Positions 1 to 64,000 of a stretch of 64,000 nucleotides of DNA are shown in pieces; positions within the stretch are counted from its first letter, which is position 1; every line of letters starts with the position of its first letter. The notes under the pieces are model-generated. The model saw nothing but the letters and a program-made list of their open reading frames with translations. It was not told where the DNA came from and ran no database searches. The position numbers were made by a program, and so were the translations under genes. Source of the stretch: an uncultured Bacteroidota bacterium (GTDB lineage Bacteria > Bacteroidota > Bacteroidia > Flavobacteriales > Flavobacteriaceae); assembly GCA_902511755.1 (NCBI GenBank), contig CABXGL010000005.1, positions 1 through 64,000 on the forward strand, read 5' to 3'.

Positions 1-2
1 GT

Positions 3-560
3 GTATCTGATACTCAAAGTGAAGTAACATTTACTTGGAGTGCATCGGCAAACACCAATAGTTATGATCTGAAGATTACTAATTTAAATACTAGTGCTAT
101 CACAAATAAAACAGGTCTTACTACGATTACTACCAAAGTAACCTTAGATAAGGGAGTTCCTTATTCTTGGAATATAACCTCTAAAAGTACTTCTTCTACT
201 ACCACTACTGCCAGTGATACTTGGAAGTTTTATTTAGCAGGAAAAGGAATTACTAATTATGCTCCATTCCCTGCAGATTTAAAATCTCCTAAATCAGGAT
301 CTACTGTTTCTAGAGATGGAGATGGTAAAGTAACTTTTACATGGGACGGTAGTGATCCAGATACTGGAGATACACTTACTTACACTCTTTATGTAGATAA
401 AATAGATGGAAAACAAACTCCACCTTCAGCGCAGACTAATCTAACAGTCAAAACATTAGCTGTTTCTGTAGATGCAGGCACAACCTATTATTGGAGAGTG
501 AAAACATCAGATGGAACTCATAGTAGTTACTCTCTTGTTTACTCATTTAAAACAGAATAA
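3..560 (+). CDS. C-terminal part of a surface/secreted protein with fibronectin type III-like repeats (5' truncated by window)
   Basis: Open frame from base 3 to TAA at 558-560: VSDTQSEVTFTWSASANTNSYDLKITN...YSWNI and TFTWDGSDPDTGDTLTYTLYVDK...YYWRVKTSDG, two FnIII-like units; not in the ORF track. Confidence 0.75.
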   Translation, partial: VSDTQSEVTFTWSASANTNSYDLKITNLNTSAITNKTGLTTITTKVTLDKGVPYSWNITSKSTSSTTTTASDTWKFYLAGKGITNYAPFPADLKSPKSGSTVSRDGDGKVTFTWDGSDPDTGDTLTYTLYVDKIDGKQTPPSAQTNLTVKTLAVSVDAGTTYYWRVKTSDGTHSSYSLVYSFKTE

Positions 561-581
561 AATTATAGTTTCTTGTTATTT

Positions 582-606
582 AAAAAAGGGCATTGCCCTT
601 TTTTTT
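582..606 (+). terminator. Rho-independent terminator after the FnIII protein
   Basis: aaaaaagggcattgcccttttttt: GC-rich short stem followed by T run. Confidence 0.75.
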
Positions 607-626
607 ATATTTGAACAAAATTTATT

Positions 627-944
627 TTGAAGGAGATCACAATTACCCTTATAGATAGAGATGGTAAGAAGCATTCATTAAAAGCCCCGACTGATGTAAA
701 CATGAATTTAATGGAGCTTTGTAAAAGTTACGAATTCCCTATTCAAGGAATTTGTGGTGGTATGGCAATGTGTGCTTCATGCCAAATATATATTCATTCA
801 GAAAATTCAGTAAATGAAATAAGTGATGATGAAAGAGCGATGTTATCTGAAGCTGTTTTTGTAAAAGAAAATTCTAGACTTGGTTGTCAAATTCAAATTA
901 ATAAGGAGCTTGATGGGTTGGTTTTTGAAATTGCTCCAGAATAA
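627..944 (+). CDS. fdx: 2Fe-2S ferredoxin
   Basis: CGGMAMCASC...C cluster motif and adrenodoxin-like fold sequence; TTG start. Confidence 0.85.
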   Translation: MKEITITLIDRDGKKHSLKAPTDVNMNLMELCKSYEFPIQGICGGMAMCASCQIYIHSENSVNEISDDERAMLSEAVFVKENSRLGCQIQINKELDGLVFEIAPE

Positions 945-945
945 A

Positions 946-3213
946 TTACTTTTTGTTTTGTTTTTTAATAAGGTTTAGAGCAGACCCTTCTTTATACCAT
1001 TCTATTTGTTGATCATTATAGGTATGGTTTGCAAAAATAATATCTTCAGAACCATCTTTATGTTTGATTTTAATAGTAAGTTGTTTTCCAGGACTAAATT
1101 TTTCTAGATCAATAAAGTCAAAAAGGTCATCTTCTTGAATTAAATCATAATCATTTTCATTATTAAAAGTGATACCTAGCATACCTTGTTTTTTAAGGTT
1201 AGTTTCATGAATTCTAGCAAATGATTTAACGAGAACTACTTTTACTCCCAAATGTCTAGGTTCCATAGCTGCATGTTCTCTTGAAGAGCCTTCTCCATAA
1301 TTATGGTCACCAACTACTATAGTATCAATATTATTTTTTTTATAGATTCTTTGAACATCAGGTACTCCTTCATATTCTCCATTTAGTTGATTTTTTACAA
1401 AATTTGTTTTTTCATTGAATGCATTTACAGCTCCAATTAGACAATTATTTGAGATATTGTCTAGATGACCTCTATATCTTAACCATGGTCCAGCCATTGA
1501 AATGTGATCTGTGGTGCATTTTCCTAAAGCTTTTATTAATAATTTGGCATCTAAAATGTTTTTACCATCCCAGGGGCTAAATGGCTCTAAAAACTGTAAT
1601 CTTTCAGATGATTTACTTATTTTAACTTCAATACTTGATCCATCTTCTGAAGGTGCTAAATAACCTGCATCTTCAACCTCAAAACCTTTTGGAGGAAGTT
1701 CCCATCCAGTAGGTTCATCCAATTTAACTTTTTCGCCTTTTGCATTAATTAATGAATCTTTTATAGGATTAAAATCTAATCTTCCAGAAATAGCAATAGC
1801 AGCAACCATTTCGGGTGAAGCTACAAAGGCATGTGTGTTTGGATTTCCATCTGCCCTTTTAGCAAAATTTCTGTTAAAGGAATGAACTATTGAATTTTTC
1901 TTTTGGAGATCTGCTCCTTTTCTTGCCCATTGTCCAATACATGGACCACATGCATTAGTAAAAATTTTAGCATTTAGATTTTCAAAAACATCTAAAAATC
2001 CATCTCTCTCAGCTGTATATCTTACTTGTTCTGAACCAGGATTTATTCCAAATTCAGCCTTTGTCCTTAAACCTTTATCAATAGCTTGTTGAGCAATTGA
2101 TGCCGCTCTTGATAAGTCTTCATAAGAAGAGTTTGTACAAGAACCTATAAGACCCCATTCAACTTTTAATGGCCATTCATTTTTTTTGGCTTTTTCTCCC
2201 ATTTCATGTACAGGAGTTGCAATATCAGGAGAAAATGGACCATTTACGTGAGGCATTAGATCAGAAAGATTAATTTCAATTATCTGATCAAAATATTTTT
2301 CAGGTTCGCTATACACTTCAGGATCAGCAGTTAAATAATCCTTCACTTTATTTGCAGCATCTGCAATATCACTTCTTCCAGTAGATCTTAGGTATCTTTC
2401 CATTGATTCATCATATCCAAATGTAGAAGTAGTAGCACCAACTTCAGCTCCCATATTACATATTGTTCCTTTTCCAGTACAAGACATAGACTTAGCACCG
2501 GGTCCAAAATATTCAATAATAGCTCCTGTTCCTCCTTTAACAGTTAAAATTCCAGCTACTTTTAATATTACATCTTTAGGAGAAGTCCATCCCGAACATT
2601 TTCCAGTTAATTTAACTCCAATTAGTTTTGGGAATTTTAGTTCCCAAGGCATTCCAGCCATAACATCAACTGCATCAGCTCCTCCAACTCCGATAGCTAC
2701 CATTCCAAGTCCACCAGCATTTACTGTATGTGAATCTGTACCAATCATCATCCCGCCAGGAAATGCATAATTTTCCAGAACTACCTGATGAATTATTCCT
2801 GCTCCTGGTTTCCAAAAGCCAATTCCATATTTATCAGAGACAGATTCAAGAAAATTAAAAACTTCGTTACTATTATTTAAAGCAGATTGAAGATCTTTTG
2901 AAGCTCCTACTGAAGCTTGGATTAAGTGATCACAGTGTACTGTTGTTGGGACAGCAACCTTTTTTTTTCCAGCTTGCATGAATTGTAGTAAAGCCATTTG
3001 AGCAGTAGCATCTTGACAGGCTATTCTGTCAGGAGCAAAATCCACATAATCAACCCCTCTTTTATATGGTTTTTCTAATTCATTATTCCATAGGTGAGAA
3101 TATAATATTTTTTCTGCTAGAGTAAGCGGACTTCCTTTAATTTTTCGAGCTTTATCAACTTTAGATTGAATCTTTTGATAAATCTCAATAATCATTTCTA
3201 TATTAAATGCCAT
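946..3213 (-). CDS. acn: Aconitate hydratase
   Basis: 755 aa aconitase with [35 protein letters not shown] and [18 protein letters not shown] motifs. Confidence 0.95.
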
Positions 3214-3232
3214 TTAACCCTAATTTAGATTG

Positions 3233-3262
3233 CAAAAATAATGTTTATTGGTTAAAGTTCAA
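3233..3262 (-). promoter_or_regulatory. Bacteroidota-type promoter of acn (TTG-N19-TATTTTTG)
   Basis: Minus strand TTG AACTTTAACCAATAAACAT TATTTTTG matches -33 TTG / -7 TAnnTTTG. Confidence 0.65.
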
Positions 3263-3276
3263 TCCTATTGGGTATT

Positions 3277-3639
3277 TTATAATATAATAAGGACCGAAGA
3301 AAGTGCTAACATTATTAAAGCAGGTAGAGATTTAATTAAAGGATCATTTATTTTTAAATGATCTCCAATTGTTCCAATCATAAGACATCCTATTAAAAAT
3401 GCAGAAACATCAACTAAATTTGGAAACCAAATTCCTGCTATTAAAAGACATCCTAAAGGTAATTTTGAAAATTCTAGTATTTTTAAAAATGAATTTTTAA
3501 AACCATTTGATTTAAACTCAGATTCCATATTTTGTGAATTTCCTCCTCCAATAATAGAATAATTCTTTAATCGAATTTTCCATTGATAAAATATTCCTAA
3601 TGCAATTATTACTTGAATTATAATTTTGATACTTTCCAT
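3277..3639 (-). CDS. DoxX-like family small membrane protein
   Basis: 120 aa with several hydrophobic helices; DoxX-like pattern. Confidence 0.55.
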   Translation of the reverse strand: MESIKIIIQVIIALGIFYQWKIRLKNYSIIGGGNSQNMESEFKSNGFKNSFLKILEFSKLPLGCLLIAGIWFPNLVDVSAFLIGCLMIGTIGDHLKINDPLIKSLPALIMLALSSVLIIL

Positions 3640-3654
3640 ATTTAAATATAAAAT

Positions 3655-3680
3655 AAAAAAGCCAGTTTTTACTGGCTTTT
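3655..3680 (-). terminator. Terminator downstream of tRNA-fMet (possibly bidirectional)
   Basis: aaaaaagccagtttttactggctttt: 7-bp stem (aagccag/ctggctt) flanked by A and T runs. Confidence 0.75.
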
Positions 3681-3684
3681 GTAG

Positions 3685-3757
<73 letters not shown>

Positions 3758-3837
3758 ATGTGAGGGGCGAATTTACAACTTTTTTAAAATATATAGAAAA
3801 GTATTATCAATTATAATTAAGGTCTTACCTTTGATTT

Positions 3838-4722
3838 ATGGTTCATAAATCTGGATTTGTAAATATTATTGGTAACCCAAATGTTGGCAAATCAACATTA
3901 ACCAATCTTTTTGTTGGTAAAAAACTATCTATTATTACACCTAAAGCTCAAACAACTAGACATCGAATTTTAGGGATTGTAAATTCTGAGAATTATCAAA
4001 TGGTAATTTCTGATACTCCAGGAATAATAAAACCTGCTCACAAACTTCACAAATCTATGATGGATTTTGTTAATATGACTTTTGAGGATTCTGATATATT
4101 ACTTTATATGGTTGAGTATAAAGATTATAACCTAAAAGACTCTTCACTTTTAAAAAAAATAAAATCTTCTAAGGTTCCTTTAATATTAGTCATCAATAAA
4201 ATTGATTGTATTGACCAGATAAAATTAGAAAGTGAAATAGATTATTGGAAGGAAGTGTTACCCAATGCTGAAATATGGCCAATTTCTGCTATTGAAAATT
4301 TTAATATTGAGGAATTAAAAAATAGAATTATTGATATTTTACCCATTGGACCAGCATATTTTCCTAAAGATCAATTAACCGATAAACCAGAGAGGTTTTT
4401 TGTAAATGAGATTATTAGGGAGAAGATATTAATTAATTTTAAAAAAGAAATTCCATATTCTGTAGAAGTGGTTACTGAATCATTTGAAGAAGAACTTAAA
4501 ATCATCAAAATTCGGTCTATTATAATGGTAGAAAGAAATAGTCAGAAAGGAATTATTATTGGTCATAAAGGAGATGCGATCAAAAATATTGGAACTCAAT
4601 CTAGGATAGATATGGAAAACTTTTTTAACAAAAAAGTATTTTTAGATCTACAGGTAAAAGTTAATAAAAACTGGAGATCCAGTGATATAGAACTTAAAAG
4701 GTTTGGATATAATCAAAAATGA
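3838..4722 (+). CDS. era: GTPase Era
   Basis: GNPNVGKSTL, DTPG, NKID plus C-terminal KH domain (IIIGHKGDAIKNIG). Confidence 0.95.
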   Translation: MVHKSGFVNIIGNPNVGKSTLTNLFVGKKLSIITPKAQTTRHRILGIVNSENYQMVISDTPGIIKPAHKLHKSMMDFVNMTFEDSDILLYMVEYKDYNLKDSSLLKKIKSSKVPLILVINKIDCIDQIKLESEIDYWKEVLPNAEIWPISAIENFNIEELKNRIIDILPIGPAYFPKDQLTDKPERFFVNEIIREKILINFKKEIPYSVEVVTESFEEELKIIKIRSIIMVERNSQKGIIIGHKGDAIKNIGTQSRIDMENFFNKKVFLDLQVKVNKNWRSSDIELKRFGYNQK

Positions 4723-4768
4723 TTTTATTATTTTAAAACATTAGATTTGTACCCCTTAATAAAATAAA

Positions 4769-6073
4769 ATGAGTTCTATTGTTGCTATTGTAGGTAGGCC
4801 CAATGTGGGAAAATCAACACTATTTAATAGGTTAATCCAAAAAAGAGAAGCAATTGTCGACTCTGAGAGTGGAGTGACAAGAGATAGGCATTATGGTTTT
4901 TCATTTTGGAATGGAAAAGATTTTACGGTAATTGATACTGGAGGTTATATGTTGGGTGGAGATGATAATTTTGAAAAAGAAATAAATGATCAGGTAATGA
5001 TTGCAATTGAGGAATCTGATGTTATTATTTTTACAGTAGATGTTGATACTGGGATTAATACAATGGATAATGAAATAGCTAGACTTCTTCATAAATCTGG
5101 TAAAGCTATTATTCTTGCTGTTAATAAAGTAGATAATCATAAAAGGCATATTGATTCAAATGAATTTCATTCTCTAGGATTTAAAAAATCTTTTAATATT
5201 TCAGCAATTAATGGTAGCGGAACTGGAGAACTATTAGATGAGTTAGTTAATTATTTTCCTGAAAAATTAAAGATAGATGAAGAAAAAATTCCTGGATTTG
5301 CTGTTATTGGAAGACCAAATGCAGGAAAATCATCATTTATTAATGCACTTTTGGGCGATGATAGATATGTTGTTACTGAAATTGCTGGAACAACAAGAGA
5401 TAGCATTGATACTCATTTTAATAGATTTGGATTTGATTTTAATTTAATTGATACGGCTGGAATAAGAAAAAAATCAAAAATAAGTGATGATATTGAATTT
5501 TATTCTGTTGTTAGGTCAATTAGAACAATTGAAAATGCAGATGTTTGTTTAATCTTATTTGATGCAACGCGAACATTTGATTCGCAAGTAAAAAATATTT
5601 TTTGGTTAGCAGCAAGAAATAACAAGGGAATAGTCATTTTGGTAAATAAATGGGATTTAGTCAATAAAAAAACTAATACTATTAAAATGATAGAAGAAAA
5701 TATTAGAAAAGAAATTGAACCTTTTGTTGACGTCCCAATTGTATTTATTTCAAGCTTAACTAAACAAAGAATTTTTAAAGCAATAGAAACTGCTATGGTA
5801 GTTTATAAGAATAAAAAACAAAATATTGTTACTAGAAAATTTAATGATTCTTTATTGCCAATTATTCAAAAGAATCCACCTCCGGCCTATAAGGGAAAAT
5901 ATGTAAAAATAAAATTTTGTACCCAGTTACCATCATCTTATCCTCAGTTTGCTTTCTTCTGTAATCTTCCTCAATACATAAAGGATCCTTATAAAAGATT
6001 TTTGGAGAATAAGATTCGTGAAATATATAATTTTTCTGGAGTACCGATTAATATATTTTTTAGAAAAAAATAG
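4769..6073 (+). CDS. der: Ribosome biogenesis GTPase Der
   Basis: Two G domains in tandem (GRPNVGKST, GRPNAGKSS) with C-terminal KH-like domain. Confidence 0.95.
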   Translation: MSSIVAIVGRPNVGKSTLFNRLIQKREAIVDSESGVTRDRHYGFSFWNGKDFTVIDTGGYMLGGDDNFEKEINDQVMIAIEESDVIIFTVDVDTGINTMDNEIARLLHKSGKAIILAVNKVDNHKRHIDSNEFHSLGFKKSFNISAINGSGTGELLDELVNYFPEKLKIDEEKIPGFAVIGRPNAGKSSFINALLGDDRYVVTEIAGTTRDSIDTHFNRFGFDFNLIDTAGIRKKSKISDDIEFYSVVRSIRTIENADVCLILFDATRTFDSQVKNIFWLAARNNKGIVILVNKWDLVNKKTNTIKMIEENIRKEIEPFVDVPIVFISSLTKQRIFKAIETAMVVYKNKKQNIVTRKFNDSLLPIIQKNPPPAYKGKYVKIKFCTQLPSSYPQFAFFCNLPQYIKDPYKRFLENKIREIYNFSGVPINIFFRKK

Positions 6074-6079
6074 TGTTTA

Positions 6080-6397
6080 TTAAAGTTCTTCTTTAATATT
6101 TGTAAGAGCTGTTTTGATTTTTTCTAGTTTTTTAACTACTTCAAAGTTCTTATTTAGAATTTTTAATTGTTCTTTTGCTCCCTCTAGAGTATAACCTTTT
6201 TCTTTAACTAGATGATGAATAGTCTGAAAATTTTCTACATCAATTGAAGAATATCTTCTTGTTCCCTTACTATTTTTTTTAGGTTTTAAGACATCAAATT
6301 CTTTTTCCCAAAATCTAATTAATGATGTATTCACATTAAAAGCTTTGGAAATTTCTCCTATTGTATAATATAATTTTTCGGGAAGGTTGACATGCAT
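6080..6397 (-). CDS. MerR family transcriptional regulator
   Basis: YTIGEISKAFNVNTSLIRFWEKEFDVLKPKKNSKGTRRYSSIDVENF. Confidence 0.85.
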   Translation of the reverse strand: MHVNLPEKLYYTIGEISKAFNVNTSLIRFWEKEFDVLKPKKNSKGTRRYSSIDVENFQTIHHLVKEKGYTLEGAKEQLKILNKNFEVVKKLEKIKTALTNIKEEL

Positions 6398-7374
6398 TAA
6401 TCTAGAGATTGGTTTTCTTGATTAGCAATCTTTAATAATTCATCAAACTCATCAGGGGTTAAATTGCCATAGTAAAAGTTAATTGGATTGACTTGTCTTT
6501 TGTCTTTTCTAACTTCATAATGAAGGTGAGGTGCTTGAGATCTTCCAGTATTTCCAACAAATCCAATTATATCACCTTTTTTTACTTTTTGATATCTTCT
6601 CACATTGTATTTATCAAGATGAGCATATAAAGTAACATACCCAAAACCATGATCTATTCTAATATGCTTTCCATATCCCGAAGATCTTGAATCAGCTCGG
6701 ATGACTTTTCCATCACTTGCAGCATAAACTGGAGTGCCCCTTGGAGCAGTAAAATCCATTCCACTGTGCATACGTCTAGATTTTGTAAAAGGATCTGTTC
6801 TATAACCAAAACCAGAAGCTATTCTAGTTAAGTCATTATTTTTAATTGGTTGAATAGAAGGAATTGATGAAAGAAGTTTTTCTTTATCACTAACTAATCT
6901 TTCAATTTCATCTAGAGATTTTGACTGAATAACTATTTGTTTAGTTAGAATCTCAATTTTTTTTGTCGTTTCTATTACTAAATCTGAATTTTCAAACCCT
7001 TCTAAATTTGCATATCTGTTTATTCCACCAAATCCAGCTATTCTAACTTCATTTGCAATAGGGTTAGTTTCAAATAAAACTCGATAAATATTATTATCTC
7101 TTTGTTCGATATTTTCAAGTACTATATTAAGTTGAGATATTTTTTTATTTAATAAATCAAATTGAAGCTTAAAGTTTGAAAGCTCTCTAGCTTGAGTTAA
7201 TTCTGTAGGCGTATTTAATAATGGAGTATTTAATAATACAAGTAAAGTAATAATTCCAAAAAACATTGAGCTTAAGAGAAAAGCTAAGATATTCTTAAAT
7301 TGAGTAGATCTATTAATTTCAACCTTTCGATAGGAAAGAGTTTTCTGGTCGTAATAATACTTGGTCTTAAACAT
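6397..7374 (-). CDS. M23 family metallopeptidase (membrane-anchored)
   Basis: N-terminal TM, coiled coil, LytM domain RMHSGMDFTAPRGTPVYAASDGKV...PHLHYEVRKDKRQVNP. Confidence 0.92.
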   Translation of the reverse strand: MFKTKYYYDQKTLSYRKVEINRSTQFKNILAFLLSSMFFGIITLLVLLNTPLLNTPTELTQARELSNFKLQFDLLNKKISQLNIVLENIEQRDNNIYRVLFETNPIANEVRIAGFGGINRYANLEGFENSDLVIETTKKIEILTKQIVIQSKSLDEIERLVSDKEKLLSSIPSIQPIKNNDLTRIASGFGYRTDPFTKSRRMHSGMDFTAPRGTPVYAASDGKVIRADSRSSGYGKHIRIDHGFGYVTLYAHLDKYNVRRYQKVKKGDIIGFVGNTGRSQAPHLHYEVRKDKRQVNPINFYYGNLTPDEFDELLKIANQENQSLD

Positions 7375-7484
7375 TAACTAAATTATAGTATTTTTACTGG
7401 TGATTTATAATGAATTTTACATTTAAACTTAAGTAAAGATATAAAATAGTTTTTTTGTAAAAGATCTAATAAAAATTACTTTAT

Positions 7485-10097
7485 ATGAATTCTAATAAAG
7501 TTCGTTCTGAATTTTTAAGTTTTTTTGAAAAGAAAAACCATAAAGTAGTTAAATCTGCACCTATGGTTATTAAAAATGATCCAACATTAATGTTTACTAA
7601 TGCTGGAATGAATCAGTTTAAAGATAATTTCTTAGGGAATATTATTAGTGATGATAAAAGATTAGTTGACACACAAAAATGTTTAAGAGTTTCTGGTAAA
7701 CATAATGACCTTGAGGAAGTAGGTATTGACACTTACCATCACACTATGTTTGAAATGTTAGGTAATTGGAGTTTCGGAGATTATTTTAAAAAAGAAGCAA
7801 TAAACTGGGCATGGGAACTTTTAACAGAAATTTATAAAATTGATAAAAATTCTTTATATGTAACCATATTTGAAGGTTCAAAAAAAGATGGTACGTTAAA
7901 GGATAAAGATGCGTATAATATATGGAGTGAAATTATTGATGAAAGCAGAATCATTTTAGGAAATAAAGATGATAATTTTTGGGAGATGGGAGATCATGGA
8001 CCATGTGGACCTTGTTCTGAAATACATATTGATATTAGGTCAGAAAAAGAAAAATCAAAAATCTCAGGCAGAAATTTAGTGAATAAAGATCACCCAGAAG
8101 TGATTGAAATATGGAATTTAGTTTTTATAGAGTTTAACAGAAAGACAGATGGTTCTTTAGAAAAACTGCCATTTAAACATATTGATACTGGGATGGGTTT
8201 CGAGAGGTTATGCATGGTTTTACAAGGAGTTAAGTCTAACTATGATACTGATATTTTTCAACCATTGATCAAGGAGTTAGAGCTAGTTTCTGAAATTAAA
8301 TATGGAATTAATAAAGAAAAGGATATTGCTATTCGAGTGATTGTAGATCATTTAAGGGCGGTTTCATTTTCTATTGCAGATGGTCAATTACCATCTAACA
8401 ATGGCGCAGGTTATGTTATAAGAAGAATATTAAGAAGAGCAATTCGATATGGTTATACATTCTTAGATCAAAAATCGCCATTTATTTATAAACTAGTAAA
8501 AAAACTCTCTTCTCAACTTTCTAAGGCATATCCTGAACTTGAAAGTCAAATTCAAATTATTGAAAATGTAATTAAAGAGGAGGAGTCCTCATTCTTGATA
8601 ACTTTAGAAAAGGGTATTATAAAACTAAATGATATTATTTTGAATAGTAAAACAAAAAATATCTCTGGTTCAAATGCATTTGAACTTTATGATACTTTTG
8701 GCTTTCCAATTGATTTAACTTCATTAATTTTAAGAGAAAATGGGATGTCTTTTGATTCCAAAGAATTTAATTCTCTGATGAGTATTCAAAAAAATAGATC
8801 TAAATCTGCTTCTCATTCTTCTAATGAAGAGTGGATTAAAATTAATGAGTCTGAACAAAGTAAATTTATAGGTTATGATGAATTAATTTCTAATTCTAAA
8901 ATTTTAAGATATAGAAAAACAAAAAACAATAAAAAAGAAGAAATTTATCAGGTTGTATTTGATAAAACACCTTTTTATCCAGAAGGAGGAGGTCAAGTTG
9001 GAGATACTGGTTTTTTGGAAACTGGTTCAGATCAGAAAATACAAATTTTGAATACATTTAAGGAAAATGATTCCATAATACACCTAATTAAATCTCTTCC
9101 AAAGGAATTTGATAAAGATTTTAATATAAGAGTTGATAAAAATAAAAGGTTTGCATGTTCTAGTAATCATACAGCTACACATTTGCTTCATCAAGCTTTG
9201 AGACATGTTTTAGGAGACCATGTTCAGCAGAAGGGCTCTATGGTTTCTGATAAATATTTGAGATTTGATTTTTCTCATTTTTCAAGATTAAATGAAAAGG
9301 AATTAGAAGAGATACAAAACTTTGTGAATCAAAGAATAATAGATGAATTAGAATTTGAAGAAAACAGAAATTCTTCTCTAAAGGAATGTTTAGATAAAGG
9401 AGTAATTGCTCTTTTTGGAGAAAAATATGGAGATGTTGTTAGATCAGTTAAATTTGGAGAATCTTATGAATTATGTGGAGGAACACATGTTAAAAATACA
9501 AGTCAAATTAGGAGTTTTATTATAACATCTGAATCCGCAATATCAACTGGAATTAGAAGAATTGAAGCATTAAGCGGTCCAAATGCAATAAATTTCTTAA
9601 TTAATCAAACAAAAACTTTGAAAGAAATTAATTCAATTCTTTTAAATGACAATAACCCTGTTGATGCATTGAATAAAATTAAAAATCAAAATGTTTCTTC
9701 TAATAAAAAATTAGAAAGAACAAATAATGAATTAATTGGATATTACATTAAAGATTTAAATCAAAATTTAGAGTTAATAAATAATATAAACTTTTGTGCT
9801 ATTGAATTCTCTTGTGATCCTAACGTTTTAAAAAATTTAGCTTTTAAAGCTGGAAAGGAAATAGAAAATTTATTTTTAGTTTTATGTTCTAATTTTGAAG
9901 GAAAGGCTTATGTTATGTGTTATATTTCTAAAAATTTAACGGAGTCCCATAAACTAAATGCACAAAATATAGTTAAAAAATTAGGAGATTCTATTGGTGG
10001 AACTGGAGGTGGTCAATCATTTTTTGCAACCACAACTGGAAATAATATTTCTGGAATAAAAAATGTAATTAATAAATCTAGAGAATTTATTAATTAA
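7485..10097 (+). CDS. alaS: Alanyl-tRNA synthetase
   Basis: 870 aa class II synthetase; HHTMFEMLGNWSFGDYF, NHTATHLLHQALR, CGGTHVKNTSQI. Confidence 0.97.
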   Translation: MNSNKVRSEFLSFFEKKNHKVVKSAPMVIKNDPTLMFTNAGMNQFKDNFLGNIISDDKRLVDTQKCLRVSGKHNDLEEVGIDTYHHTMFEMLGNWSFGDYFKKEAINWAWELLTEIYKIDKNSLYVTIFEGSKKDGTLKDKDAYNIWSEIIDESRIILGNKDDNFWEMGDHGPCGPCSEIHIDIRSEKEKSKISGRNLVNKDHPEVIEIWNLVFIEFNRKTDGSLEKLPFKHIDTGMGFERLCMVLQGVKSNYDTDIFQPLIKELELVSEIKYGINKEKDIAIRVIVDHLRAVSFSIADGQLPSNNGAGYVIRRILRRAIRYGYTFLDQKSPFIYKLVKKLSSQLSKAYPELESQIQIIENVIKEEESSFLITLEKGIIKLNDIILNSKTKNISGSNAFELYDTFGFPIDLTSLILRENGMSFDSKEFNSLMSIQKNRSKSASHSSNEEWIKINESEQSKFIGYDELISNSKILRYRKTKNNKKEEIYQVVFDKTPFYPEGGGQVGDTGFLETGSDQKIQILNTFKENDSIIHLIKSLPKEFDKDFNIRVDKNKRFACSSNHTATHLLHQALRHVLGDHVQQKGSMVSDKYLRFDFSHFSRLNEKELEEIQNFVNQRIIDELEFEENRNSSLKECLDKGVIALFGEKYGDVVRSVKFGESYELCGGTHVKNTSQIRSFIITSESAISTGIRRIEALSGPNAINFLINQTKTLKEINSILLNDNNPVDALNKIKNQNVSSNKKLERTNNELIGYYIKDLNQNLELINNINFCAIEFSCDPNVLKNLAFKAGKEIENLFLVLCSNFEGKAYVMCYISKNLTESHKLNAQNIVKKLGDSIGGTGGGQSFFATTTGNNISGIKNVINKSREFIN

Positions 10098-10638
10098 CTG
10101 AAACTTCTTCTTGTGGTGGGTATACAGATAAAATTTTGTTGACGTAACCTTCTACTAATTCATCTCTATTCATTCTATTAGTAGATAAAAAACCTATCCC
10201 TTTTCCTTGCCAGACTAGCTGCTTTGATTTAGTATCAATAATGTCAATGTATAAAACTCCTTCAGAAGTTGTATGAGACACTCTTCTATAATTTCTTCCA
10301 TAATAGGGATACCATCCTGAATAGTAAGGACTATAATATGAGTTATCTATATATATATTTTCAGAAGATTTCGTAGAAATATTTATCAATAAATCAGGAG
10401 TTTCACTTATAGCCATCCCTTTTTGTAAGAGATTTTTTTCTATAGACTTAAGAATTCTTTTTTTATCTATATCAGAAATTTCAACTTTATCAATCCCTGT
10501 TTTGTAGAAAGCAAATGATTGATAGTTGCTAAAATCAATGTCAGAATCGAAATCAGAATAAACTCGAATTGAATTACAACTGTTTAAAGAAAAACCTAGA
10601 ATAAAAAGAATCAAGATATATTGGTTAAATATTTTCAT
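10090..10638 (-). CDS. DUF4136 domain lipoprotein
   Basis: Lipobox FSLNSC and YSDFDSDIDFSNYQSFAF...LLINIS pattern. Confidence 0.75.
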   Translation of the reverse strand: MKIFNQYILILFILGFSLNSCNSIRVYSDFDSDIDFSNYQSFAFYKTGIDKVEISDIDKKRILKSIEKNLLQKGMAISETPDLLINISTKSSENIYIDNSYYSPYYSGWYPYYGRNYRRVSHTTSEGVLYIDIIDTKSKQLVWQGKGIGFLSTNRMNRDELVEGYVNKILSVYPPQEEVSVN

Positions 10639-10731
10639 AATATAATTTTTTGAGTATAGATCAATAACTATGCCTAAATGTTATATTTTAGTTTCTAGAC
10701 ATTACTTTTGTAAATGTAATAATATAAATTA

Positions 10732-11553
10732 ATGAAAAAAAGGACCTGTAATTATAAGCTATTAATATTCATTTTTTTATTTTTTCTTAACTCATGTGGA
10801 TCTAAAAAACTTTCATACAAAAAAAAGAATCCTAAAAAAATAGAAAACAAATCATTAAAATCAGTTAATCGTTTCTTTAAATCAATGACTAGTGAACAAA
10901 GAACTCATTGGTATGTAAACACATATTCTAAAACTGCCATAAATGAAATGAAAAAATATGGAATTCCTGCAAGTATAACTATAGCTCAGGGAATATTGGA
11001 ATCTAATTCTGGTAAGGGTGGATTAGCTTTAAAGTCGAATAATCATTTCGGAATCAAGTGTCATTCAGGCTGGAAGGGTAAAAAAGTATATCATGATGAT
11101 GATAAAAAAGGAGAATGTTTTAGAAAATATAAAAATCCAGAAAAATCTTATCGTGACCACTCTATTTTTTTAGTTTCGAGAGATAGATATAGTTTTTTAT
11201 TTAAATTAAGAAAAGGGAACTATGTGAAATGGGCTTTGGGCTTAAGAAAGGCAGGGTATGCTACAGATCCAGCCTATGCAGACAAATTGATTTCAATAAT
11301 TGAGAGATATGAATTATGGAAATTAGATGGCTCAAAAAAACCTTTAAATGCTAAAAAGGAGAGAAAGAATAAAAAAACTAAAATTGTAGATAATAAAAGA
11401 AATGATAAAACCTTAAAAAAATATATAGTTAAAAAAGGAGACACTTTATATTCTATTTCTAAACAATTAAAAGTAAGTGTTTCAGATTTAATAAATATTA
11501 ATAATTTATCTGGAAATACAATAAGTATTGGCCAAGTTTTAAAATTAGAGTAG
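10732..11553 (+). CDS. Glucosaminidase (GH73-like) with C-terminal LysM domain, lipoprotein
   Basis: ITIAQGILESNSGKGGLALKSNNHFGIKC...GYATDPAYADKLISIIERY then KYIVKKGDTLYSISKQLKVSVSDLININNL. Confidence 0.9.
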   Translation: MKKRTCNYKLLIFIFLFFLNSCGSKKLSYKKKNPKKIENKSLKSVNRFFKSMTSEQRTHWYVNTYSKTAINEMKKYGIPASITIAQGILESNSGKGGLALKSNNHFGIKCHSGWKGKKVYHDDDKKGECFRKYKNPEKSYRDHSIFLVSRDRYSFLFKLRKGNYVKWALGLRKAGYATDPAYADKLISIIERYELWKLDGSKKPLNAKKERKNKKTKIVDNKRNDKTLKKYIVKKGDTLYSISKQLKVSVSDLININNLSGNTISIGQVLKLE

Positions 11554-11617
11554 ATACTTTATCTTATCAACATATTGATTTTACTTTAAATACACTGAAA
11601 AAAATTCCCAAATCCTT

Positions 11618-14125
11618 TTAAATAGATTTTCCTGTTAGAATTCTATTTATTTTGGTAGCAGCTGTTTCAAGGTGCATTTTACTCATTTTATCAGAATTCT
11701 TTTTTATAGATTTTTTAATCTCCTTTTCCAATTCTGACAATTGTCCAATAGCAATTGTTCTTATGTCAGACTGACTAACCTTTACAGTTGTAACACGGCT
11801 GCGAAAAAATGAAGGAACTGATCCTTGTTCTTCTGTCATTATATAGTTGAGTCTATCTAAATATGCTAATTGTAAATTTCTTCTATAAACATCAATTGGT
11901 TGATTAGTATAAACTTCTCTCCAGATTCCTTTTTTTAAATCAGACATCATTTCTAATAAGGTATATGCTTTTGAACCATTAATTGCTTCATTCTCAATCA
12001 TTCTAGCCATCCTTCCAAAATCTAAAATATTATTTAAAATTCTAGTTTGAGTACTTCGAATTCTATTAGTGTTTCCTGCAAATTCAATTTTATTTAAGAT
12101 ATTCTTATCGATCATCCATGTTGGAGTTTTAAATAATTGATTTTGTAGAAAATTCATACAATTTTTTTGATGAGACTTCTCAACATGAGTATAAACAGCA
12201 CCAGATTGATCATAAGTTTTGTAATATTGAGTGATACCACCAATATTAGATGTAACATGCCCCATATATCTATTAAATTGAGATAGAACTTGACCATACA
12301 TGGTATTTAAATCACTATAATCTTTTCCTTTTTCAGCTGTCCAGTCAATTAAATTAGGCACAATTCTTTTTAAGTTTAGAATTCCATATTCACTAGCTTT
12401 AACAGCATTATCTCCAAGATCTTCAGTTTGTGAAGTAGGATCAATTCCTGCACTTCCAAATCTATGCATCATGCTATACTGATTATCTAAAATCCATTGA
12501 TCTAAAATATCCTTTTCATCTTTTGCATTCTTTGCTTCAATAATCGGTCTATATCCCCATTTTATGGCATGTTTGTCATATACCCCAATATTTGGCATTA
12601 AAGCAACTCCTTTATCTCCAGGTTGTGCTATGTAATTAAATCTAGCATAATCCATAATGGATGGAGCTGTACCATACTTTTTTGTGAATGTTGCAGATCT
12701 TAAAGAATCAACTGGGTACGCACTGCTACTACCCATATTATGAGGCAACCCTATTGTATGGCCAACTTCATGAGCTGAAACAAATCGAATTAATCTACCC
12801 ATTACTTCGTCTTTGAATGCTAATCCTCTAGCTTCTTTATTGATAGCTGCAGTTTGCACAAAAAACCAGTTTCTTAAAAGTGTCATTACATTGTGATACC
12901 AGTTTATGTCAGATTCTAAAATCTCACCTGATCTAGGATCACTTACATGAGGTCCATTTGCATTAGGGATTGGAGAAGCTAAATACCTTACTACGGAATA
13001 TCTTACGTCTTCTGGACTCCAATCTGGATCTTCTTCTTTAGAAGGAGGGTCTTTAGCAATTATAGCATTTTTGAACCCAGCTTCTTCAAATGCAACTTGC
13101 CAATCTTCAATTCCTTGTTTTATGTATTTTCTCCATTTTTCTGGAGTTGCCCTGTCAACATAGTAGACAATTTGTTTTTTAGGAATAACAAGTTCTCCTT
13201 TTTTAAATTTTTCTAAATCTTCTTCTTTAACTTCCAATCTCCATCTGTCAAGATACTTTAAAGATTTGCTTTCTTGTACATCTAATCCATAATCTATTTG
13301 ACTTCTTGCAAACCAGCCAACTCTTTGATCAAAATATCTTCTTTTCATAGGAACCTTTGGAAGTAAAATCATAGAATTATTAATTTCTAATGATACTGCT
13401 CCAGTACTAGAACTTAAAGATGGACCCATACTAGGACCTGGTGATTGTGATAAATTATAAGTTTTTACATGTCTAGATTCAATATTTATTGGATAACTTT
13501 TTAATGATTCAATAAAAGATCTCTTAGAATCAAGATTAGAAATTTTATAACTTTTTCTTCTAGATTGAGGTAATCCTAAAGGCTTAACATCATCTGTAAA
13601 TAATTTTGTTACATCAATTACTGTTGATGTAGAATCTTTACTAACAGTAGCTATTTTAAAGTTATATAAGACTGGTTCAAAATTTGAATTTACTACAGCT
13701 TCGTTTATAGGAAGTGAATCATTAGCTACAACATTGTGTGACACTACTCTTAATAAAATATTTTGATCTTTTTTTTGCCATCTAAGTACTTGAGTGTTTT
13801 GTTTCCCTCCACCAAAACCAAGTCCAGCAGCGGTTTTTGCAATTCTTGTTACCATTAACATTTCTCTTCCTAATAAGGAATCATTTATTTCATAGTAATA
13901 TTTGTCTTTAACTTTATGCACATCAAAGAGCCCTTTATCAGTCTTAGCCTCTTTTGTAATTATTTCTTCATATGACTTTGGTTTACTAGATTCTTTACTA
14001 TTTTCTTTTTTTTCTTTATCAACTTTAGTAGGTGCTTGAAAAGGTCTTTGTGAAGGTCTTTGAGCATTAAGCTGAAAAGAAATTAATAAAATGATAATTA
14101 AAGAGTATACTAATGAATTTTTCAT
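11618..14125 (-). CDS. Zinc-dependent metalloprotease of the DUF5117/DUF4953 type
   Basis: Signal peptide; HEVGHTIGLPHNMGSS zincin motif; DWQVAFEEAGF and SIMDYARFNYIAQPGD. Confidence 0.85.
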   Translation of the reverse strand: MKNSLVYSLIIILLISFQLNAQRPSQRPFQAPTKVDKEKKENSKESSKPKSYEEIITKEAKTDKGLFDVHKVKDKYYYEINDSLLGREMLMVTRIAKTAAGLGFGGGKQNTQVLRWQKKDQNILLRVVSHNVVANDSLPINEAVVNSNFEPVLYNFKIATVSKDSTSTVIDVTKLFTDDVKPLGLPQSRRKSYKISNLDSKRSFIESLKSYPINIESRHVKTYNLSQSPGPSMGPSLSSSTGAVSLEINNSMILLPKVPMKRRYFDQRVGWFARSQIDYGLDVQESKSLKYLDRWRLEVKEEDLEKFKKGELVIPKKQIVYYVDRATPEKWRKYIKQGIEDWQVAFEEAGFKNAIIAKDPPSKEEDPDWSPEDVRYSVVRYLASPIPNANGPHVSDPRSGEILESDINWYHNVMTLLRNWFFVQTAAINKEARGLAFKDEVMGRLIRFVSAHEVGHTIGLPHNMGSSSAYPVDSLRSATFTKKYGTAPSIMDYARFNYIAQPGDKGVALMPNIGVYDKHAIKWGYRPIIEAKNAKDEKDILDQWILDNQYSMMHRFGSAGIDPTSQTEDLGDNAVKASEYGILNLKRIVPNLIDWTAEKGKDYSDLNTMYGQVLSQFNRYMGHVTSNIGGITQYYKTYDQSGAVYTHVEKSHQKNCMNFLQNQLFKTPTWMIDKNILNKIEFAGNTNRIRSTQTRILNNILDFGRMARMIENEAINGSKAYTLLEMMSDLKKGIWREVYTNQPIDVYRRNLQLAYLDRLNYIMTEEQGSVPSFFRSRVTTVKVSQSDIRTIAIGQLSELEKEIKKSIKKNSDKMSKMHLETAATKINRILTGKSI

Positions 14126-14183
14126 AATAAATTTTTTAAAATTATAAGGTATTAAATTATTCTTAATATAATAGAATTTATAT

Positions 14184-15884
14184 TTATTTTATAAACCATT
14201 TCTTTACTTCTTCTAACTGGAGAGCATCAATAGTTAATTTGTTTTTCTTTCTGTAACCATTAAGTTTTTGATGAATTTGAGTAGGTTTATGTGAAAGTAA
14301 ATTTTCAGGGCTAGAATATAATTCCATAATACAATCTATCCATTTTTCTTGAACACCAATTTTAATAAAATCTTCTTTTTTTGGCTTAGCTTTAGATAAT
14401 TCTGGCTTCATTTGAGGGAAAAAAATAACCTCTTGAATTGACTTATTATCTGTAAGTAACATAACTAAACGGTCGATTCCAATTCCAATTCCTGAAGTTG
14501 GTGGCATTCCATATTCAAGTGCTTTTATAAAATCATTATCTATAAACATTGCTTCATCATCTCCCTTTTCAGAAAGTTTAAGTTGCTCTTCGAATCTTGA
14601 CAATTGATCGATAGGATCATTTAATTCAGAGTAAGCATTTGCCAATTCTTTTCCATCAACCAAAAGTTCAAACCTTTCAGTAAGTTTAGGATTATCACGA
14701 TGTTCTTTTGTTAATGGACTCATCTCTTTTGGATAGTCAGTAATAAATGTAGGTTGTATATAATGCTGTTCACATTTTTCTCCAAATATTTCATCAATTA
14801 ATTTTCCAATCCCCATGGTTTTATCAACATCAATACCCATTTTCTTTGCAGTTTCAAACATCTCTTTTTCATCAAAATTTGAAACATCAATTCCAGTATG
14901 CTCTTTTATTGAATCTAAAATGCTGATTCTTTTAAATGGAGTTTTAAAATCAATTTCTTTATCTCCCAATTTTATTTTAGAAGATCCTTTTAAATCAATT
15001 GTAATTTTTTCAAGAAGATTTTCCGTTGTTTCCATCATCCAGAAATAATCTTTGTATGCAACATAAAGTTCAACCATTGTGAATTCTGGATTATGAGTTC
15101 TATCCATTCCTTCATTTCGGAATACTTTCGCAAATTCATATACTCCTTCAAAACCACCAACAATTAACTTTTTAAGATATAATTCATTAGCTATTCTTAA
15201 ATATAATGGAATGTTTAATGCATTATGATGAGTGATAAATGGTCTGGCTGATGCTCCTCCTGGAATAGATTGAAGAATAGGTGTTTCAACTTCAAGATAT
15301 TTTTTTTCATTAAAAAAAGACCTCATAATATTCATTACCTGAGTTCTTTTTAAAAATGTATCTCTAACATGAGAATTGACAATCAAGTCAAGATATCTTT
15401 GTCTATATCTTAATTCCGGATCCTTGAATTCATCATAATTTTTTCCTTCTGCATCAGTTTTAGGTAATGGAAGGGGCCTTAGTGATTTACTTAAAACAGT
15501 GAATTTTTTTACTAAAATTGTTTTTTCACCAACTTGTGTTGTAAATAGTTTACCTTCAATTCCAATAATATCTCCTATATCAAGAAGTTTTTTATAAACA
15601 TCATTATACATTGATTTGTCTTCATTTGGACAAATTTCATCCCTATTAAAGTATAATTGAATTTTTCCTTTACTATCTTGAATTTCAGCAAAGCTTGCTT
15701 TACCCTGTATCCTTCTAGACATTAATCTCCCAGCAATTGAAATAGATTTATTTTCTTTAAAATCTGAAATAATTTTTATTGTATTTGTTGAAACCTTAAA
15801 TAAAGCAGCTGGATAGGGATTTATACCATATTTACGAAGTTTATCTAACTTTTCTCTTCTTATTAGCTCTTGCTCCGATAGCAT
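14184..15884 (-). CDS. lysS: Lysyl-tRNA synthetase (class II) with C-terminal extension
   Basis: GGASARPFITHHNALN, RNEGMDRTHNPEFTMVE, GMPPTSGIGIGIDRLVM. Confidence 0.96.
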   Translation of the reverse strand: MLSEQELIRREKLDKLRKYGINPYPAALFKVSTNTIKIISDFKENKSISIAGRLMSRRIQGKASFAEIQDSKGKIQLYFNRDEICPNEDKSMYNDVYKKLLDIGDIIGIEGKLFTTQVGEKTILVKKFTVLSKSLRPLPLPKTDAEGKNYDEFKDPELRYRQRYLDLIVNSHVRDTFLKRTQVMNIMRSFFNEKKYLEVETPILQSIPGGASARPFITHHNALNIPLYLRIANELYLKKLIVGGFEGVYEFAKVFRNEGMDRTHNPEFTMVELYVAYKDYFWMMETTENLLEKITIDLKGSSKIKLGDKEIDFKTPFKRISILDSIKEHTGIDVSNFDEKEMFETAKKMGIDVDKTMGIGKLIDEIFGEKCEQHYIQPTFITDYPKEMSPLTKEHRDNPKLTERFELLVDGKELANAYSELNDPIDQLSRFEEQLKLSEKGDDEAMFIDNDFIKALEYGMPPTSGIGIGIDRLVMLLTDNKSIQEVIFFPQMKPELSKAKPKKEDFIKIGVQEKWIDCIMELYSSPENLLSHKPTQIHQKLNGYRKKNKLTIDALQLEEVKKWFIK

Positions 15885-15904
15885 AATTATATTTTTATTT
15901 TATT

Positions 15905-15934
15905 CAAAGATAATGAATAGAACAGAAGGTACAA
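15905..15934 (-). promoter_or_regulatory. Bacteroidota-type promoter of lysS (TTG-N19-TATCTTTG)
   Basis: Minus strand TTG TACCTTCTGTTCTATTCAT TATCTTTG. Confidence 0.65.
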
Positions 15935-15989
15935 CTAAGATGTTTTATTTCATGTAGATATATATATCTTAGCATTAAAAATTTGTAAT

Positions 15990-16148
15990 TTGAGTTTTTG
16001 GAGAGTTTTATTATCAATAATTTTCCCTCCCTTTTCAGTTTTAGATAGAGGATGTGGCTCTATTTTAATAGTTTTTATTTTAACCTTATGTGGATGGGTT
16101 CCAGGTGTTATTGCTGCTTTGGTAATTTTAAACAATCCTGAAAATTAA
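15990..16148 (+). CDS. yqaE: YqaE/Pmp3 family small membrane protein (TTG start), missed by ORF track
   Basis: Translation M(L)SFWRVLLSIIFPPFSVLDRGCGSILIVFILTLCGWVPGVIAALVILNNPEN*, with Pmp3-type PP and GWVPGVIAAL motifs; 5 nt before lipB ATG. Confidence 0.88.
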   Translation: MSFWRVLLSIIFPPFSVLDRGCGSILIVFILTLCGWVPGVIAALVILNNPEN

Positions 16149-16153
16149 TTAAA

Positions 16154-16849
16154 ATGAAGAAAAATATTATAATTCATGATTTGGGCCTTATGGAATATGA
16201 AGATGCATTGGAATACCAATTAAATTTATTTAATGAGATAATTGATAATAAGCTTAGTAATAGAAAAAATAACACCAACATTAAAACTAAAAATCATCTT
16301 GTTTTTGTTGAACACAATCATGTTTATACTTTAGGAAAAAGCGGAAAAATAAATAACTTATTAATAGATAAAGAAATCTTAGAAAAAAATAAAATAAAAT
16401 TTTTTAATACAAATAGAGGAGGAGATATTACATATCACGGTCCTGGTCAGATTGTTTGCTATCCAATCATAGATTTAGACAATTTTTTTACTGACATTCA
16501 TAAATATTTAAGATTTTTAGAGGAGACGATTATTTTAACTTTAAAAGATTATGGGATTCAAGGTGAAAGAAGTAAGAATGAGACTGGAGTATGGATTAAT
16601 CCAAACTCGATTGATGCTAGAAAGATTTGTGCATTAGGAGTTAAAGCTAGTAGATGGGTAACTATGCATGGATTGGCTTTAAATGTTAATACTGATTTGA
16701 ATTATTTTAAAAATATAATTCCATGCGGAATTAAAAATAAATCTATTACTTCAATTTCAGTTGAATCTAAAAAAAACATCAAAATGGAATTAGTTAAGAA
16801 CAAAATTATTGATAATTTTTTGAATGTTTTTTCAGCTAAATTGAATTAA
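16154..16849 (+). CDS. lipB: Octanoyltransferase LipB
   Basis: NRGGDITYHGPGQIVCYPI, GVWI, KICALGVKASRWVTMHGLALNV. Confidence 0.96.
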   Translation: MKKNIIIHDLGLMEYEDALEYQLNLFNEIIDNKLSNRKNNTNIKTKNHLVFVEHNHVYTLGKSGKINNLLIDKEILEKNKIKFFNTNRGGDITYHGPGQIVCYPIIDLDNFFTDIHKYLRFLEETIILTLKDYGIQGERSKNETGVWINPNSIDARKICALGVKASRWVTMHGLALNVNTDLNYFKNIIPCGIKNKSITSISVESKKNIKMELVKNKIIDNFLNVFSAKLN

Positions 16850-19224
16850 TCAAAGGAATAAGTTAAAATTTCATTTTCATCCCCAAAAACAGTAATTAAT
16901 TTATTTTTTTCATTATTTATAGTTATATCAATGTTGCTATTACCAAAAATGGGAAAATTGTCAATAGCGTCCCCTTTTATATCAAATAAATAAACTTTAC
17001 TTTCATCAAAATTAGTTATTGAAATAAATTCATTATTAAATAACTTTGGCTTAGAGTAATTTCCGTACTTAAGTTCTATATTCTTATTGTTAATATTTAA
17101 AATATTTTCAGATATATAAGCAGTGTTTTTATTATTACTAGTAATTGAATATTTTGATTCTAAAGGAAGAGGTTTTTTAGAAATTTTTCCATTTAAACTA
17201 ATTCTAATTAGATTATTATTGTTATCAATAGTTAATATTGAATTTTTATTAATATAAATTTCATTTCCAGAAACATTCAGATTTTCAGGAACTTTAATTC
17301 TAATATTTCCTCTTCTATCAGTAATATATAATTTTTTATCAGTATTTATTATTAAATAATCTTTAGAACCAATTCTAAAATGCTTAGGTGAATTAGTTAT
17401 TTTATATTTTATGTTATTTTTATTAAAACCCCTAACTATTTTCATTTTTGAGTCTAGCATTTTAATTTGATTTTCATAACAAATTAAAAAACGATAATTT
17501 TTATTTTTATCATAATCAAAAACTGAAAGGCCAAGAACTTTTGAATTTTTTTTATGGTTTATCTTCTTAACTTCTTTTCCATTTTTATCAAGAATGATAA
17601 AGCTTTCTTCAGTATTAAAGGCATACTGTAATCTACCGTTTTTATAAAGATCTATTTGGGTAATTTCACCAATTATTTTACTTTTCATATTCTTTTTCCA
17701 AATAACTTCTCCAATACTTGATATTAGGTACAAATTATTTTTATTGTCTTGAGTTAATAATTCCTTTTTCTTGGTAATGTAATTTGTCATCCACTTTGGT
17801 TTTAAAAAAATACCATCATTTAATTTTAAATTAAACAGAATCTTAGGCCCCAATGAATTAATTTCTTTTTCTGATTTTGATATACTATGAGTCTTATAAA
17901 TAATGTTTTCTTCCAGGGATAAGTGATTAATCCAAAAGCTATAATTTTCTTGTTTTAAATTGAAATCCTTAAATAAAATAGTATCAAATTGAGATAAATT
18001 ATAAATATTTAATAGATTACTTTTTTGTGGAATGTTATCATAATTTTTATTGAACCTTGAAGAATTAATTAATGTAGAATTATTTCTAAAATTTAATATA
18101 ATATTTTCAATGGAATTTTTATTATTAGATAAAATCAATATATTTTCAATTAATGTTCCATAATTTTTTTTTGAAATTTCAAAGTCAACGAATGGAATTT
18201 TAGTTTTAAATAATTTAGTATTGAATTTATAAACTTTGTTATTTCTGTAGATATAATCTGCTTTAAAATTATTCTGAATTAGCGATTCTAATAATCTATT
18301 GCTTTTAAAACTTATTGTAGAAATAGTGTCATTTTCATAAAATATTTTACCAATTTCATTTATATCATATAATAAAGAATCATTAATTGCTTTTTTGAGT
18401 TCATTTATAGAAATTTTGTTTTCTAGATTAGAAATAATTTTTGAGTGATTATATGCAATTCTTTTAAATTGTTTAAAATTAGATGGAATGATTTTATTTA
18501 TATTTGAAATGTTGGGATTTATATCTTTTAGAATATTAATTTTTTTAAAAATTGAATCATGTTGAAACCCTATTCCATTTAGTGTAAGTTTGTGTTGATT
18601 TAATTCAATATCAAATTGGATCCAATCAGAAATATTAGAATTATTAAATATCTTTCTAAGATTAGAATTTTTTAAATATTTTGAAAAATTGTTTGAAATA
18701 AATAAAGAAATATTTGAGTTAGAAATATTATATAGCTTTTTTAAATCACCACTTTTTTCAGTATATATATGATTGGAATTCCTTAATGAATTTTCAACTA
18801 ATAATTTACTTTTTGATTCTATATAAATTCCATTCTTAATCGTGTTATAATATTCATTATGTTCATTTAAAATTCTATTAATAGTAAATCCATTGTATTT
18901 TACAGAATCTTGAATATTGATATTATTAATTACATTATTTTGTTCTGAATATATAATAGATTGAATTTCATTTTTTCCAATTTTATGGTAACTAATTAGT
19001 ACAGGTTTATTGAAAAACTTTTTAGAAATGGAATCAGATTTATAATTTAATAAAGAATTAAAATTATTGTGAAAACTTTTTACATCAATTTCTTTTGTCG
19101 AGTTGTATTTGATTAATAATATAGGATTTGTAGGAACTAAATCAATTAGATCTAATTCTTTTTTAAAACTATTATCACAGTTAGTAATTAATAATAGCAA
19201 AAGAAATAGAGAGATTTTTTTCAT
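16846..19224 (-). CDS. Large hypothetical lipoprotein with C-terminal beta-propeller-like repeats
   Basis: Lipobox LLLLITNC; 792 aa; C-terminal short blade-like repeats (LYLISSIGEVIWKK, LYITDRRGNIRIKV, VYLFDIKGDAIDNFPI). Confidence 0.6.
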   Translation of the reverse strand: MKKISLFLLLLLITNCDNSFKKELDLIDLVPTNPILLIKYNSTKEIDVKSFHNNFNSLLNYKSDSISKKFFNKPVLISYHKIGKNEIQSIIYSEQNNVINNINIQDSVKYNGFTINRILNEHNEYYNTIKNGIYIESKSKLLVENSLRNSNHIYTEKSGDLKKLYNISNSNISLFISNNFSKYLKNSNLRKIFNNSNISDWIQFDIELNQHKLTLNGIGFQHDSIFKKINILKDINPNISNINKIIPSNFKQFKRIAYNHSKIISNLENKISINELKKAINDSLLYDINEIGKIFYENDTISTISFKSNRLLESLIQNNFKADYIYRNNKVYKFNTKLFKTKIPFVDFEISKKNYGTLIENILILSNNKNSIENIILNFRNNSTLINSSRFNKNYDNIPQKSNLLNIYNLSQFDTILFKDFNLKQENYSFWINHLSLEENIIYKTHSISKSEKEINSLGPKILFNLKLNDGIFLKPKWMTNYITKKKELLTQDNKNNLYLISSIGEVIWKKNMKSKIIGEITQIDLYKNGRLQYAFNTEESFIILDKNGKEVKKINHKKNSKVLGLSVFDYDKNKNYRFLICYENQIKMLDSKMKIVRGFNKNNIKYKITNSPKHFRIGSKDYLIINTDKKLYITDRRGNIRIKVPENLNVSGNEIYINKNSILTIDNNNNLIRISLNGKISKKPLPLESKYSITSNNKNTAYISENILNINNKNIELKYGNYSKPKLFNNEFISITNFDESKVYLFDIKGDAIDNFPIFGNSNIDITINNEKNKLITVFGDENEILTYSFD

Positions 19225-19264
19225 TTCGATTATATATGTAAAAGTAATGAACTAAAAATTCAAT

Positions 19265-19837
19265 TTATATTAATTTAAAACTTTTTCTATGATGTTTGGT
19301 TATGCCGTTTTTTAAAATTGCAATTTTGTGTTCCTTTGTTGGATAACCATTATTTTTAGACCAATTATATTGAGGAAATTTTTCAGATAATTTAATCATA
19401 TATTCATCTCTAGCAGTTTTTGCTAGTATAGATGCAGCAGCGATACTTGTGTATTTTGAATCTCCTTTAACAATACATTGATATGGAATTTTGTTTTTTG
19501 ATATAAAATAATTTCCATCTACTATAATAAATTTTGGTTTTGTTTTTAATTTACTTATAGCTTGATTCATAGCTAATATAGATGCATTTAAAATGTTTAT
19601 TTTCTCAATAGTTCTAACTGACACATTGGAAATCGCATAATCAATGGCATTATTTAGGATAACCTTTTTTAATAAAATCCTTTTCTTTAACGATAGTAAT
19701 TTGGAGTCGTTTAACATACTATGATTAAAATCTTTAGGTAAAATTACAGCTGCAGCTGTCACTGGTCCAGCTAGACAACCTCTTCCTGCTTCATCTGTTC
19801 CACATTCAATATTATTTGAAAAATACTGTTTTAACAT
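19265..19837 (-). CDS. rnhB: Ribonuclease HII
   Basis: GTDEAGRGCLAGPVTAAAVIL, DSKLLSLKKR, SIAAASILAKTARDEYM. Confidence 0.96.
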   Translation of the reverse strand: MLKQYFSNNIECGTDEAGRGCLAGPVTAAAVILPKDFNHSMLNDSKLLSLKKRILLKKVILNNAIDYAISNVSVRTIEKINILNASILAMNQAISKLKTKPKFIIVDGNYFISKNKIPYQCIVKGDSKYTSIAAASILAKTARDEYMIKLSEKFPQYNWSKNNGYPTKEHKIAILKNGITKHHRKSFKLI

Positions 19838-19911
19838 TATTTTAATTTTAAATCAGCTATTAATAAAACATTAATACAAGGAAATATATAACTTTACCAC
19901 AAAGTAAATTA

Positions 19912-21891
19912 ATGAAATTTTATTCTTTTTTTATAATAATAATATTTAGCTCATTATCATTTTTATATAGTCAGGATAATGATTTTAATCAAGACCCTCA
20001 ATTAATAGAAGATGAAGTTGAAAAAAAAAATATTCTATTAAATAATTTTAAAAAGAAAAAAGATACTTTAAATTCTAGATTACCAAATATTAGTAAGTAT
20101 CTAATAATTGATTTTAATAGAGATTCAACTTATCTTGATACAACTCTCACGATAAAAAAACATTATAAATTTAATTACTTAAGAAGAGATAATTTTGAAC
20201 TTTTAAAATATTCAAATATTGGCCAAACATATAATGAATTAACACACAATTTTGATTTTTTGTCTTTTTTCCCAAAGTTTAGTTTTTCGTCAAAAAATCA
20301 TGCGTATTTAAAATCAAATGAGGTAAAATATTTTCAAGTTCCTACTCCTTTAACTGAATTGTTGTTCAAGACAGTTATGAAACAAGGCCAGCACACAGAT
20401 GCCTTTTTTTCATCTAATATTTCCGAAAAATTAAATTTTTCTATTGCTTTTAAAGGACTAAGGTCATTAGGGAATTATCAAAATATTCTTTCGGGATCAA
20501 AACAATTTAGATTCACAACTAAATATAATTCTTCAAACAATCGATATAATTTTAAACTTCATTTTGTAAGTCAAGGTTTTGAGAATCAAGAAAATGGCGG
20601 TTTGATTGCTGAATCAATTTCAAATTTTGAATCTAAAGATCCATTATTTAATGAAAGGTCAAAGCTTTCTGTTAAATTCGAGGATGCTGAAAATTATTTT
20701 TCTAGTAAAAGATATTATTTAGATCATCAATTCCTTTTAACGCGAAAGAAAGATTCTACTCAAAAAAATAGTTTTTCCATTGGCCATAGATTTGAATATG
20801 AAACTATAAACAATACTTACGAACAAGAGCAAGCATCTGAATTTTACGGCACGATTAAATCAGGCTTAAATGGAATAAATGATAAATCTGAGATTAAAAC
20901 AACTTTGAATGAATTTTATACTGATTTGAATTCTAATTTATTAGGAAAGATTCAGATTATTTATACTAATTACAATTATAAATATAAATCCAATTCTTTA
21001 TCAAATGAATCTGATGGTTTTAATCAGAATGAAAATGCACTATCTATTAAGTTTAATAGAAATATTTTTGGACATCATTTAAAAGCTATTGTAAGTAATG
21101 GTCTTTTTGGAGATAGGTTAGGTAATTTGATAAATACAACTATCGTTTCAAATAAACAAAAAGAATTGAAATATAAATTTGGTTTGAATATTTCTAGTAA
21201 ACATCCTGGATTTTATTATGAAACATATGGCAGCTCCTATAATAATCTAAACTGGAACAATAGTATAAAAAAAGAAAAAATTAGAAATGTTTTTTTAAAG
21301 TTTCAGTTTAATAAATTTGTTGATTTACGTATTGATTTAAGAACAATAGAAAATTATACATATTTTTCTTCTATAGCTACAACTTTACCATCCTCTATTG
21401 ACAAAACTTTAATTCCTGTAGTAAATCAGTTAGATTCAAGTTTATATTACTTGAAGTTAAAGTTGGATAAAGAATTTAAATTTGGAAAATTTGCAATAGA
21501 CAATTCATTTGTATACCAGAATGTTAATCAAAAAGGAGATTACTTAAACTTACCTGAATTTATTTCAAGGAACACCTTTTATTACTCTAATACAATTTTG
21601 AAAGGGGCGATGTTTTTTCAAACAGGTATAAGTTTAAAATATTTTTCTAAATACTTTGCTAATGAGTACAATCCCGCTTTAAGTTCATTTCATGTTCAAA
21701 ATCAAAAGAAAATAGGCGGATTTCCACTAATAGATCTATTTGTTAATGCAAAAATAAAACAGACTAGATTGTTTTTAAAAGCAGAGCATTTTAATTCTAC
21801 TTTTACAGGAAATAATTTTTATTCTTCACCATCTTATCCTTATAGAGATTTTATAATTAGATTTGGATTAGTCTGGAACTTTTTTAATTAA
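19912..21891 (+). CDS. Putative outer-membrane porin (Porin_10-like)
   Basis: Signal peptide, long alternating beta-strand sequence ending in aromatic residues (LVWNFFN). Confidence 0.75.
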   Translation: MKFYSFFIIIIFSSLSFLYSQDNDFNQDPQLIEDEVEKKNILLNNFKKKKDTLNSRLPNISKYLIIDFNRDSTYLDTTLTIKKHYKFNYLRRDNFELLKYSNIGQTYNELTHNFDFLSFFPKFSFSSKNHAYLKSNEVKYFQVPTPLTELLFKTVMKQGQHTDAFFSSNISEKLNFSIAFKGLRSLGNYQNILSGSKQFRFTTKYNSSNNRYNFKLHFVSQGFENQENGGLIAESISNFESKDPLFNERSKLSVKFEDAENYFSSKRYYLDHQFLLTRKKDSTQKNSFSIGHRFEYETINNTYEQEQASEFYGTIKSGLNGINDKSEIKTTLNEFYTDLNSNLLGKIQIIYTNYNYKYKSNSLSNESDGFNQNENALSIKFNRNIFGHHLKAIVSNGLFGDRLGNLINTTIVSNKQKELKYKFGLNISSKHPGFYYETYGSSYNNLNWNNSIKKEKIRNVFLKFQFNKFVDLRIDLRTIENYTYFSSIATTLPSSIDKTLIPVVNQLDSSLYYLKLKLDKEFKFGKFAIDNSFVYQNVNQKGDYLNLPEFISRNTFYYSNTILKGAMFFQTGISLKYFSKYFANEYNPALSSFHVQNQKKIGGFPLIDLFVNAKIKQTRLFLKAEHFNSTFTGNNFYSSPSYPYRDFIIRFGLVWNFFN

Positions 21892-21896
21892 TGACT

Positions 21897-23357
21897 TTAT
21901 ATTACTGATGGCAGGTCCCCTTTTTCTTTAGTTTCTAAATTAGATTTTCCCATTAAAAACTTATCTACTTGAAATGCAGCTTCCCTTCCTTCAGAAATAG
22001 CCCAAACAATTAAAGATTGTCCTCTTCTCATATCACCAGCCGAAAAAATATGCGAAATACTAGTTTGGTAATTTTTTGATATTATCTGATTCCTGTCATC
22101 AGTTTTAATTCCTAATTGTTCAACTAAACTTTTTTCATGACCAGTAAAACCTAAGGCTAACAAAACTAAATCGCATGGCCACAATTTTTCACTGCCTTCA
22201 ATTTCTTTTAAGTAAGATTTTTCTTCCGTATTTTTTATCCATTCCACTTCAATAGTTTTTAAACTTATAACATTCCCATTTTCATCACCTATAAATTCTT
22301 TAGTTAAGATACTCCATTGTCTTTTTATTCCCTCTTCATGGGAGGTTGATGTTTTTAGTATAAATGGCCAATAAGGCCACGGGTTTTCTTGAGTTCTTTC
22401 AGAGGATGGCTTAGACATTATTTCAAAGTTAGTGACAGATTTGGCACCTTGTCTATTTGATGTGCCGATACAATCTGAACCTGTATCTCCTCCTCCAATT
22501 ACAATTACATTTTTGCCATTGGCATTTAATTCATTTAAAGGCTTTTTTATACCATCAATTACCTGATTTTGTAATTTTAAAAAATCCATTGCTTGTTTTA
22601 TGCCATTTAATTTTGACCCTTTAATTGGAAGTTCTTTTTTAATTGTTGCTCCACCACAGAGCACAATAGAATCATAATTTTTCAATTTATTTATTGAAAA
22701 ATTTTTACCAACTTCTGCATTAGTGTTAAATCTTATTCCTTCTTTTTTAAGAATATTGATTCTTCTGTCTATATGGTGCTTTTCCATTTTAAAATCTGGA
22801 ATACCATATCTTAAAAGGCCTCCAATTTTAGCATCTCTTTCAAATACTTCAATTAAATGACCTGCTCTATTTAGTTGTTGAGCTGTAGCTAGTCCAGCAG
22901 GTCCTGAGCCAATTACAGCAATTTTTTTGCCAGTCCTTTTTGAAGGAATTATTGGCTTAATCCATCCCTCTTCAAAACCTCTTTCAATAATGTATTTTTC
23001 TATCAGTTCAATTGAAACAGGAGGATTAATAATTCCAAGGACACATGCAGCTTCGCATGGAGCAGGGCATAGCCTTCCAGTAAATTCAGGAAAATTGTTG
23101 GTTGAGTGTAAAATATCTAATGCTTTTTTCCACTCATTATTATAAACAGCATCGTTAAAATCTGGGATTAGATTTCCTAATGGACAACCACTATGGCAAA
23201 ATGGAACTCCACAGTCCATACATCTTCCACCTTGTTTTATTAATTTTGATTCAGAAGGCTTTATAGTAAATTCTTCGTAATTTTTCAATCTTTTTATTAC
23301 AGGAATATGTTTTTCCTCAATCCTATTATATTCAATAAATCCTTTTAGTTTTCCCAC
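21897..23357 (-). CDS. gltD: Glutamate synthase small subunit
   Basis: RCMDCGVPFCHSGCPLGNLIPDFND, GSGPAGLATAQQLNRAGH, GGGDTGSDCIGTSNRQGA. Confidence 0.95.
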   Translation of the reverse strand: MGKLKGFIEYNRIEEKHIPVIKRLKNYEEFTIKPSESKLIKQGGRCMDCGVPFCHSGCPLGNLIPDFNDAVYNNEWKKALDILHSTNNFPEFTGRLCPAPCEAACVLGIINPPVSIELIEKYIIERGFEEGWIKPIIPSKRTGKKIAVIGSGPAGLATAQQLNRAGHLIEVFERDAKIGGLLRYGIPDFKMEKHHIDRRINILKKEGIRFNTNAEVGKNFSINKLKNYDSIVLCGGATIKKELPIKGSKLNGIKQAMDFLKLQNQVIDGIKKPLNELNANGKNVIVIGGGDTGSDCIGTSNRQGAKSVTNFEIMSKPSSERTQENPWPYWPFILKTSTSHEEGIKRQWSILTKEFIGDENGNVISLKTIEVEWIKNTEEKSYLKEIEGSEKLWPCDLVLLALGFTGHEKSLVEQLGIKTDDRNQIISKNYQTSISHIFSAGDMRRGQSLIVWAISEGREAAFQVDKFLMGKSNLETKEKGDLPSVI

Positions 23358-26300
23358 TTAGTTAATAATTTCTGAGATTTTTTCTTTAGCCATTTTTTCT
23401 AATGCCAATTTAAATTCTACTGGCATTATTTTTACAAATTTTTTAGATTCATTTTTCCAATTATTTAAAAAGGTTTCAGCTAATTTACTTGAGGTATAGC
23501 TAAAGTGATTTTCAATTAATTTTCTAATCAAGTCTAAGTCTTGTTTGTTTGGATTTTCAAATTCTATCATTTCAGAATTAAAATTTCTTTTATCAAATTT
23601 TTCACATTTGTATATAAATGCAATTCCACCACTCATTCCAGCAGCAAAGTTTCTTCCAGTATTTCCTAGAATTAATGCTATTCCTCCAGTCATGTATTCA
23701 CATCCATGATCTCCAACTCCTTCAACTACAGCAGTAGCTCCAGAATTTCTTACACAGAATCTTTCACCCGCAATCCCATTGATATAAGCTTCACCAGAAG
23801 TTGCTCCATATAGTGCAACATTTCCTGTAATTATATTCTTATGGGAAATAAAAGTTGAATCTTTAGGTTTTTTTACAATAATTTTAGCTCCAGAAAGTCC
23901 TTTTCCAAAATAATCATTTGTATTACCATCAATTTTCATGGTGAGGCCTTTTGTACTAAAAGCTCCAAAACTTTGTCCAGCTGATCCTTTGAAATTAAGT
24001 TGTAATGTGTCATTAGGAAGACCTTTAGACCCATATAGTTTTGATATTTCATTACTTAAAATTGCACCTACTGTTCTATCTGTATTTTTAATTTTATAAT
24101 CCAGACTCATCTTTACTTTTTTTTCAATGGCTAAATTTGCCTCTGATAATATTTTGAAATCCATAACTTTTCCCAGATTGTGATCTTGTTTGGAATTGTT
24201 TTTTATTGAGACACTTTTTGAAACGTTAGGCTTATACAAAATATTTGAGAGATCAATTCCTTTGGTTTTATAGTTTTTTATTGCGTCCTCCATATTTATT
24301 TTTTGACTTTGGCCAACCATTTCATTTATGGTTCTAAAGCCAAGATTTGCCATTATTTCTCTTAATTCTTCAGCAACAAAATACATGAAGTTGATAACAT
24401 GTTCAGGTTTTCCTTTGAAATTTTTTCTTAATTCTGGATCTTGTGTAGCAATTCCTACTGGACAGGTATTCAAATGACATGCTCGCATCATTATACATCC
24501 AGAAGCTATTAGCGGTGCCGTTGAAAACCCAAATTCTTCAGCACCTAAAAGACAAGCTATTGCGACATCTCTTCCAGTTTTTAACTGTCCGTCGCATTCT
24601 AGCACAATCCTTCCTCTTAGATCATTCATTACTAATGTTTGTTGAGCCTCTGCAATTCCAAGTTCCCAGGGTAATCCAGCATGTCTTAGAGAAGTTAATG
24701 GAGAGGCACCCGTTCCACCATCAAATCCAGAAATAAGTATGACATCCGCTTTAGCTTTAGCTACACCAGCTGCTATTGTTCCAACTCCAACTTCTGAAAC
24801 AAGCTTAACATTAATTCTAGCTTGTCTATTAGCATTCTTTAAATCAAAAATTAATTGTGATAAATCTTCAATTGAATATATGTCATGATGGGGTGGAGGT
24901 GAAATTAATCCAACATATGGAGTTGAGTTTCTAACCTTAGCAATCATGGGATTAACTTTTGGGCCAGGTAATTGACCACCTTCTCCAGGTTTTGCTCCTT
25001 GAGCCATTTTTATTTGAATTTCTGAAGCATTTGTTAAGTAATGAGAACTTACTCCAAATCTACCAGATGCAACTTGTTTTATAGAACTGTTTTTCCAAAT
25101 ACCATTGTTTTCTTTTTTAAATCTTTTAGGATCTTCTCCTCCTTCTCCAGAATTACTTTTTCCTCCAATTCTATTCATTGCTATTGCTAAATTTTCATGA
25201 GCTTCCTTACTAATGGATCCATATGACATTGCTCCTGTTTTAAATCTTTTTACAATTTCTGTCCATGGTTCTACTTCATCAATAGGAATTGGATCATAAT
25301 TAATGAATTTGAGCATTCCTCTGATAGTCATTAATTGTTTGTTTTGTTTATTTATTAAATCAGAATAAACTTTGTATGTGTCAAATTTATCCTCTCTAAC
25401 AGATTGCTGTAATTTTGATATAGTTGAGGGGTTAAGTAAGTGAGCCTCTCCATTTCTTCTCCACCTATAGTTTCCTCCAATTTCAAGACTCATAAAAGAA
25501 TTTTGTTTTGAAAAAGCTTCCCTGTGTCTTTTAGAATGCTCTTTTTCTAAACTATAAAGTCCAATTCCTTGAATTCTGGTAGGTGTATTTGAAAAATATT
25601 TTTCTGTAAAACTTTTTCTTAGCCCTAAAGCTTCAAAAATTTGAGAACCTCTATATGAGTGAAGAGTTGAAATCCCAATTTTATTCATCACTTTTAAAAT
25701 ACCTTTTGCTATAGCCGTATTAAAGTTTTCAATACTAACTTTTAAGTTTTGATTTCCAAAAAATCCTTTTTTATGATGGAATTGAATAATTTCATTAACT
25801 AAATATGGATTTATTGCACTTGCTCCATATCCAAATAATATAGAGAAGTGATGTGGCTCTCTAGGTTCAGAGGACTCAATTACAATTCCAAATTTTGATC
25901 TTTTTTTAAGTTTCATTAATTGGTGATGAATATTTGAGCATGCTAATAAGATAGGAATAGCTCCAAATTTTTTACTTACCCCTCGATCACTTATTATTAT
26001 AATATTATAACCCTGATCAACTTTTTCGCTAACCTCAATAACCATTTTATCTAATGCTTCTTCTATTCCATTATGACCTTTATTTAATTCATATAAAGCA
26101 TTTATTGAGGCAGTTTTAAAATGATCATTTTTAATAAATTTAATTTTATCTAAATCTTCATTTGAGATAATAGGATTTTTTATTTTTAGTTTTTTTGCAT
26201 GATCTGGAATAATATCATAAATATTAAAATCACTTCCAATACCTAGACTTGTATCTGTAACTATTTCTTCTCTTATCCCATCTAATGGAGGATTAGTTAC

Positions 26301-27860
26301 TTGAGCAAAAAGTTGTTTAAAATAGTTAAATAGTAACTGATTTTTAGTTGATAGTACTGCTAAAGGGGTATCTGTTCCCATTGATCCAATAACTTCCTTT
26401 CCTGATATGCACATTGGTAGAATGATTGTTTTTAAATCTTCTTCAGTATATCCAAAAATTCTAAGTCTTGTTTCAAAATCTAGTTTTTCTAATGGAGTTA
26501 TATTTCCAGTATAAGGAACTTTCATTAATGGAAGAACATTTTCTTTAATCCATTTTCTATATGGATGTTTTGAAACGATTAAATTTTTGATTTCTTCATC
26601 TTCAATTATTCTACCTTCATTCATATCAACAAGAAACATTTTTCCAGGCTCTAGTCTACCATGTTTTTGAATGTTGCTAGGTTCAATTTCAACAACACCA
26701 GTTTCAGATGACATAATTACATAACCATCTTTTGTTACACTATACCTAGAAGGTCTTAGCCCATTTCTATCTAGTAAAGCTCCAATATATTTTCCATCTG
26801 TAAAAGGAATAGAAGCTGGTCCATCCCACGGTTCCATAATACAAGAATTAAATTCATAAAAAGCTTTCTTTTCATCTGACATTGAGTAATGTTTTTCCCA
26901 AGCTTCTGGGACTAATATCATCATCACTTCGGGTAAAGATCTACCCGTTGTTAAAAGTAATTCAACTACCATATCCATTTGGGCAGAATCTGATTTTTCT
27001 TTAAGAATAATTGGAAAAACTTTAGATAAATCTGAGCCAATGAAATCAGATTTCATTAATTCTTCTCTAGAATTCATTCTAGTAACATTCCCTTTTCTTG
27101 TATTAATTTCACCATTGTGACACATATATCTAAAAGGTTGAGCTAGATCCCAAGTTGGAAAAGTATTGGTTGAATATCTTTGATGAACTAATGCTAATTT
27201 TGTAACTAGATTAGGGTTAGATAGATCCAAATAAAATCGATCAATATCTTCAGGAATTAAGAGTCCTTTATAAATTAATGTTCTATTATGAAGGCTTGGA
27301 AAATAGAAATATTGTTTTTGTGATAGAGCAGAGTTGTAAATTTCATTTTCTGCAATTTTTCTTGCTACAAATAATTTAGTGTTAAACTCAGATTCAGATA
27401 ATTTTCTCCCATCCTTTCCAATAAAAACTTGTTTGATAGTTGGTTGAGTTTCTGCAGCAATTCTACCCACAACTTTTGAGTTTATAGGGACTTCTCTCCA
27501 TCCTATAATTGATAGATTTTGTTTTGATATTTCATTTTCAAAAACATTAATACAATATTTAGATTGATTAGTTTTTTTTGGAAGAAATAACATGCCTACT
27601 GCATATTCATAGGGATCAGGTAATTGAAATTCACATTCTTTTCTAAAAAAAACATCGGGAATTTCTATTAATATTCCTGCACCATCTCCAGTTTTACCAT
27701 CAGAACTTACTGCTCCTCTATGTTCTAAACATGTAAGAATATTTAAAGCTTTATGAATTATATCGTTTGTTTTTTCACCTTTTAGACTACATATAAATCC
27801 TGCCCCACAATTATCATGTTCAAATTCAGGAGAGTATAATCCTTGTTTTTTTGGAAGCAT
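23358..27860 (-). CDS. gltB: Glutamate synthase large subunit
   Basis: 1500 aa; Ntn catalytic region DNCGAGFICS, PPPHHDIYSIEDLSQLI, GASPLTSLRHAGLPWELG. Confidence 0.97.
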   Translation of the reverse strand: MLPKKQGLYSPEFEHDNCGAGFICSLKGEKTNDIIHKALNILTCLEHRGAVSSDGKTGDGAGILIEIPDVFFRKECEFQLPDPYEYAVGMLFLPKKTNQSKYCINVFENEISKQNLSIIGWREVPINSKVVGRIAAETQPTIKQVFIGKDGRKLSESEFNTKLFVARKIAENEIYNSALSQKQYFYFPSLHNRTLIYKGLLIPEDIDRFYLDLSNPNLVTKLALVHQRYSTNTFPTWDLAQPFRYMCHNGEINTRKGNVTRMNSREELMKSDFIGSDLSKVFPIILKEKSDSAQMDMVVELLLTTGRSLPEVMMILVPEAWEKHYSMSDEKKAFYEFNSCIMEPWDGPASIPFTDGKYIGALLDRNGLRPSRYSVTKDGYVIMSSETGVVEIEPSNIQKHGRLEPGKMFLVDMNEGRIIEDEEIKNLIVSKHPYRKWIKENVLPLMKVPYTGNITPLEKLDFETRLRIFGYTEEDLKTIILPMCISGKEVIGSMGTDTPLAVLSTKNQLLFNYFKQLFAQVTNPPLDGIREEIVTDTSLGIGSDFNIYDIIPDHAKKLKIKNPIISNEDLDKIKFIKNDHFKTASINALYELNKGHNGIEEALDKMVIEVSEKVDQGYNIIIISDRGVSKKFGAIPILLACSNIHHQLMKLKKRSKFGIVIESSEPREPHHFSILFGYGASAINPYLVNEIIQFHHKKGFFGNQNLKVSIENFNTAIAKGILKVMNKIGISTLHSYRGSQIFEALGLRKSFTEKYFSNTPTRIQGIGLYSLEKEHSKRHREAFSKQNSFMSLEIGGNYRWRRNGEAHLLNPSTISKLQQSVREDKFDTYKVYSDLINKQNKQLMTIRGMLKFINYDPIPIDEVEPWTEIVKRFKTGAMSYGSISKEAHENLAIAMNRIGGKSNSGEGGEDPKRFKKENNGIWKNSSIKQVASGRFGVSSHYLTNASEIQIKMAQGAKPGEGGQLPGPKVNPMIAKVRNSTPYVGLISPPPHHDIYSIEDLSQLIFDLKNANRQARINVKLVSEVGVGTIAAGVAKAKADVILISGFDGGTGASPLTSLRHAGLPWELGIAEAQQTLVMNDLRGRIVLECDGQLKTGRDVAIACLLGAEEFGFSTAPLIASGCIMMRACHLNTCPVGIATQDPELRKNFKGKPEHVINFMYFVAEELREIMANLGFRTINEMVGQSQKINMEDAIKNYKTKGIDLSNILYKPNVSKSVSIKNNSKQDHNLGKVMDFKILSEANLAIEKKVKMSLDYKIKNTDRTVGAILSNEISKLYGSKGLPNDTLQLNFKGSAGQSFGAFSTKGLTMKIDGNTNDYFGKGLSGAKIIVKKPKDSTFISHKNIITGNVALYGATSGEAYINGIAGERFCVRNSGATAVVEGVGDHGCEYMTGGIALILGNTGRNFAAGMSGGIAFIYKCEKFDKRNFNSEMIEFENPNKQDLDLIRKLIENHFSYTSSKLAETFLNNWKNESKKFVKIMPVEFKLALEKMAKEKISEIIN

Positions 27861-28060
27861 AAGTTTTATTGGAATTAATAAAAGTAAAGAATATAAGTCC
27901 TCTTAATAAACAATTTAACTCTAAATCAACAATTAATATAAAGTTGATAATTTAAGACCTCTATTTTGTCTATTTGATAATTTTTATCACGTTTTTTATT
28001 TATTTAGTAATGGTAGATTCTATTTTTTTTTAATATGTTTACCATTCATTTTATTAATCA

Positions 28061-29389
28061 ATGGAATTAGTTATTATTTCAGTTTTTGTATTGGGTTATT
28101 TTTTAATAACAATTGAACATTCAATTAAGATTGATAAATTAATACCTGCATTAGCAATGATGGCTATTATGTGGGCAATAATTGCACTAAATCATTTACA
28201 ATTATTTCATATCAATCTTGATTTGCTTAAGTTGGAGGAAGCACATTTAGATGAGACTCTTCTTCATCATTTGGGTAAGACAGCAGAGATATTAATTTTC
28301 TTACTTGGTGCAATGACTATAGTTGAAATAATAGATTTCTTCCGTGGTTTTTTAGGAATTAAGAGATTAGTTAAAACAAGAAGTAAAATTAAAATTTTAT
28401 GGATTTTTGGTTTTTTAGCATTTTTCCTTTCTGCAATAATTGACAATTTAACCGCAACAATTGTTTTAATTACTTTACTTCAAAAGATAGTAGAAGATAA
28501 AAACTTGAAATTGTGGTATTCAGGATTAATAATTATTGCAGCTAATGCTGGTGGTGCATGGTCTCCAATTGGAGATATAACAACTACTATGTTATGGATT
28601 GCAGATAAAGTCACCGTTTTTGATTTAATAAAGTATTTAATTATACCATCTCTAATGTGTATGATAGTTCCATTTTTTATTGCTTCACGTTTTAAAATTT
28701 TTAAAGGTGAATTTGAAATGACAGAAAAAGTAAAAGATTTAGAAGAAAATAAATATGGAAATAAAATATTATTTATAGGATTAAGTTCTATAATTTTTGT
28801 TCCAATTTTTAAAGTAGTTACTCATTTGCCTCCTTATGTAGGTATGATGTTATCTTTAGCATTTGTTGCTACCGTAGCGGAGATATACAGTAATAAAAAG
28901 TTTAGTTTGACAAAAGTAGATAAGGATCATGAGGATGAGTCAGATCATAGCCCTGTACATGCTTCACTTACTAAAATTGAACTCCCTAGTATATTGTTTT
29001 TCCTAGGAATATTAATGGCAGTAGGAGCTTTAGAGTCCTTGGGTATTCTTTTTAATTTTGCTAATTGGATTAATGAAGTTATTCCAAATACAGATCTAGT
29101 AATTATTTTGCTGGGGCACTTATCAGCACTAATTGATAATGTTCCTCTAGTTGCTGCATCAATTGGTATGTTCCCAAATCCTATTGATGACCCACTTTGG
29201 CATGGAATTGCATTTTCTGCTGGGACTGGAGGAAGTATGTTAATTATTGGTTCAGCTGCAGGAGTAGTTGCTATGGGTATGGAAAAAATTGATTTCTTCT
29301 GGTATTTGAAGAAAATAGCAATTTTAGCAATGGTTGGATTTTGGGCTGGTTATGTTACTTTTATGCTTCTTCGAGATTTTGTTTTATAA
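28061..29389 (+). CDS. nhaD: NhaD family Na+/H+ antiporter
   Basis: Polytopic; IIAANAGGAWSPIGDITTTMLW and LSALIDNVPLVAASIGMF motifs. Confidence 0.92.
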   Translation: MELVIISVFVLGYFLITIEHSIKIDKLIPALAMMAIMWAIIALNHLQLFHINLDLLKLEEAHLDETLLHHLGKTAEILIFLLGAMTIVEIIDFFRGFLGIKRLVKTRSKIKILWIFGFLAFFLSAIIDNLTATIVLITLLQKIVEDKNLKLWYSGLIIIAANAGGAWSPIGDITTTMLWIADKVTVFDLIKYLIIPSLMCMIVPFFIASRFKIFKGEFEMTEKVKDLEENKYGNKILFIGLSSIIFVPIFKVVTHLPPYVGMMLSLAFVATVAEIYSNKKFSLTKVDKDHEDESDHSPVHASLTKIELPSILFFLGILMAVGALESLGILFNFANWINEVIPNTDLVIILLGHLSALIDNVPLVAASIGMFPNPIDDPLWHGIAFSAGTGGSMLIIGSAAGVVAMGMEKIDFFWYLKKIAILAMVGFWAGYVTFMLLRDFVL

Positions 29390-29394
29390 AATAA

Positions 29395-30615
29395 ATGAAT
29401 TATACAGAAACTGTTGATTGGCTTTATAATCAATTGCCTGTTTATCAACGAGATGGATTTATTAAATATAAAATTGACTTAAATTCAATTAAATCAGTTT
29501 GTAATTTTTTTCAAAATCCACAAGATAATTTTAAATCAATACATGTAGCAGGAACAAATGGAAAAGGTTCTACTAGCCATATGTTAGCATCGATTTTTCA
29601 TGAGGGAGGTTATAAAGTAGGACTATATACTTCTCCACATTTAATTGATTTTAGAGAAAGAATTAAATTAAATGGAAAAAAGATTCCAGAATCTAATGTT
29701 GTAGATTTTGTAAAAAAATATCAAGATTATTTTAAAAAAAATAAAATTTCTTTTTTTGAAATGACAGTTGCGATGGCTTTCTACTATTTTTCAAAATCAA
29801 AGGTAGATATAGCTGTAATTGAAACTGGGTTAGGAGGAAGGTTAGATGCTACTAATATTATAAATCCTATTATAAGTATTATAACAAATGTAGGTTTAGA
29901 TCATCAAGAATTTTTAGGAGAAGATATTAAACAAATTGCTAGAGAAAAGGCAGGTATTATAAAGAGTTGTAAACCAGTGGTAATTAGTGAATATCAATCT
30001 TCAATACACAAAATTTTTATTGATAAAGCAAATGAAAAAAACTCAGATATATATTTGGCCAACGATATAGATATTTCTGATTTTTCTAGTGATTTACAAG
30101 GTTCTTTTCAAAAAAAGAATATTAAGGGTGTTATTAAGTCTCTTTCAATAATGGATGATTTGAGTATTTCAACAAAGGATATTAAAAAAGGACTTTTAAA
30201 CGTTATTAATAATACTGGATTAAGAGCAAGGTGGGAAATTATAAATCAAAGCCCTAAAACAATCCTTGATGTTGGACATAATTTAGAGGCTTTTAAAGAA
30301 ACTATTAAAGCATTTGATGAAATTTCTTTTGGAGAATTAAGAATTGTAATTGGATTTGTTAAGGGTAAAAATTTTGAAAAAATATTACGATCTTTACCTA
30401 AAGACGCATATTATTACTTTTGTGAACCAGATATAAATAGGGCTTTAAAGGTTGAAGAGATTTTTAATTATTCTAAGAAGATAGGAATAAAAGGAAAATC
30501 TTTTTTAAATGTTAAAAGTGCATATCAATGTTGTTGTGATGAATCAAGAAAAGAAGATCTAATTTTTATTGGAGGAAGTAATTTTATTGTTTCAGACATA
30601 ATTGAATTTGTATAA
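29395..30615 (+). CDS. folC: Folylpolyglutamate synthase/dihydrofolate synthase
   Basis: HVAGTNGKGSTSHMLASIFHEGGYKVGLYTSPHL, ETGLGGRLDATN. Confidence 0.95.
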   Translation: MNYTETVDWLYNQLPVYQRDGFIKYKIDLNSIKSVCNFFQNPQDNFKSIHVAGTNGKGSTSHMLASIFHEGGYKVGLYTSPHLIDFRERIKLNGKKIPESNVVDFVKKYQDYFKKNKISFFEMTVAMAFYYFSKSKVDIAVIETGLGGRLDATNIINPIISIITNVGLDHQEFLGEDIKQIAREKAGIIKSCKPVVISEYQSSIHKIFIDKANEKNSDIYLANDIDISDFSSDLQGSFQKKNIKGVIKSLSIMDDLSISTKDIKKGLLNVINNTGLRARWEIINQSPKTILDVGHNLEAFKETIKAFDEISFGELRIVIGFVKGKNFEKILRSLPKDAYYYFCEPDINRALKVEEIFNYSKKIGIKGKSFLNVKSAYQCCCDESRKEDLIFIGGSNFIVSDIIEFV

Positions 30616-30618
30616 AAG

Positions 30619-31695
30619 ATGAGAAAAATAACAACCTTTTTATTATTGTTTATAGCATTTTCTTGTTCTACTAATAATGAGATTAGAGGAATTTCATTAA
30701 AAGCACCTCTTTCTAAAAACATTGATAATTTTTTAAAATTTACTTCTAATGTATTAGCTCCAGATGGTGTTAATACAATTATATTTAATATTGGATGGAA
30801 CTATGAATTTAAATCATTTCCAGAACTCACTGGCCCTGATGCTCTTTCAGAATCTGATATAAAAAAGATAGTTAAACATTGTAAATCTTTGGGAATTGAA
30901 ATTATTCCAAAAGTTAGTATGCTAGGTCACCAATCTACTCTAATTAGAGATAATAAAGGAATAGCTGTAAAAACAAAAATGCATTCATTACTCGAAAATT
31001 ATCCAGAATTTGACGAGAATCCTGAGGTTAAATTACCAGAAAAATATGAATGGCCAAATAAGGATGGTTTATATACTAAAAGTTATTGTCCTTTGCATCC
31101 AAAGGTTCATGATGTTGTATTACCAATCTTAGATGAATTAGTAAATGTTTTCGAAGCTAAGACACTTCACGCAGGAATGGATGAAGTTTTTTATATTGGA
31201 AATGATAATTGTATTAGATGCTCTGGTAAAAGTAAATCTGAGCTTTATGCTAATGAAGTAAATTTAATCCATTCTTTTTTAAAAAAGAGAAATGTTGAGC
31301 TAATGATTTGGGGAGATAGAATGATTGATGGAAAAGAAACTGGATTAGGAATGTGGGAAGCAAGTGAAAATGACACTTATGGTTCAATTGATTTAATAGA
31401 CAAAGATGTTATAATAGCTGATTGGCATTATAGGAAAGCTACCAAAACACATGATTATTTTATAGAAAAAGGATTTAGAGTACTTACTTGTCCCCACAAC
31501 AACAAAGAAGTTGCAAAAACTCAATACGATCAATACAAAAATCATAAAAGCGAAAATTATTTAGGTATGGTTCAAACAATATGGTTAACAAATCAAGAAT
31601 TTATTGATTTTTATAATGGTAAAATTAAAATAGAATCAGGAAAAAAAGGATCATTAGAAACCTATAAAGAATTAGTTAGTCTATGGAAAAAATAA
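30619..31695 (+). CDS. Lipoprotein with GH20 (beta-N-acetylhexosaminidase)-like catalytic domain
   Basis: Lipobox LFIAFSC; TIM-barrel-like sequence with [11 protein letters not shown] (GH20 HxGxDE). Confidence 0.7.
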
Positions 31696-31946
31696 AAGGA
31701 CTTGATAATAATTGGATAATTGAAGACAACAGTCTAAAAAGAAATTTTGTTTTTCAAGATTTTGTTGAGACTTTTCATTTTATGGAAAAAGTTGCTAAAC
31801 AAGCTGAAAAAATGAATCATCATCCTTCATGGTCTAATACGTATAATAAACTTCAGATTATACTTTCAACACATGATATTGGAGGAATTAGTGAACTGGA
31901 TTTTAAATTGGCAAAAAAAATTGATTCTATTTTTATAAATAAATAA
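31683..31946 (+). CDS. phhB: Pterin-4a-carbinolamine dehydratase (PCD/DCoH)
   Basis: [58 protein letters not shown]. Confidence 0.93.
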
Positions 31947-32002
31947 ATAAATAAATCCTGTTTCAATTTGTATATTTAGATATTAACAATAAATATTTTA
32001 AA

Positions 32003-32551
32003 ATGAAAAAAATCTTATTACTCATAATTACATTCGCTATGATTACATCTTGTAATATGTCAAGTGAATCAAAAAAAGATGATAAAAAATCTCAAGAAAT
32101 TGGATCATCAAAATTGGACAATGGAGAAATAAATCCAATAATTGTTGGAAATCTAGATAATCAACAAATATGGTTAGACTACATTAAAGCCCATAATGAA
32201 AAGAATTTGGAAAAAATTGCTGAAATTAATGCTGATGATTGGATAGGATTCACAGCAGAGGGGAGTGTTGCAAAAGGAAGTGATACTCACATAGAAATTT
32301 TAGACAACTGGTTTAAAGCAGCCAATCCAAAATGGGAAGTAAAATGGATGATTGCTAATGCTGCAAAAAATGAAGAAGGCATAATGGAGCAGTGGTTAAC
32401 AACAGGAAGTAATTATTCTGATACTGATGAAAATGGCGAAGATATTTTTGAACACAATATTCATGATATTAAGTTTATAAATGGTAAAATAAAAGAAATT
32501 CGAGTTTATAAGAGGACTAAAGCTGAAGAAACTAAGGATTTTTCATATTAA
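32003..32551 (+). CDS. SnoaL/NTF2-like lipoprotein
   Basis: Lipobox MITSCN; IWLDYIKAHNEKNLEKIAEINADDW... nuclear transport factor 2-like pattern. Confidence 0.6.
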   Translation: MKKILLLIITFAMITSCNMSSESKKDDKKSQEIGSSKLDNGEINPIIVGNLDNQQIWLDYIKAHNEKNLEKIAEINADDWIGFTAEGSVAKGSDTHIEILDNWFKAANPKWEVKWMIANAAKNEEGIMEQWLTTGSNYSDTDENGEDIFEHNIHDIKFINGKIKEIRVYKRTKAEETKDFSY

Positions 32552-32574
32552 AACAGAGTACTGTTGTATATCAT

Positions 32575-32600
32575 AATCCCTCATTAATTTGGGGGATTTT
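32575..32600 (+). terminator. Possible terminator after SnoaL-like gene
   Basis: aatccctcattaatttgggggatttta stem-loop; short T run. Confidence 0.45.
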
Positions 32601-32640
32601 ACTTTTATAAAAATTATAGAATTTAAACAGTAAAAGTTTT

Positions 32641-32648
32641 TATATTTG
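32641..32648 (+). promoter_or_regulatory. -7 element (TATATTTG) of tRNA-Val
   Basis: TAnnTTTG match 16 nt before tRNA 5' end. Confidence 0.5.
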
Positions 32649-32663
32649 TCGCTCAAATAATTA

Positions 32664-32738
32664 GGGCGCTTAGCTCAGTTGGTTCAGAGCACTTGGTTTA
32701 CACCCAAGGGGTCGGGGGTTCGAATCCCTCAGCGCCCA
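32664..32738 (+). tRNA. tRNA-Val(TAC)
   Basis: GGGCGCT...CTTGG-TTTACAC-CCAAG...GGTTCGAATCC...AGCGCCCA cloverleaf. Confidence 0.96.
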
Positions 32739-32745
32739 CATTTTT

Positions 32746-32775
32746 AACCTCACTTATAAAGTGAGGTTTTTTATT
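32746..32775 (+). terminator. Terminator after tRNA-Val
   Basis: aacctcacttataaagtgaggtttttt: 8-bp stem plus T run. Confidence 0.85.
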
Positions 32776-32803
32776 ATCATATTTTATCTTTTGGGATAAT
32801 TCT

Positions 32804-33016
32804 TTATGGTAATTGAAATAAGTCCTCAACTTTACAATTTAAAGTTTTTGCAATTTTTAAAGCTAAAACTGTTGATGGAACATAAACTCCATTCTCAATC
32901 GCATTAATACTTTTTCTTGAAACCTCTGCATTAAAAGAAAGTTCTTGCTGAGTTAAACCAGCAGATTTTCTAAGTTGTTCTAAATTATTTGAGAGTTTTT
33001 TATGGTTCTTACCCAT
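32804..33016 (-). CDS. Small XRE-family HTH regulator
   Basis: LRKSAGLTQQELSFNAEVSRKSINAIENGVYVPSTVLALKIAKTLNCKVEDLF. Confidence 0.92.
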   Translation of the reverse strand: MGKNHKKLSNNLEQLRKSAGLTQQELSFNAEVSRKSINAIENGVYVPSTVLALKIAKTLNCKVEDLFQLP

Positions 33017-33018
33017 AA

Positions 33019-33423
33019 TTATTCTTTTTCAAATTCTTCAACAGCATCAGTTAGTTCCTTTCCAGTATTTGGGTAGAGATATCCAGCTATCATAGTCCCA
33101 ATACCTATTACACCAACCAAAGCCCCAACCCCTTTTAATATACTTCCAAGCGCTAAGTAACCAAGAAGATAGAGACCAATACCAACAAAAATTGTTATAA
33201 CTCCATTTCTACGATAATCTATTGGCTCTTTTCTTCTTTCATCAAAAATCCTTAACAATTCTTGTAATTTAGAAGGGTCATCTAGTTGTTTAGATATCTC
33301 TAATATAGTTTCCCTCTTTCCTTTGCCTTCGTAGTAAAGCCATATAAATACAGCTACTGGGATAACCATTCCTGTTAGTATTCCAAATATTGGTATTAAT
33401 AAAGCTAAGTCAGTATTTTCCAT
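33019..33423 (-). CDS. DUF6249-like membrane protein
   Basis: N-terminal TM, cytosolic segment, two C-terminal TMs; immediately upstream of XRE gene. Confidence 0.6.
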   Translation of the reverse strand: MENTDLALLIPIFGILTGMVIPVAVFIWLYYEGKGKRETILEISKQLDDPSKLQELLRIFDERRKEPIDYRRNGVITIFVGIGLYLLGYLALGSILKGVGALVGVIGIGTMIAGYLYPNTGKELTDAVEEFEKE

Positions 33424-33444
33424 AATTATAATATATTTTATTAA

Positions 33445-33490
33445 TGTAACGCAAACTTAACATTTTTTTCAATGAGAAGCAAACGTTACA
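33445..33490 (-). promoter_or_regulatory. Promoter of membrane protein/XRE pair, flanked by TGTAACG...CGTTACA inverted repeat
   Basis: Minus strand TGTAACGTTTGC-N16-TGTTAAGTTTGCGTTACA; contains TTTG-N20-TAAGTTTG. Confidence 0.6.
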
Positions 33491-33554
33491 TAATAAAAAT
33501 TTTATAATATTACCTTTCACAAAAAATAAACCCACTTATTGAGTGATAAAATTC

Positions 33555-34607
33555 TTATAACTTAAGAATATCTGCAAAAACTCCTGAAGCCGTTACACTT
33601 GATCCAGCTCCAGCACCTTTAATAACTAATGGTTGATTTCCATACCTCTCTGTATAAAATAAAATTATATTGTCTTTCTCTTCCAAGTTATAGAATTCAT
33701 GATTTTTGTCAATTTCTTTTAGTGATACACTTCCCTTTCCATTATAAAATTCTCCTACATGTTTTAATTTTTTTCCATTTCTTTTTGCATTTTCAAGCAA
33801 TTTGTTAAAATGATTTTTGTTTTTCTTTAGTGATGAAAATAAATCTTTATAAGAATTTGAAACTAAGCATTTATCAGGTAAAAATGATTCTATTTTAATA
33901 TTTTCAAGTTCATTTTTATAACCAATTTCTCTGGAGAGAATTAATAATTTTCTAGCAACATCAATTCCAGAAAGATCAATTTTCGGATCAGGCTCAGTAA
34001 ATCCTAGAACTTTTGCTTTGTCAACTATTTTATGAAATGAATCCGCTTCCAAAAAATTGTTAAAAATATAATTTATACTTCCAGATAAAACAGCTTGAAT
34101 CGAATGGATTTTATCTCCTGAATCAATTAAGTTTTTTAAAGTATTAATTACTGGTAATCCTGCTCCAACATTTGTTTCATATAAGAAAGGTGTTTTATGT
34201 TTTTTCGAAATTCTTTTAAGGTTATTATAAACTTTATATTTATCTGAGCAAGCTATTTTATTGCATGTAACTACTGCTATTCCCTTTTTTAAATAAGATG
34301 AATATTCTGAAGAAACAATTATTGAGGCTGTGTTATCAATAAAGACACTGTTTTCAAGCCATAAATTTATTGTTTTATTTACAAATTTATCTCTGTTGTT
34401 TTCTAATCCTTGACTTAATTTTGATTTCCATTTTTTTAAACATATACCATCTAAATCAAAAAGCATTTTTTTTGTATTGGATAGAGCTATAACTTTTATT
34501 TTTAGATCAAAATTCTTTTTTAGAAATTTTTTTTGAGTATGAATTTGATTTAATAATTCACTGCCAACATTACCCACACCTGTTATAAATAAATTTATTT
34601 CTTTCAT
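33555..34607 (-). CDS. hom: Homoserine dehydrogenase (stand-alone)
   Basis: ITGVGNVGSELLNQIH, ETNVGAGLPVINTLKNLIDSGDKIHSIQAVLSGSINYIFN, GFTEPDPKIDLSGIDVARKLLIL. Confidence 0.94.
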   Translation of the reverse strand: MKEINLFITGVGNVGSELLNQIHTQKKFLKKNFDLKIKVIALSNTKKMLFDLDGICLKKWKSKLSQGLENNRDKFVNKTINLWLENSVFIDNTASIIVSSEYSSYLKKGIAVVTCNKIACSDKYKVYNNLKRISKKHKTPFLYETNVGAGLPVINTLKNLIDSGDKIHSIQAVLSGSINYIFNNFLEADSFHKIVDKAKVLGFTEPDPKIDLSGIDVARKLLILSREIGYKNELENIKIESFLPDKCLVSNSYKDLFSSLKKNKNHFNKLLENAKRNGKKLKHVGEFYNGKGSVSLKEIDKNHEFYNLEEKDNIILFYTERYGNQPLVIKGAGAGSSVTASGVFADILKL

Positions 34608-34612
34608 TAATA

Positions 34613-35584
34613 TTAAACTTTAAAAATTGGAGATAATAATTCAGTTAGTTTTTTAAACTCAATCAAAAAGGCATCATGACCATGTTCTGATTTGATTTGA
34701 TAATAATGGACGTTGTTTTTTTGTTCTCGAATTTTTTTATAAGTTTTTTTGATTTCAAAATCAGAAAAAAGTATATCTGAATTAATCCCAACTAAATGAA
34801 TTGAACTTGAAATTGAATCAATTAATTTTTCAAAATTTAAGTTATTACCATGAGTTATATCAACAGTTGATAAGAGTCTATTCATGTGAATATATGATTC
34901 TAATGAAAACCTTTTTTTTAATTTTTCTCCATGAAATTCTAACCAATTAACAACTTCTCTTTTGTTTGATATTTTATCTTTCTTAAATCTAAATTTATTA
35001 TTTAGTGATATAGGATTTCTGTATGTTAACATTGCATGAATCCTTGCGTCATTGATTGGATTTTTTGAATTTTTAAGAATTAAATTTTGAAGATGTGTAT
35101 TAGCAATTAACCAATCAGAAGATTTCCAATTAGCAGCTATCGAAATTAAATTATCATAATAGTTTGGTTCTAATGTACCCATTTCCCATACCAATCCCCC
35201 TCCTACAGATCCACCAATTAAAGCATGTACACTAGTAATACCAAGTTGATTTAATGCCAAATTGAATATTTTGGCAATATCTCCTAAAACAAAATCGTCT
35301 ATAAAATCATTATTTTCCCTACCATAACCATTTCCTGGAATATTAAATGAAATAACAGAAAATTTATTAGTATCTATTAGTTTTTCATCACCAACTAACT
35401 TGCTCCACCAACCATTTTTACCAGCTATATTGGAATTTCCTGTTAGAGAATGATTTACAACAACAACAGGATAATCATGATAATTTCTTCCATAAACTTG
35501 GAAGGAAAGATTTACATTTACTTTCCTTCCAGTTTTAATCTCAACATTATTGACAGTAATATATATTAAATTGTCTGTCATCAA
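34613..35584 (-). CDS. metX: Homoserine O-acetyltransferase (alpha/beta hydrolase)
   Basis: VVVNHSLTGNSNIAG, GGSVGGGLVWEMG nucleophile elbow, SEHGHDAFLIEF. Confidence 0.9.
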   Translation of the reverse strand: MMTDNLIYITVNNVEIKTGRKVNVNLSFQVYGRNYHDYPVVVVNHSLTGNSNIAGKNGWWSKLVGDEKLIDTNKFSVISFNIPGNGYGRENNDFIDDFVLGDIAKIFNLALNQLGITSVHALIGGSVGGGLVWEMGTLEPNYYDNLISIAANWKSSDWLIANTHLQNLILKNSKNPINDARIHAMLTYRNPISLNNKFRFKKDKISNKREVVNWLEFHGEKLKKRFSLESYIHMNRLLSTVDITHGNNLNFEKLIDSISSSIHLVGINSDILFSDFEIKKTYKKIREQKNNVHYYQIKSEHGHDAFLIEFKKLTELLSPIFKV

Positions 35585-36880
35585 TTAATCTACAAGAATC
35601 TTATTATCAATTTTTGAAAAAGCTAGTTCCAAATCAGATTTAAGATCATCTAAATCTTCCAATCCAACGGAAAGTCTTATTAAATCTTTAGTTACACCTG
35701 TAGTCAATTGTTGATCATCACTTAATTGTTGATGAGTTGTGCTGGCAGGATGTATAATCAAAGACTTTGAGTCACCAATATTAGCTAACAAAGAAAATAT
35801 TTTTGTTTTATCAGCAATAGTTTTAGCATTCTCATAACCACCTTTAACGCCAAAAGTAACAACTCCACTTTGACCATCAGGCAAATATTTATTAGCTAAT
35901 TTGTTGTATTTACTGGTTTTTAATCCAGGATAATTAACCCAGGAAACTTGTGGTTGAGATTCTAACCATTCAGCTAAGCCTTGTGCATTTTCTGAATGCC
36001 TTTTTATTCTTACATCTAAAGTTTCAAGACCTTGAAGGATTTGAAAAGCATTAAATGGACTTAAAGCAGCACCAAGATCTCTTAGACCTTCAATTCTTGC
36101 CTTTGCAATAAAAGAAGCTTCAGCTAAAACTTCATGATAAATAAGACCATGATATCCAGGTGATGGTTCGGTAAATTCAGGAAATTTCCCGTTTGACCAA
36201 TCAAAGTTACCAGCATCAATGATAACACCGCCTAATGCAGTTCCGTTTCCATTGATATATTTTGTTAGAGAATGAATTACAATATCAGCACCATGTTCTA
36301 TTGGTCTAAGTAAAGCAGGCGTTGCAACAGTATTATCAACTATAAAAGGAACTTTAGCAGCTTTTGCTCTTTTAGAAATCTCTTTAAGATCTAAAACATC
36401 TAGTTTTGGATTTCCTAAAGATTCAGCAAAAATTGCTCTTGTATTCTCTTGAACTGCATTAGCAAAATTTTCTGGATCTGAAGGATCAACAAAAGTTGTA
36501 GTAATTCCAAATCTAGGCAAAGTTACATTCAATAGATTATATGTACCACCATATAAACTATTTGAGGCAACTATATGGTCGCCAGATTTTAAAAGAGTTA
36601 GAAAAGTTGTAGAAATAGCAGCTGTTCCTCCAGCTGTAACAACCGCACCAATCCCTCCTTCAAGAGCAGCAAGTCTTTGTTCTAAAACATCATTTGTTGG
36701 ATTATTTAATCTAGTGTAAATATAACCTGGCTCAGCAAGTGCAAAAAGATTTGCTGCATGATCAGAATCATTGAAAACATAAGAAGTTGATTGATAAAGT
36801 GGAACTGCCCTAGTTCCTTGAGTTAAATTTGTGTCATGTCCAGCATGAAGAGCTTTTGTAGATATTTTTTGATTTTCCAT
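35585..36880 (-). CDS. metY: O-acetylhomoserine sulfhydrylase
   Basis: PLP Cys/Met metabolism family; TRLNNPTNDVLEQRLAALEGG, VDNTVATPALLRPIEHGADIVIHSLTKYINGNG. Confidence 0.96.
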   Translation of the reverse strand: MENQKISTKALHAGHDTNLTQGTRAVPLYQSTSYVFNDSDHAANLFALAEPGYIYTRLNNPTNDVLEQRLAALEGGIGAVVTAGGTAAISTTFLTLLKSGDHIVASNSLYGGTYNLLNVTLPRFGITTTFVDPSDPENFANAVQENTRAIFAESLGNPKLDVLDLKEISKRAKAAKVPFIVDNTVATPALLRPIEHGADIVIHSLTKYINGNGTALGGVIIDAGNFDWSNGKFPEFTEPSPGYHGLIYHEVLAEASFIAKARIEGLRDLGAALSPFNAFQILQGLETLDVRIKRHSENAQGLAEWLESQPQVSWVNYPGLKTSKYNKLANKYLPDGQSGVVTFGVKGGYENAKTIADKTKIFSLLANIGDSKSLIIHPASTTHQQLSDDQQLTTGVTKDLIRLSVGLEDLDDLKSDLELAFSKIDNKILVD

Positions 36881-36905
36881 AATAAATAATTATTAATTAG
36901 TTATA

Positions 36906-36986
36906 GGAAAGATTTGACTAAATATCTTTGTGAAAGCTACTGCTTTAGCACTTTTTTAAAGAGGTTGCAATCAGTCAAATCGTTCC
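36906..36986 (-). promoter_or_regulatory. Candidate riboswitch expression platform: anti-aptamer long hairpin
   Basis: RNA GGAACGATTTGACT (36986-36973) pairs 13/14 with AGTCAAATCTTTCC (36919-36906). Confidence 0.65.
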
Positions 36987-36990
36987 TCAA
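36937..36990 (-). ncRNA. SAM-II (SAM_alpha) riboswitch aptamer upstream of metY
   Basis: RNA TTGAGGAACGATTTGACTGATTGCAACCTCTTTAAAAAAGTGCTAAAGCAGTAG: GAUUUg..c...UUGCA.cC...AAA...GCUAAAg core, P1 GAGG/CCTC, pseudoknot ACTG/CAGT. Confidence 0.85.
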
Positions 36991-37006
36991 ATTAAATTTC
37001 GAATAG

Positions 37007-37014
37007 CAAATATA
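37007..37014 (-). promoter_or_regulatory. -7 element (TATATTTG) of the metY-metX-hom operon
   Basis: Minus strand TATATTTG about 19 nt upstream of the aptamer P1. Confidence 0.5.
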
Positions 37015-37066
37015 AAACAGTTGTTATTTAATAAAAAATTTTATAGTAAGAATTTTAATTATTTTT

Positions 37067-38368
37067 TTAATTTTTAATGTTTACTAGTCGATAAATAAAG
37101 ATGGCAGTTCTAGAAATCAGAGATTCCATTGTTTTAAGGTTGACAGTTTCATTGGGCGTATGAGCTCCAGTACCCATTGTACCTAATCCGTCTAAAGCAT
37201 CAACGTAATCTGCAACAAAGGACACATCTGCAGCACCTCTTTTTCCAGGATCATATGGAAGCACTTCACCTTGTTTAAGGGAAAGACTTACATCGCTTAA
37301 TCGTTTTAGAAGTTTTTTGTTTCCTTCTGAAGGTTGCATTGCGGGATAACTATCATTAAAAGATATAGTTGCTGTTGTATAGGGAAGAGATTCTTTTACA
37401 ATTGATCTCATTTTATTTCTAGCACGTTCTTTTTGTTCTTCTGAAATAAAACGTAAACCTCCATTCACTTTTGCAATTTGAGGCACAACATTAGTTTTCC
37501 CAAAGATTACTCCTTCAGCTTTATTTTTATCATAATTAACAAAAGTTCCTCCCATTAAATTTCCGGGATTAAAAGTTAATAATTCTTCGCCGCGGACTTC
37601 TTCATAAAATTTATGGAGAATGCGTCCCATTTCAAAAATAGCTCCTGCACCAATGGAATCTCTAAAAATTCCAGAAGAATGAGCTCTTATCCCAGTAGTT
37701 GTAACACTCCATCCAGAAGATCCTCTTCTTGCAATAGTGGCATTATTATATCCTGTTGAATTTTCAAAACCTAATGCAATATCACTATTCTTGGCAGCTT
37801 CAATTAAATCTTTTCTTGATATACTTAGTGGTTTACCAGTACTTTCTTCATCTCCAGTCAATGCAACTGTTATAGTAGATTTATTTAATAAATTTAAATC
37901 ATTTAAAGCTTTCAGAGCATAAAGCATAACTACATTTCCACCCTTCATGTCATTACCGCCAGGGGCATAAGCAATACTATCTCTTCTTTCAAAAGTTTGA
38001 AAAGGGCTATTTTCTTCAAATACTGTATCTAAATGTCCAATAAGAAGCAATTTTTTCCCTTTTGATCCTTTTTTATATGCAAATAGATGACCAGCTCTAT
38101 TCATTTCTTCAGGCATATCAATCCATTTTGTAGAAAAATGGATATCATCAAAGGCACTTCTAAACACATCTCCTACCATTTTAACACCTTTTTTATTTAA
38201 AGTTCCGCTGTTAATATTTACAACCTTTTCAAGAAAATCAATTGCATTTTCTTGATTTATACTTACCTGTTTTAATATTTTTTTTTCTATTCTAGATAGT
38301 TTTGTTTGACTATAACAGTTTAATGGAATAATTACAATTAAAAAAAATAAGAGATTCTTGAATAACAT
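37067..38368 (-). CDS. Secreted M20-family peptidase (glutamate carboxypeptidase-like)
   Basis: Signal peptide; LLIGHLDTVFEENSPF, GGNDMKGGNVVMLYAL, TGDEESTGKPLS. Confidence 0.92.
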   Translation of the reverse strand: MLFKNLLFFLIVIIPLNCYSQTKLSRIEKKILKQVSINQENAIDFLEKVVNINSGTLNKKGVKMVGDVFRSAFDDIHFSTKWIDMPEEMNRAGHLFAYKKGSKGKKLLLIGHLDTVFEENSPFQTFERRDSIAYAPGGNDMKGGNVVMLYALKALNDLNLLNKSTITVALTGDEESTGKPLSISRKDLIEAAKNSDIALGFENSTGYNNATIARRGSSGWSVTTTGIRAHSSGIFRDSIGAGAIFEMGRILHKFYEEVRGEELLTFNPGNLMGGTFVNYDKNKAEGVIFGKTNVVPQIAKVNGGLRFISEEQKERARNKMRSIVKESLPYTTATISFNDSYPAMQPSEGNKKLLKRLSDVSLSLKQGEVLPYDPGKRGAADVSFVADYVDALDGLGTMGTGAHTPNETVNLKTMESLISRTAIFIYRLVNIKN

Positions 38369-38440
38369 TTCTAAGTTTTATATATTTCCCTAAATCTATG
38401 AAAAAAAATATCTTTTTAAGAAAATATTTACTTTTGTAAT

Positions 38441-39898
38441 ATGCAGGATTGTAATAATTCAACATTAGGTTTGTACGTTCCTTCAGCTGAAAACCCTTGG
38501 GGCATTTCAAAAATTAAATTTATCTATCGAAGATTAGGTTTTGGTATTTCTAATGATAAGGCAAAGGCTTTATTATCTAGATCACCAGGGGAATTAATAG
38601 AAGAGATAATAAATTCTGCGAAAGTTATGCCTTTAACACCAACTCCTGAATGGGGTTTTTGGAACAATGCTGAAATTAGCAATTCAGGGAATAATCAAGG
38701 ATACTATAAAACTGTATGGCAAAAACAGGCTTTTGCTAATTTTTTATCTGATGGATTTAGAGAAAGACTTACCTTATTTTGGAGTAATCACTTTGTAACG
38801 GAATACTATGATTATAATCGATCCCAATATTTATATCAGTATCATTCTAGACTTCAACAATATTCACTTGGAAATTTCAAGGAATTTGTAAGTGCTGTTG
38901 GTTTAGAACCAGCGATGCTTCTTTATTTAAATGGTTATTCTAATAAGAAAAAAGCTCCTAATGAAAATTATGCAAGAGAACTTTATGAATTGTTTACTTT
39001 GGGTGAAGGCAATGGATATACTTCTTCAGATATTACAGAAACATCAAGAGCACTAACGGGATATAATAAATACTCAAATGGAAATGGGAGTGGAATTATT
39101 TTTAATGAAAATACTTTTGATGACGGAGAAAAAACAATTTTTGGGAAAACAGGAAATTGGGGTTATGAAGATGTAATAGATATTTTATTTCAAGAAAAAA
39201 AAGAACTAATTGCAAATTTTATTTGTGAAAAGCTATATAAATATTTTGTTAGTCCGGTTTTAAATAAAAAAATTATTTCTGAATTAGCATCAATTTTTAT
39301 TTCAAATAATTTTGAGTTAGTACCAGTTTACCAACAATTGTTTAAAAGTGAACATTTCTTTGATTTAAATTCTTCTAATGTTTTAATAAAAAGTCCTATT
39401 GATTTATTTGTTTTTATGCAAAATGATTTTGAGTTTGTATTTCCACAAAATTTTCAAAAAAATCACACCAATTATATGAAAGCAAGATGTATTGAAATGG
39501 GACAAGAAATATTTAAACCAATAGATGTTGCCGGATGGCAAGAAAATCACGACTGGATTAGTACAGGAACACTCCCAATGAGATGGGAATTTATAGAATA
39601 TATTTTAAATAGGCATTGGGCAGGAAATAAAGAACAGTTTAGAACTTTTATTATTTCACTAGTTGGACAGAATGAAAAAGATCCAAAAGTAATAGTTGAT
39701 AAATTAAAAGATTATATGTTTTGCAAATATGATATCAAAGAAGAAGAGCGATTAGATGCTGTTAATATTTTTAAAGGAGAAATTCCTGACAATTATTTTG
39801 AAGATGGGACATGGACATTGAATTATGAATCTGTACCATCCCAGGTTTATAATTTGATGTTATTTTTTATATCATTACCAGAGTTTCAATTAAAGTAA
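38441..39898 (+). CDS. DUF1800 family protein
   Basis: RRLGFGISNDKAKALLSRSP, FWSNHFVTEYYDYNRSQ, NENYARELYELFTLGEGNGYT. Confidence 0.9.
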   Translation: MQDCNNSTLGLYVPSAENPWGISKIKFIYRRLGFGISNDKAKALLSRSPGELIEEIINSAKVMPLTPTPEWGFWNNAEISNSGNNQGYYKTVWQKQAFANFLSDGFRERLTLFWSNHFVTEYYDYNRSQYLYQYHSRLQQYSLGNFKEFVSAVGLEPAMLLYLNGYSNKKKAPNENYARELYELFTLGEGNGYTSSDITETSRALTGYNKYSNGNGSGIIFNENTFDDGEKTIFGKTGNWGYEDVIDILFQEKKELIANFICEKLYKYFVSPVLNKKIISELASIFISNNFELVPVYQQLFKSEHFFDLNSSNVLIKSPIDLFVFMQNDFEFVFPQNFQKNHTNYMKARCIEMGQEIFKPIDVAGWQENHDWISTGTLPMRWEFIEYILNRHWAGNKEQFRTFIISLVGQNEKDPKVIVDKLKDYMFCKYDIKEEERLDAVNIFKGEIPDNYFEDGTWTLNYESVPSQVYNLMLFFISLPEFQLK

Positions 39899-39900
39899 AA

Positions 39901-41496
39901 ATGAAAAGAAAGAATTATTTAAATTCAAAAAAACATAAAGCAGAGCACTCTAGATGGGGTAGAAGAGGGTTTTTAAAAACTTTGGGAATTGCTGGTGCTG
40001 GTTCAATTTCTTTTGGCAATACTTCTTTATCAGTTTTAAATTCGAATTTTTTAACTAATGCATTGACAAATTCTATAAGTGATAGATCATTAGTATTAAT
40101 AAGATTAAAGGGAGGAAATGATGGATTAAATACAATTGTTCCCTTATATGATTTTGATACTTATGTAAATAAAAGACCTACTATTCATATTCCTAAGTCT
40201 AATTTAATTAAGCTAAATGATGATTTTGCAATACCAAACCATATGAATAATATAGAACCTTTATGGAAAGATGGAAAAATGAAAGTTGTTAATGGAGTAG
40301 GTTATGAAAACCCAAATGGCTCACATTTTAAATCCTCAGATATTTGGGCTAGTGCTACAAGAAATACTGAAATTTCAACAGGATGGCTTGGAAGATATTA
40401 TGACGAAAAATATCTAGATTATCTTACTAATCCACCAGAAAAACCTGTGGCAATTCAAATTGGTAGTAGAGGAAATTTAATTTTTAATGGTAGTAAAACA
40501 ACATATGCTTTTGCTGTTTCAAGTCCTGAAAGACTAAAAAAAGTTGCTGAAAATGGAACCTTATTTGATACAAAAAATTTACCGGATTGTACTCATGGAG
40601 ATCAAATTGAGTTTCTTAGAAGAATATCTAATGCAACATTTAATTATGCCTCTGTTATACATAAAGCTTATAATGAATCGGAAGAATTTAATCAATATGA
40701 TGCTGAGAATGATTTAGATACTCAACTCAGTTTAGTTTCTAGACTTATAAAAGGTGATTTAGGTTCTAAAATATATATGGTTTCATTGGGAGGATTTGAT
40801 ACACATGGCAATCAGCTTGAGAGGCATCAAAAACTATTAACTACTTTATCAAATTCTGTTAAAGTATTTTATGATGATTTAAAGTATTATGGACTAGAAA
40901 AAAAAGTACTCTCATTAACTTTTTCAGAATTTGGAAGAAGAGTAGCTGAAAATGGGTCGGAAGGCACAGATCATGGAGCTGCTGCTCCTGTAATGTTGTT
41001 TGGACCAGCTTTAAATGGAAGTGGTATTATTGGTGATCATCCAAGTTTAAGTGATTTAAATAATAGAGGAAATTTAAAACATACTTTAGATTTTAGATCT
41101 ATTTATACAACAATACTTACCGATTGGTTGTGTGGAGATAAGAATTTTATTAATAAAGCAATGTTAGGAAATGAATATTCACTTTTAGGTCTTGGGATAA
41201 ACTGCAATGATGATGTAATAAATTATGATAATATTATTCCTTATCATGCCGCAATATACGGCTCTACAAAGGTTGACTTGAACTTAAGAATTAATCAAGA
41301 CCACCACATAAAAATATATATTTATGATATATTAGGTCGTAATCATGGATTGATTTATGATAATTTATTGAGAAGAGGAACGCATACTTTTCCACTATCA
41401 ATAAATTCTAATAAAAAATTAGCTTCAGGACAATATTTTTATAACATTAAGGTATTAGGAGGTAAAGATTTAAATAAATCTTTTATAGTAAAATAG
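39901..41496 (+). CDS. DUF1501 family protein with Tat-like signal and T9SS-type C-terminal domain
   Basis: SRWGRRGFLKTLGIAGAGS; LIRLKGGNDGLNTIVP; SLGGFDTHGNQ; FSEFGRRVAENGSEGTDHGAAAP; C-term IYIYDILGRN...LASGQYFYNIKVLGGKDLNKSFIVK. Confidence 0.9.
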   Translation: MKRKNYLNSKKHKAEHSRWGRRGFLKTLGIAGAGSISFGNTSLSVLNSNFLTNALTNSISDRSLVLIRLKGGNDGLNTIVPLYDFDTYVNKRPTIHIPKSNLIKLNDDFAIPNHMNNIEPLWKDGKMKVVNGVGYENPNGSHFKSSDIWASATRNTEISTGWLGRYYDEKYLDYLTNPPEKPVAIQIGSRGNLIFNGSKTTYAFAVSSPERLKKVAENGTLFDTKNLPDCTHGDQIEFLRRISNATFNYASVIHKAYNESEEFNQYDAENDLDTQLSLVSRLIKGDLGSKIYMVSLGGFDTHGNQLERHQKLLTTLSNSVKVFYDDLKYYGLEKKVLSLTFSEFGRRVAENGSEGTDHGAAAPVMLFGPALNGSGIIGDHPSLSDLNNRGNLKHTLDFRSIYTTILTDWLCGDKNFINKAMLGNEYSLLGLGINCNDDVINYDNIIPYHAAIYGSTKVDLNLRINQDHHIKIYIYDILGRNHGLIYDNLLRRGTHTFPLSINSNKKLASGQYFYNIKVLGGKDLNKSFIVK

Positions 41497-41497
41497 T

Positions 41498-42277
41498 TTA
41501 TATACTTGTAAAAAGTTTTTCCATCTTTTTACTTTCTTCTTCCGCTAATAATTTATCAACTAAAATTCTACCACTATGTTCATCAGTAATAAGCTTTTTT
41601 CTTGATGCAATGTCTAATTGAACTTGAGGAGGAATAGTAAAAAAAGATCCAGCAGATGCACCTCTTTCAACAGCCACAACAGCAAGCCCATTTCTAACAC
41701 TAGATCTAATCTTTTTGTAAGATATTAGTAAGGATTCATCAATTTTTGACTCAAATTTTTTAGATTTTTTTAATAGTCCATTTTCTTCTTTTTCAGTTTC
41801 CTTTAAAATATCATCTAATTCATTTTTTTTATGAGTTAGATGTTCCTTTCTTTCTTTGAGTTTCTCATTATTTTGATCAATATTTTCCTTTTTTAATTCT
41901 ATCTGAGCTGTTAATTCTTTAATTTGCTTAGTACAAAGTTCAATTTCAAGTTCTTGAAATTCAATTTCTTTACTTAACGACTCAAAGGCTCTATTATTTC
42001 TAACATTTTTTTGTTGATCATTATATTTTTTAATCATTGATTTAGCATGTTCAGTAGTATTCTGTTTTGACTTAATTTCTTCTGTACATTCATCTAATTC
42101 ATCATGTATTTTAGAAATTCTAACTTCTAGTCCAGCCACTTCATCTTCTAAATCTTCAACTTCTAGAGGAAGTTCACCTCTAACACTTCTTATTTTATCA
42201 ATTCTAGAGTCGATTAATTGTAAGTCATAAAGCGCTCTAAGTTTATCTTCTACTGAAAATTCTACTTTTTTAGCCAT
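41498..42277 (-). CDS. Coiled-coil DUF164/C4-type zinc-ribbon family protein (ribbon Cys absent)
   Basis: Long coiled coil then ERGASAGSFFTIPPQVQLDIASRKKLITDEHSGRILVD. Confidence 0.85.
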   Translation of the reverse strand: MAKKVEFSVEDKLRALYDLQLIDSRIDKIRSVRGELPLEVEDLEDEVAGLEVRISKIHDELDECTEEIKSKQNTTEHAKSMIKKYNDQQKNVRNNRAFESLSKEIEFQELEIELCTKQIKELTAQIELKKENIDQNNEKLKERKEHLTHKKNELDDILKETEKEENGLLKKSKKFESKIDESLLISYKKIRSSVRNGLAVVAVERGASAGSFFTIPPQVQLDIASRKKLITDEHSGRILVDKLLAEEESKKMEKLFTSI

Positions 42278-42279
42278 AA

Positions 42280-43059
42280 TTAAAAATAATTAACTGGGTT
42301 TGTTCTTGATTTTGATATAATGCACGCAAACTTAGGAATTTTTTTCATAAGAAAATTTAAAATTAAATCTTTTGTGTACTGTTCACTTTCAAAGTGGCCT
42401 ATATCTAATAATAATATTTTGTTTTCACTTTTAAAATAATCATGGTATTTTAGGTCTGCAGTTATTAGACAATCAGCTTTGGAATTAATTGCATGATCAA
42501 TTGCAAAACTTCCAGATCCTCCTAAAACTGCAACGTTTTTAATTTTTTTATTTATAAATGGAGAATGTTTTATTGATTTAACATTCATTTTTTTCTTAAC
42601 ATATTTTAAAAAATCTTCTTCAGAAAATGATTCTTTAAGATTGCCAATCATTCCCATACCACCTTTAAATCCTATTTTGGGAATAAGTATTTTAGTGTTA
42701 ATTAAGTTTAAATGTTTTGCAATTTGAAAATTTACACCTTTAGGGTGATTATCTAAATTTGTATGTAAAGCATAAATATTGATATTGTTTTTTATTGCTT
42801 TACTGACCACCCTTTCTACATATGTATCCCTAGTGATTCTTTTTAAACCTGAAAAAATTATTGGATGAAAACTAATTATCAAATTACATTTTTCTTCTAT
42901 AGCCTCATCCACCACATTTTCTAATGTATCAATGGTTATTAAAGCTTTTGTAATTTTTTCAGATTTATCACCAATAATTAATCCAACATTATCAAAATCT
43001 TCAGCTGATTCCAATGGGGCCCAATCTTCAATTATATTTATTATTTCTTCTAATTTCAC
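42280..43059 (-). CDS. Nif3-like dinuclear metal center protein
   Basis: EDFDNVGLIIGD, IISFHPIIFSGLKRI, ALHTNLDNHPKGVN, DIGHFESEQYT; GTG start. Confidence 0.9.
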   Translation of the reverse strand: MKLEEIINIIEDWAPLESAEDFDNVGLIIGDKSEKITKALITIDTLENVVDEAIEEKCNLIISFHPIIFSGLKRITRDTYVERVVSKAIKNNINIYALHTNLDNHPKGVNFQIAKHLNLINTKILIPKIGFKGGMGMIGNLKESFSEEDFLKYVKKKMNVKSIKHSPFINKKIKNVAVLGGSGSFAIDHAINSKADCLITADLKYHDYFKSENKILLLDIGHFESEQYTKDLILNFLMKKIPKFACIISKSRTNPVNYF

Positions 43060-43130
43060 AATTTTTTTATTGCAAAGTTATAAATTCTCTAATCATCAAT
43101 TGTTTAGATTTTAATTTATACTTTAGTTTT

Positions 43131-44141
43131 ATGTTAATTATTAGAAAAATTTTGTATCCTATTTCTATAATTTATTTCATTATAATTAGTTTTAGAAATA
43201 TTCTTTTTAATTATAAAATTTTAAAATCTAAAAAATATACCATCCCATTAATTGGCATAGGTAACTTAAGCATAGGAGGAACAGGAAAAACTCCAATGGC
43301 TGAATATATTTTTGAAAATTTTAGTGAAAAATTTAACTTGGCTTTATTAAGTAGAGGTTATAAAAGATCAACTTCAGGTTACATCAAGGCTTCTTCAAAA
43401 TCATCTCCAAAATCGATCGGAGATGAGTCTTATCAGATTTTCAAAAAATTTAAAAATATTCAAGTTTCAGTTGATGAAAAAAGAGTTAGAGGAGTTGATA
43501 ATTTAATTTTAGAAAATAAAAATTTAAAAGCTATAGTATTAGATGATTGTTTTCAACATCGAAGTATTTCTCTTAAATTAAACATTTTACTTACTACTTA
43601 TAAAGAGCCATTTTTTAATGATTGTATTTTACCTACAGGAAATTTAAGAGAACCATTAAATGGATATAAAAGAGCAGACATAATTATTGTAACAAAATGT
43701 CCAGATAATTTAAAAGAGTCTGAAATGAAGACCTTTTCCAATTCAATAAATCTCCTGAAGCACCAAAGTTTGTTTTTTTCATCAATCTCTTATAGTAATA
43801 CTCTTTTTGGAAAATCAAATATTCAAATTGAAGAATTAAAAAAATCAAGAGTTTTATTAGTGACAGCAATATCTAATAGCAACCCTTTAATAGAATATTT
43901 AAATAACAATGATATTAAATTTGATCATATGAAATTTTCAGATCATTATAATTATTCTTCTAAAGATATTTCTAGAATTGAACAAGAATTTGAAGATAGA
44001 ATTGTTATTACAACTGAAAAGGACTATAAGAAAATTAAGAACTTAAATTTAAATAATAAATTATTTTATTTAGAAATAAAAACTAGATTTTTAAGAAATG
44101 AGAATGCTTTTAAATCTTTAATTTCAGATGCTCTTAATTAG
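43131..44141 (+). CDS. lpxK: Tetraacyldisaccharide 4'-kinase
   Basis: GIGNLSIGGTGKTPMAEYIF, LSRGYKR, GDESYQIF, VLDDCFQHR; start chosen at MLIIRK rather than upstream MGPN of ORF track. Confidence 0.93.
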   Translation: MLIIRKILYPISIIYFIIISFRNILFNYKILKSKKYTIPLIGIGNLSIGGTGKTPMAEYIFENFSEKFNLALLSRGYKRSTSGYIKASSKSSPKSIGDESYQIFKKFKNIQVSVDEKRVRGVDNLILENKNLKAIVLDDCFQHRSISLKLNILLTTYKEPFFNDCILPTGNLREPLNGYKRADIIIVTKCPDNLKESEMKTFSNSINLLKHQSLFFSSISYSNTLFGKSNIQIEELKKSRVLLVTAISNSNPLIEYLNNNDIKFDHMKFSDHYNYSSKDISRIEQEFEDRIVITTEKDYKKIKNLNLNNKLFYLEIKTRFLRNENAFKSLISDALN

Positions 44142-45094
44142 GTAATATGTTTTTGAGCTTTGTATGAAGATCTAACTAAAGGTCCACTTTCAACATGCCT
44201 AAACCCTAAATTTTTAGCAAATTCTTCATAAATCTTGAATTGTTCGGGTTTAATAAATTCTTTTACTGGTAAATGTTTTTTTGAAGGTTGGAGATATTGT
44301 CCCAGGGTTACAATATCTACATTATTTTCCTTTAAATCTATAAGTGTTTGGAATACTTCATTTTCTTTTTCACCCAATCCTAGCATGACTCCTGATTTAG
44401 TTCTTTTAATTCCTTGTCTTTTTAAATATTCAAGAACTTTAAGACTTCTTTCATATTTTGCCTGAATTCTTACTTCCCTAGTTAATCTTCTAACCGTTTC
44501 CATATTATGAGAAATAACCTCGGGATTAACTTCTATAATTTTATTTAAATGCTTTTCAATTCCCTGAAAATCTGGTATTAAAGTTTCAAGTGTTGTTTTA
44601 GGATTTAACCTTCTGATACTTTTAACTGTTTCAGTCCATATAAAAGAACCCATATCTTTCAAATCATCTCTGTCAACAGACGTTATAACAGCATGTTTGA
44701 TTTTCATCACTTTTATAGAATTAGCTACTTTTTCTGGTTCAGCCCAATCTATATTTTCTGGTTTGCCAGTTTTAACACCACAAAATCCACAGGACCTTGT
44801 ACAGATATTCCCTAGAATCATAAAAGTAGCAGTTCCTTCACCCCAACATTCGCCCATATTAGGACAACTTCCAGAAGAACAAATTGTATTTAAATTATAT
44901 TTATCTACTAACCCTCTTAATTCTGTATATTTTTCTCCCGCAGGAAGTTTTACTCTAATCCATTTAGGTTTTTTTAGTATTTCTATTTTTGAAGAAATTT
45001 TACTTGGGCTAGTTTTATTATTAGAAATTTTAAGTTTTTTCCATTCAGATTTTTGAATAGTTGTATTTTTTAATGTATGAGGAGGAATCGGCAT
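44138..45094 (-). CDS. lipA: Lipoyl synthase (radical SAM)
   Basis: CSSGSCPNMGECWGEGTATFMILGNICTRSCGFCGV; start may be 45109 or the internal MPIPPH at 45094. Confidence 0.96.
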   Translation of the reverse strand: MPIPPHTLKNTTIQKSEWKKLKISNNKTSPSKISSKIEILKKPKWIRVKLPAGEKYTELRGLVDKYNLNTICSSGSCPNMGECWGEGTATFMILGNICTRSCGFCGVKTGKPENIDWAEPEKVANSIKVMKIKHAVITSVDRDDLKDMGSFIWTETVKSIRRLNPKTTLETLIPDFQGIEKHLNKIIEVNPEVISHNMETVRRLTREVRIQAKYERSLKVLEYLKRQGIKRTKSGVMLGLGEKENEVFQTLIDLKENNVDIVTLGQYLQPSKKHLPVKEFIKPEQFKIYEEFAKNLGFRHVESGPLVRSSYKAQKHIT

Positions 45095-45138
45095 AAAAAT
45101 ATAATACAAGGTAAAGTTACAAACTATTGATTAATTTT

Positions 45139-46350
45139 TTATAAAATAGTCAAATACCATACTGTAAAGCATGTTAAAAAAATTAATCCCATTACACTAA
45201 GGATATTTATTGCTTTGGATGGTCTATTTTCTTTTGGGGTATGTTTGCTATTAATTAATTTGAAATTTACAAATGCATAAAATGGTGCAGTTATAAATGA
45301 AAGTATAGTTGCAATTTTTACCAGTAGACCCATTTCAGACATAAAAAATGCAAAAATTGATAATGTGCCTATAGCTAATATTATAATCCAAAGATTGTAG
45401 TTTGCAATCTTATTTATCCCCAATAAACTAAAAGTTTTTTCCATTGTTCTTGGAGAAGCATCAAGGCATGTTATAGTTGTGCTAAACATTGTTGTAAAAG
45501 CAGCTATTGCTATTATTAAGAAAACTTCATTTCCTATAGAATCTGTATATAGATTTATTAATTGTTTTGCAAATTCACCACCTTGATTTGAAAAGGTTTC
45601 TCCGCTATTATACATAACAAATGATCCTAAGGCAATAAAACATACTCCTAAAATTATAGTTGTTATATAACCAATATTAAAATCAAAAATAATTTCCTTT
45701 TCATTTATTTTTTTTTCTTTTTTCTTTTTTTCAAGTGTCCAAATAGATTGCCATATAGATATATCCAATGGTGCTGGCATCCAACCCATAAAGGCAACTA
45801 AAAAGGCAATACTTAGTGTTTCTTTTGGAAAAACTTGAGTTAATTCAAATTCATTTGTTGAATTAATGCCTGCAAATAAAACTGCTAATAAGGTGCTAAT
45901 AGTTAATAATATTATAACAAATTTCATGAGATTATCTAATAGTTTATATCTACCAATCAAAAGAATTAGTAAACACAAAAAAATTATTAGAAATGCCCAT
46001 ATGGTAATATTTGTAGTAATTCCAAAAAGCTCAATTGCTAATCCTGCTGTAACAATTGTTACAGCACTTTGGATTGTAAACATAGTAATTAGAGCTAAAA
46101 ATAGATATATTAATAAAACATATTTGCCTAATTTATAGTAGCCATCTAAAAGACTTTCTCCAGTGGCTAATGAATATTTAGGTCCAAATAAAAAAAAAGG
46201 ATATTTAAATAGATTAGAAAGAATAAGAGCCCATAATAATCCAAAACCAAAATCAGCACCCGCTCTCGTAGATTGAACTAGGTGAGAAACTCCAATTGCT
46301 GCACCTGCAAAAAGTAATCCAGGTCCTAATTTTCGTATTGCAGATATCAT
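45139..46350 (-). CDS. NRAMP-family divalent metal transporter-like protein
   Basis: GPGLLFAGAAIGVSHLVQSTRAGADFGFGLLW; polytopic, Nramp pattern. Confidence 0.85.
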   Translation of the reverse strand: MISAIRKLGPGLLFAGAAIGVSHLVQSTRAGADFGFGLLWALILSNLFKYPFFLFGPKYSLATGESLLDGYYKLGKYVLLIYLFLALITMFTIQSAVTIVTAGLAIELFGITTNITIWAFLIIFLCLLILLIGRYKLLDNLMKFVIILLTISTLLAVLFAGINSTNEFELTQVFPKETLSIAFLVAFMGWMPAPLDISIWQSIWTLEKKKKEKKINEKEIIFDFNIGYITTIILGVCFIALGSFVMYNSGETFSNQGGEFAKQLINLYTDSIGNEVFLIIAIAAFTTMFSTTITCLDASPRTMEKTFSLLGINKIANYNLWIIILAIGTLSIFAFFMSEMGLLVKIATILSFITAPFYAFVNFKLINSKHTPKENRPSKAINILSVMGLIFLTCFTVWYLTIL

Positions 46351-46895
46351 GATTTTTCAATTATTTCAGCTAAAATTCTTTTTGCTCTCATTATTCTAAC
46401 TTTCACATTATTTATTGGTTGATTAAGCTTATTAGAAATTTCTTTATAACTTAATTCATTAAAATACCTTAGTTCAATAACTTTTTTATAATTAGGTTTT
46501 AATTTACTTATTTTATTTTTAATAGATTTTAATTTTTGTTCATTTATAAGATCATCTTCTGGGCTAGGAGAGCTTTCTTTAACTTCTATAAAATCACTGG
46601 ATTCAAATACTTTTAAATGATTTTTGTTTTTTCTTACTTGATCAATATGAAGATTTTTGGAAATAGTTATAAGCCATGTTTTAAAAAGAAATTTATCATT
46701 ATAAGTATTTATTTTTTCAAATGCTTTGGTAAAGCTTTTAATGGTAATATCCTCAGCATTGGATTCATTTTTTATTCTTTTTAGTTGAAAATTATAAACA
46801 TCATCCCAGTAGGTATTCAATAAATAACTAAATGCATTTTGATTATTTTCTTTTGCAAGATTAATTTGATTTCTAATAAATTTGTTTTCTGCCAA
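46347..46895 (-). CDS. RNA polymerase sigma factor (ECF-like sigma-70)
   Basis: NAEDITIKSFTKAFEKI (region 2), LKPNYKKVIELRYFNELSYKEISNKLNQPINNVKVRIMRAK (region 4). Confidence 0.92.
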   Translation of the reverse strand: MAENKFIRNQINLAKENNQNAFSYLLNTYWDDVYNFQLKRIKNESNAEDITIKSFTKAFEKINTYNDKFLFKTWLITISKNLHIDQVRKNKNHLKVFESSDFIEVKESSPSPEDDLINEQKLKSIKNKISKLKPNYKKVIELRYFNELSYKEISNKLNQPINNVKVRIMRAKRILAEIIEKS

Positions 46896-46899
46896 ACTA

Positions 46900-47115
46900 T
46901 TAATTCAAATTCATTTTAGGTTTTTTACAGTCAGTTTCATTTGGAAGTTTTCCACAAATTCCACAAGGTTCATTGTTTTTGTTTAAAAATGGGTTAGCAC
47001 TAGCACAAGTCCCTGAGAATTTTCCATTTTTTTTTAATATAATTTTGATGGAAATTCCAGCAAAAGCTATACCTAATAATAAAAATGTAATTACATATAA
47101 CATATTAATTATCAA
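46900..47115 (-). CDS. Small membrane protein with Cys-rich tail
   Basis: One TM then GTCASANPFLNKNNEPCGICGKLPNETDCKKP. Confidence 0.7.
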   Translation of the reverse strand: MIINMLYVITFLLLGIAFAGISIKIILKKNGKFSGTCASANPFLNKNNEPCGICGKLPNETDCKKPKMNLN

Positions 47116-48124
47116 TTATATTAACCTCCTCCTCTAGCAATATATTAAATTTTCTTAAAACAGTATTTTTAATTTTTTGTGAAAATTCAAAAATTTCATT
47201 TCCTGAAGCTTTCCCATAGTTAACAATTATTAACGCATGTTTATCATAAGTTCCTGTATCACCATCTCTTATTCCCTTATATCCACATTTTTCAATTACC
47301 CAAGCAGCAGGAATTTTTATTTTTTTTTCTGAAATTTTATAAAAAGGAACATTTTTTTCCCTTTCAGATAATTTTTTATAATCAATTTTATTTATTATCG
47401 GATTTTTAAAAAAACTACCACAATTACCAATCAATTTAGGATCCGGCAATTTACTTGATCTGATTTTGCAAACTAATTCTGAAATATTTTTAATAGTTGG
47501 ATTACTAATTTTATTATTTATTATAGCTTGTTTCAAAGGTTCATAAGAAGAATTTATTGTATGATTTTTTTTAGAAAGTTTAAAAGTCACATAAGAAATA
47601 ATATACTTGTTTTTCAGTTCTTCTTTGAAAACAGAGCTTCTATATGAAAATTTACATTCACTATTTTTAAAAATCTTTAATGACCCATTTTCTATTGAAA
47701 TGGTTCTACAATTTTCAAAATTATCTTTTAACTCAACACCATATGCTCCAATATTTTGAATAGGTGCACTTCCTACATTTCCAGGAATTAAACTTAAATT
47801 TTCCAAACCTCCATAATTATTATTTATGGCCCAATTAACCAAATCATTCCATACTTCTCCAGCTCCAACAGAAATAATTACATAATCTTCTGTTTCATTT
47901 ATTAATTCAATTCCTTTAACTTGAATTTTTAGAATATTTCGATCAATATTGTTTTTAAAAAGAATATTAGTTCCTCCTCCAAGAATTATGGGTTCACTAA
48001 ATGGATTATTTTTAATAAAAGATATTATTTCTTTTTCTGAATTAGCAATATTGAAATTAGAGGAAATTACATCTACTCCAAAACTGTTGTAGTTCTTTAG
48101 AGATATTTTGTTTTCTTTTTGCAA
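47105..48124 (-). CDS. murB: UDP-N-acetylenolpyruvoylglucosamine reductase
   Basis: ILGGGTNILF, LSLIPGNVGSAPIQNIGAYGVELKD, NCGSFFKNP; TTG start. Confidence 0.95.
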   Translation of the reverse strand: MQKENKISLKNYNSFGVDVISSNFNIANSEKEIISFIKNNPFSEPIILGGGTNILFKNNIDRNILKIQVKGIELINETEDYVIISVGAGEVWNDLVNWAINNNYGGLENLSLIPGNVGSAPIQNIGAYGVELKDNFENCRTISIENGSLKIFKNSECKFSYRSSVFKEELKNKYIISYVTFKLSKKNHTINSSYEPLKQAIINNKISNPTIKNISELVCKIRSSKLPDPKLIGNCGSFFKNPIINKIDYKKLSEREKNVPFYKISEKKIKIPAAWVIEKCGYKGIRDGDTGTYDKHALIIVNYGKASGNEIFEFSQKIKNTVLRKFNILLEEEVNIIDN

Positions 48125-48130
48125 TTTTTA

Positions 48131-48163
48131 TCTATTTAATAAATAGACAAATACTATTTGTCT
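48131..48163 (-). promoter_or_regulatory. Twin overlapping palindromes between DUF1573 gene and murB
   Basis: TCTATTT-AAT-AAATAGA (48131-48147) and AGACAAATA-C-TATTTGTCT (48145-48163). Confidence 0.6.
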
Positions 48164-48564
48164 TCTTCTTCTTCTTCTTCAGGTTCGGGTAGGACTTCAC
48201 CTTTAATCCTTAAAATAACATTTGGTGTTTTAGCATTAGAATTTACTGTGATTGCTTTTTGGAATAATCCCGTTCTTTTGGTATCATATTTAACTTCAAT
48301 TGAACCAGATTCACCTGGGAGAATAGGTTTTTCAGGTCTTTTAGGAATAGTACAACCACAAGAAGAAAAAATTCTAGAAAATATTAATGGCGAGTTACCA
48401 GTATTTTTAAACTCAAAGGTTCTTTTTCCATCTTCACCATTTTCAATAGTTCCATAATCAATAATAGTTTCCTTAAATGAAATTTCAGCTGATTTTTCTT
48501 GAGAAAGAATAGGAAAGGTAAAAAGGAATAAACATATAATTAGTGAAATTTTTTTCATAGTCAT
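48154..48564 (-). CDS. DUF1573 domain protein with acidic C-terminal tail
   Basis: FKETIIDYGTIENGEDGKRTFEFKNTGNSPLIFSRIFSSCGCTIPKRPEKPILPGESGSIEVKYDTKRTG. Confidence 0.92.
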   Translation of the reverse strand: MTMKKISLIICLFLFTFPILSQEKSAEISFKETIIDYGTIENGEDGKRTFEFKNTGNSPLIFSRIFSSCGCTIPKRPEKPILPGESGSIEVKYDTKRTGLFQKAITVNSNAKTPNVILRIKGEVLPEPEEEEEEDK

Positions 48565-48675
48565 GAATTTTAATTAAAACTATGACTTTTTATACATACT
48601 TACAAAAAAACAACTTACCTTTTAAATTACTTTTTAGTTGACTACTTTTGTCATCATAATTAATGAATATAATAG

Positions 48676-51288
48676 ATGGGTATAGCTAAAAGCTTTGATG
48701 CAAAAAAAATAGAATCAAAGTGGTATCAATTTTGGAATGAAAACAATTATTTTAATTCAAAACCAAATGATAAAATTCCCTATACTATTGTAATTCCTCC
48801 TCCAAATGTTACTGGAATTTTACATATGGGTCATATGTTAAACAACACTATCCAAGATATATTAATTAGAAAAGCTCGCCTTCAAGGTTTCAATGCTTGT
48901 TGGGTTCCAGGAACTGACCATGCTTCAATTGCAACTGAAGCAAAGGTTGTAGAAAAATTAAAGAATGATGGAATTCAAAAAAATGATATAACTAGAGATG
49001 AATTTATAAATTATGCCTGGGATTGGACAGAGAAGCATGGCGGCTTAATTTTAGAACAATTGAAAAAATTAGGTTGTTCTTGCGATTGGGATAGAACTAA
49101 GTTCACTTTAGATAAAGAAATGACAGACTCGGTAATAAAGGTCTTTATTGATCTATATGAAAAAGGTTTAATTTATAGAGGCCATAGAATGGTAAACTGG
49201 GATCCTCAGGCTAAAACTACTTTATCTAATGAAGAGGTGATTTATGAAGAAGAAGAAACTAAAATTTTCTATATTAAATACAATATTTCTAATTCTTCTG
49301 AAACAATTAGCGTTGCTACAACTCGACCTGAAACAATTTTTGGAGATACTGCAATAGCAGTAAATCCAAATGATGATAGATATTTACATTTAAAAGGAAA
49401 GAAAGCTGTTATTCCAATTATAAATAAGGAAATTCCAATAATAACTGATCAAAATGTTGATTCTGAATTTGGAACTGGGTGTTTAAAAGTTACACCAGCT
49501 CATAGTGAAAATGACAAGATAATTGGAGATAAACACAAATTAGAAATTATAGATGTTCTGAATGATGATGGAACCTTAAATGAATTTGCTATGCATTATA
49601 GTGGAAAAGATAGATTTTTAGTTAGAACAGAAATTTCACAAGAATTAAAAAAACTGGGATCTTTAATAAAAGAAGAAGTTTATTTAACAAAGATTGGAAA
49701 ATCTGAAAGAACAAAATGCGTTATTGAACCTAAGTTATCAAATCAATGGTTTTTAAAAATGGAAGAAATTTCAAAGCCTGCTCTAAAAGCGGTTATGGAA
49801 GATAAGATTAAACTTTTTCCTAACAAATTTAAAAACACATATAAAAATTGGATGGAGAACATTAGAGATTGGAATATTTCTAGACAATTATGGTGGGGTC
49901 ATCAAATACCAGTATATTATTATAGCTCAGATAAAAAAGATTTTGTAGTAGCAGAGAATATTGATGAAGCTATCGTAAAAGCTAGAAAAAAAAGTGGAGA
50001 TTCTAACTTGGACAAAAAAAGTTTAATACAAGAAACAGATGTTTTAGATACATGGTTTTCTTCATGGTTATGGCCAATAAGTGTTTTTGATGGAATTAAT
50101 AATCCTGATAATGAAGATTTTAATTATTATTATCCTACAAATGACTTGATTACTGGTCCAGATATTTTGTTTTTTTGGGTTGCAAGAATGATTGTTTCAG
50201 GTTATGAATTTAAAAATTTAAAGCCATTTAATTCAGTGTATTTTACTGGTTTAGTAAGAGATAAACAAGGAAGAAAAATGTCTAAACAACTTGGGAATTC
50301 ACCTGATGCCATAAAGTTAATAGAAGATTTTGGAGCTGATAGTGTTAGAGTAGGGCTTTTACTCAGTGCCCCTGCAGGAAATGATCTTTTATTTGATGAA
50401 TCTTTGTGCCAACAGGGAAAGAATTTTTCAAATAAAATATGGAATTCATATAGGTTAGTTAAATCTTGGGATCTTAATGATTCTAATCATCAAAATCCAT
50501 CATCTATTGCTGCAATTGAATGGTTTGAAAATAAGTTTAGCTCTAAATTAATTGAGATAGATGATCATTTCAAAAAATATAGAATCTCAGATGCTTTAAT
50601 GACTATTTATAAACTTGTTTGGGATGATTATTGTTCTTGGTATTTAGAAATTGTAAAACCAAATTTTGGAGCCCCAATAGATATTAAGACTTTTAATAAA
50701 ACATTAGAATTCCTAGAGAAATGTTTAATAATTTTGCATCCTTTTATGCCCTTTGTTAGTGAAGAAATTTGGAGTGGTATAAAAAAAGAAGGAGATAAAC
50801 CATTAATAATTAAAAATTGGCCAAAACATGATAAAGTAGAGGATTCCTTATTAAAAGAATTTGATCATATTTCCAAATTAATTACAAATATTAGGAAATA
50901 TAGAAATGAAAAAGGGATTTCATATAAAGAAAAAATAGAATTATTTTCTAAAAAAAATGAATTAAGAAGTGAACATAAAAGTGTTGTGTTTAAACTAGCT
51001 AATTCAGAATTAATAGATGATATCTCAAAAATTAATGATAATGTTGAATCATTGATAGTTGATAGTAATGAGTACTTTATTAATAACCTTTTAGATCAAA
51101 AAAATGATTTAATCAATATTGAAGAGGATTTAAAATATAACATAGGTTTTTTAAAATCTATCCAATTAAAACTTAATAATAAAAAATTCATTGAAAATGC
51201 TCCAGCAAGTGTTGTTGAAAATGAAAAGAAAAAAGAAGAAGATACTAAGACTAAAATTAAAATGTTAGAATTGAAATTAAAAAAGTAA
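48676..51288 (+). CDS. valS: Valyl-tRNA synthetase
   Basis: PPPNVTGILHMGHMLNNTIQD, NVDSEFGTGCLKVTPAHSENDKIIG, KMSKQLGNSPD. Confidence 0.97.
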   Translation: MGIAKSFDAKKIESKWYQFWNENNYFNSKPNDKIPYTIVIPPPNVTGILHMGHMLNNTIQDILIRKARLQGFNACWVPGTDHASIATEAKVVEKLKNDGIQKNDITRDEFINYAWDWTEKHGGLILEQLKKLGCSCDWDRTKFTLDKEMTDSVIKVFIDLYEKGLIYRGHRMVNWDPQAKTTLSNEEVIYEEEETKIFYIKYNISNSSETISVATTRPETIFGDTAIAVNPNDDRYLHLKGKKAVIPIINKEIPIITDQNVDSEFGTGCLKVTPAHSENDKIIGDKHKLEIIDVLNDDGTLNEFAMHYSGKDRFLVRTEISQELKKLGSLIKEEVYLTKIGKSERTKCVIEPKLSNQWFLKMEEISKPALKAVMEDKIKLFPNKFKNTYKNWMENIRDWNISRQLWWGHQIPVYYYSSDKKDFVVAENIDEAIVKARKKSGDSNLDKKSLIQETDVLDTWFSSWLWPISVFDGINNPDNEDFNYYYPTNDLITGPDILFFWVARMIVSGYEFKNLKPFNSVYFTGLVRDKQGRKMSKQLGNSPDAIKLIEDFGADSVRVGLLLSAPAGNDLLFDESLCQQGKNFSNKIWNSYRLVKSWDLNDSNHQNPSSIAAIEWFENKFSSKLIEIDDHFKKYRISDALMTIYKLVWDDYCSWYLEIVKPNFGAPIDIKTFNKTLEFLEKCLIILHPFMPFVSEEIWSGIKKEGDKPLIIKNWPKHDKVEDSLLKEFDHISKLITNIRKYRNEKGISYKEKIELFSKKNELRSEHKSVVFKLANSELIDDISKINDNVESLIVDSNEYFINNLLDQKNDLINIEEDLKYNIGFLKSIQLKLNNKKFIENAPASVVENEKKKEEDTKTKIKMLELKLKK

Positions 51289-51292
51289 ATTT

Positions 51293-51943
51293 TTATTTTT
51301 CAGCAATTTTGTCAACTCCTCCCTTTACCGTTTGATCTATTTTAACTTTAATTTTAGAATTTAATGGAAGAAATAAATCAACTCTTGATCCAAATTTTAT
51401 AAACCCAGCATCATCACCTTGAATAACAGTTTTTCCAATTTTTGCATAATTTACTATTCTTCTTGCAACTGCTCCTGCAATCTGACGATATAATATTTCT
51501 CCAAAGTTTTTGTTTTCAACTACAACTGTTGTTCTTTCATTTAATTCAGAAGACTTAGGATGCCATGCAACTAGATATTTACCAGGATGGTATTTGCTAA
51601 ATTTTATAACTCCACCTATAGGAAATCTTGTTACATGCACATTAATAGGAGACATAAAAATAGATACTTGAACTCTATCATTTTTAAAATATTCTTTTTC
51701 ATAAACTTTTTTAATAGCCACTACTTTTCCATCAACAGGAGAAATGATTGATGAATCATTAATTTGAGTAACCCTTTTAGGGTTTCTGAAAAATTGTAAA
51801 ATCAGAATGAAAATAGCAATGCTAAATATTCCTATAATTTTAGATGTTAGAGGATGAGCTATAAAGATATTTGTAAAAAGATTAATTATAGCTACAATTA
51901 TAAAGGATATAACAATAATAACATATCCCTCTTTATGAAACAT
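51293..51943 (-). CDS. psd: Phosphatidylserine decarboxylase family protein
   Basis: [53 protein letters not shown]. Confidence 0.93.
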
Positions 51944-52772
51944 ATAGAAATATTTTGAAAGTTAAATAAATAAATGGTGCTGCAAATATAATACTATCCA
52001 TACGATCATATAGACCTCCATGACCTGGAAGTAAATTTCCACTGTCTTTTACACCAGCTTCTCTTTTAAATTGAGATTGAACTAGATCTCCAAGAGCTCC
52101 TATAGTTGTAGTTAATAATCCCAATATAACCCATTGTTCTAAGCTAAAGCCTAAGTTTAGGTAATTATAAAATACTATGGAAAATATTACGGAAAAAATA
52201 ATTCCACCAACAAAACCTTCAATGCTTTTTTTAGGAGATACAGATTTTAACAAAGGCCTTTTCCCAAAATTGACACCAAATACGTATCCAGCAGAATCAG
52301 AAATCCAAACTATAATCAAAAAACAAAAAATAAAATATGGATTATATAATTCTGAAATTTTTGGCATTGAAAATAAAACGACAAGAGAGCCAACTAAGTA
52401 AAAATGTCCAATAAAACGATTTTTAAGAATAGAAAAGGAAAATACTTTTTTCTTTAAAAGAGAGAACCCTAAAAGTATATTTGTGATTATAATTAGTAGT
52501 AAAAAAAATAGTTGAAAAATCCAATTGTAGGATAATAAAAAAAGTGAAATATATAAGGGAAAAGTTAAATATAGAATAAGATTAGATTTTCCTGCATCAA
52601 TTGACAAAAATTTATGATTATAATTTGTAATTAACTTAATGAATTCAAAAACAAGAATTAAGCTGCATATGAATCCTACAAAATAAAAAAGATATTCATT
52701 AATAAATAAGGGAATCAATAAAACACTTACATATGCGGCTGATGTTAATAACCTTGTATAAAATTCTTTCAT
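51933..52772 (-). CDS. cdsA: Phosphatidate cytidylyltransferase
   Basis: [67 protein letters not shown]. Confidence 0.95.
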
Positions 52773-52773
52773 C

Positions 52774-53385
52774 TTATAAATCTTCTAGAAGAAGAAGATA
52801 CAGGTTTTTTGCTGCACTTCCATATGTTAAGAAATTAGTGTTTTCTTTTTCTTGACTATTAAAATTTTTGATAGTTGTTATGTTTGTTGGCAAGTTATTA
52901 GGATACTTACTCTTAATTCCATTCAAACCTCCACTTAAAGTTTCAGTAAATTGACTGATTTTTGCAAATACAATAAAGTTTTGTGGAAGATCATTTACTT
53001 TATGTGATTTGATCTGTTCAGCACATATTAGTAAACTACCATCCTTAGCAACCAAAAATTCACATCTTGTTAAAAAAAATCTGGAATTTAAATTTGTTTT
53101 AGAAACATTAAGTTTATCCTTTTCAGAAAAAAATTCTAGTAGAGAGTCATCATAGCATAATATTTCAACATCTTCCCATTTGTTTTCTTCAATTATCTGA
53201 GAAAAGAATCCGTCACATTCCGATTTGGTCTCACAGTATAAGAACTTTCCACCATTTTCGGTAAAATTAAAAGTAAATCTTTCTTCAAGCGGAGCCTTTG
53301 CTTCAGGCATATATTTCCCATCTTCATTTTCTTCGGAGTTTTCTTTTTCACTTTTATTAAAAAAAGATTTAATGAATTTTTTCAA
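52774..53385 (-). CDS. LUD (LutC/YkgG-like) domain protein
   Basis: [39 protein letters not shown]. Confidence 0.8.
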
Positions 53386-53457
53386 TTTAATGTTTTAGCC
53401 CTGTAAAGATAAAAAAACTTAATGTTTTCAGAAGAATGTTAATAATTTTGAATAAAA

Positions 53458-55401
53458 CTATTTTAAAGATTTAGATTCTTTTATAGCTGTTTTGATATCA
53501 AAGGGTCTTTCTCCATAAATTCTAACAAGATCTTCTTTAAAGATAACTTCTTTTTCAAGAAGAAAATTTGCCAATTCTATTAGTTTACTTTTATGCTTTT
53601 TAAGTAGTTTAATAGCCCTTTGATATTGTGTTTCAATAATGTTAGAAATTTCTTTATCGATTACTTCAGCTGTTACATCACTATATGGTTTTGTAAAACT
53701 ATAATCGTTTTGTCCAGTTGAATCGTAATAGGTTAAATTACCAATTTTATCATTTAATCCATATACAGTAACCATTGACCTTGCTTGTTTCGTTACTTTT
53801 TCCAAGTCACTTAGTGCTCCTGTAGAGATATTATTAAACATCACTTTCTCTGCAGCTCTTCCCCCTAATGCAGCACACATTTCATCAAGAATTTGTTCAG
53901 TTTTAACTATTTGTCTTTCTTCTGGTAAATACCATGCAGCTCCTAGGGATTGGCCTCTAGGAACTATTGTTACTTTAACTAGTGGAGCTGCGTGCTCTAG
54001 CATCCAACTAACAGTTGCATGCCCAGCTTCATGAAATGCAATTGTTTTCTTTTCTGTTTCAGTTATTATTTTATTCTTTTTTTCTAATCCTCCAACAATT
54101 CTATCAACTGCATCTAAAAAGTCTTGTTTATTTACAGATTTTTTTAATTTTCTTGCAGCAATTAATGCTGCTTCATTACATACATTTGCTATATCAGCAC
54201 CTGAAAATCCAGGTGTTTGTTTTGCTAGGAAATCAGTATCAAGATTTTTTGAAATTTTGATAGGCTTAAGGTGGACATTAAAGATTTCTTTTCTTTCTCT
54301 AACATCAGGTAAATCTACATATATTTGTCTGTCAAATCTTCCTGCTCTCATTAATGCTTTATCTAAAACATCAGCTCTATTGGTAGCTGCAACTACAATA
54401 ACATTTGTATTAGTTCCAAAACCATCCATTTCAGTTAAAAGTTGATTTAAAGTATTTTCTCTTTCATCATTTCCTCCAGTCATATTACTTTTTCCTCTAG
54501 CTCTACCAATAGCATCTATTTCATCAATAAATATTATTGAGGGAGATTTTTCTTTTGCTTGTTTAAATAAATCTCTAACTCTAGATGCTCCAACGCCAAC
54601 AAACATTTCAACAAAATCAGATCCAGATAATGAGAAGAATGGTACTTTTGCTTCACCTGCTACTGCTTTAGCTAGTAAAGTTTTCCCAGTACCTGGTAGG
54701 CCAATTAATAATGCACCTTTTGGTATTTTACCACCCAGTTTAGTATATTTTGTAGGATTTTTAAGAAAATCTACAATTTCTTGAACTTCTTCTTTTGCAC
54801 CTTCTAATCCAGCAACATCTTTAAAAGTTGTTTTAACATCACTTTTTTCATCAAATAGTTTGGCTTTGGATTTTCCAATACTAAAAATTTGTGAACCTCC
54901 TCCTCCTCCTCCTCCGGACATTCTTCTCATAAAAAAGAACCATAGTCCTATTAAAATAATTAAAGGAAGAAATCCTAAAACATAATCTAAAAACTTATTT
55001 TCAACTGTTTTAAAATCATAATTAAATTGAATTCCTTTTTTTTCAGCTTCTTCTAGTTTATTCTGAAATAATTCAAGGTTTCCAATTTCAAAAACATAAT
55101 GGGGACCATTTAAATTTTTCTGACCTAAAAAATTTGTTGAGTTAGCGCTTTTGTGATCAGGACTATTTAGCGCATCTCTATTAAGGGTTACTTGAGCAAT
55201 ATTCTTATTAATTACTGTAACTCCTTTTATTTCTCCTTTATTTAAAAATCTTTCAAAACTTGAAATATTAATTTTTTTTGAGGAATTAGAAGTTTCATTT
55301 CCACCAATAAAATAAGTGCTTGCAAAAAATAATACTATCATGGCATAAATCCAATATGTATTAAATTTTGGAGTCTTCATTGTATTCTTATTCTTATTCA
55401 T
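53458..55401 (-). CDS. ftsH: ATP-dependent zinc metalloprotease FtsH
   Basis: AAA+ domain [21 protein letters not shown] region, [10 protein letters not shown]; poly-Gly linker. Confidence 0.97.
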
Positions 55402-55403
55402 TT

Positions 55404-55760
55404 TTAATATTTAGTTTCAATTAGGGTTGAATTAGATTCTCCCCAAAATTCTTCAATCTTATAATAATCTCTCGTTTCTTCATCAAAAACATGAACTACC
55501 ACATCAAAATAATCCATTAAAACCCATTTACAATTCTCTAATCCTTCTACATGCCAGGGTTTTTCACCTAACTCTTTACTAACACATTTTTTAATTGAAC
55601 CTGTAATAGCATTTACTTGAGTTCTAGAACTTCCAGAACAAATAATAAAATACTTACAGATTGTATTTTCAATAACTCTTAAATCTAGAATATTAATATT
55701 AATTCCCTTTACATTTTCAATACCCTCTATTACACATGTAATTAAATTATCTGTATTCAA
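55404..55760 (-). CDS. rsfS: Ribosome silencing factor RsfS
   Basis: YFIICSGSSRTQVNAITGSIKK, WHVEGLENCKWVLMDYFDVVVHVFDEETRDYY; TTG start. Confidence 0.93.
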   Translation of the reverse strand: MNTDNLITCVIEGIENVKGININILDLRVIENTICKYFIICSGSSRTQVNAITGSIKKCVSKELGEKPWHVEGLENCKWVLMDYFDVVVHVFDEETRDYYKIEEFWGESNSTLIETKY

Positions 55761-55831
55761 ATTAGCTATTTAAAATGTAAATTTAGGATAATTAATACTA
55801 CTATTTTAGTTTTATAATAATTTAGTTACAA

Positions 55832-56581
55832 ATGAAAATAATCAAACTTGATGCCATTAATTCAACAAATGAATTCTTAAAAGAGTTTATTCAAGTCAAT
55901 TCGAGTAAAAATACTCATTTAGTATACACATTTAATCAAACAAAAGGAAAAGGACAAAGAGGAAAGGTTTGGGTCTCAGAATCTGGAAAGAATTTAGCTA
56001 TCTCTACTTGTTTATTTCCTGAAAAAATAAAAATTAAAGAACAATTTATTTTAAATATGTTTTTTTCTCTTTTTATAATAAATACCCTAAAATCATTAAA
56101 AATTCCAGATTTAAAGATTAAATGGCCAAACGACATATTGTCAGGAAATAAAAAAATATGTGGGATTTTATGTGAAATTAAGATTAAAGGTGAATATATT
56201 GAGAATCTTATTGTTGGCTTTGGAATTAATGTTAATCAACTGAATTTTAAAAATTTACCTAATGCATCTTCATTAAAGCTGATTAAAAATATTAGCTATG
56301 ATTTAGATAATTTGATTAATTTATTTATTAAAAATTTGAAGAATAATAATTATTTCCTTAACTCATTTAAAAGTTTTTCAAAATTAGATATTGAAAATCT
56401 AATAGATAATTATCATAAAAACTTATATGGAATAAATCAATTAAAATCTTATGTTGATTCTAATGGATCAAGTTTTAATGGTATGATAGTTTCTGTTAAT
56501 AAAAGCGGAATCATTAATATTGAGAAAGAAGATGGTAGTATTAACACTTATAATTTTCAAGAAATCCAAACAATTATTTAG
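55832..56581 (+). CDS. birA: Biotin--[acetyl-CoA-carboxylase] ligase
   Basis: TKGKGQRGKVWVSESGKNLAIS, KWPNDILSGNKKICGILCE, IVGFGINVNQ. Confidence 0.92.
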   Translation: MKIIKLDAINSTNEFLKEFIQVNSSKNTHLVYTFNQTKGKGQRGKVWVSESGKNLAISTCLFPEKIKIKEQFILNMFFSLFIINTLKSLKIPDLKIKWPNDILSGNKKICGILCEIKIKGEYIENLIVGFGINVNQLNFKNLPNASSLKLIKNISYDLDNLINLFIKNLKNNNYFLNSFKSFSKLDIENLIDNYHKNLYGINQLKSYVDSNGSSFNGMIVSVNKSGIINIEKEDGSINTYNFQEIQTII

Positions 56582-56584
56582 AAC

Positions 56585-57034
56585 ATGGAGTCATTTATTG
56601 AATGGGGTTATTTAGGTCTATTTCTTTCAAGCTTTTTAGCTGCTACAATAATCCCTCTTAGTTCTGAAATAGTTTTTAGTGTTTTAATTGTTAAAGGCTA
56701 TGATTTTGGAATAAGTTTATTTGTTGCTACAATTGGAAATTGGCTTGGAGGACTAAGCAGTTATTATCTAGGAAGATTGGGTAACTGGGAAAAGTTAGAA
56801 AGATATTTTAATTTAAAAAAAGAAAGTATTTATAATTTCAAAATAAAGGTTGATAAATGGGGGAGTGCATTGGCTTTTTTTTCCTGGTTGCCAATATTGG
56901 GTGATCCCATTGCAGTAAGTTTAGGATTCTTTAGAACAAATTATTTTTTGGTAGGAATTTGGATGTTATTTGGAAAAATTTTTAGATATGTAGTTTGGGC
57001 AATTATAACATATTGGGGATTATCTTATTTTTAA
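56585..57034 (+). CDS. YqaA/DedA-family membrane protein
   Basis: LFLSSFLAATIIPLSSEIVFS, ATIGNWLGGLSSYYLGRLG, WLPILGDPIAVSLGFFR. Confidence 0.88.
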   Translation: MESFIEWGYLGLFLSSFLAATIIPLSSEIVFSVLIVKGYDFGISLFVATIGNWLGGLSSYYLGRLGNWEKLERYFNLKKESIYNFKIKVDKWGSALAFFSWLPILGDPIAVSLGFFRTNYFLVGIWMLFGKIFRYVVWAIITYWGLSYF

Positions 57035-57037
57035 TAA

Positions 57038-57835
57038 TTATTTATTGAATCTACCTGGTGCTATAAATGAGCTAAGTATTTTAAAAACTGATTGCGGTAC
57101 AGAATTTATTAAAAAAGCTATTATTTTCCATGTTTTTGTAGGTACACAAATTGCCTTTCCTTTTAGCATTGCATTTACTCCTTCAACTGCAATTCTTTTA
57201 GCAGATTTTTTTAAGAATTTAGGAACCCTATCCATTTCATCTTGTACTCCACTAGCTGTATGAAAATTTGTAACTGTAAAACCTGGGCAAACAGCAGTTG
57301 AAGAAATTCCATTTTTATTATAACTTAAATTTACTGCCTCACTAAATCTATTTATAAAAGTCTTTGTAGGACCATATAAGGATTGAATTGCAGAAGGAGG
57401 GGCAAATGCAGCAATTGATGAAACTATCATAATTTTTCCTCCTCCTTTTTCCATCATTATAGGAATAAATAATTTTGTTAAGGCTATAACGGAAATGCTT
57501 AAAACTCTTATGCATTTTTCTTCATCTTCCATTGAAGATTCATGTAAAGGAGCAGAAACTCCATAACCAGCATTATTAATTAATATTTCAACAAAATAAT
57601 TTTTAGAATTGCAATATTCAAATATTTCATTTGGAGCTTCTTTCTTACTTAAATCACTTGAAATAAAATCTACTTTTACCTTATATTTTGATGAAATATC
57701 TTTTGAAATATTTTTTAATAAACCCTCTCTTCTTGCAGTTAAAATTAAGTTGAATCCTTTTTCAGCTAAATAATATGCTATTTCTAGGCCAATTCCAGAT
57801 GATGATCCTGTGATAAGAGTATACGATTCGTTCAT
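57038..57835 (-). CDS. Short-chain dehydrogenase/reductase
   Basis: TGSSSGIGLEIAYYLAEKG, NNAGYG, SSIAAFAPPSAIQSLYGPTK (S-Y-K variant). Confidence 0.92.
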   Translation of the reverse strand: MNESYTLITGSSSGIGLEIAYYLAEKGFNLILTARREGLLKNISKDISSKYKVKVDFISSDLSKKEAPNEIFEYCNSKNYFVEILINNAGYGVSAPLHESSMEDEEKCIRVLSISVIALTKLFIPIMMEKGGGKIMIVSSIAAFAPPSAIQSLYGPTKTFINRFSEAVNLSYNKNGISSTAVCPGFTVTNFHTASGVQDEMDRVPKFLKKSAKRIAVEGVNAMLKGKAICVPTKTWKIIAFLINSVPQSVFKILSSFIAPGRFNK

Positions 57836-58231
57836 TTAACTTAAGTTTTTAATATTTTCTGAAAGATCATTAATAAAAGATTGTAATGGATTTTTTACCA
57901 TCATTTGTAGCATAGGATTGAGATTTCCATCAAATTCCAAATGAAATGAAGATATTTGATCATCAGATTTAGATATAAATCCAGTAAGAGAAAAATCTAT
58001 TTTAGAATCTAATGATTTTAAAATAATTTTTGAAGGCATGTTTTTCTCAGAAATTTTCAATTTTATCGCTGGCATTCCTTTTATAGAAAAAACAAAAGAC
58101 TCTTCATCAATAATTTCAAATTTAGAAACATTTTCAGGCATAATTTTTTTATAATTTTCTATTAAACAAAGACTATCAAATAAAACTTTATCAATTAAAT
58201 TTATTTGTGAAATTTTACTAATTAGTTTCAT
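57836..58231 (-). CDS. SRPBCC-like (polyketide cyclase/START fold) protein
   Basis: 131 aa between pyrE and SDR genes; SRPBCC-like pattern, no catalytic motif. Confidence 0.55.
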   Translation of the reverse strand: MKLISKISQINLIDKVLFDSLCLIENYKKIMPENVSKFEIIDEESFVFSIKGMPAIKLKISEKNMPSKIILKSLDSKIDFSLTGFISKSDDQISSFHLEFDGNLNPMLQMMVKNPLQSFINDLSENIKNLS

Positions 58232-58234
58232 AGA

Positions 58235-58882
58235 TTAATTATTAGGATTCCAGTCCTGTGGACTTTCTTTCCATTTGGAAAGAATTTTAAATTCATTATC
58301 ATTTATATAATTTGATAAAAGAGCTTGTTCTAAAAGAATATCATAAGAACTTAATGTATTTAATGTTACTTTTTTCTTTTCAAAATTTTCATATGAAATT
58401 GGAAATCCATAAGTAAATATACTTATCATTCCTTTCACTTGTAGTTTTGCTTCTCTCAATGCATCAACGGCAACTAAACTACTATTACCTGTGCTAATTA
58501 AATCTTCAATCACCACAACATTTTGATTATTTTCATAACTTCCTTCAATTTGATTCTTCCTACCATGCTTTTTAGAATTAGGTCTAACATATATAAATGG
58601 TAAATTCATTATATCTGCAACCAACATGCCTATTCCTATTGCACCAGTAGCAACACCTGCAATTAAATCAGGTTTACCATATAACTTATCTATTTGCTTT
58701 GAAATTTCTTCTCGAATGAAAATTCTTATTTGAGGATAAGATAGAATTATTCGATTATCACAATAGATGGGAGATTTCCATCCACTAGCCCATAGAAATG
58801 GATTTTTTGAATTCAATTTAATTGCATTAATTTGTAGTAGAAGATCAGCTGTTTTTTTGGCAGTATTCAAATCAAGAATCAT
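58235..58882 (-). CDS. pyrE: Orotate phosphoribosyltransferase
   Basis: WKSPIYCDNRIILSYPQIR, VVVIEDLISTGNSSLVAVDALREA; start chosen at MILDLN. Confidence 0.94.
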   Translation of the reverse strand: MILDLNTAKKTADLLLQINAIKLNSKNPFLWASGWKSPIYCDNRIILSYPQIRIFIREEISKQIDKLYGKPDLIAGVATGAIGIGMLVADIMNLPFIYVRPNSKKHGRKNQIEGSYENNQNVVVIEDLISTGNSSLVAVDALREAKLQVKGMISIFTYGFPISYENFEKKKVTLNTLSSYDILLEQALLSNYINDNEFKILSKWKESPQDWNPNN

Positions 58883-58886
58883 TAAG

Positions 58887-58894
58887 CAAATGTA
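58887..58894 (-). promoter_or_regulatory. -7 element TACATTTG of pyrE overlapping the NUDIX start codon
   Basis: Minus strand TACATTTG CTTA ATG. Confidence 0.5.
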
Positions 58895-59468
58895 TAAAGT
58901 TTTTATCAATCAAAATGTAATAGTTTTAACTAACAAAGTTCAATTTGGTACAAAAATAACTGTTCTACCATTAAAAGAAACATCACTAGATGATATTATA
59001 AAAAAATTAAAAAAACGAAAAACAATATTTTTATATCATCATAATCCAAATAAATTAATTTCTCATTTTAAAAAAAAGCTAAAGTTAGTTAGAGCTGGGG
59101 GAGGAATTGTTAAAAATCATAAAGATGAAACTTTATTTATTTATAGAAGAGATAAATGGGATTTGCCAAAAGGAAAGATGGATAAAGGAGAATCAATTGA
59201 AGAAACAGCCTTACGTGAGGTTGAAGAAGAAACGGGTGTTAAGAATCTTATGATTATAGATTTGTTTAAACATACTTATCATATTTTTAAAAAAGGAAAT
59301 AAACATTATTTAAAGGAAACAACTTGGTTTAATATGAAAACGGACTATGATGACATACTAAAACCTGAATTTAAAGAAGAAATTACAAAGGTTATTTGGA
59401 AAAGTAAAAAGCAAATAAAAGAGATAAAAAACACCTATCCTAATATTAAATTATTACTCGAAATCTAA
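58890..59468 (+). CDS. NUDIX hydrolase
   Basis: GGGIVKNHKDETLFIYRRDKWDLPKGKMDKGESIEETALREVEEETGV Nudix box; start at MYKVF. Confidence 0.93.
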   Translation: MYKVFINQNVIVLTNKVQFGTKITVLPLKETSLDDIIKKLKKRKTIFLYHHNPNKLISHFKKKLKLVRAGGGIVKNHKDETLFIYRRDKWDLPKGKMDKGESIEETALREVEEETGVKNLMIIDLFKHTYHIFKKGNKHYLKETTWFNMKTDYDDILKPEFKEEITKVIWKSKKQIKEIKNTYPNIKLLLEI

Positions 59469-59920
59469 TTTATAACAACCGAATTTGGAACAAGAAGTTT
59501 ATAATCGCCATTATTTAGAATAAGTTCCCTTACAATACTACTACTAATAAAAGATGTTTTTGCAGATGTTAGTAAAAATACAGTTTCAATTTTTGAAAGT
59601 TTCCTGTTGGTCCTAGCAATAGCTTTTTCAAATTCAAAATCCCCATTATTTCTAATTCCTCTTACAATAAAATTTGCTCCAACTTTTTTACAAAAATCTA
59701 TAGTTAAACCCTGATAGCTCATAACTTTAACTCTGGAGTCATCATTGAAACAGTTTTTAATAAATTTAATTCTTTCATCTTCAGAAAACATTGTTTTCTT
59801 TTCATAGTTTCTTCCTACCCCAACAGTTATTTCATCAAATAATGAAAGACTCCTTTTTAAAATATCTAAATGACCTAAAGTAAAAGGGTCAAATGTTCCA
59901 GGAAAAATTGCTTTTCTCAT
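59465..59920 (-). CDS. coaD: Phosphopantetheine adenylyltransferase
   Basis: AIFPGTFDPFTLGHLDILKR, FIVRGIRNNGDFEFEKAIA, ISSSIVRELI. Confidence 0.96.
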   Translation of the reverse strand: MRKAIFPGTFDPFTLGHLDILKRSLSLFDEITVGVGRNYEKKTMFSEDERIKFIKNCFNDDSRVKVMSYQGLTIDFCKKVGANFIVRGIRNNGDFEFEKAIARTNRKLSKIETVFLLTSAKTSFISSSIVRELILNNGDYKLLVPNSVVIN

Positions 59921-59938
59921 TTTTTAAATATAAATAAT

Positions 59939-60913
59939 TTATTCAATAGCCTGTTGAATTATATCAGTGAATAATTCTTGTAATGAAATTCCATTTATTT
60001 TTACTTGTTTTGGAAAAATACTTTCTTTAGTTAATCCAGGAATTGAATTTAATTCAAGAAAATAAGGGGTGTTATCTACGAAAATAAATTCACTTCTTGA
60101 CAAACCTTTTATCCCCAATTTTTGATATATTTTCTTAGCAATTTTAGTAACATTATTTTGTTGAATTTTAGAAATATTAGCTGGTGTTATTTCTTTAGAT
60201 TTTCCCTCGTATTTAGCTTCATAATCAAAAAAATCATTTTCTGTAATTAATTCTGTAATTCCAAAAACTTTAATTTCTTTTTTATAATTCATAACTCCAA
60301 CTGATACTTCTGTTCCATCTAAAAAAGATTCAATTAAAATTTCTTTATCAATTTTGAAGGAATTATTAATAGATGGCAATAAATCACTTTTTCTATTGAC
60401 CTTATATACTCCAAAACTACTTCCAGATTTATTTGCTTTAACAAAACATGGGATTCCAATTTCTTTGATTATTTTTTCTTCATCAATTTTATCACCATAG
60501 TTCAAATGAATGGAATTTGCAGTAGGAATACTGTATTTTTTTAAAAATGAAATACAATCCCTTTTATTGAATGTAATTGCAGAAGTATCGGAATCACATC
60601 CGGTATAAGGTATTCCAATTGATTCAAAATATGACTGTAAAATCCCATCTTCACCAGGAGATCCATGAATTACAATAAAAGCAACATCAAATTTTATTTT
60701 TTTATTTTCAATTTTTAATGAAAAATCATTTCTAGAAATGTTAAATTCTTTGTTTTTATTGTCCAGGTAAAACCATTTGTCTTTTGTTATAACTATTCTA
60801 TATACTTTATAAAGGCCTCTATCTAAATTGTTAGAAACTACTTGTCCGCTTTTCATAGAAATTTCATATTCAGATGAATATCCACCCATTAATACAGCCA
60901 CATTTTTTTTCAT
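59939..60913 (-). CDS. ddl: D-alanine--D-alanine ligase
   Basis: LMGGYSSEYEISMKSG, VIHGSPGEDGILQSYFESIGIPYTG, SRSEFIFVDNTPYFLELNSIPGLT. Confidence 0.95.
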   Translation of the reverse strand: MKKNVAVLMGGYSSEYEISMKSGQVVSNNLDRGLYKVYRIVITKDKWFYLDNKNKEFNISRNDFSLKIENKKIKFDVAFIVIHGSPGEDGILQSYFESIGIPYTGCDSDTSAITFNKRDCISFLKKYSIPTANSIHLNYGDKIDEEKIIKEIGIPCFVKANKSGSSFGVYKVNRKSDLLPSINNSFKIDKEILIESFLDGTEVSVGVMNYKKEIKVFGITELITENDFFDYEAKYEGKSKEITPANISKIQQNNVTKIAKKIYQKLGIKGLSRSEFIFVDNTPYFLELNSIPGLTKESIFPKQVKINGISLQELFTDIIQQAIE

Positions 60914-60987
60914 ATCAACAAAAATAATATTTATTTTAAGTCAAAACACTGAGATAACATATTTTATATATTTGTTGAATATTACAA

Positions 60988-61542
60988 ATGAATTTTTTAA
61001 GATATTTTTTTAGCAAATATTTTATGAAGCAAGCTTTTATTGCTTCTGTAATTTCTGCTACAATAATAGTTTTTGTTTTTTTATTTTTAAATATAACTAC
61101 AAATCATAATAATTATATATCTGTCCCAGATTTAAAAGGATTTTTGATTTCTGATGTTGAAGAAATATTAAAAGAAAATGATTTAAATTTTGAAGTATCC
61201 GATTCCACTTTTTTTAATCCTAATTTTCCTAAGTTTTCTGTTTTAGAACAAATTCCTAATGCAAGTTCAAAAGTTAAAAAAAATAGAAAAATATATTTAA
61301 CATTAAACCCGTCAAATTATAGAAATGTAGCAATTCCAGATATTATTCAAATCACTAAAAGAAGTGCTATTGCTGCTTTGCTTGCTTCTGATTTAGAATT
61401 AGGTGAAATTACCTTAATAGATAATATTGGAAAAGATATGGTTATCCGAATTATATTTAAAAATGAACAGGTTGAGCCCGGGGTTTTAGTTCCTAAGAAA
61501 TCAAAAATTGATTTAGTTCTAGGTAATGGAATTAAACTTTAA
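60988..61542 (+). CDS. PASTA domain membrane protein
   Basis: N-terminal TM, YISVPDLKGFLISDVEEILKENDLNFEVSDSTF... PASTA repeats. Confidence 0.88.
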   Translation: MNFLRYFFSKYFMKQAFIASVISATIIVFVFLFLNITTNHNNYISVPDLKGFLISDVEEILKENDLNFEVSDSTFFNPNFPKFSVLEQIPNASSKVKKNRKIYLTLNPSNYRNVAIPDIIQITKRSAIAALLASDLELGEITLIDNIGKDMVIRIIFKNEQVEPGVLVPKKSKIDLVLGNGIKL

Positions 61543-61545
61543 GTA

Positions 61546-62568
61546 ATGAATCAAAAAGAAGAAACATTCGATTCTAATAACGAATTATTTGAACATTATC
61601 AATTTAAAGCTGACAAGGGTCAAGAACCTTTGAGGGTTGATAAATTTTTAATGAATAGAATTGAGAATGCTACAAGAAATAAAATTCAAAATGCTGCCAA
61701 AAACGGATTTATTTTTGTTAATCAAAAATCTGTTAAATCCAATTATAAAGTAAAACCTGGGGACATAACTAAAGTAATGTTTTCACACCCTCCATTCGAA
61801 AATTTATTGGTAGCTGAAGATATACCTCTTAATATTGTTTATGAAGACGCTTCTTTACTTGTTATAAATAAGCCACCTGGAATTGTAGTTCACCCCGGAC
61901 ATGGCAATTACAGTGGAACATTATTAAATGGATTGATCCATCATTTTAAAAACTTACCATCTAATAAAGATGGAAGACCTGGTTTAGTTCATAGAATCGA
62001 TAAGGATACTAGTGGTTTATTAGTAATAGCTAAAACAGAGTTCTCTATGACTAATCTTGCGAAGCAATTTTATTTAAAATCTTCAAAGAGAAAATATCAT
62101 GCTCTTGTTTGGGGTTCTGTTGAAAATGATGAAGGAACCATTAATGAAAATTTAGCTAGAGATCCTAAAAATCGATTAATCATGAGTGTTCCAGAGGATA
62201 AAGAGTTTGGAAAAAATGCAGTAACCCATTACAAAGTTTTAAAAAGGTTTAATTATGTTACACTAATAGAATGTCGATTAGAAACAGGAAGAACACATCA
62301 AATTAGGGCGCATATGAAATTTATTGGTCATCCAATTTTCAATGATAAAAGATATGGAGGAGATAAAATTTTAAAAGGAACCATTTTTAATAAGTATAAG
62401 CAATTTGTACAAAATTGTTTTAAAATTTTACCTCGTCAGGCTCTTCACGCCAAAACTTTAGGATTTTTACATCCTCAATCAAATAAAGAAATGGGTTTTG
62501 AATCAGATTTGCCAGATGATTTTACTAAGTGTCTTAATAAATGGGAAAACTATTCCAATAATATTTGA
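61546..62568 (+). CDS. rluD: RluD-like 23S rRNA pseudouridine synthase
   Basis: S4 domain; PPGIVVHPGHGNYSGTLLNGLIHHF, GLVHRIDKDTSGLLVIAKTE, ETGRTHQIRAHMKFIGHPI. Confidence 0.94.
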   Translation: MNQKEETFDSNNELFEHYQFKADKGQEPLRVDKFLMNRIENATRNKIQNAAKNGFIFVNQKSVKSNYKVKPGDITKVMFSHPPFENLLVAEDIPLNIVYEDASLLVINKPPGIVVHPGHGNYSGTLLNGLIHHFKNLPSNKDGRPGLVHRIDKDTSGLLVIAKTEFSMTNLAKQFYLKSSKRKYHALVWGSVENDEGTINENLARDPKNRLIMSVPEDKEFGKNAVTHYKVLKRFNYVTLIECRLETGRTHQIRAHMKFIGHPIFNDKRYGGDKILKGTIFNKYKQFVQNCFKILPRQALHAKTLGFLHPQSNKEMGFESDLPDDFTKCLNKWENYSNNI

Positions 62569-62601
62569 TTTTTTTTAATTTTACATTTAAATATTAATTA
62601 T

Positions 62602-63363
62602 ATGAAAATTATTATTTCACCAGCAAAATCACTTGATTTTGAGAAAGAATTACCAACAAAAGGCTTTTCAATTCCGGACTTTTTATCAGAATCTAAAGTT
62701 ATTAACGATTCATTAAAAAAGAGGTCTCCAGGTGAATTAAAATCTTTAATGAGCATCTCAGATAAACTTGCTGAATTAAACTGGAATAGAAACAATAGTT
62801 TTAAAATTCCTTTTAATGCTGATAATGCAAGACCGAGTATTTTTACTTTTAATGGAGACGTGTATAATGGGTTAGATTCATTTAGTCTTTCAGAAGATCA
62901 AATAAAAATTGCTCAGGGATCATTACGAATATTATCAGGTCTTTATGGTTTATTGAAACCATTAGATTTAATTCAAGCATATAGATTAGAAATGGGGACT
63001 AAATTAAATGTTAATGGCTCTGCTAATTTATATGATTTTTGGAAAAATAAAATAACTCAAAAATTAAATGAGGAAATAAAAGAAAATGAACTTTTTATCA
63101 ATTTAGCTAGTAATGAATATTCTTCTGTTATTGATAAAAAAGAATTAAAGACTACTCTGATTTCGCCCATTTTTAAAGATATGAAAAACGGAAAATTAAA
63201 AATTATTTCTTTTTATGCTAAAAAGGCAAGAGGAATGATGGTTAGATATATTTTAGATAATAATATCAATAATGAAGAGGATTTAAAAGGATTTAATTAT
63301 GGAGGATATTCATTTAGCCAACCTGAGAGTGATAATTCAAATGAGTTAGTTTTTATTAGATAA
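62602..63363 (+). CDS. yaaA: Peroxide stress protein YaaA
   Basis: MKIIISPAKSLDFE, FNGDVYNGLD, LRILSGLYGLLKPLDLIQAYRLEMGTKL. Confidence 0.95.
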   Translation: MKIIISPAKSLDFEKELPTKGFSIPDFLSESKVINDSLKKRSPGELKSLMSISDKLAELNWNRNNSFKIPFNADNARPSIFTFNGDVYNGLDSFSLSEDQIKIAQGSLRILSGLYGLLKPLDLIQAYRLEMGTKLNVNGSANLYDFWKNKITQKLNEEIKENELFINLASNEYSSVIDKKELKTTLISPIFKDMKNGKLKIISFYAKKARGMMVRYILDNNINNEEDLKGFNYGGYSFSQPESDNSNELVFIR

Positions 63364-64000
63364 TTATTTTCTTATTTTTTTAATAAAATCAGTAATCTTA
63401 TTAACGCCTTTTTTTTCAAGGTGTTTTATAAAAGCAGAACCAATAATAGCACCTTGACTAAATTTTATAGCATCTTTATATGTTTCTCTATTGCTTATTC
63501 CAAAACCAATTAGTAAAGGAGATTTTAAATTCATTTTATTAATTCTTTCAAAGTATTCTTTTTGTTCTTTTTGAAAAGAATTTACGGCTCCAGTTATACT
63601 AAAACTGCTAATCATATAAATAAATCCATTGGAAATTTTATCAATGAATTTTACCCTTTCAATTGATGTTTGAGGTGTTATTAGGAACATATTGAGAAGG
63701 TTATATTTCTCAAAAGTTTTTTTATAATTATTGTAATAAATATCTACGGGCAAATCAGGAACAATGAGACCATCAATACCAATGGATTCACAGTCTTTAC
63801 AAAAAGGTTCAACTCCATACTGCATAATTGGATTAAAGTAACCCATAATGATAATTGGGATATTTGTTAATTTCCTTAAATCTTTTAATTGACTAAATAA
63901 TTTTTTAGTTGTCATTCCATTTTTTAATGCAGTTGATGAGCTTTGTTGTATAGTTGGACCATCTGCAATAGGATCGCTAAATGGAAGACCTATTTCAATC
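63364..64000 (-). CDS. trpA: Tryptophan synthase alpha chain (N-terminus cut by window edge)
   Basis: Frame continues upstream of ORF-track Met: IEIGLPFSDPIADGPTIQQSSSTALKNGMTTKKLF...GYFNPIMQYGVEPF...GFIYMISSFSITGA. Confidence 0.95.
   Translation of the reverse strand, partial: IEIGLPFSDPIADGPTIQQSSSTALKNGMTTKKLFSQLKDLRKLTNIPIIIMGYFNPIMQYGVEPFCKDCESIGIDGLIVPDLPVDIYYNNYKKTFEKYNLLNMFLITPQTSIERVKFIDKISNGFIYMISSFSITGAVNSFQKEQKEYFERINKMNLKSPLLIGFGISNRETYKDAIKFSQGAIIGSAFIKHLEKKGVNKITDFIKKIRK

Follow-up and report, generated by a model that had tools for sequence, protein, structure and literature searches.

Locus and SAM-II aptamer of the metY leader

The window (the whole stretch of 64,000 nucleotides analysed here) carries on its minus strand, in this order, a promoter element, a SAM-II aptamer, a downstream arm, an AU-rich stretch and the genes for MetY, an alpha/beta hydrolase and a homoserine dehydrogenase:

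37007..37014, minus strand: flavobacterial -7 promoter element TATATTTG (TAnnTTTG), assigned by sequence; ends 18 nt before aptamer P1
36935..36994, minus strand: SAM-II aptamer RF01726 (cmscan, 74 bits, E 1.8e-12; gathering score 44)
36973..36986, minus strand: aptamer segment GGAACGATTTGACT (P1 5' strand, L1 and pseudoknot 5' strand), partner of the arm
36930..36951, minus strand: hairpin GTGctAAAGC-AGTA-GCTTTCAC, the second competitor, which would engage the conserved 3' strand of the aptamer
36920..36929, minus strand: AAAGATATTT, located between the aptamer and the arm; it would supply the 5' strand of the sequestering fold predicted for the SAM-bound state (OFF-state MFE, aptamer blocked)
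36906..36919, minus strand: anti-aptamer arm AGTCAAATCTTTCC, complementary to GGAACGATTTGACT at 13 of 14 positions, with the core GTCAAATC
36880-36878, minus strand: AUG of metY
36874..36878, minus strand: GGAAA, which shares the G of the AUG; with SAM bound, it is predicted to pair with UUUCC of the freed arm
36860..36867, minus strand: AAATATCT, within the metY coding sequence; it would supply the 3' strand of the sequestering fold
35585..36880, minus strand: metY, the gene under control, encoding a PLP enzyme of the O-acetylhomoserine sulfhydrylase type (Pfam Cys_Met_Meta_PP, 453 bits)
34613..35584, minus strand: alpha/beta hydrolase, second operon gene after metY (Pfam Abhydrolase_1, 53 bits)
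33555..34607, minus strand: homoserine dehydrogenase, third operon gene (Pfam Homoserine_dh, 171 bits)

The three genes are a methionine operon under SAM-II control, in line with what is expected of the RF01726 family: genes of methionine and SAM metabolism lie downstream of SAM-II both here (metY, an acetyltransferase-like hydrolase and homoserine dehydrogenase) and in relatives (metK). The hydrolase is probably homoserine O-acetyltransferase, a name taken from its context. MetY of the window is 100% identical over 431 residues to that of 'Flavobacteriaceae bacterium isolate bin92o', and its other relatives belong to marine uncultured Bacteroidetes or Flavobacteriaceae. Directly downstream of the operon, a small HTH regulator (MGKNHKKLSNNLEQLRKSAGLTQQEL...) stands beside a two-helix membrane protein (minus strand, 32804-33016 and 33019-33423). 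The promoter motif TAnnTTTG was found in 118 of 122 metK leaders of relatives, compared to 8.9 expected in shuffles, and nearly all copies end 9-19 nt before P1. At similar distances, it was present in 9 of 21 metY leaders (2.1 expected).

The covariance-model match to RF01726 exceeds the gathering score of the family. An alignment of 21 aptamers and the cmscan alignment revealed the conserved SAM-II features, namely the core GATTTGACTGATTGC, the A-rich loop, GCTAAAGCAG, P1 (GAGG/CCUC) and the pseudoknot strands ACUG/CAGU, and the core was nearly identical to that of the 20 relatives. Judged by its aptamer sequence, the window RNA is an ordinary SAM-II member, and the aptamer of the metY leader presumably binds SAM. 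It is the one SAM-II aptamer of the draft genome to which the window belongs (1.41 Mb, 57 contigs).

A scan for terminator-like hairpins with a U-run returned none in the window leader, no terminator was seen in the metY leaders inspected by eye, and the 55 nt between aptamer and AUG contain no Shine-Dalgarno (SD) sequence. This agrees with an earlier note on this DNA, which had reported neither a poly-U tract nor a Shine-Dalgarno and had set the platform apart from SAM-II leaders with the SD in the pseudoknot; a pseudoknot-strand SD near the AUG was looked for and not found. The window platform is neither of the SD-in-pseudoknot nor of the terminator type.

The anti-aptamer arm in the window and in related leaders

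The arm ends 25 nt before the metY AUG, and both its position and its 13/14 complementarity to the aptamer segment, as described in the earlier note, were confirmed. When the downstream leader was dinucleotide-shuffled 20,000 times, this complementarity was never reached (best shuffle, 12). Similarly, the aptamer-arm duplex of -20.7 kcal/mol (shuffle mean -7.1, sd 2.0) was equalled by 1 of 20,000 shuffles. The pairing is longer than the 14-mer, with AGGAA/UUCCU followed by one C-U mismatch and then by an 11-bp run including a G-U pair. The leader folded at -25.0 kcal/mol compared to -14.5 ± 2.8 kcal/mol for its shuffles (z -3.8; 0 of 200), and its predicted MFE structure consists of the anti-aptamer hairpin and the GCUUU hairpin, the second competitor put forward in the earlier note. 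The signature of this second hairpin, CAG-N1-4-GCTT, was kept in 18 of 20 metY leaders. In a folding series of the growing RNA (nt 1 being the first G of P1), P1 formed at nt 28, the aptamer was complete at nt 49 and the anti-aptamer fold became dominant at nt 76; the interval open for the decision is about 27 nt.

In a sample of 300 family genomes, RF01726 was present in 285, and in the genus it was present in 19 of 22 genomes. From 218 fetched loci, 194 aptamer matches and 184 distinct leaders were obtained. Sorted by the gene that follows, these comprised 138 metK, 22 metY, 13 DUF6580, 4 small lipoprotein-like, 3 QueF-like, 1 other and 3 unassigned leaders. Leaders with a usable start site were tested one by one: the strongest duplex between the aptamer 5' segment and the downstream leader of the same RNA was compared to 100 dinucleotide shuffles. 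All 22 metY leaders of the genus and its near relatives had such an arm at p ≤ 0.05 (median z -3.6), as had 62 of 117 metK leaders of the family (median z -2.0), and none of the 13 DUF6580 leaders. Two control segments of the aptamer scored in 0 and 2 of the 22 metY leaders and in 35 and 19 of the 117 metK leaders. The arm effect is hence specific to the 5' segment, although some metK leaders may also carry mimics of other aptamer segments. Outside the family, six RF01726 loci were picked, of which two were located by a simple pattern; their arm p values of 0.015 and 0.14 are too few to date the arm.

In 17 aligned metY leaders, GTCAAATC is a nearly invariant block with variable flanks and spacing. 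Leaders of metK, for example L080, L088 and L144 (Flavobacterium and others), often carry CTCCTTTAGC or GCAATC, the complements of GCTAAAG and GATTGC. These may be alternative anti-aptamer arms in lineages without GTCAAATC.

Within the metY group, the aptamer segment and the arm core are both nearly invariant. Position n1 is a C opposite A or T, and the base of the aptamer that is mismatched with the arm in the window is also mismatched in most other metY leaders. As the metY aptamer segment is fixed by its own function, it offers little variation to test, and the compensatory evidence therefore comes from metK. Specifically, 78 metK leaders were set in a register fixed on the ATTTG/CAAAT core alone, n1 being the position two before ATTTG. 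With the opposite arm base, n1 formed 46 Watson-Crick pairs compared to 28.2 expected (z 4.9), whereas 23 other offsets, with the same relatedness, gave |z| ≤ 1.8; the signal appeared at the correct offset only. The covariation of n2 (z 5.1) was not relied on, since the neighbouring offset 0 scored 6.3 and a lineage effect is possible.

Additionally, metK arms paired better with their own aptamers (mean -13.5 kcal/mol) than with swapped ones (-11.7 kcal/mol; 0 of 5000 permutations; z -9.6), compared to a z of -2.4 for a reversed-segment control. The leader L211 has the divergent aptamer GAATAATTTGGTC, and its arm GACCAAATTATTC matches the change at every position. Tree-based independent pairs on the MetK tree gave only 2-3 well-supported contrasts, so that the covariation is not phylogenetically decisive. 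The leader alignment suggested in the earlier note thus revealed a conserved arm in metY and compensatory change in metK; in metY, the nearly invariant sequences leave no room for compensatory change.

The downstream arm as an anti-aptamer, which the note had proposed, was borne out by its presence in 22/22 metY leaders and about half of the metK leaders and by the metK covariation. A correction concerns its scope, as the platform is not limited to this locus but recurs across the family. The sequence comparisons support the arm as an evolved anti-aptamer and as the on/off part of the leader across much of the family.

Predicted folding of the start region and the proposed switch

Translation in Flavobacterium proceeds without an SD, with initiation tuned by structure between -20 and +20 (PMC6847099), and flavobacterial ribosomes make no use of Shine-Dalgarno pairing (PMC9976891). 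The output of the leader should therefore be access to the start region. With the aptamer blocked, the predicted OFF-state MFE of the window leader (-9.0 kcal/mol) pairs AAAUAUCU, in the first codons, in an AAGAUAUU-type helix, and GGAAA at the AUG with UUUCC. The same fold was predicted for leader L016 at -10.7 kcal/mol. Since the sequestering helix of the window uses the coding strand, a covariation test is impossible there. The predicted OFF helices use the arm or the sequence that precedes it and thus exclude the anti-aptamer hairpin. The anti-aptamer fold (-26.4 kcal/mol) compares with -9.0 kcal/mol for the locked-aptamer downstream fold plus -7.9 kcal/mol for the aptamer without its pseudoknot. 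It wins at equilibrium, so SAM would have to win by kinetics or by binding energy.

The predicted openness of the start region with the aptamer free minus that with the aptamer locked was on average +0.053 for metK leaders (shuffles, -0.032; 32 of 119 at p ≤ 0.05), +0.083 for metY leaders (shuffles, +0.007; 5 of 20 at p ≤ 0.05) and +0.007 for DUF6580 leaders. The window showed a small change from 0.53 free to 0.49 locked (+0.04, p 0.14), and almost no change was predicted for seven metY relatives. Furthermore, in about 13 metK leaders the anti-aptamer helix is crossed by another, strong helix, e.g., GTTGCTTT/AAAGCAAC or TTTACTTTTTAG/CTAAAAAGTAAA. The sequences of this helix differ between leaders; it brackets the arm, and in most of these leaders its end lies 0-6 nt upstream of the AUG. 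A crossing helix as a rule for all leaders was rejected (median z near 0, no better than shuffles in metY or metK). With a predicted openness effect that is clear in part of metK, modest in metY and small in the window, the proposed mechanism is well supported in kind and weakly predicted here.

We regard a SAM-II riboswitch with an anti-aptamer/anti-sequestor platform, acting on metY translation independently of an SD and OFF with SAM, as the probable reading of this leader. The transcript would start immediately ahead of the aptamer. Under low SAM, the arm at 36906-36919 would emerge about 20 nt after the aptamer and invade P1, L1 and the pseudoknot 5' strand, and the GCUUU hairpin would capture the conserved GCUAAAGC strand. 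The aptamer would thereby be dismantled and the AU-rich, SD-free start region would be open (ON). If SAM is bound before the arm is synthesized, the aptamer would retain its own strands, and the freed arm and the preceding sequence would fold onto the AUG region (OFF). As the sequestering fold crosses the anti-aptamer helix, the two are mutually exclusive. We infer from these folds and comparisons the switching itself, its OFF direction with SAM, the action on translation and not on decay, and the kinetic control.

The same switch might have its output at the transcript level, with the SAM-bound leader exposing the RNA to Rho or RNases, the anti-aptamer hairpin protecting it and the folding at the start codon being incidental. 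The weak start-region change predicted for the window and several metY relatives would fit such an output, and SAM-II alters mRNA stability in Sinorhizobium meliloti (PMC9373788). Nevertheless, the start-proximal crossing helices and the start-region effect of the metK leaders, not seen in shuffles, speak for translation, and with no intrinsic terminator and no positive decay or Rho signal we consider a transcript-level output rather unlikely. The earlier note had named accessibility of the AU-rich 5' UTR or RNA decay as the output. Of these, control at the start region is plausible in a leader without a terminator, and decay found no positive evidence. Specificity for one aptamer segment, together with the covariation and the swap test in metK, weighs against an aptamer that acts alone through a pseudoknot near the start region, the arm serving another binding partner or having arisen as a by-product. 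This explanation gains from the invariance of the metY arm core, where conservation alone cannot prove pairing, and from the DUF6580 group, which works without any arm; on balance it appears improbable.

Among alpha- and beta-proteobacteria, SAM-II commonly acts by intrinsic attenuation of transcription (PMC2258182). This output is disfavoured to the point of being very improbable here, as neither the window leader nor, by eye, the metY leaders contain the required hairpin and U-run. Chance complementarity was considered because AT-rich leaders pair easily; the outcome of the 20,000 shuffles and the arm in all 22 metY relatives leave it a negligible probability, and it was rejected.

Relation to known platforms and to other SAM-II leaders of the family

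SAM-II RNAs of Bacteroidetes and marine DNA (RF01726, 'SAM-II long loops', PMC2864571) share with the window the aptamer sequence and structure, the taxon and the methionine/SAM genes. The family record covers the aptamer; the arm and the predicted start-codon sequestering fold are features of the window's platform. In the main texts searched in the open-access literature, no account of a Bacteroidota SAM-II expression platform, an anti-aptamer arm or a start-codon fold was found. The SD-in-pseudoknot form of SAM-II (Sargasso Sea type; S. meliloti metA, PMC9373788) has the translational OFF logic upon SAM that is proposed here, but the window has no Shine-Dalgarno, and its control would depend on an arm of its own and on folding at the AUG. 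SAM-II with a terminator (S. meliloti metZ) likewise sets aptamer strands against downstream sequence, the window having no terminator.

By analogy, the window platform would work like an anti-aptamer/anti-sequestor translational switch. In the general riboswitches of this type, the P1 5' strand is likewise taken by a downstream arm without ligand and the sequestering hairpin is excluded. In contrast to these, the target here is an SD-less AU-rich start region, the arm also covers the pseudoknot strand, and the second hairpin takes the other conserved strand.

A different arrangement was found in the 13 leaders of DUF6580 membrane protein genes in relatives from the genus (L017, L020, L024, L025, L026, L028, L029, L030 and L159-L163). 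In each of the 13, an ATG opens a uORF exactly 2 nt downstream of the aptamer CAG. The stop of this uORF lies within a few nt of the DUF6580 start or overlaps it in 11 of 13, lies 14 nt before it in one and is in frame in one. No metY, metK or lipoprotein-like leader showed this arrangement. The motif was detected in two of the 300 family genomes; these two belong to the window's genus, the only one in which it has been found so far. Among metY leaders, an ATG right after CAG was seen in some, was not kept in others and was not coupled, and a uORF was rejected for this group. Judging by this layout, it is possible that the pseudoknot covers the uORF start in DUF6580 leaders and provides SAM-gated translational coupling. 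The M. tuberculosis ppe2 B12 riboswitch gates a translated uORF and, by coupling or reinitiation, the downstream gene (PMC11260477). DUF6580 leaders resemble it with a different aptamer, ligand and phylum, and theirs is not the platform of the window. With one SAM-II in the window's draft genome, the DUF6580 uORF platform was not seen there.

In L005, L006, L011 and L027, SAM-II precedes a small lipoprotein-like gene (MKKLLFVLFVFCVSCESD...), the first 90 residues of which gave no Pfam match; two of the four leaders, L005 and L027, have the GTCAAATC arm. In L140, L155 and L164, a second SAM-II copy in three genomes is followed by an ORF matching QueF (queuosine pathway), with other short ORFs in between. 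If the assignment holds, QueF is an unexpected SAM-II target.

For Flavobacteriaceae as a whole, we tentatively propose a family-wide SD-independent SAM-II platform, in which the arm competes and the freed leader closes the AUG, together with a second platform in the window's genus, in which a uORF 2 nt after the pseudoknot is coupled to DUF6580; we would not yet call this joint picture probable. Since Bacteroidota ribosomes ignore the Shine-Dalgarno, the textbook route of translational riboswitches, hiding the SD, is unavailable to them. The platform described here would be a concrete, testable alternative, namely to act on the start region itself by hiding or exposing it. Leaders of metK in a large family carry the platform, which adds a layer of prediction to an Rfam family defined by its aptamer.
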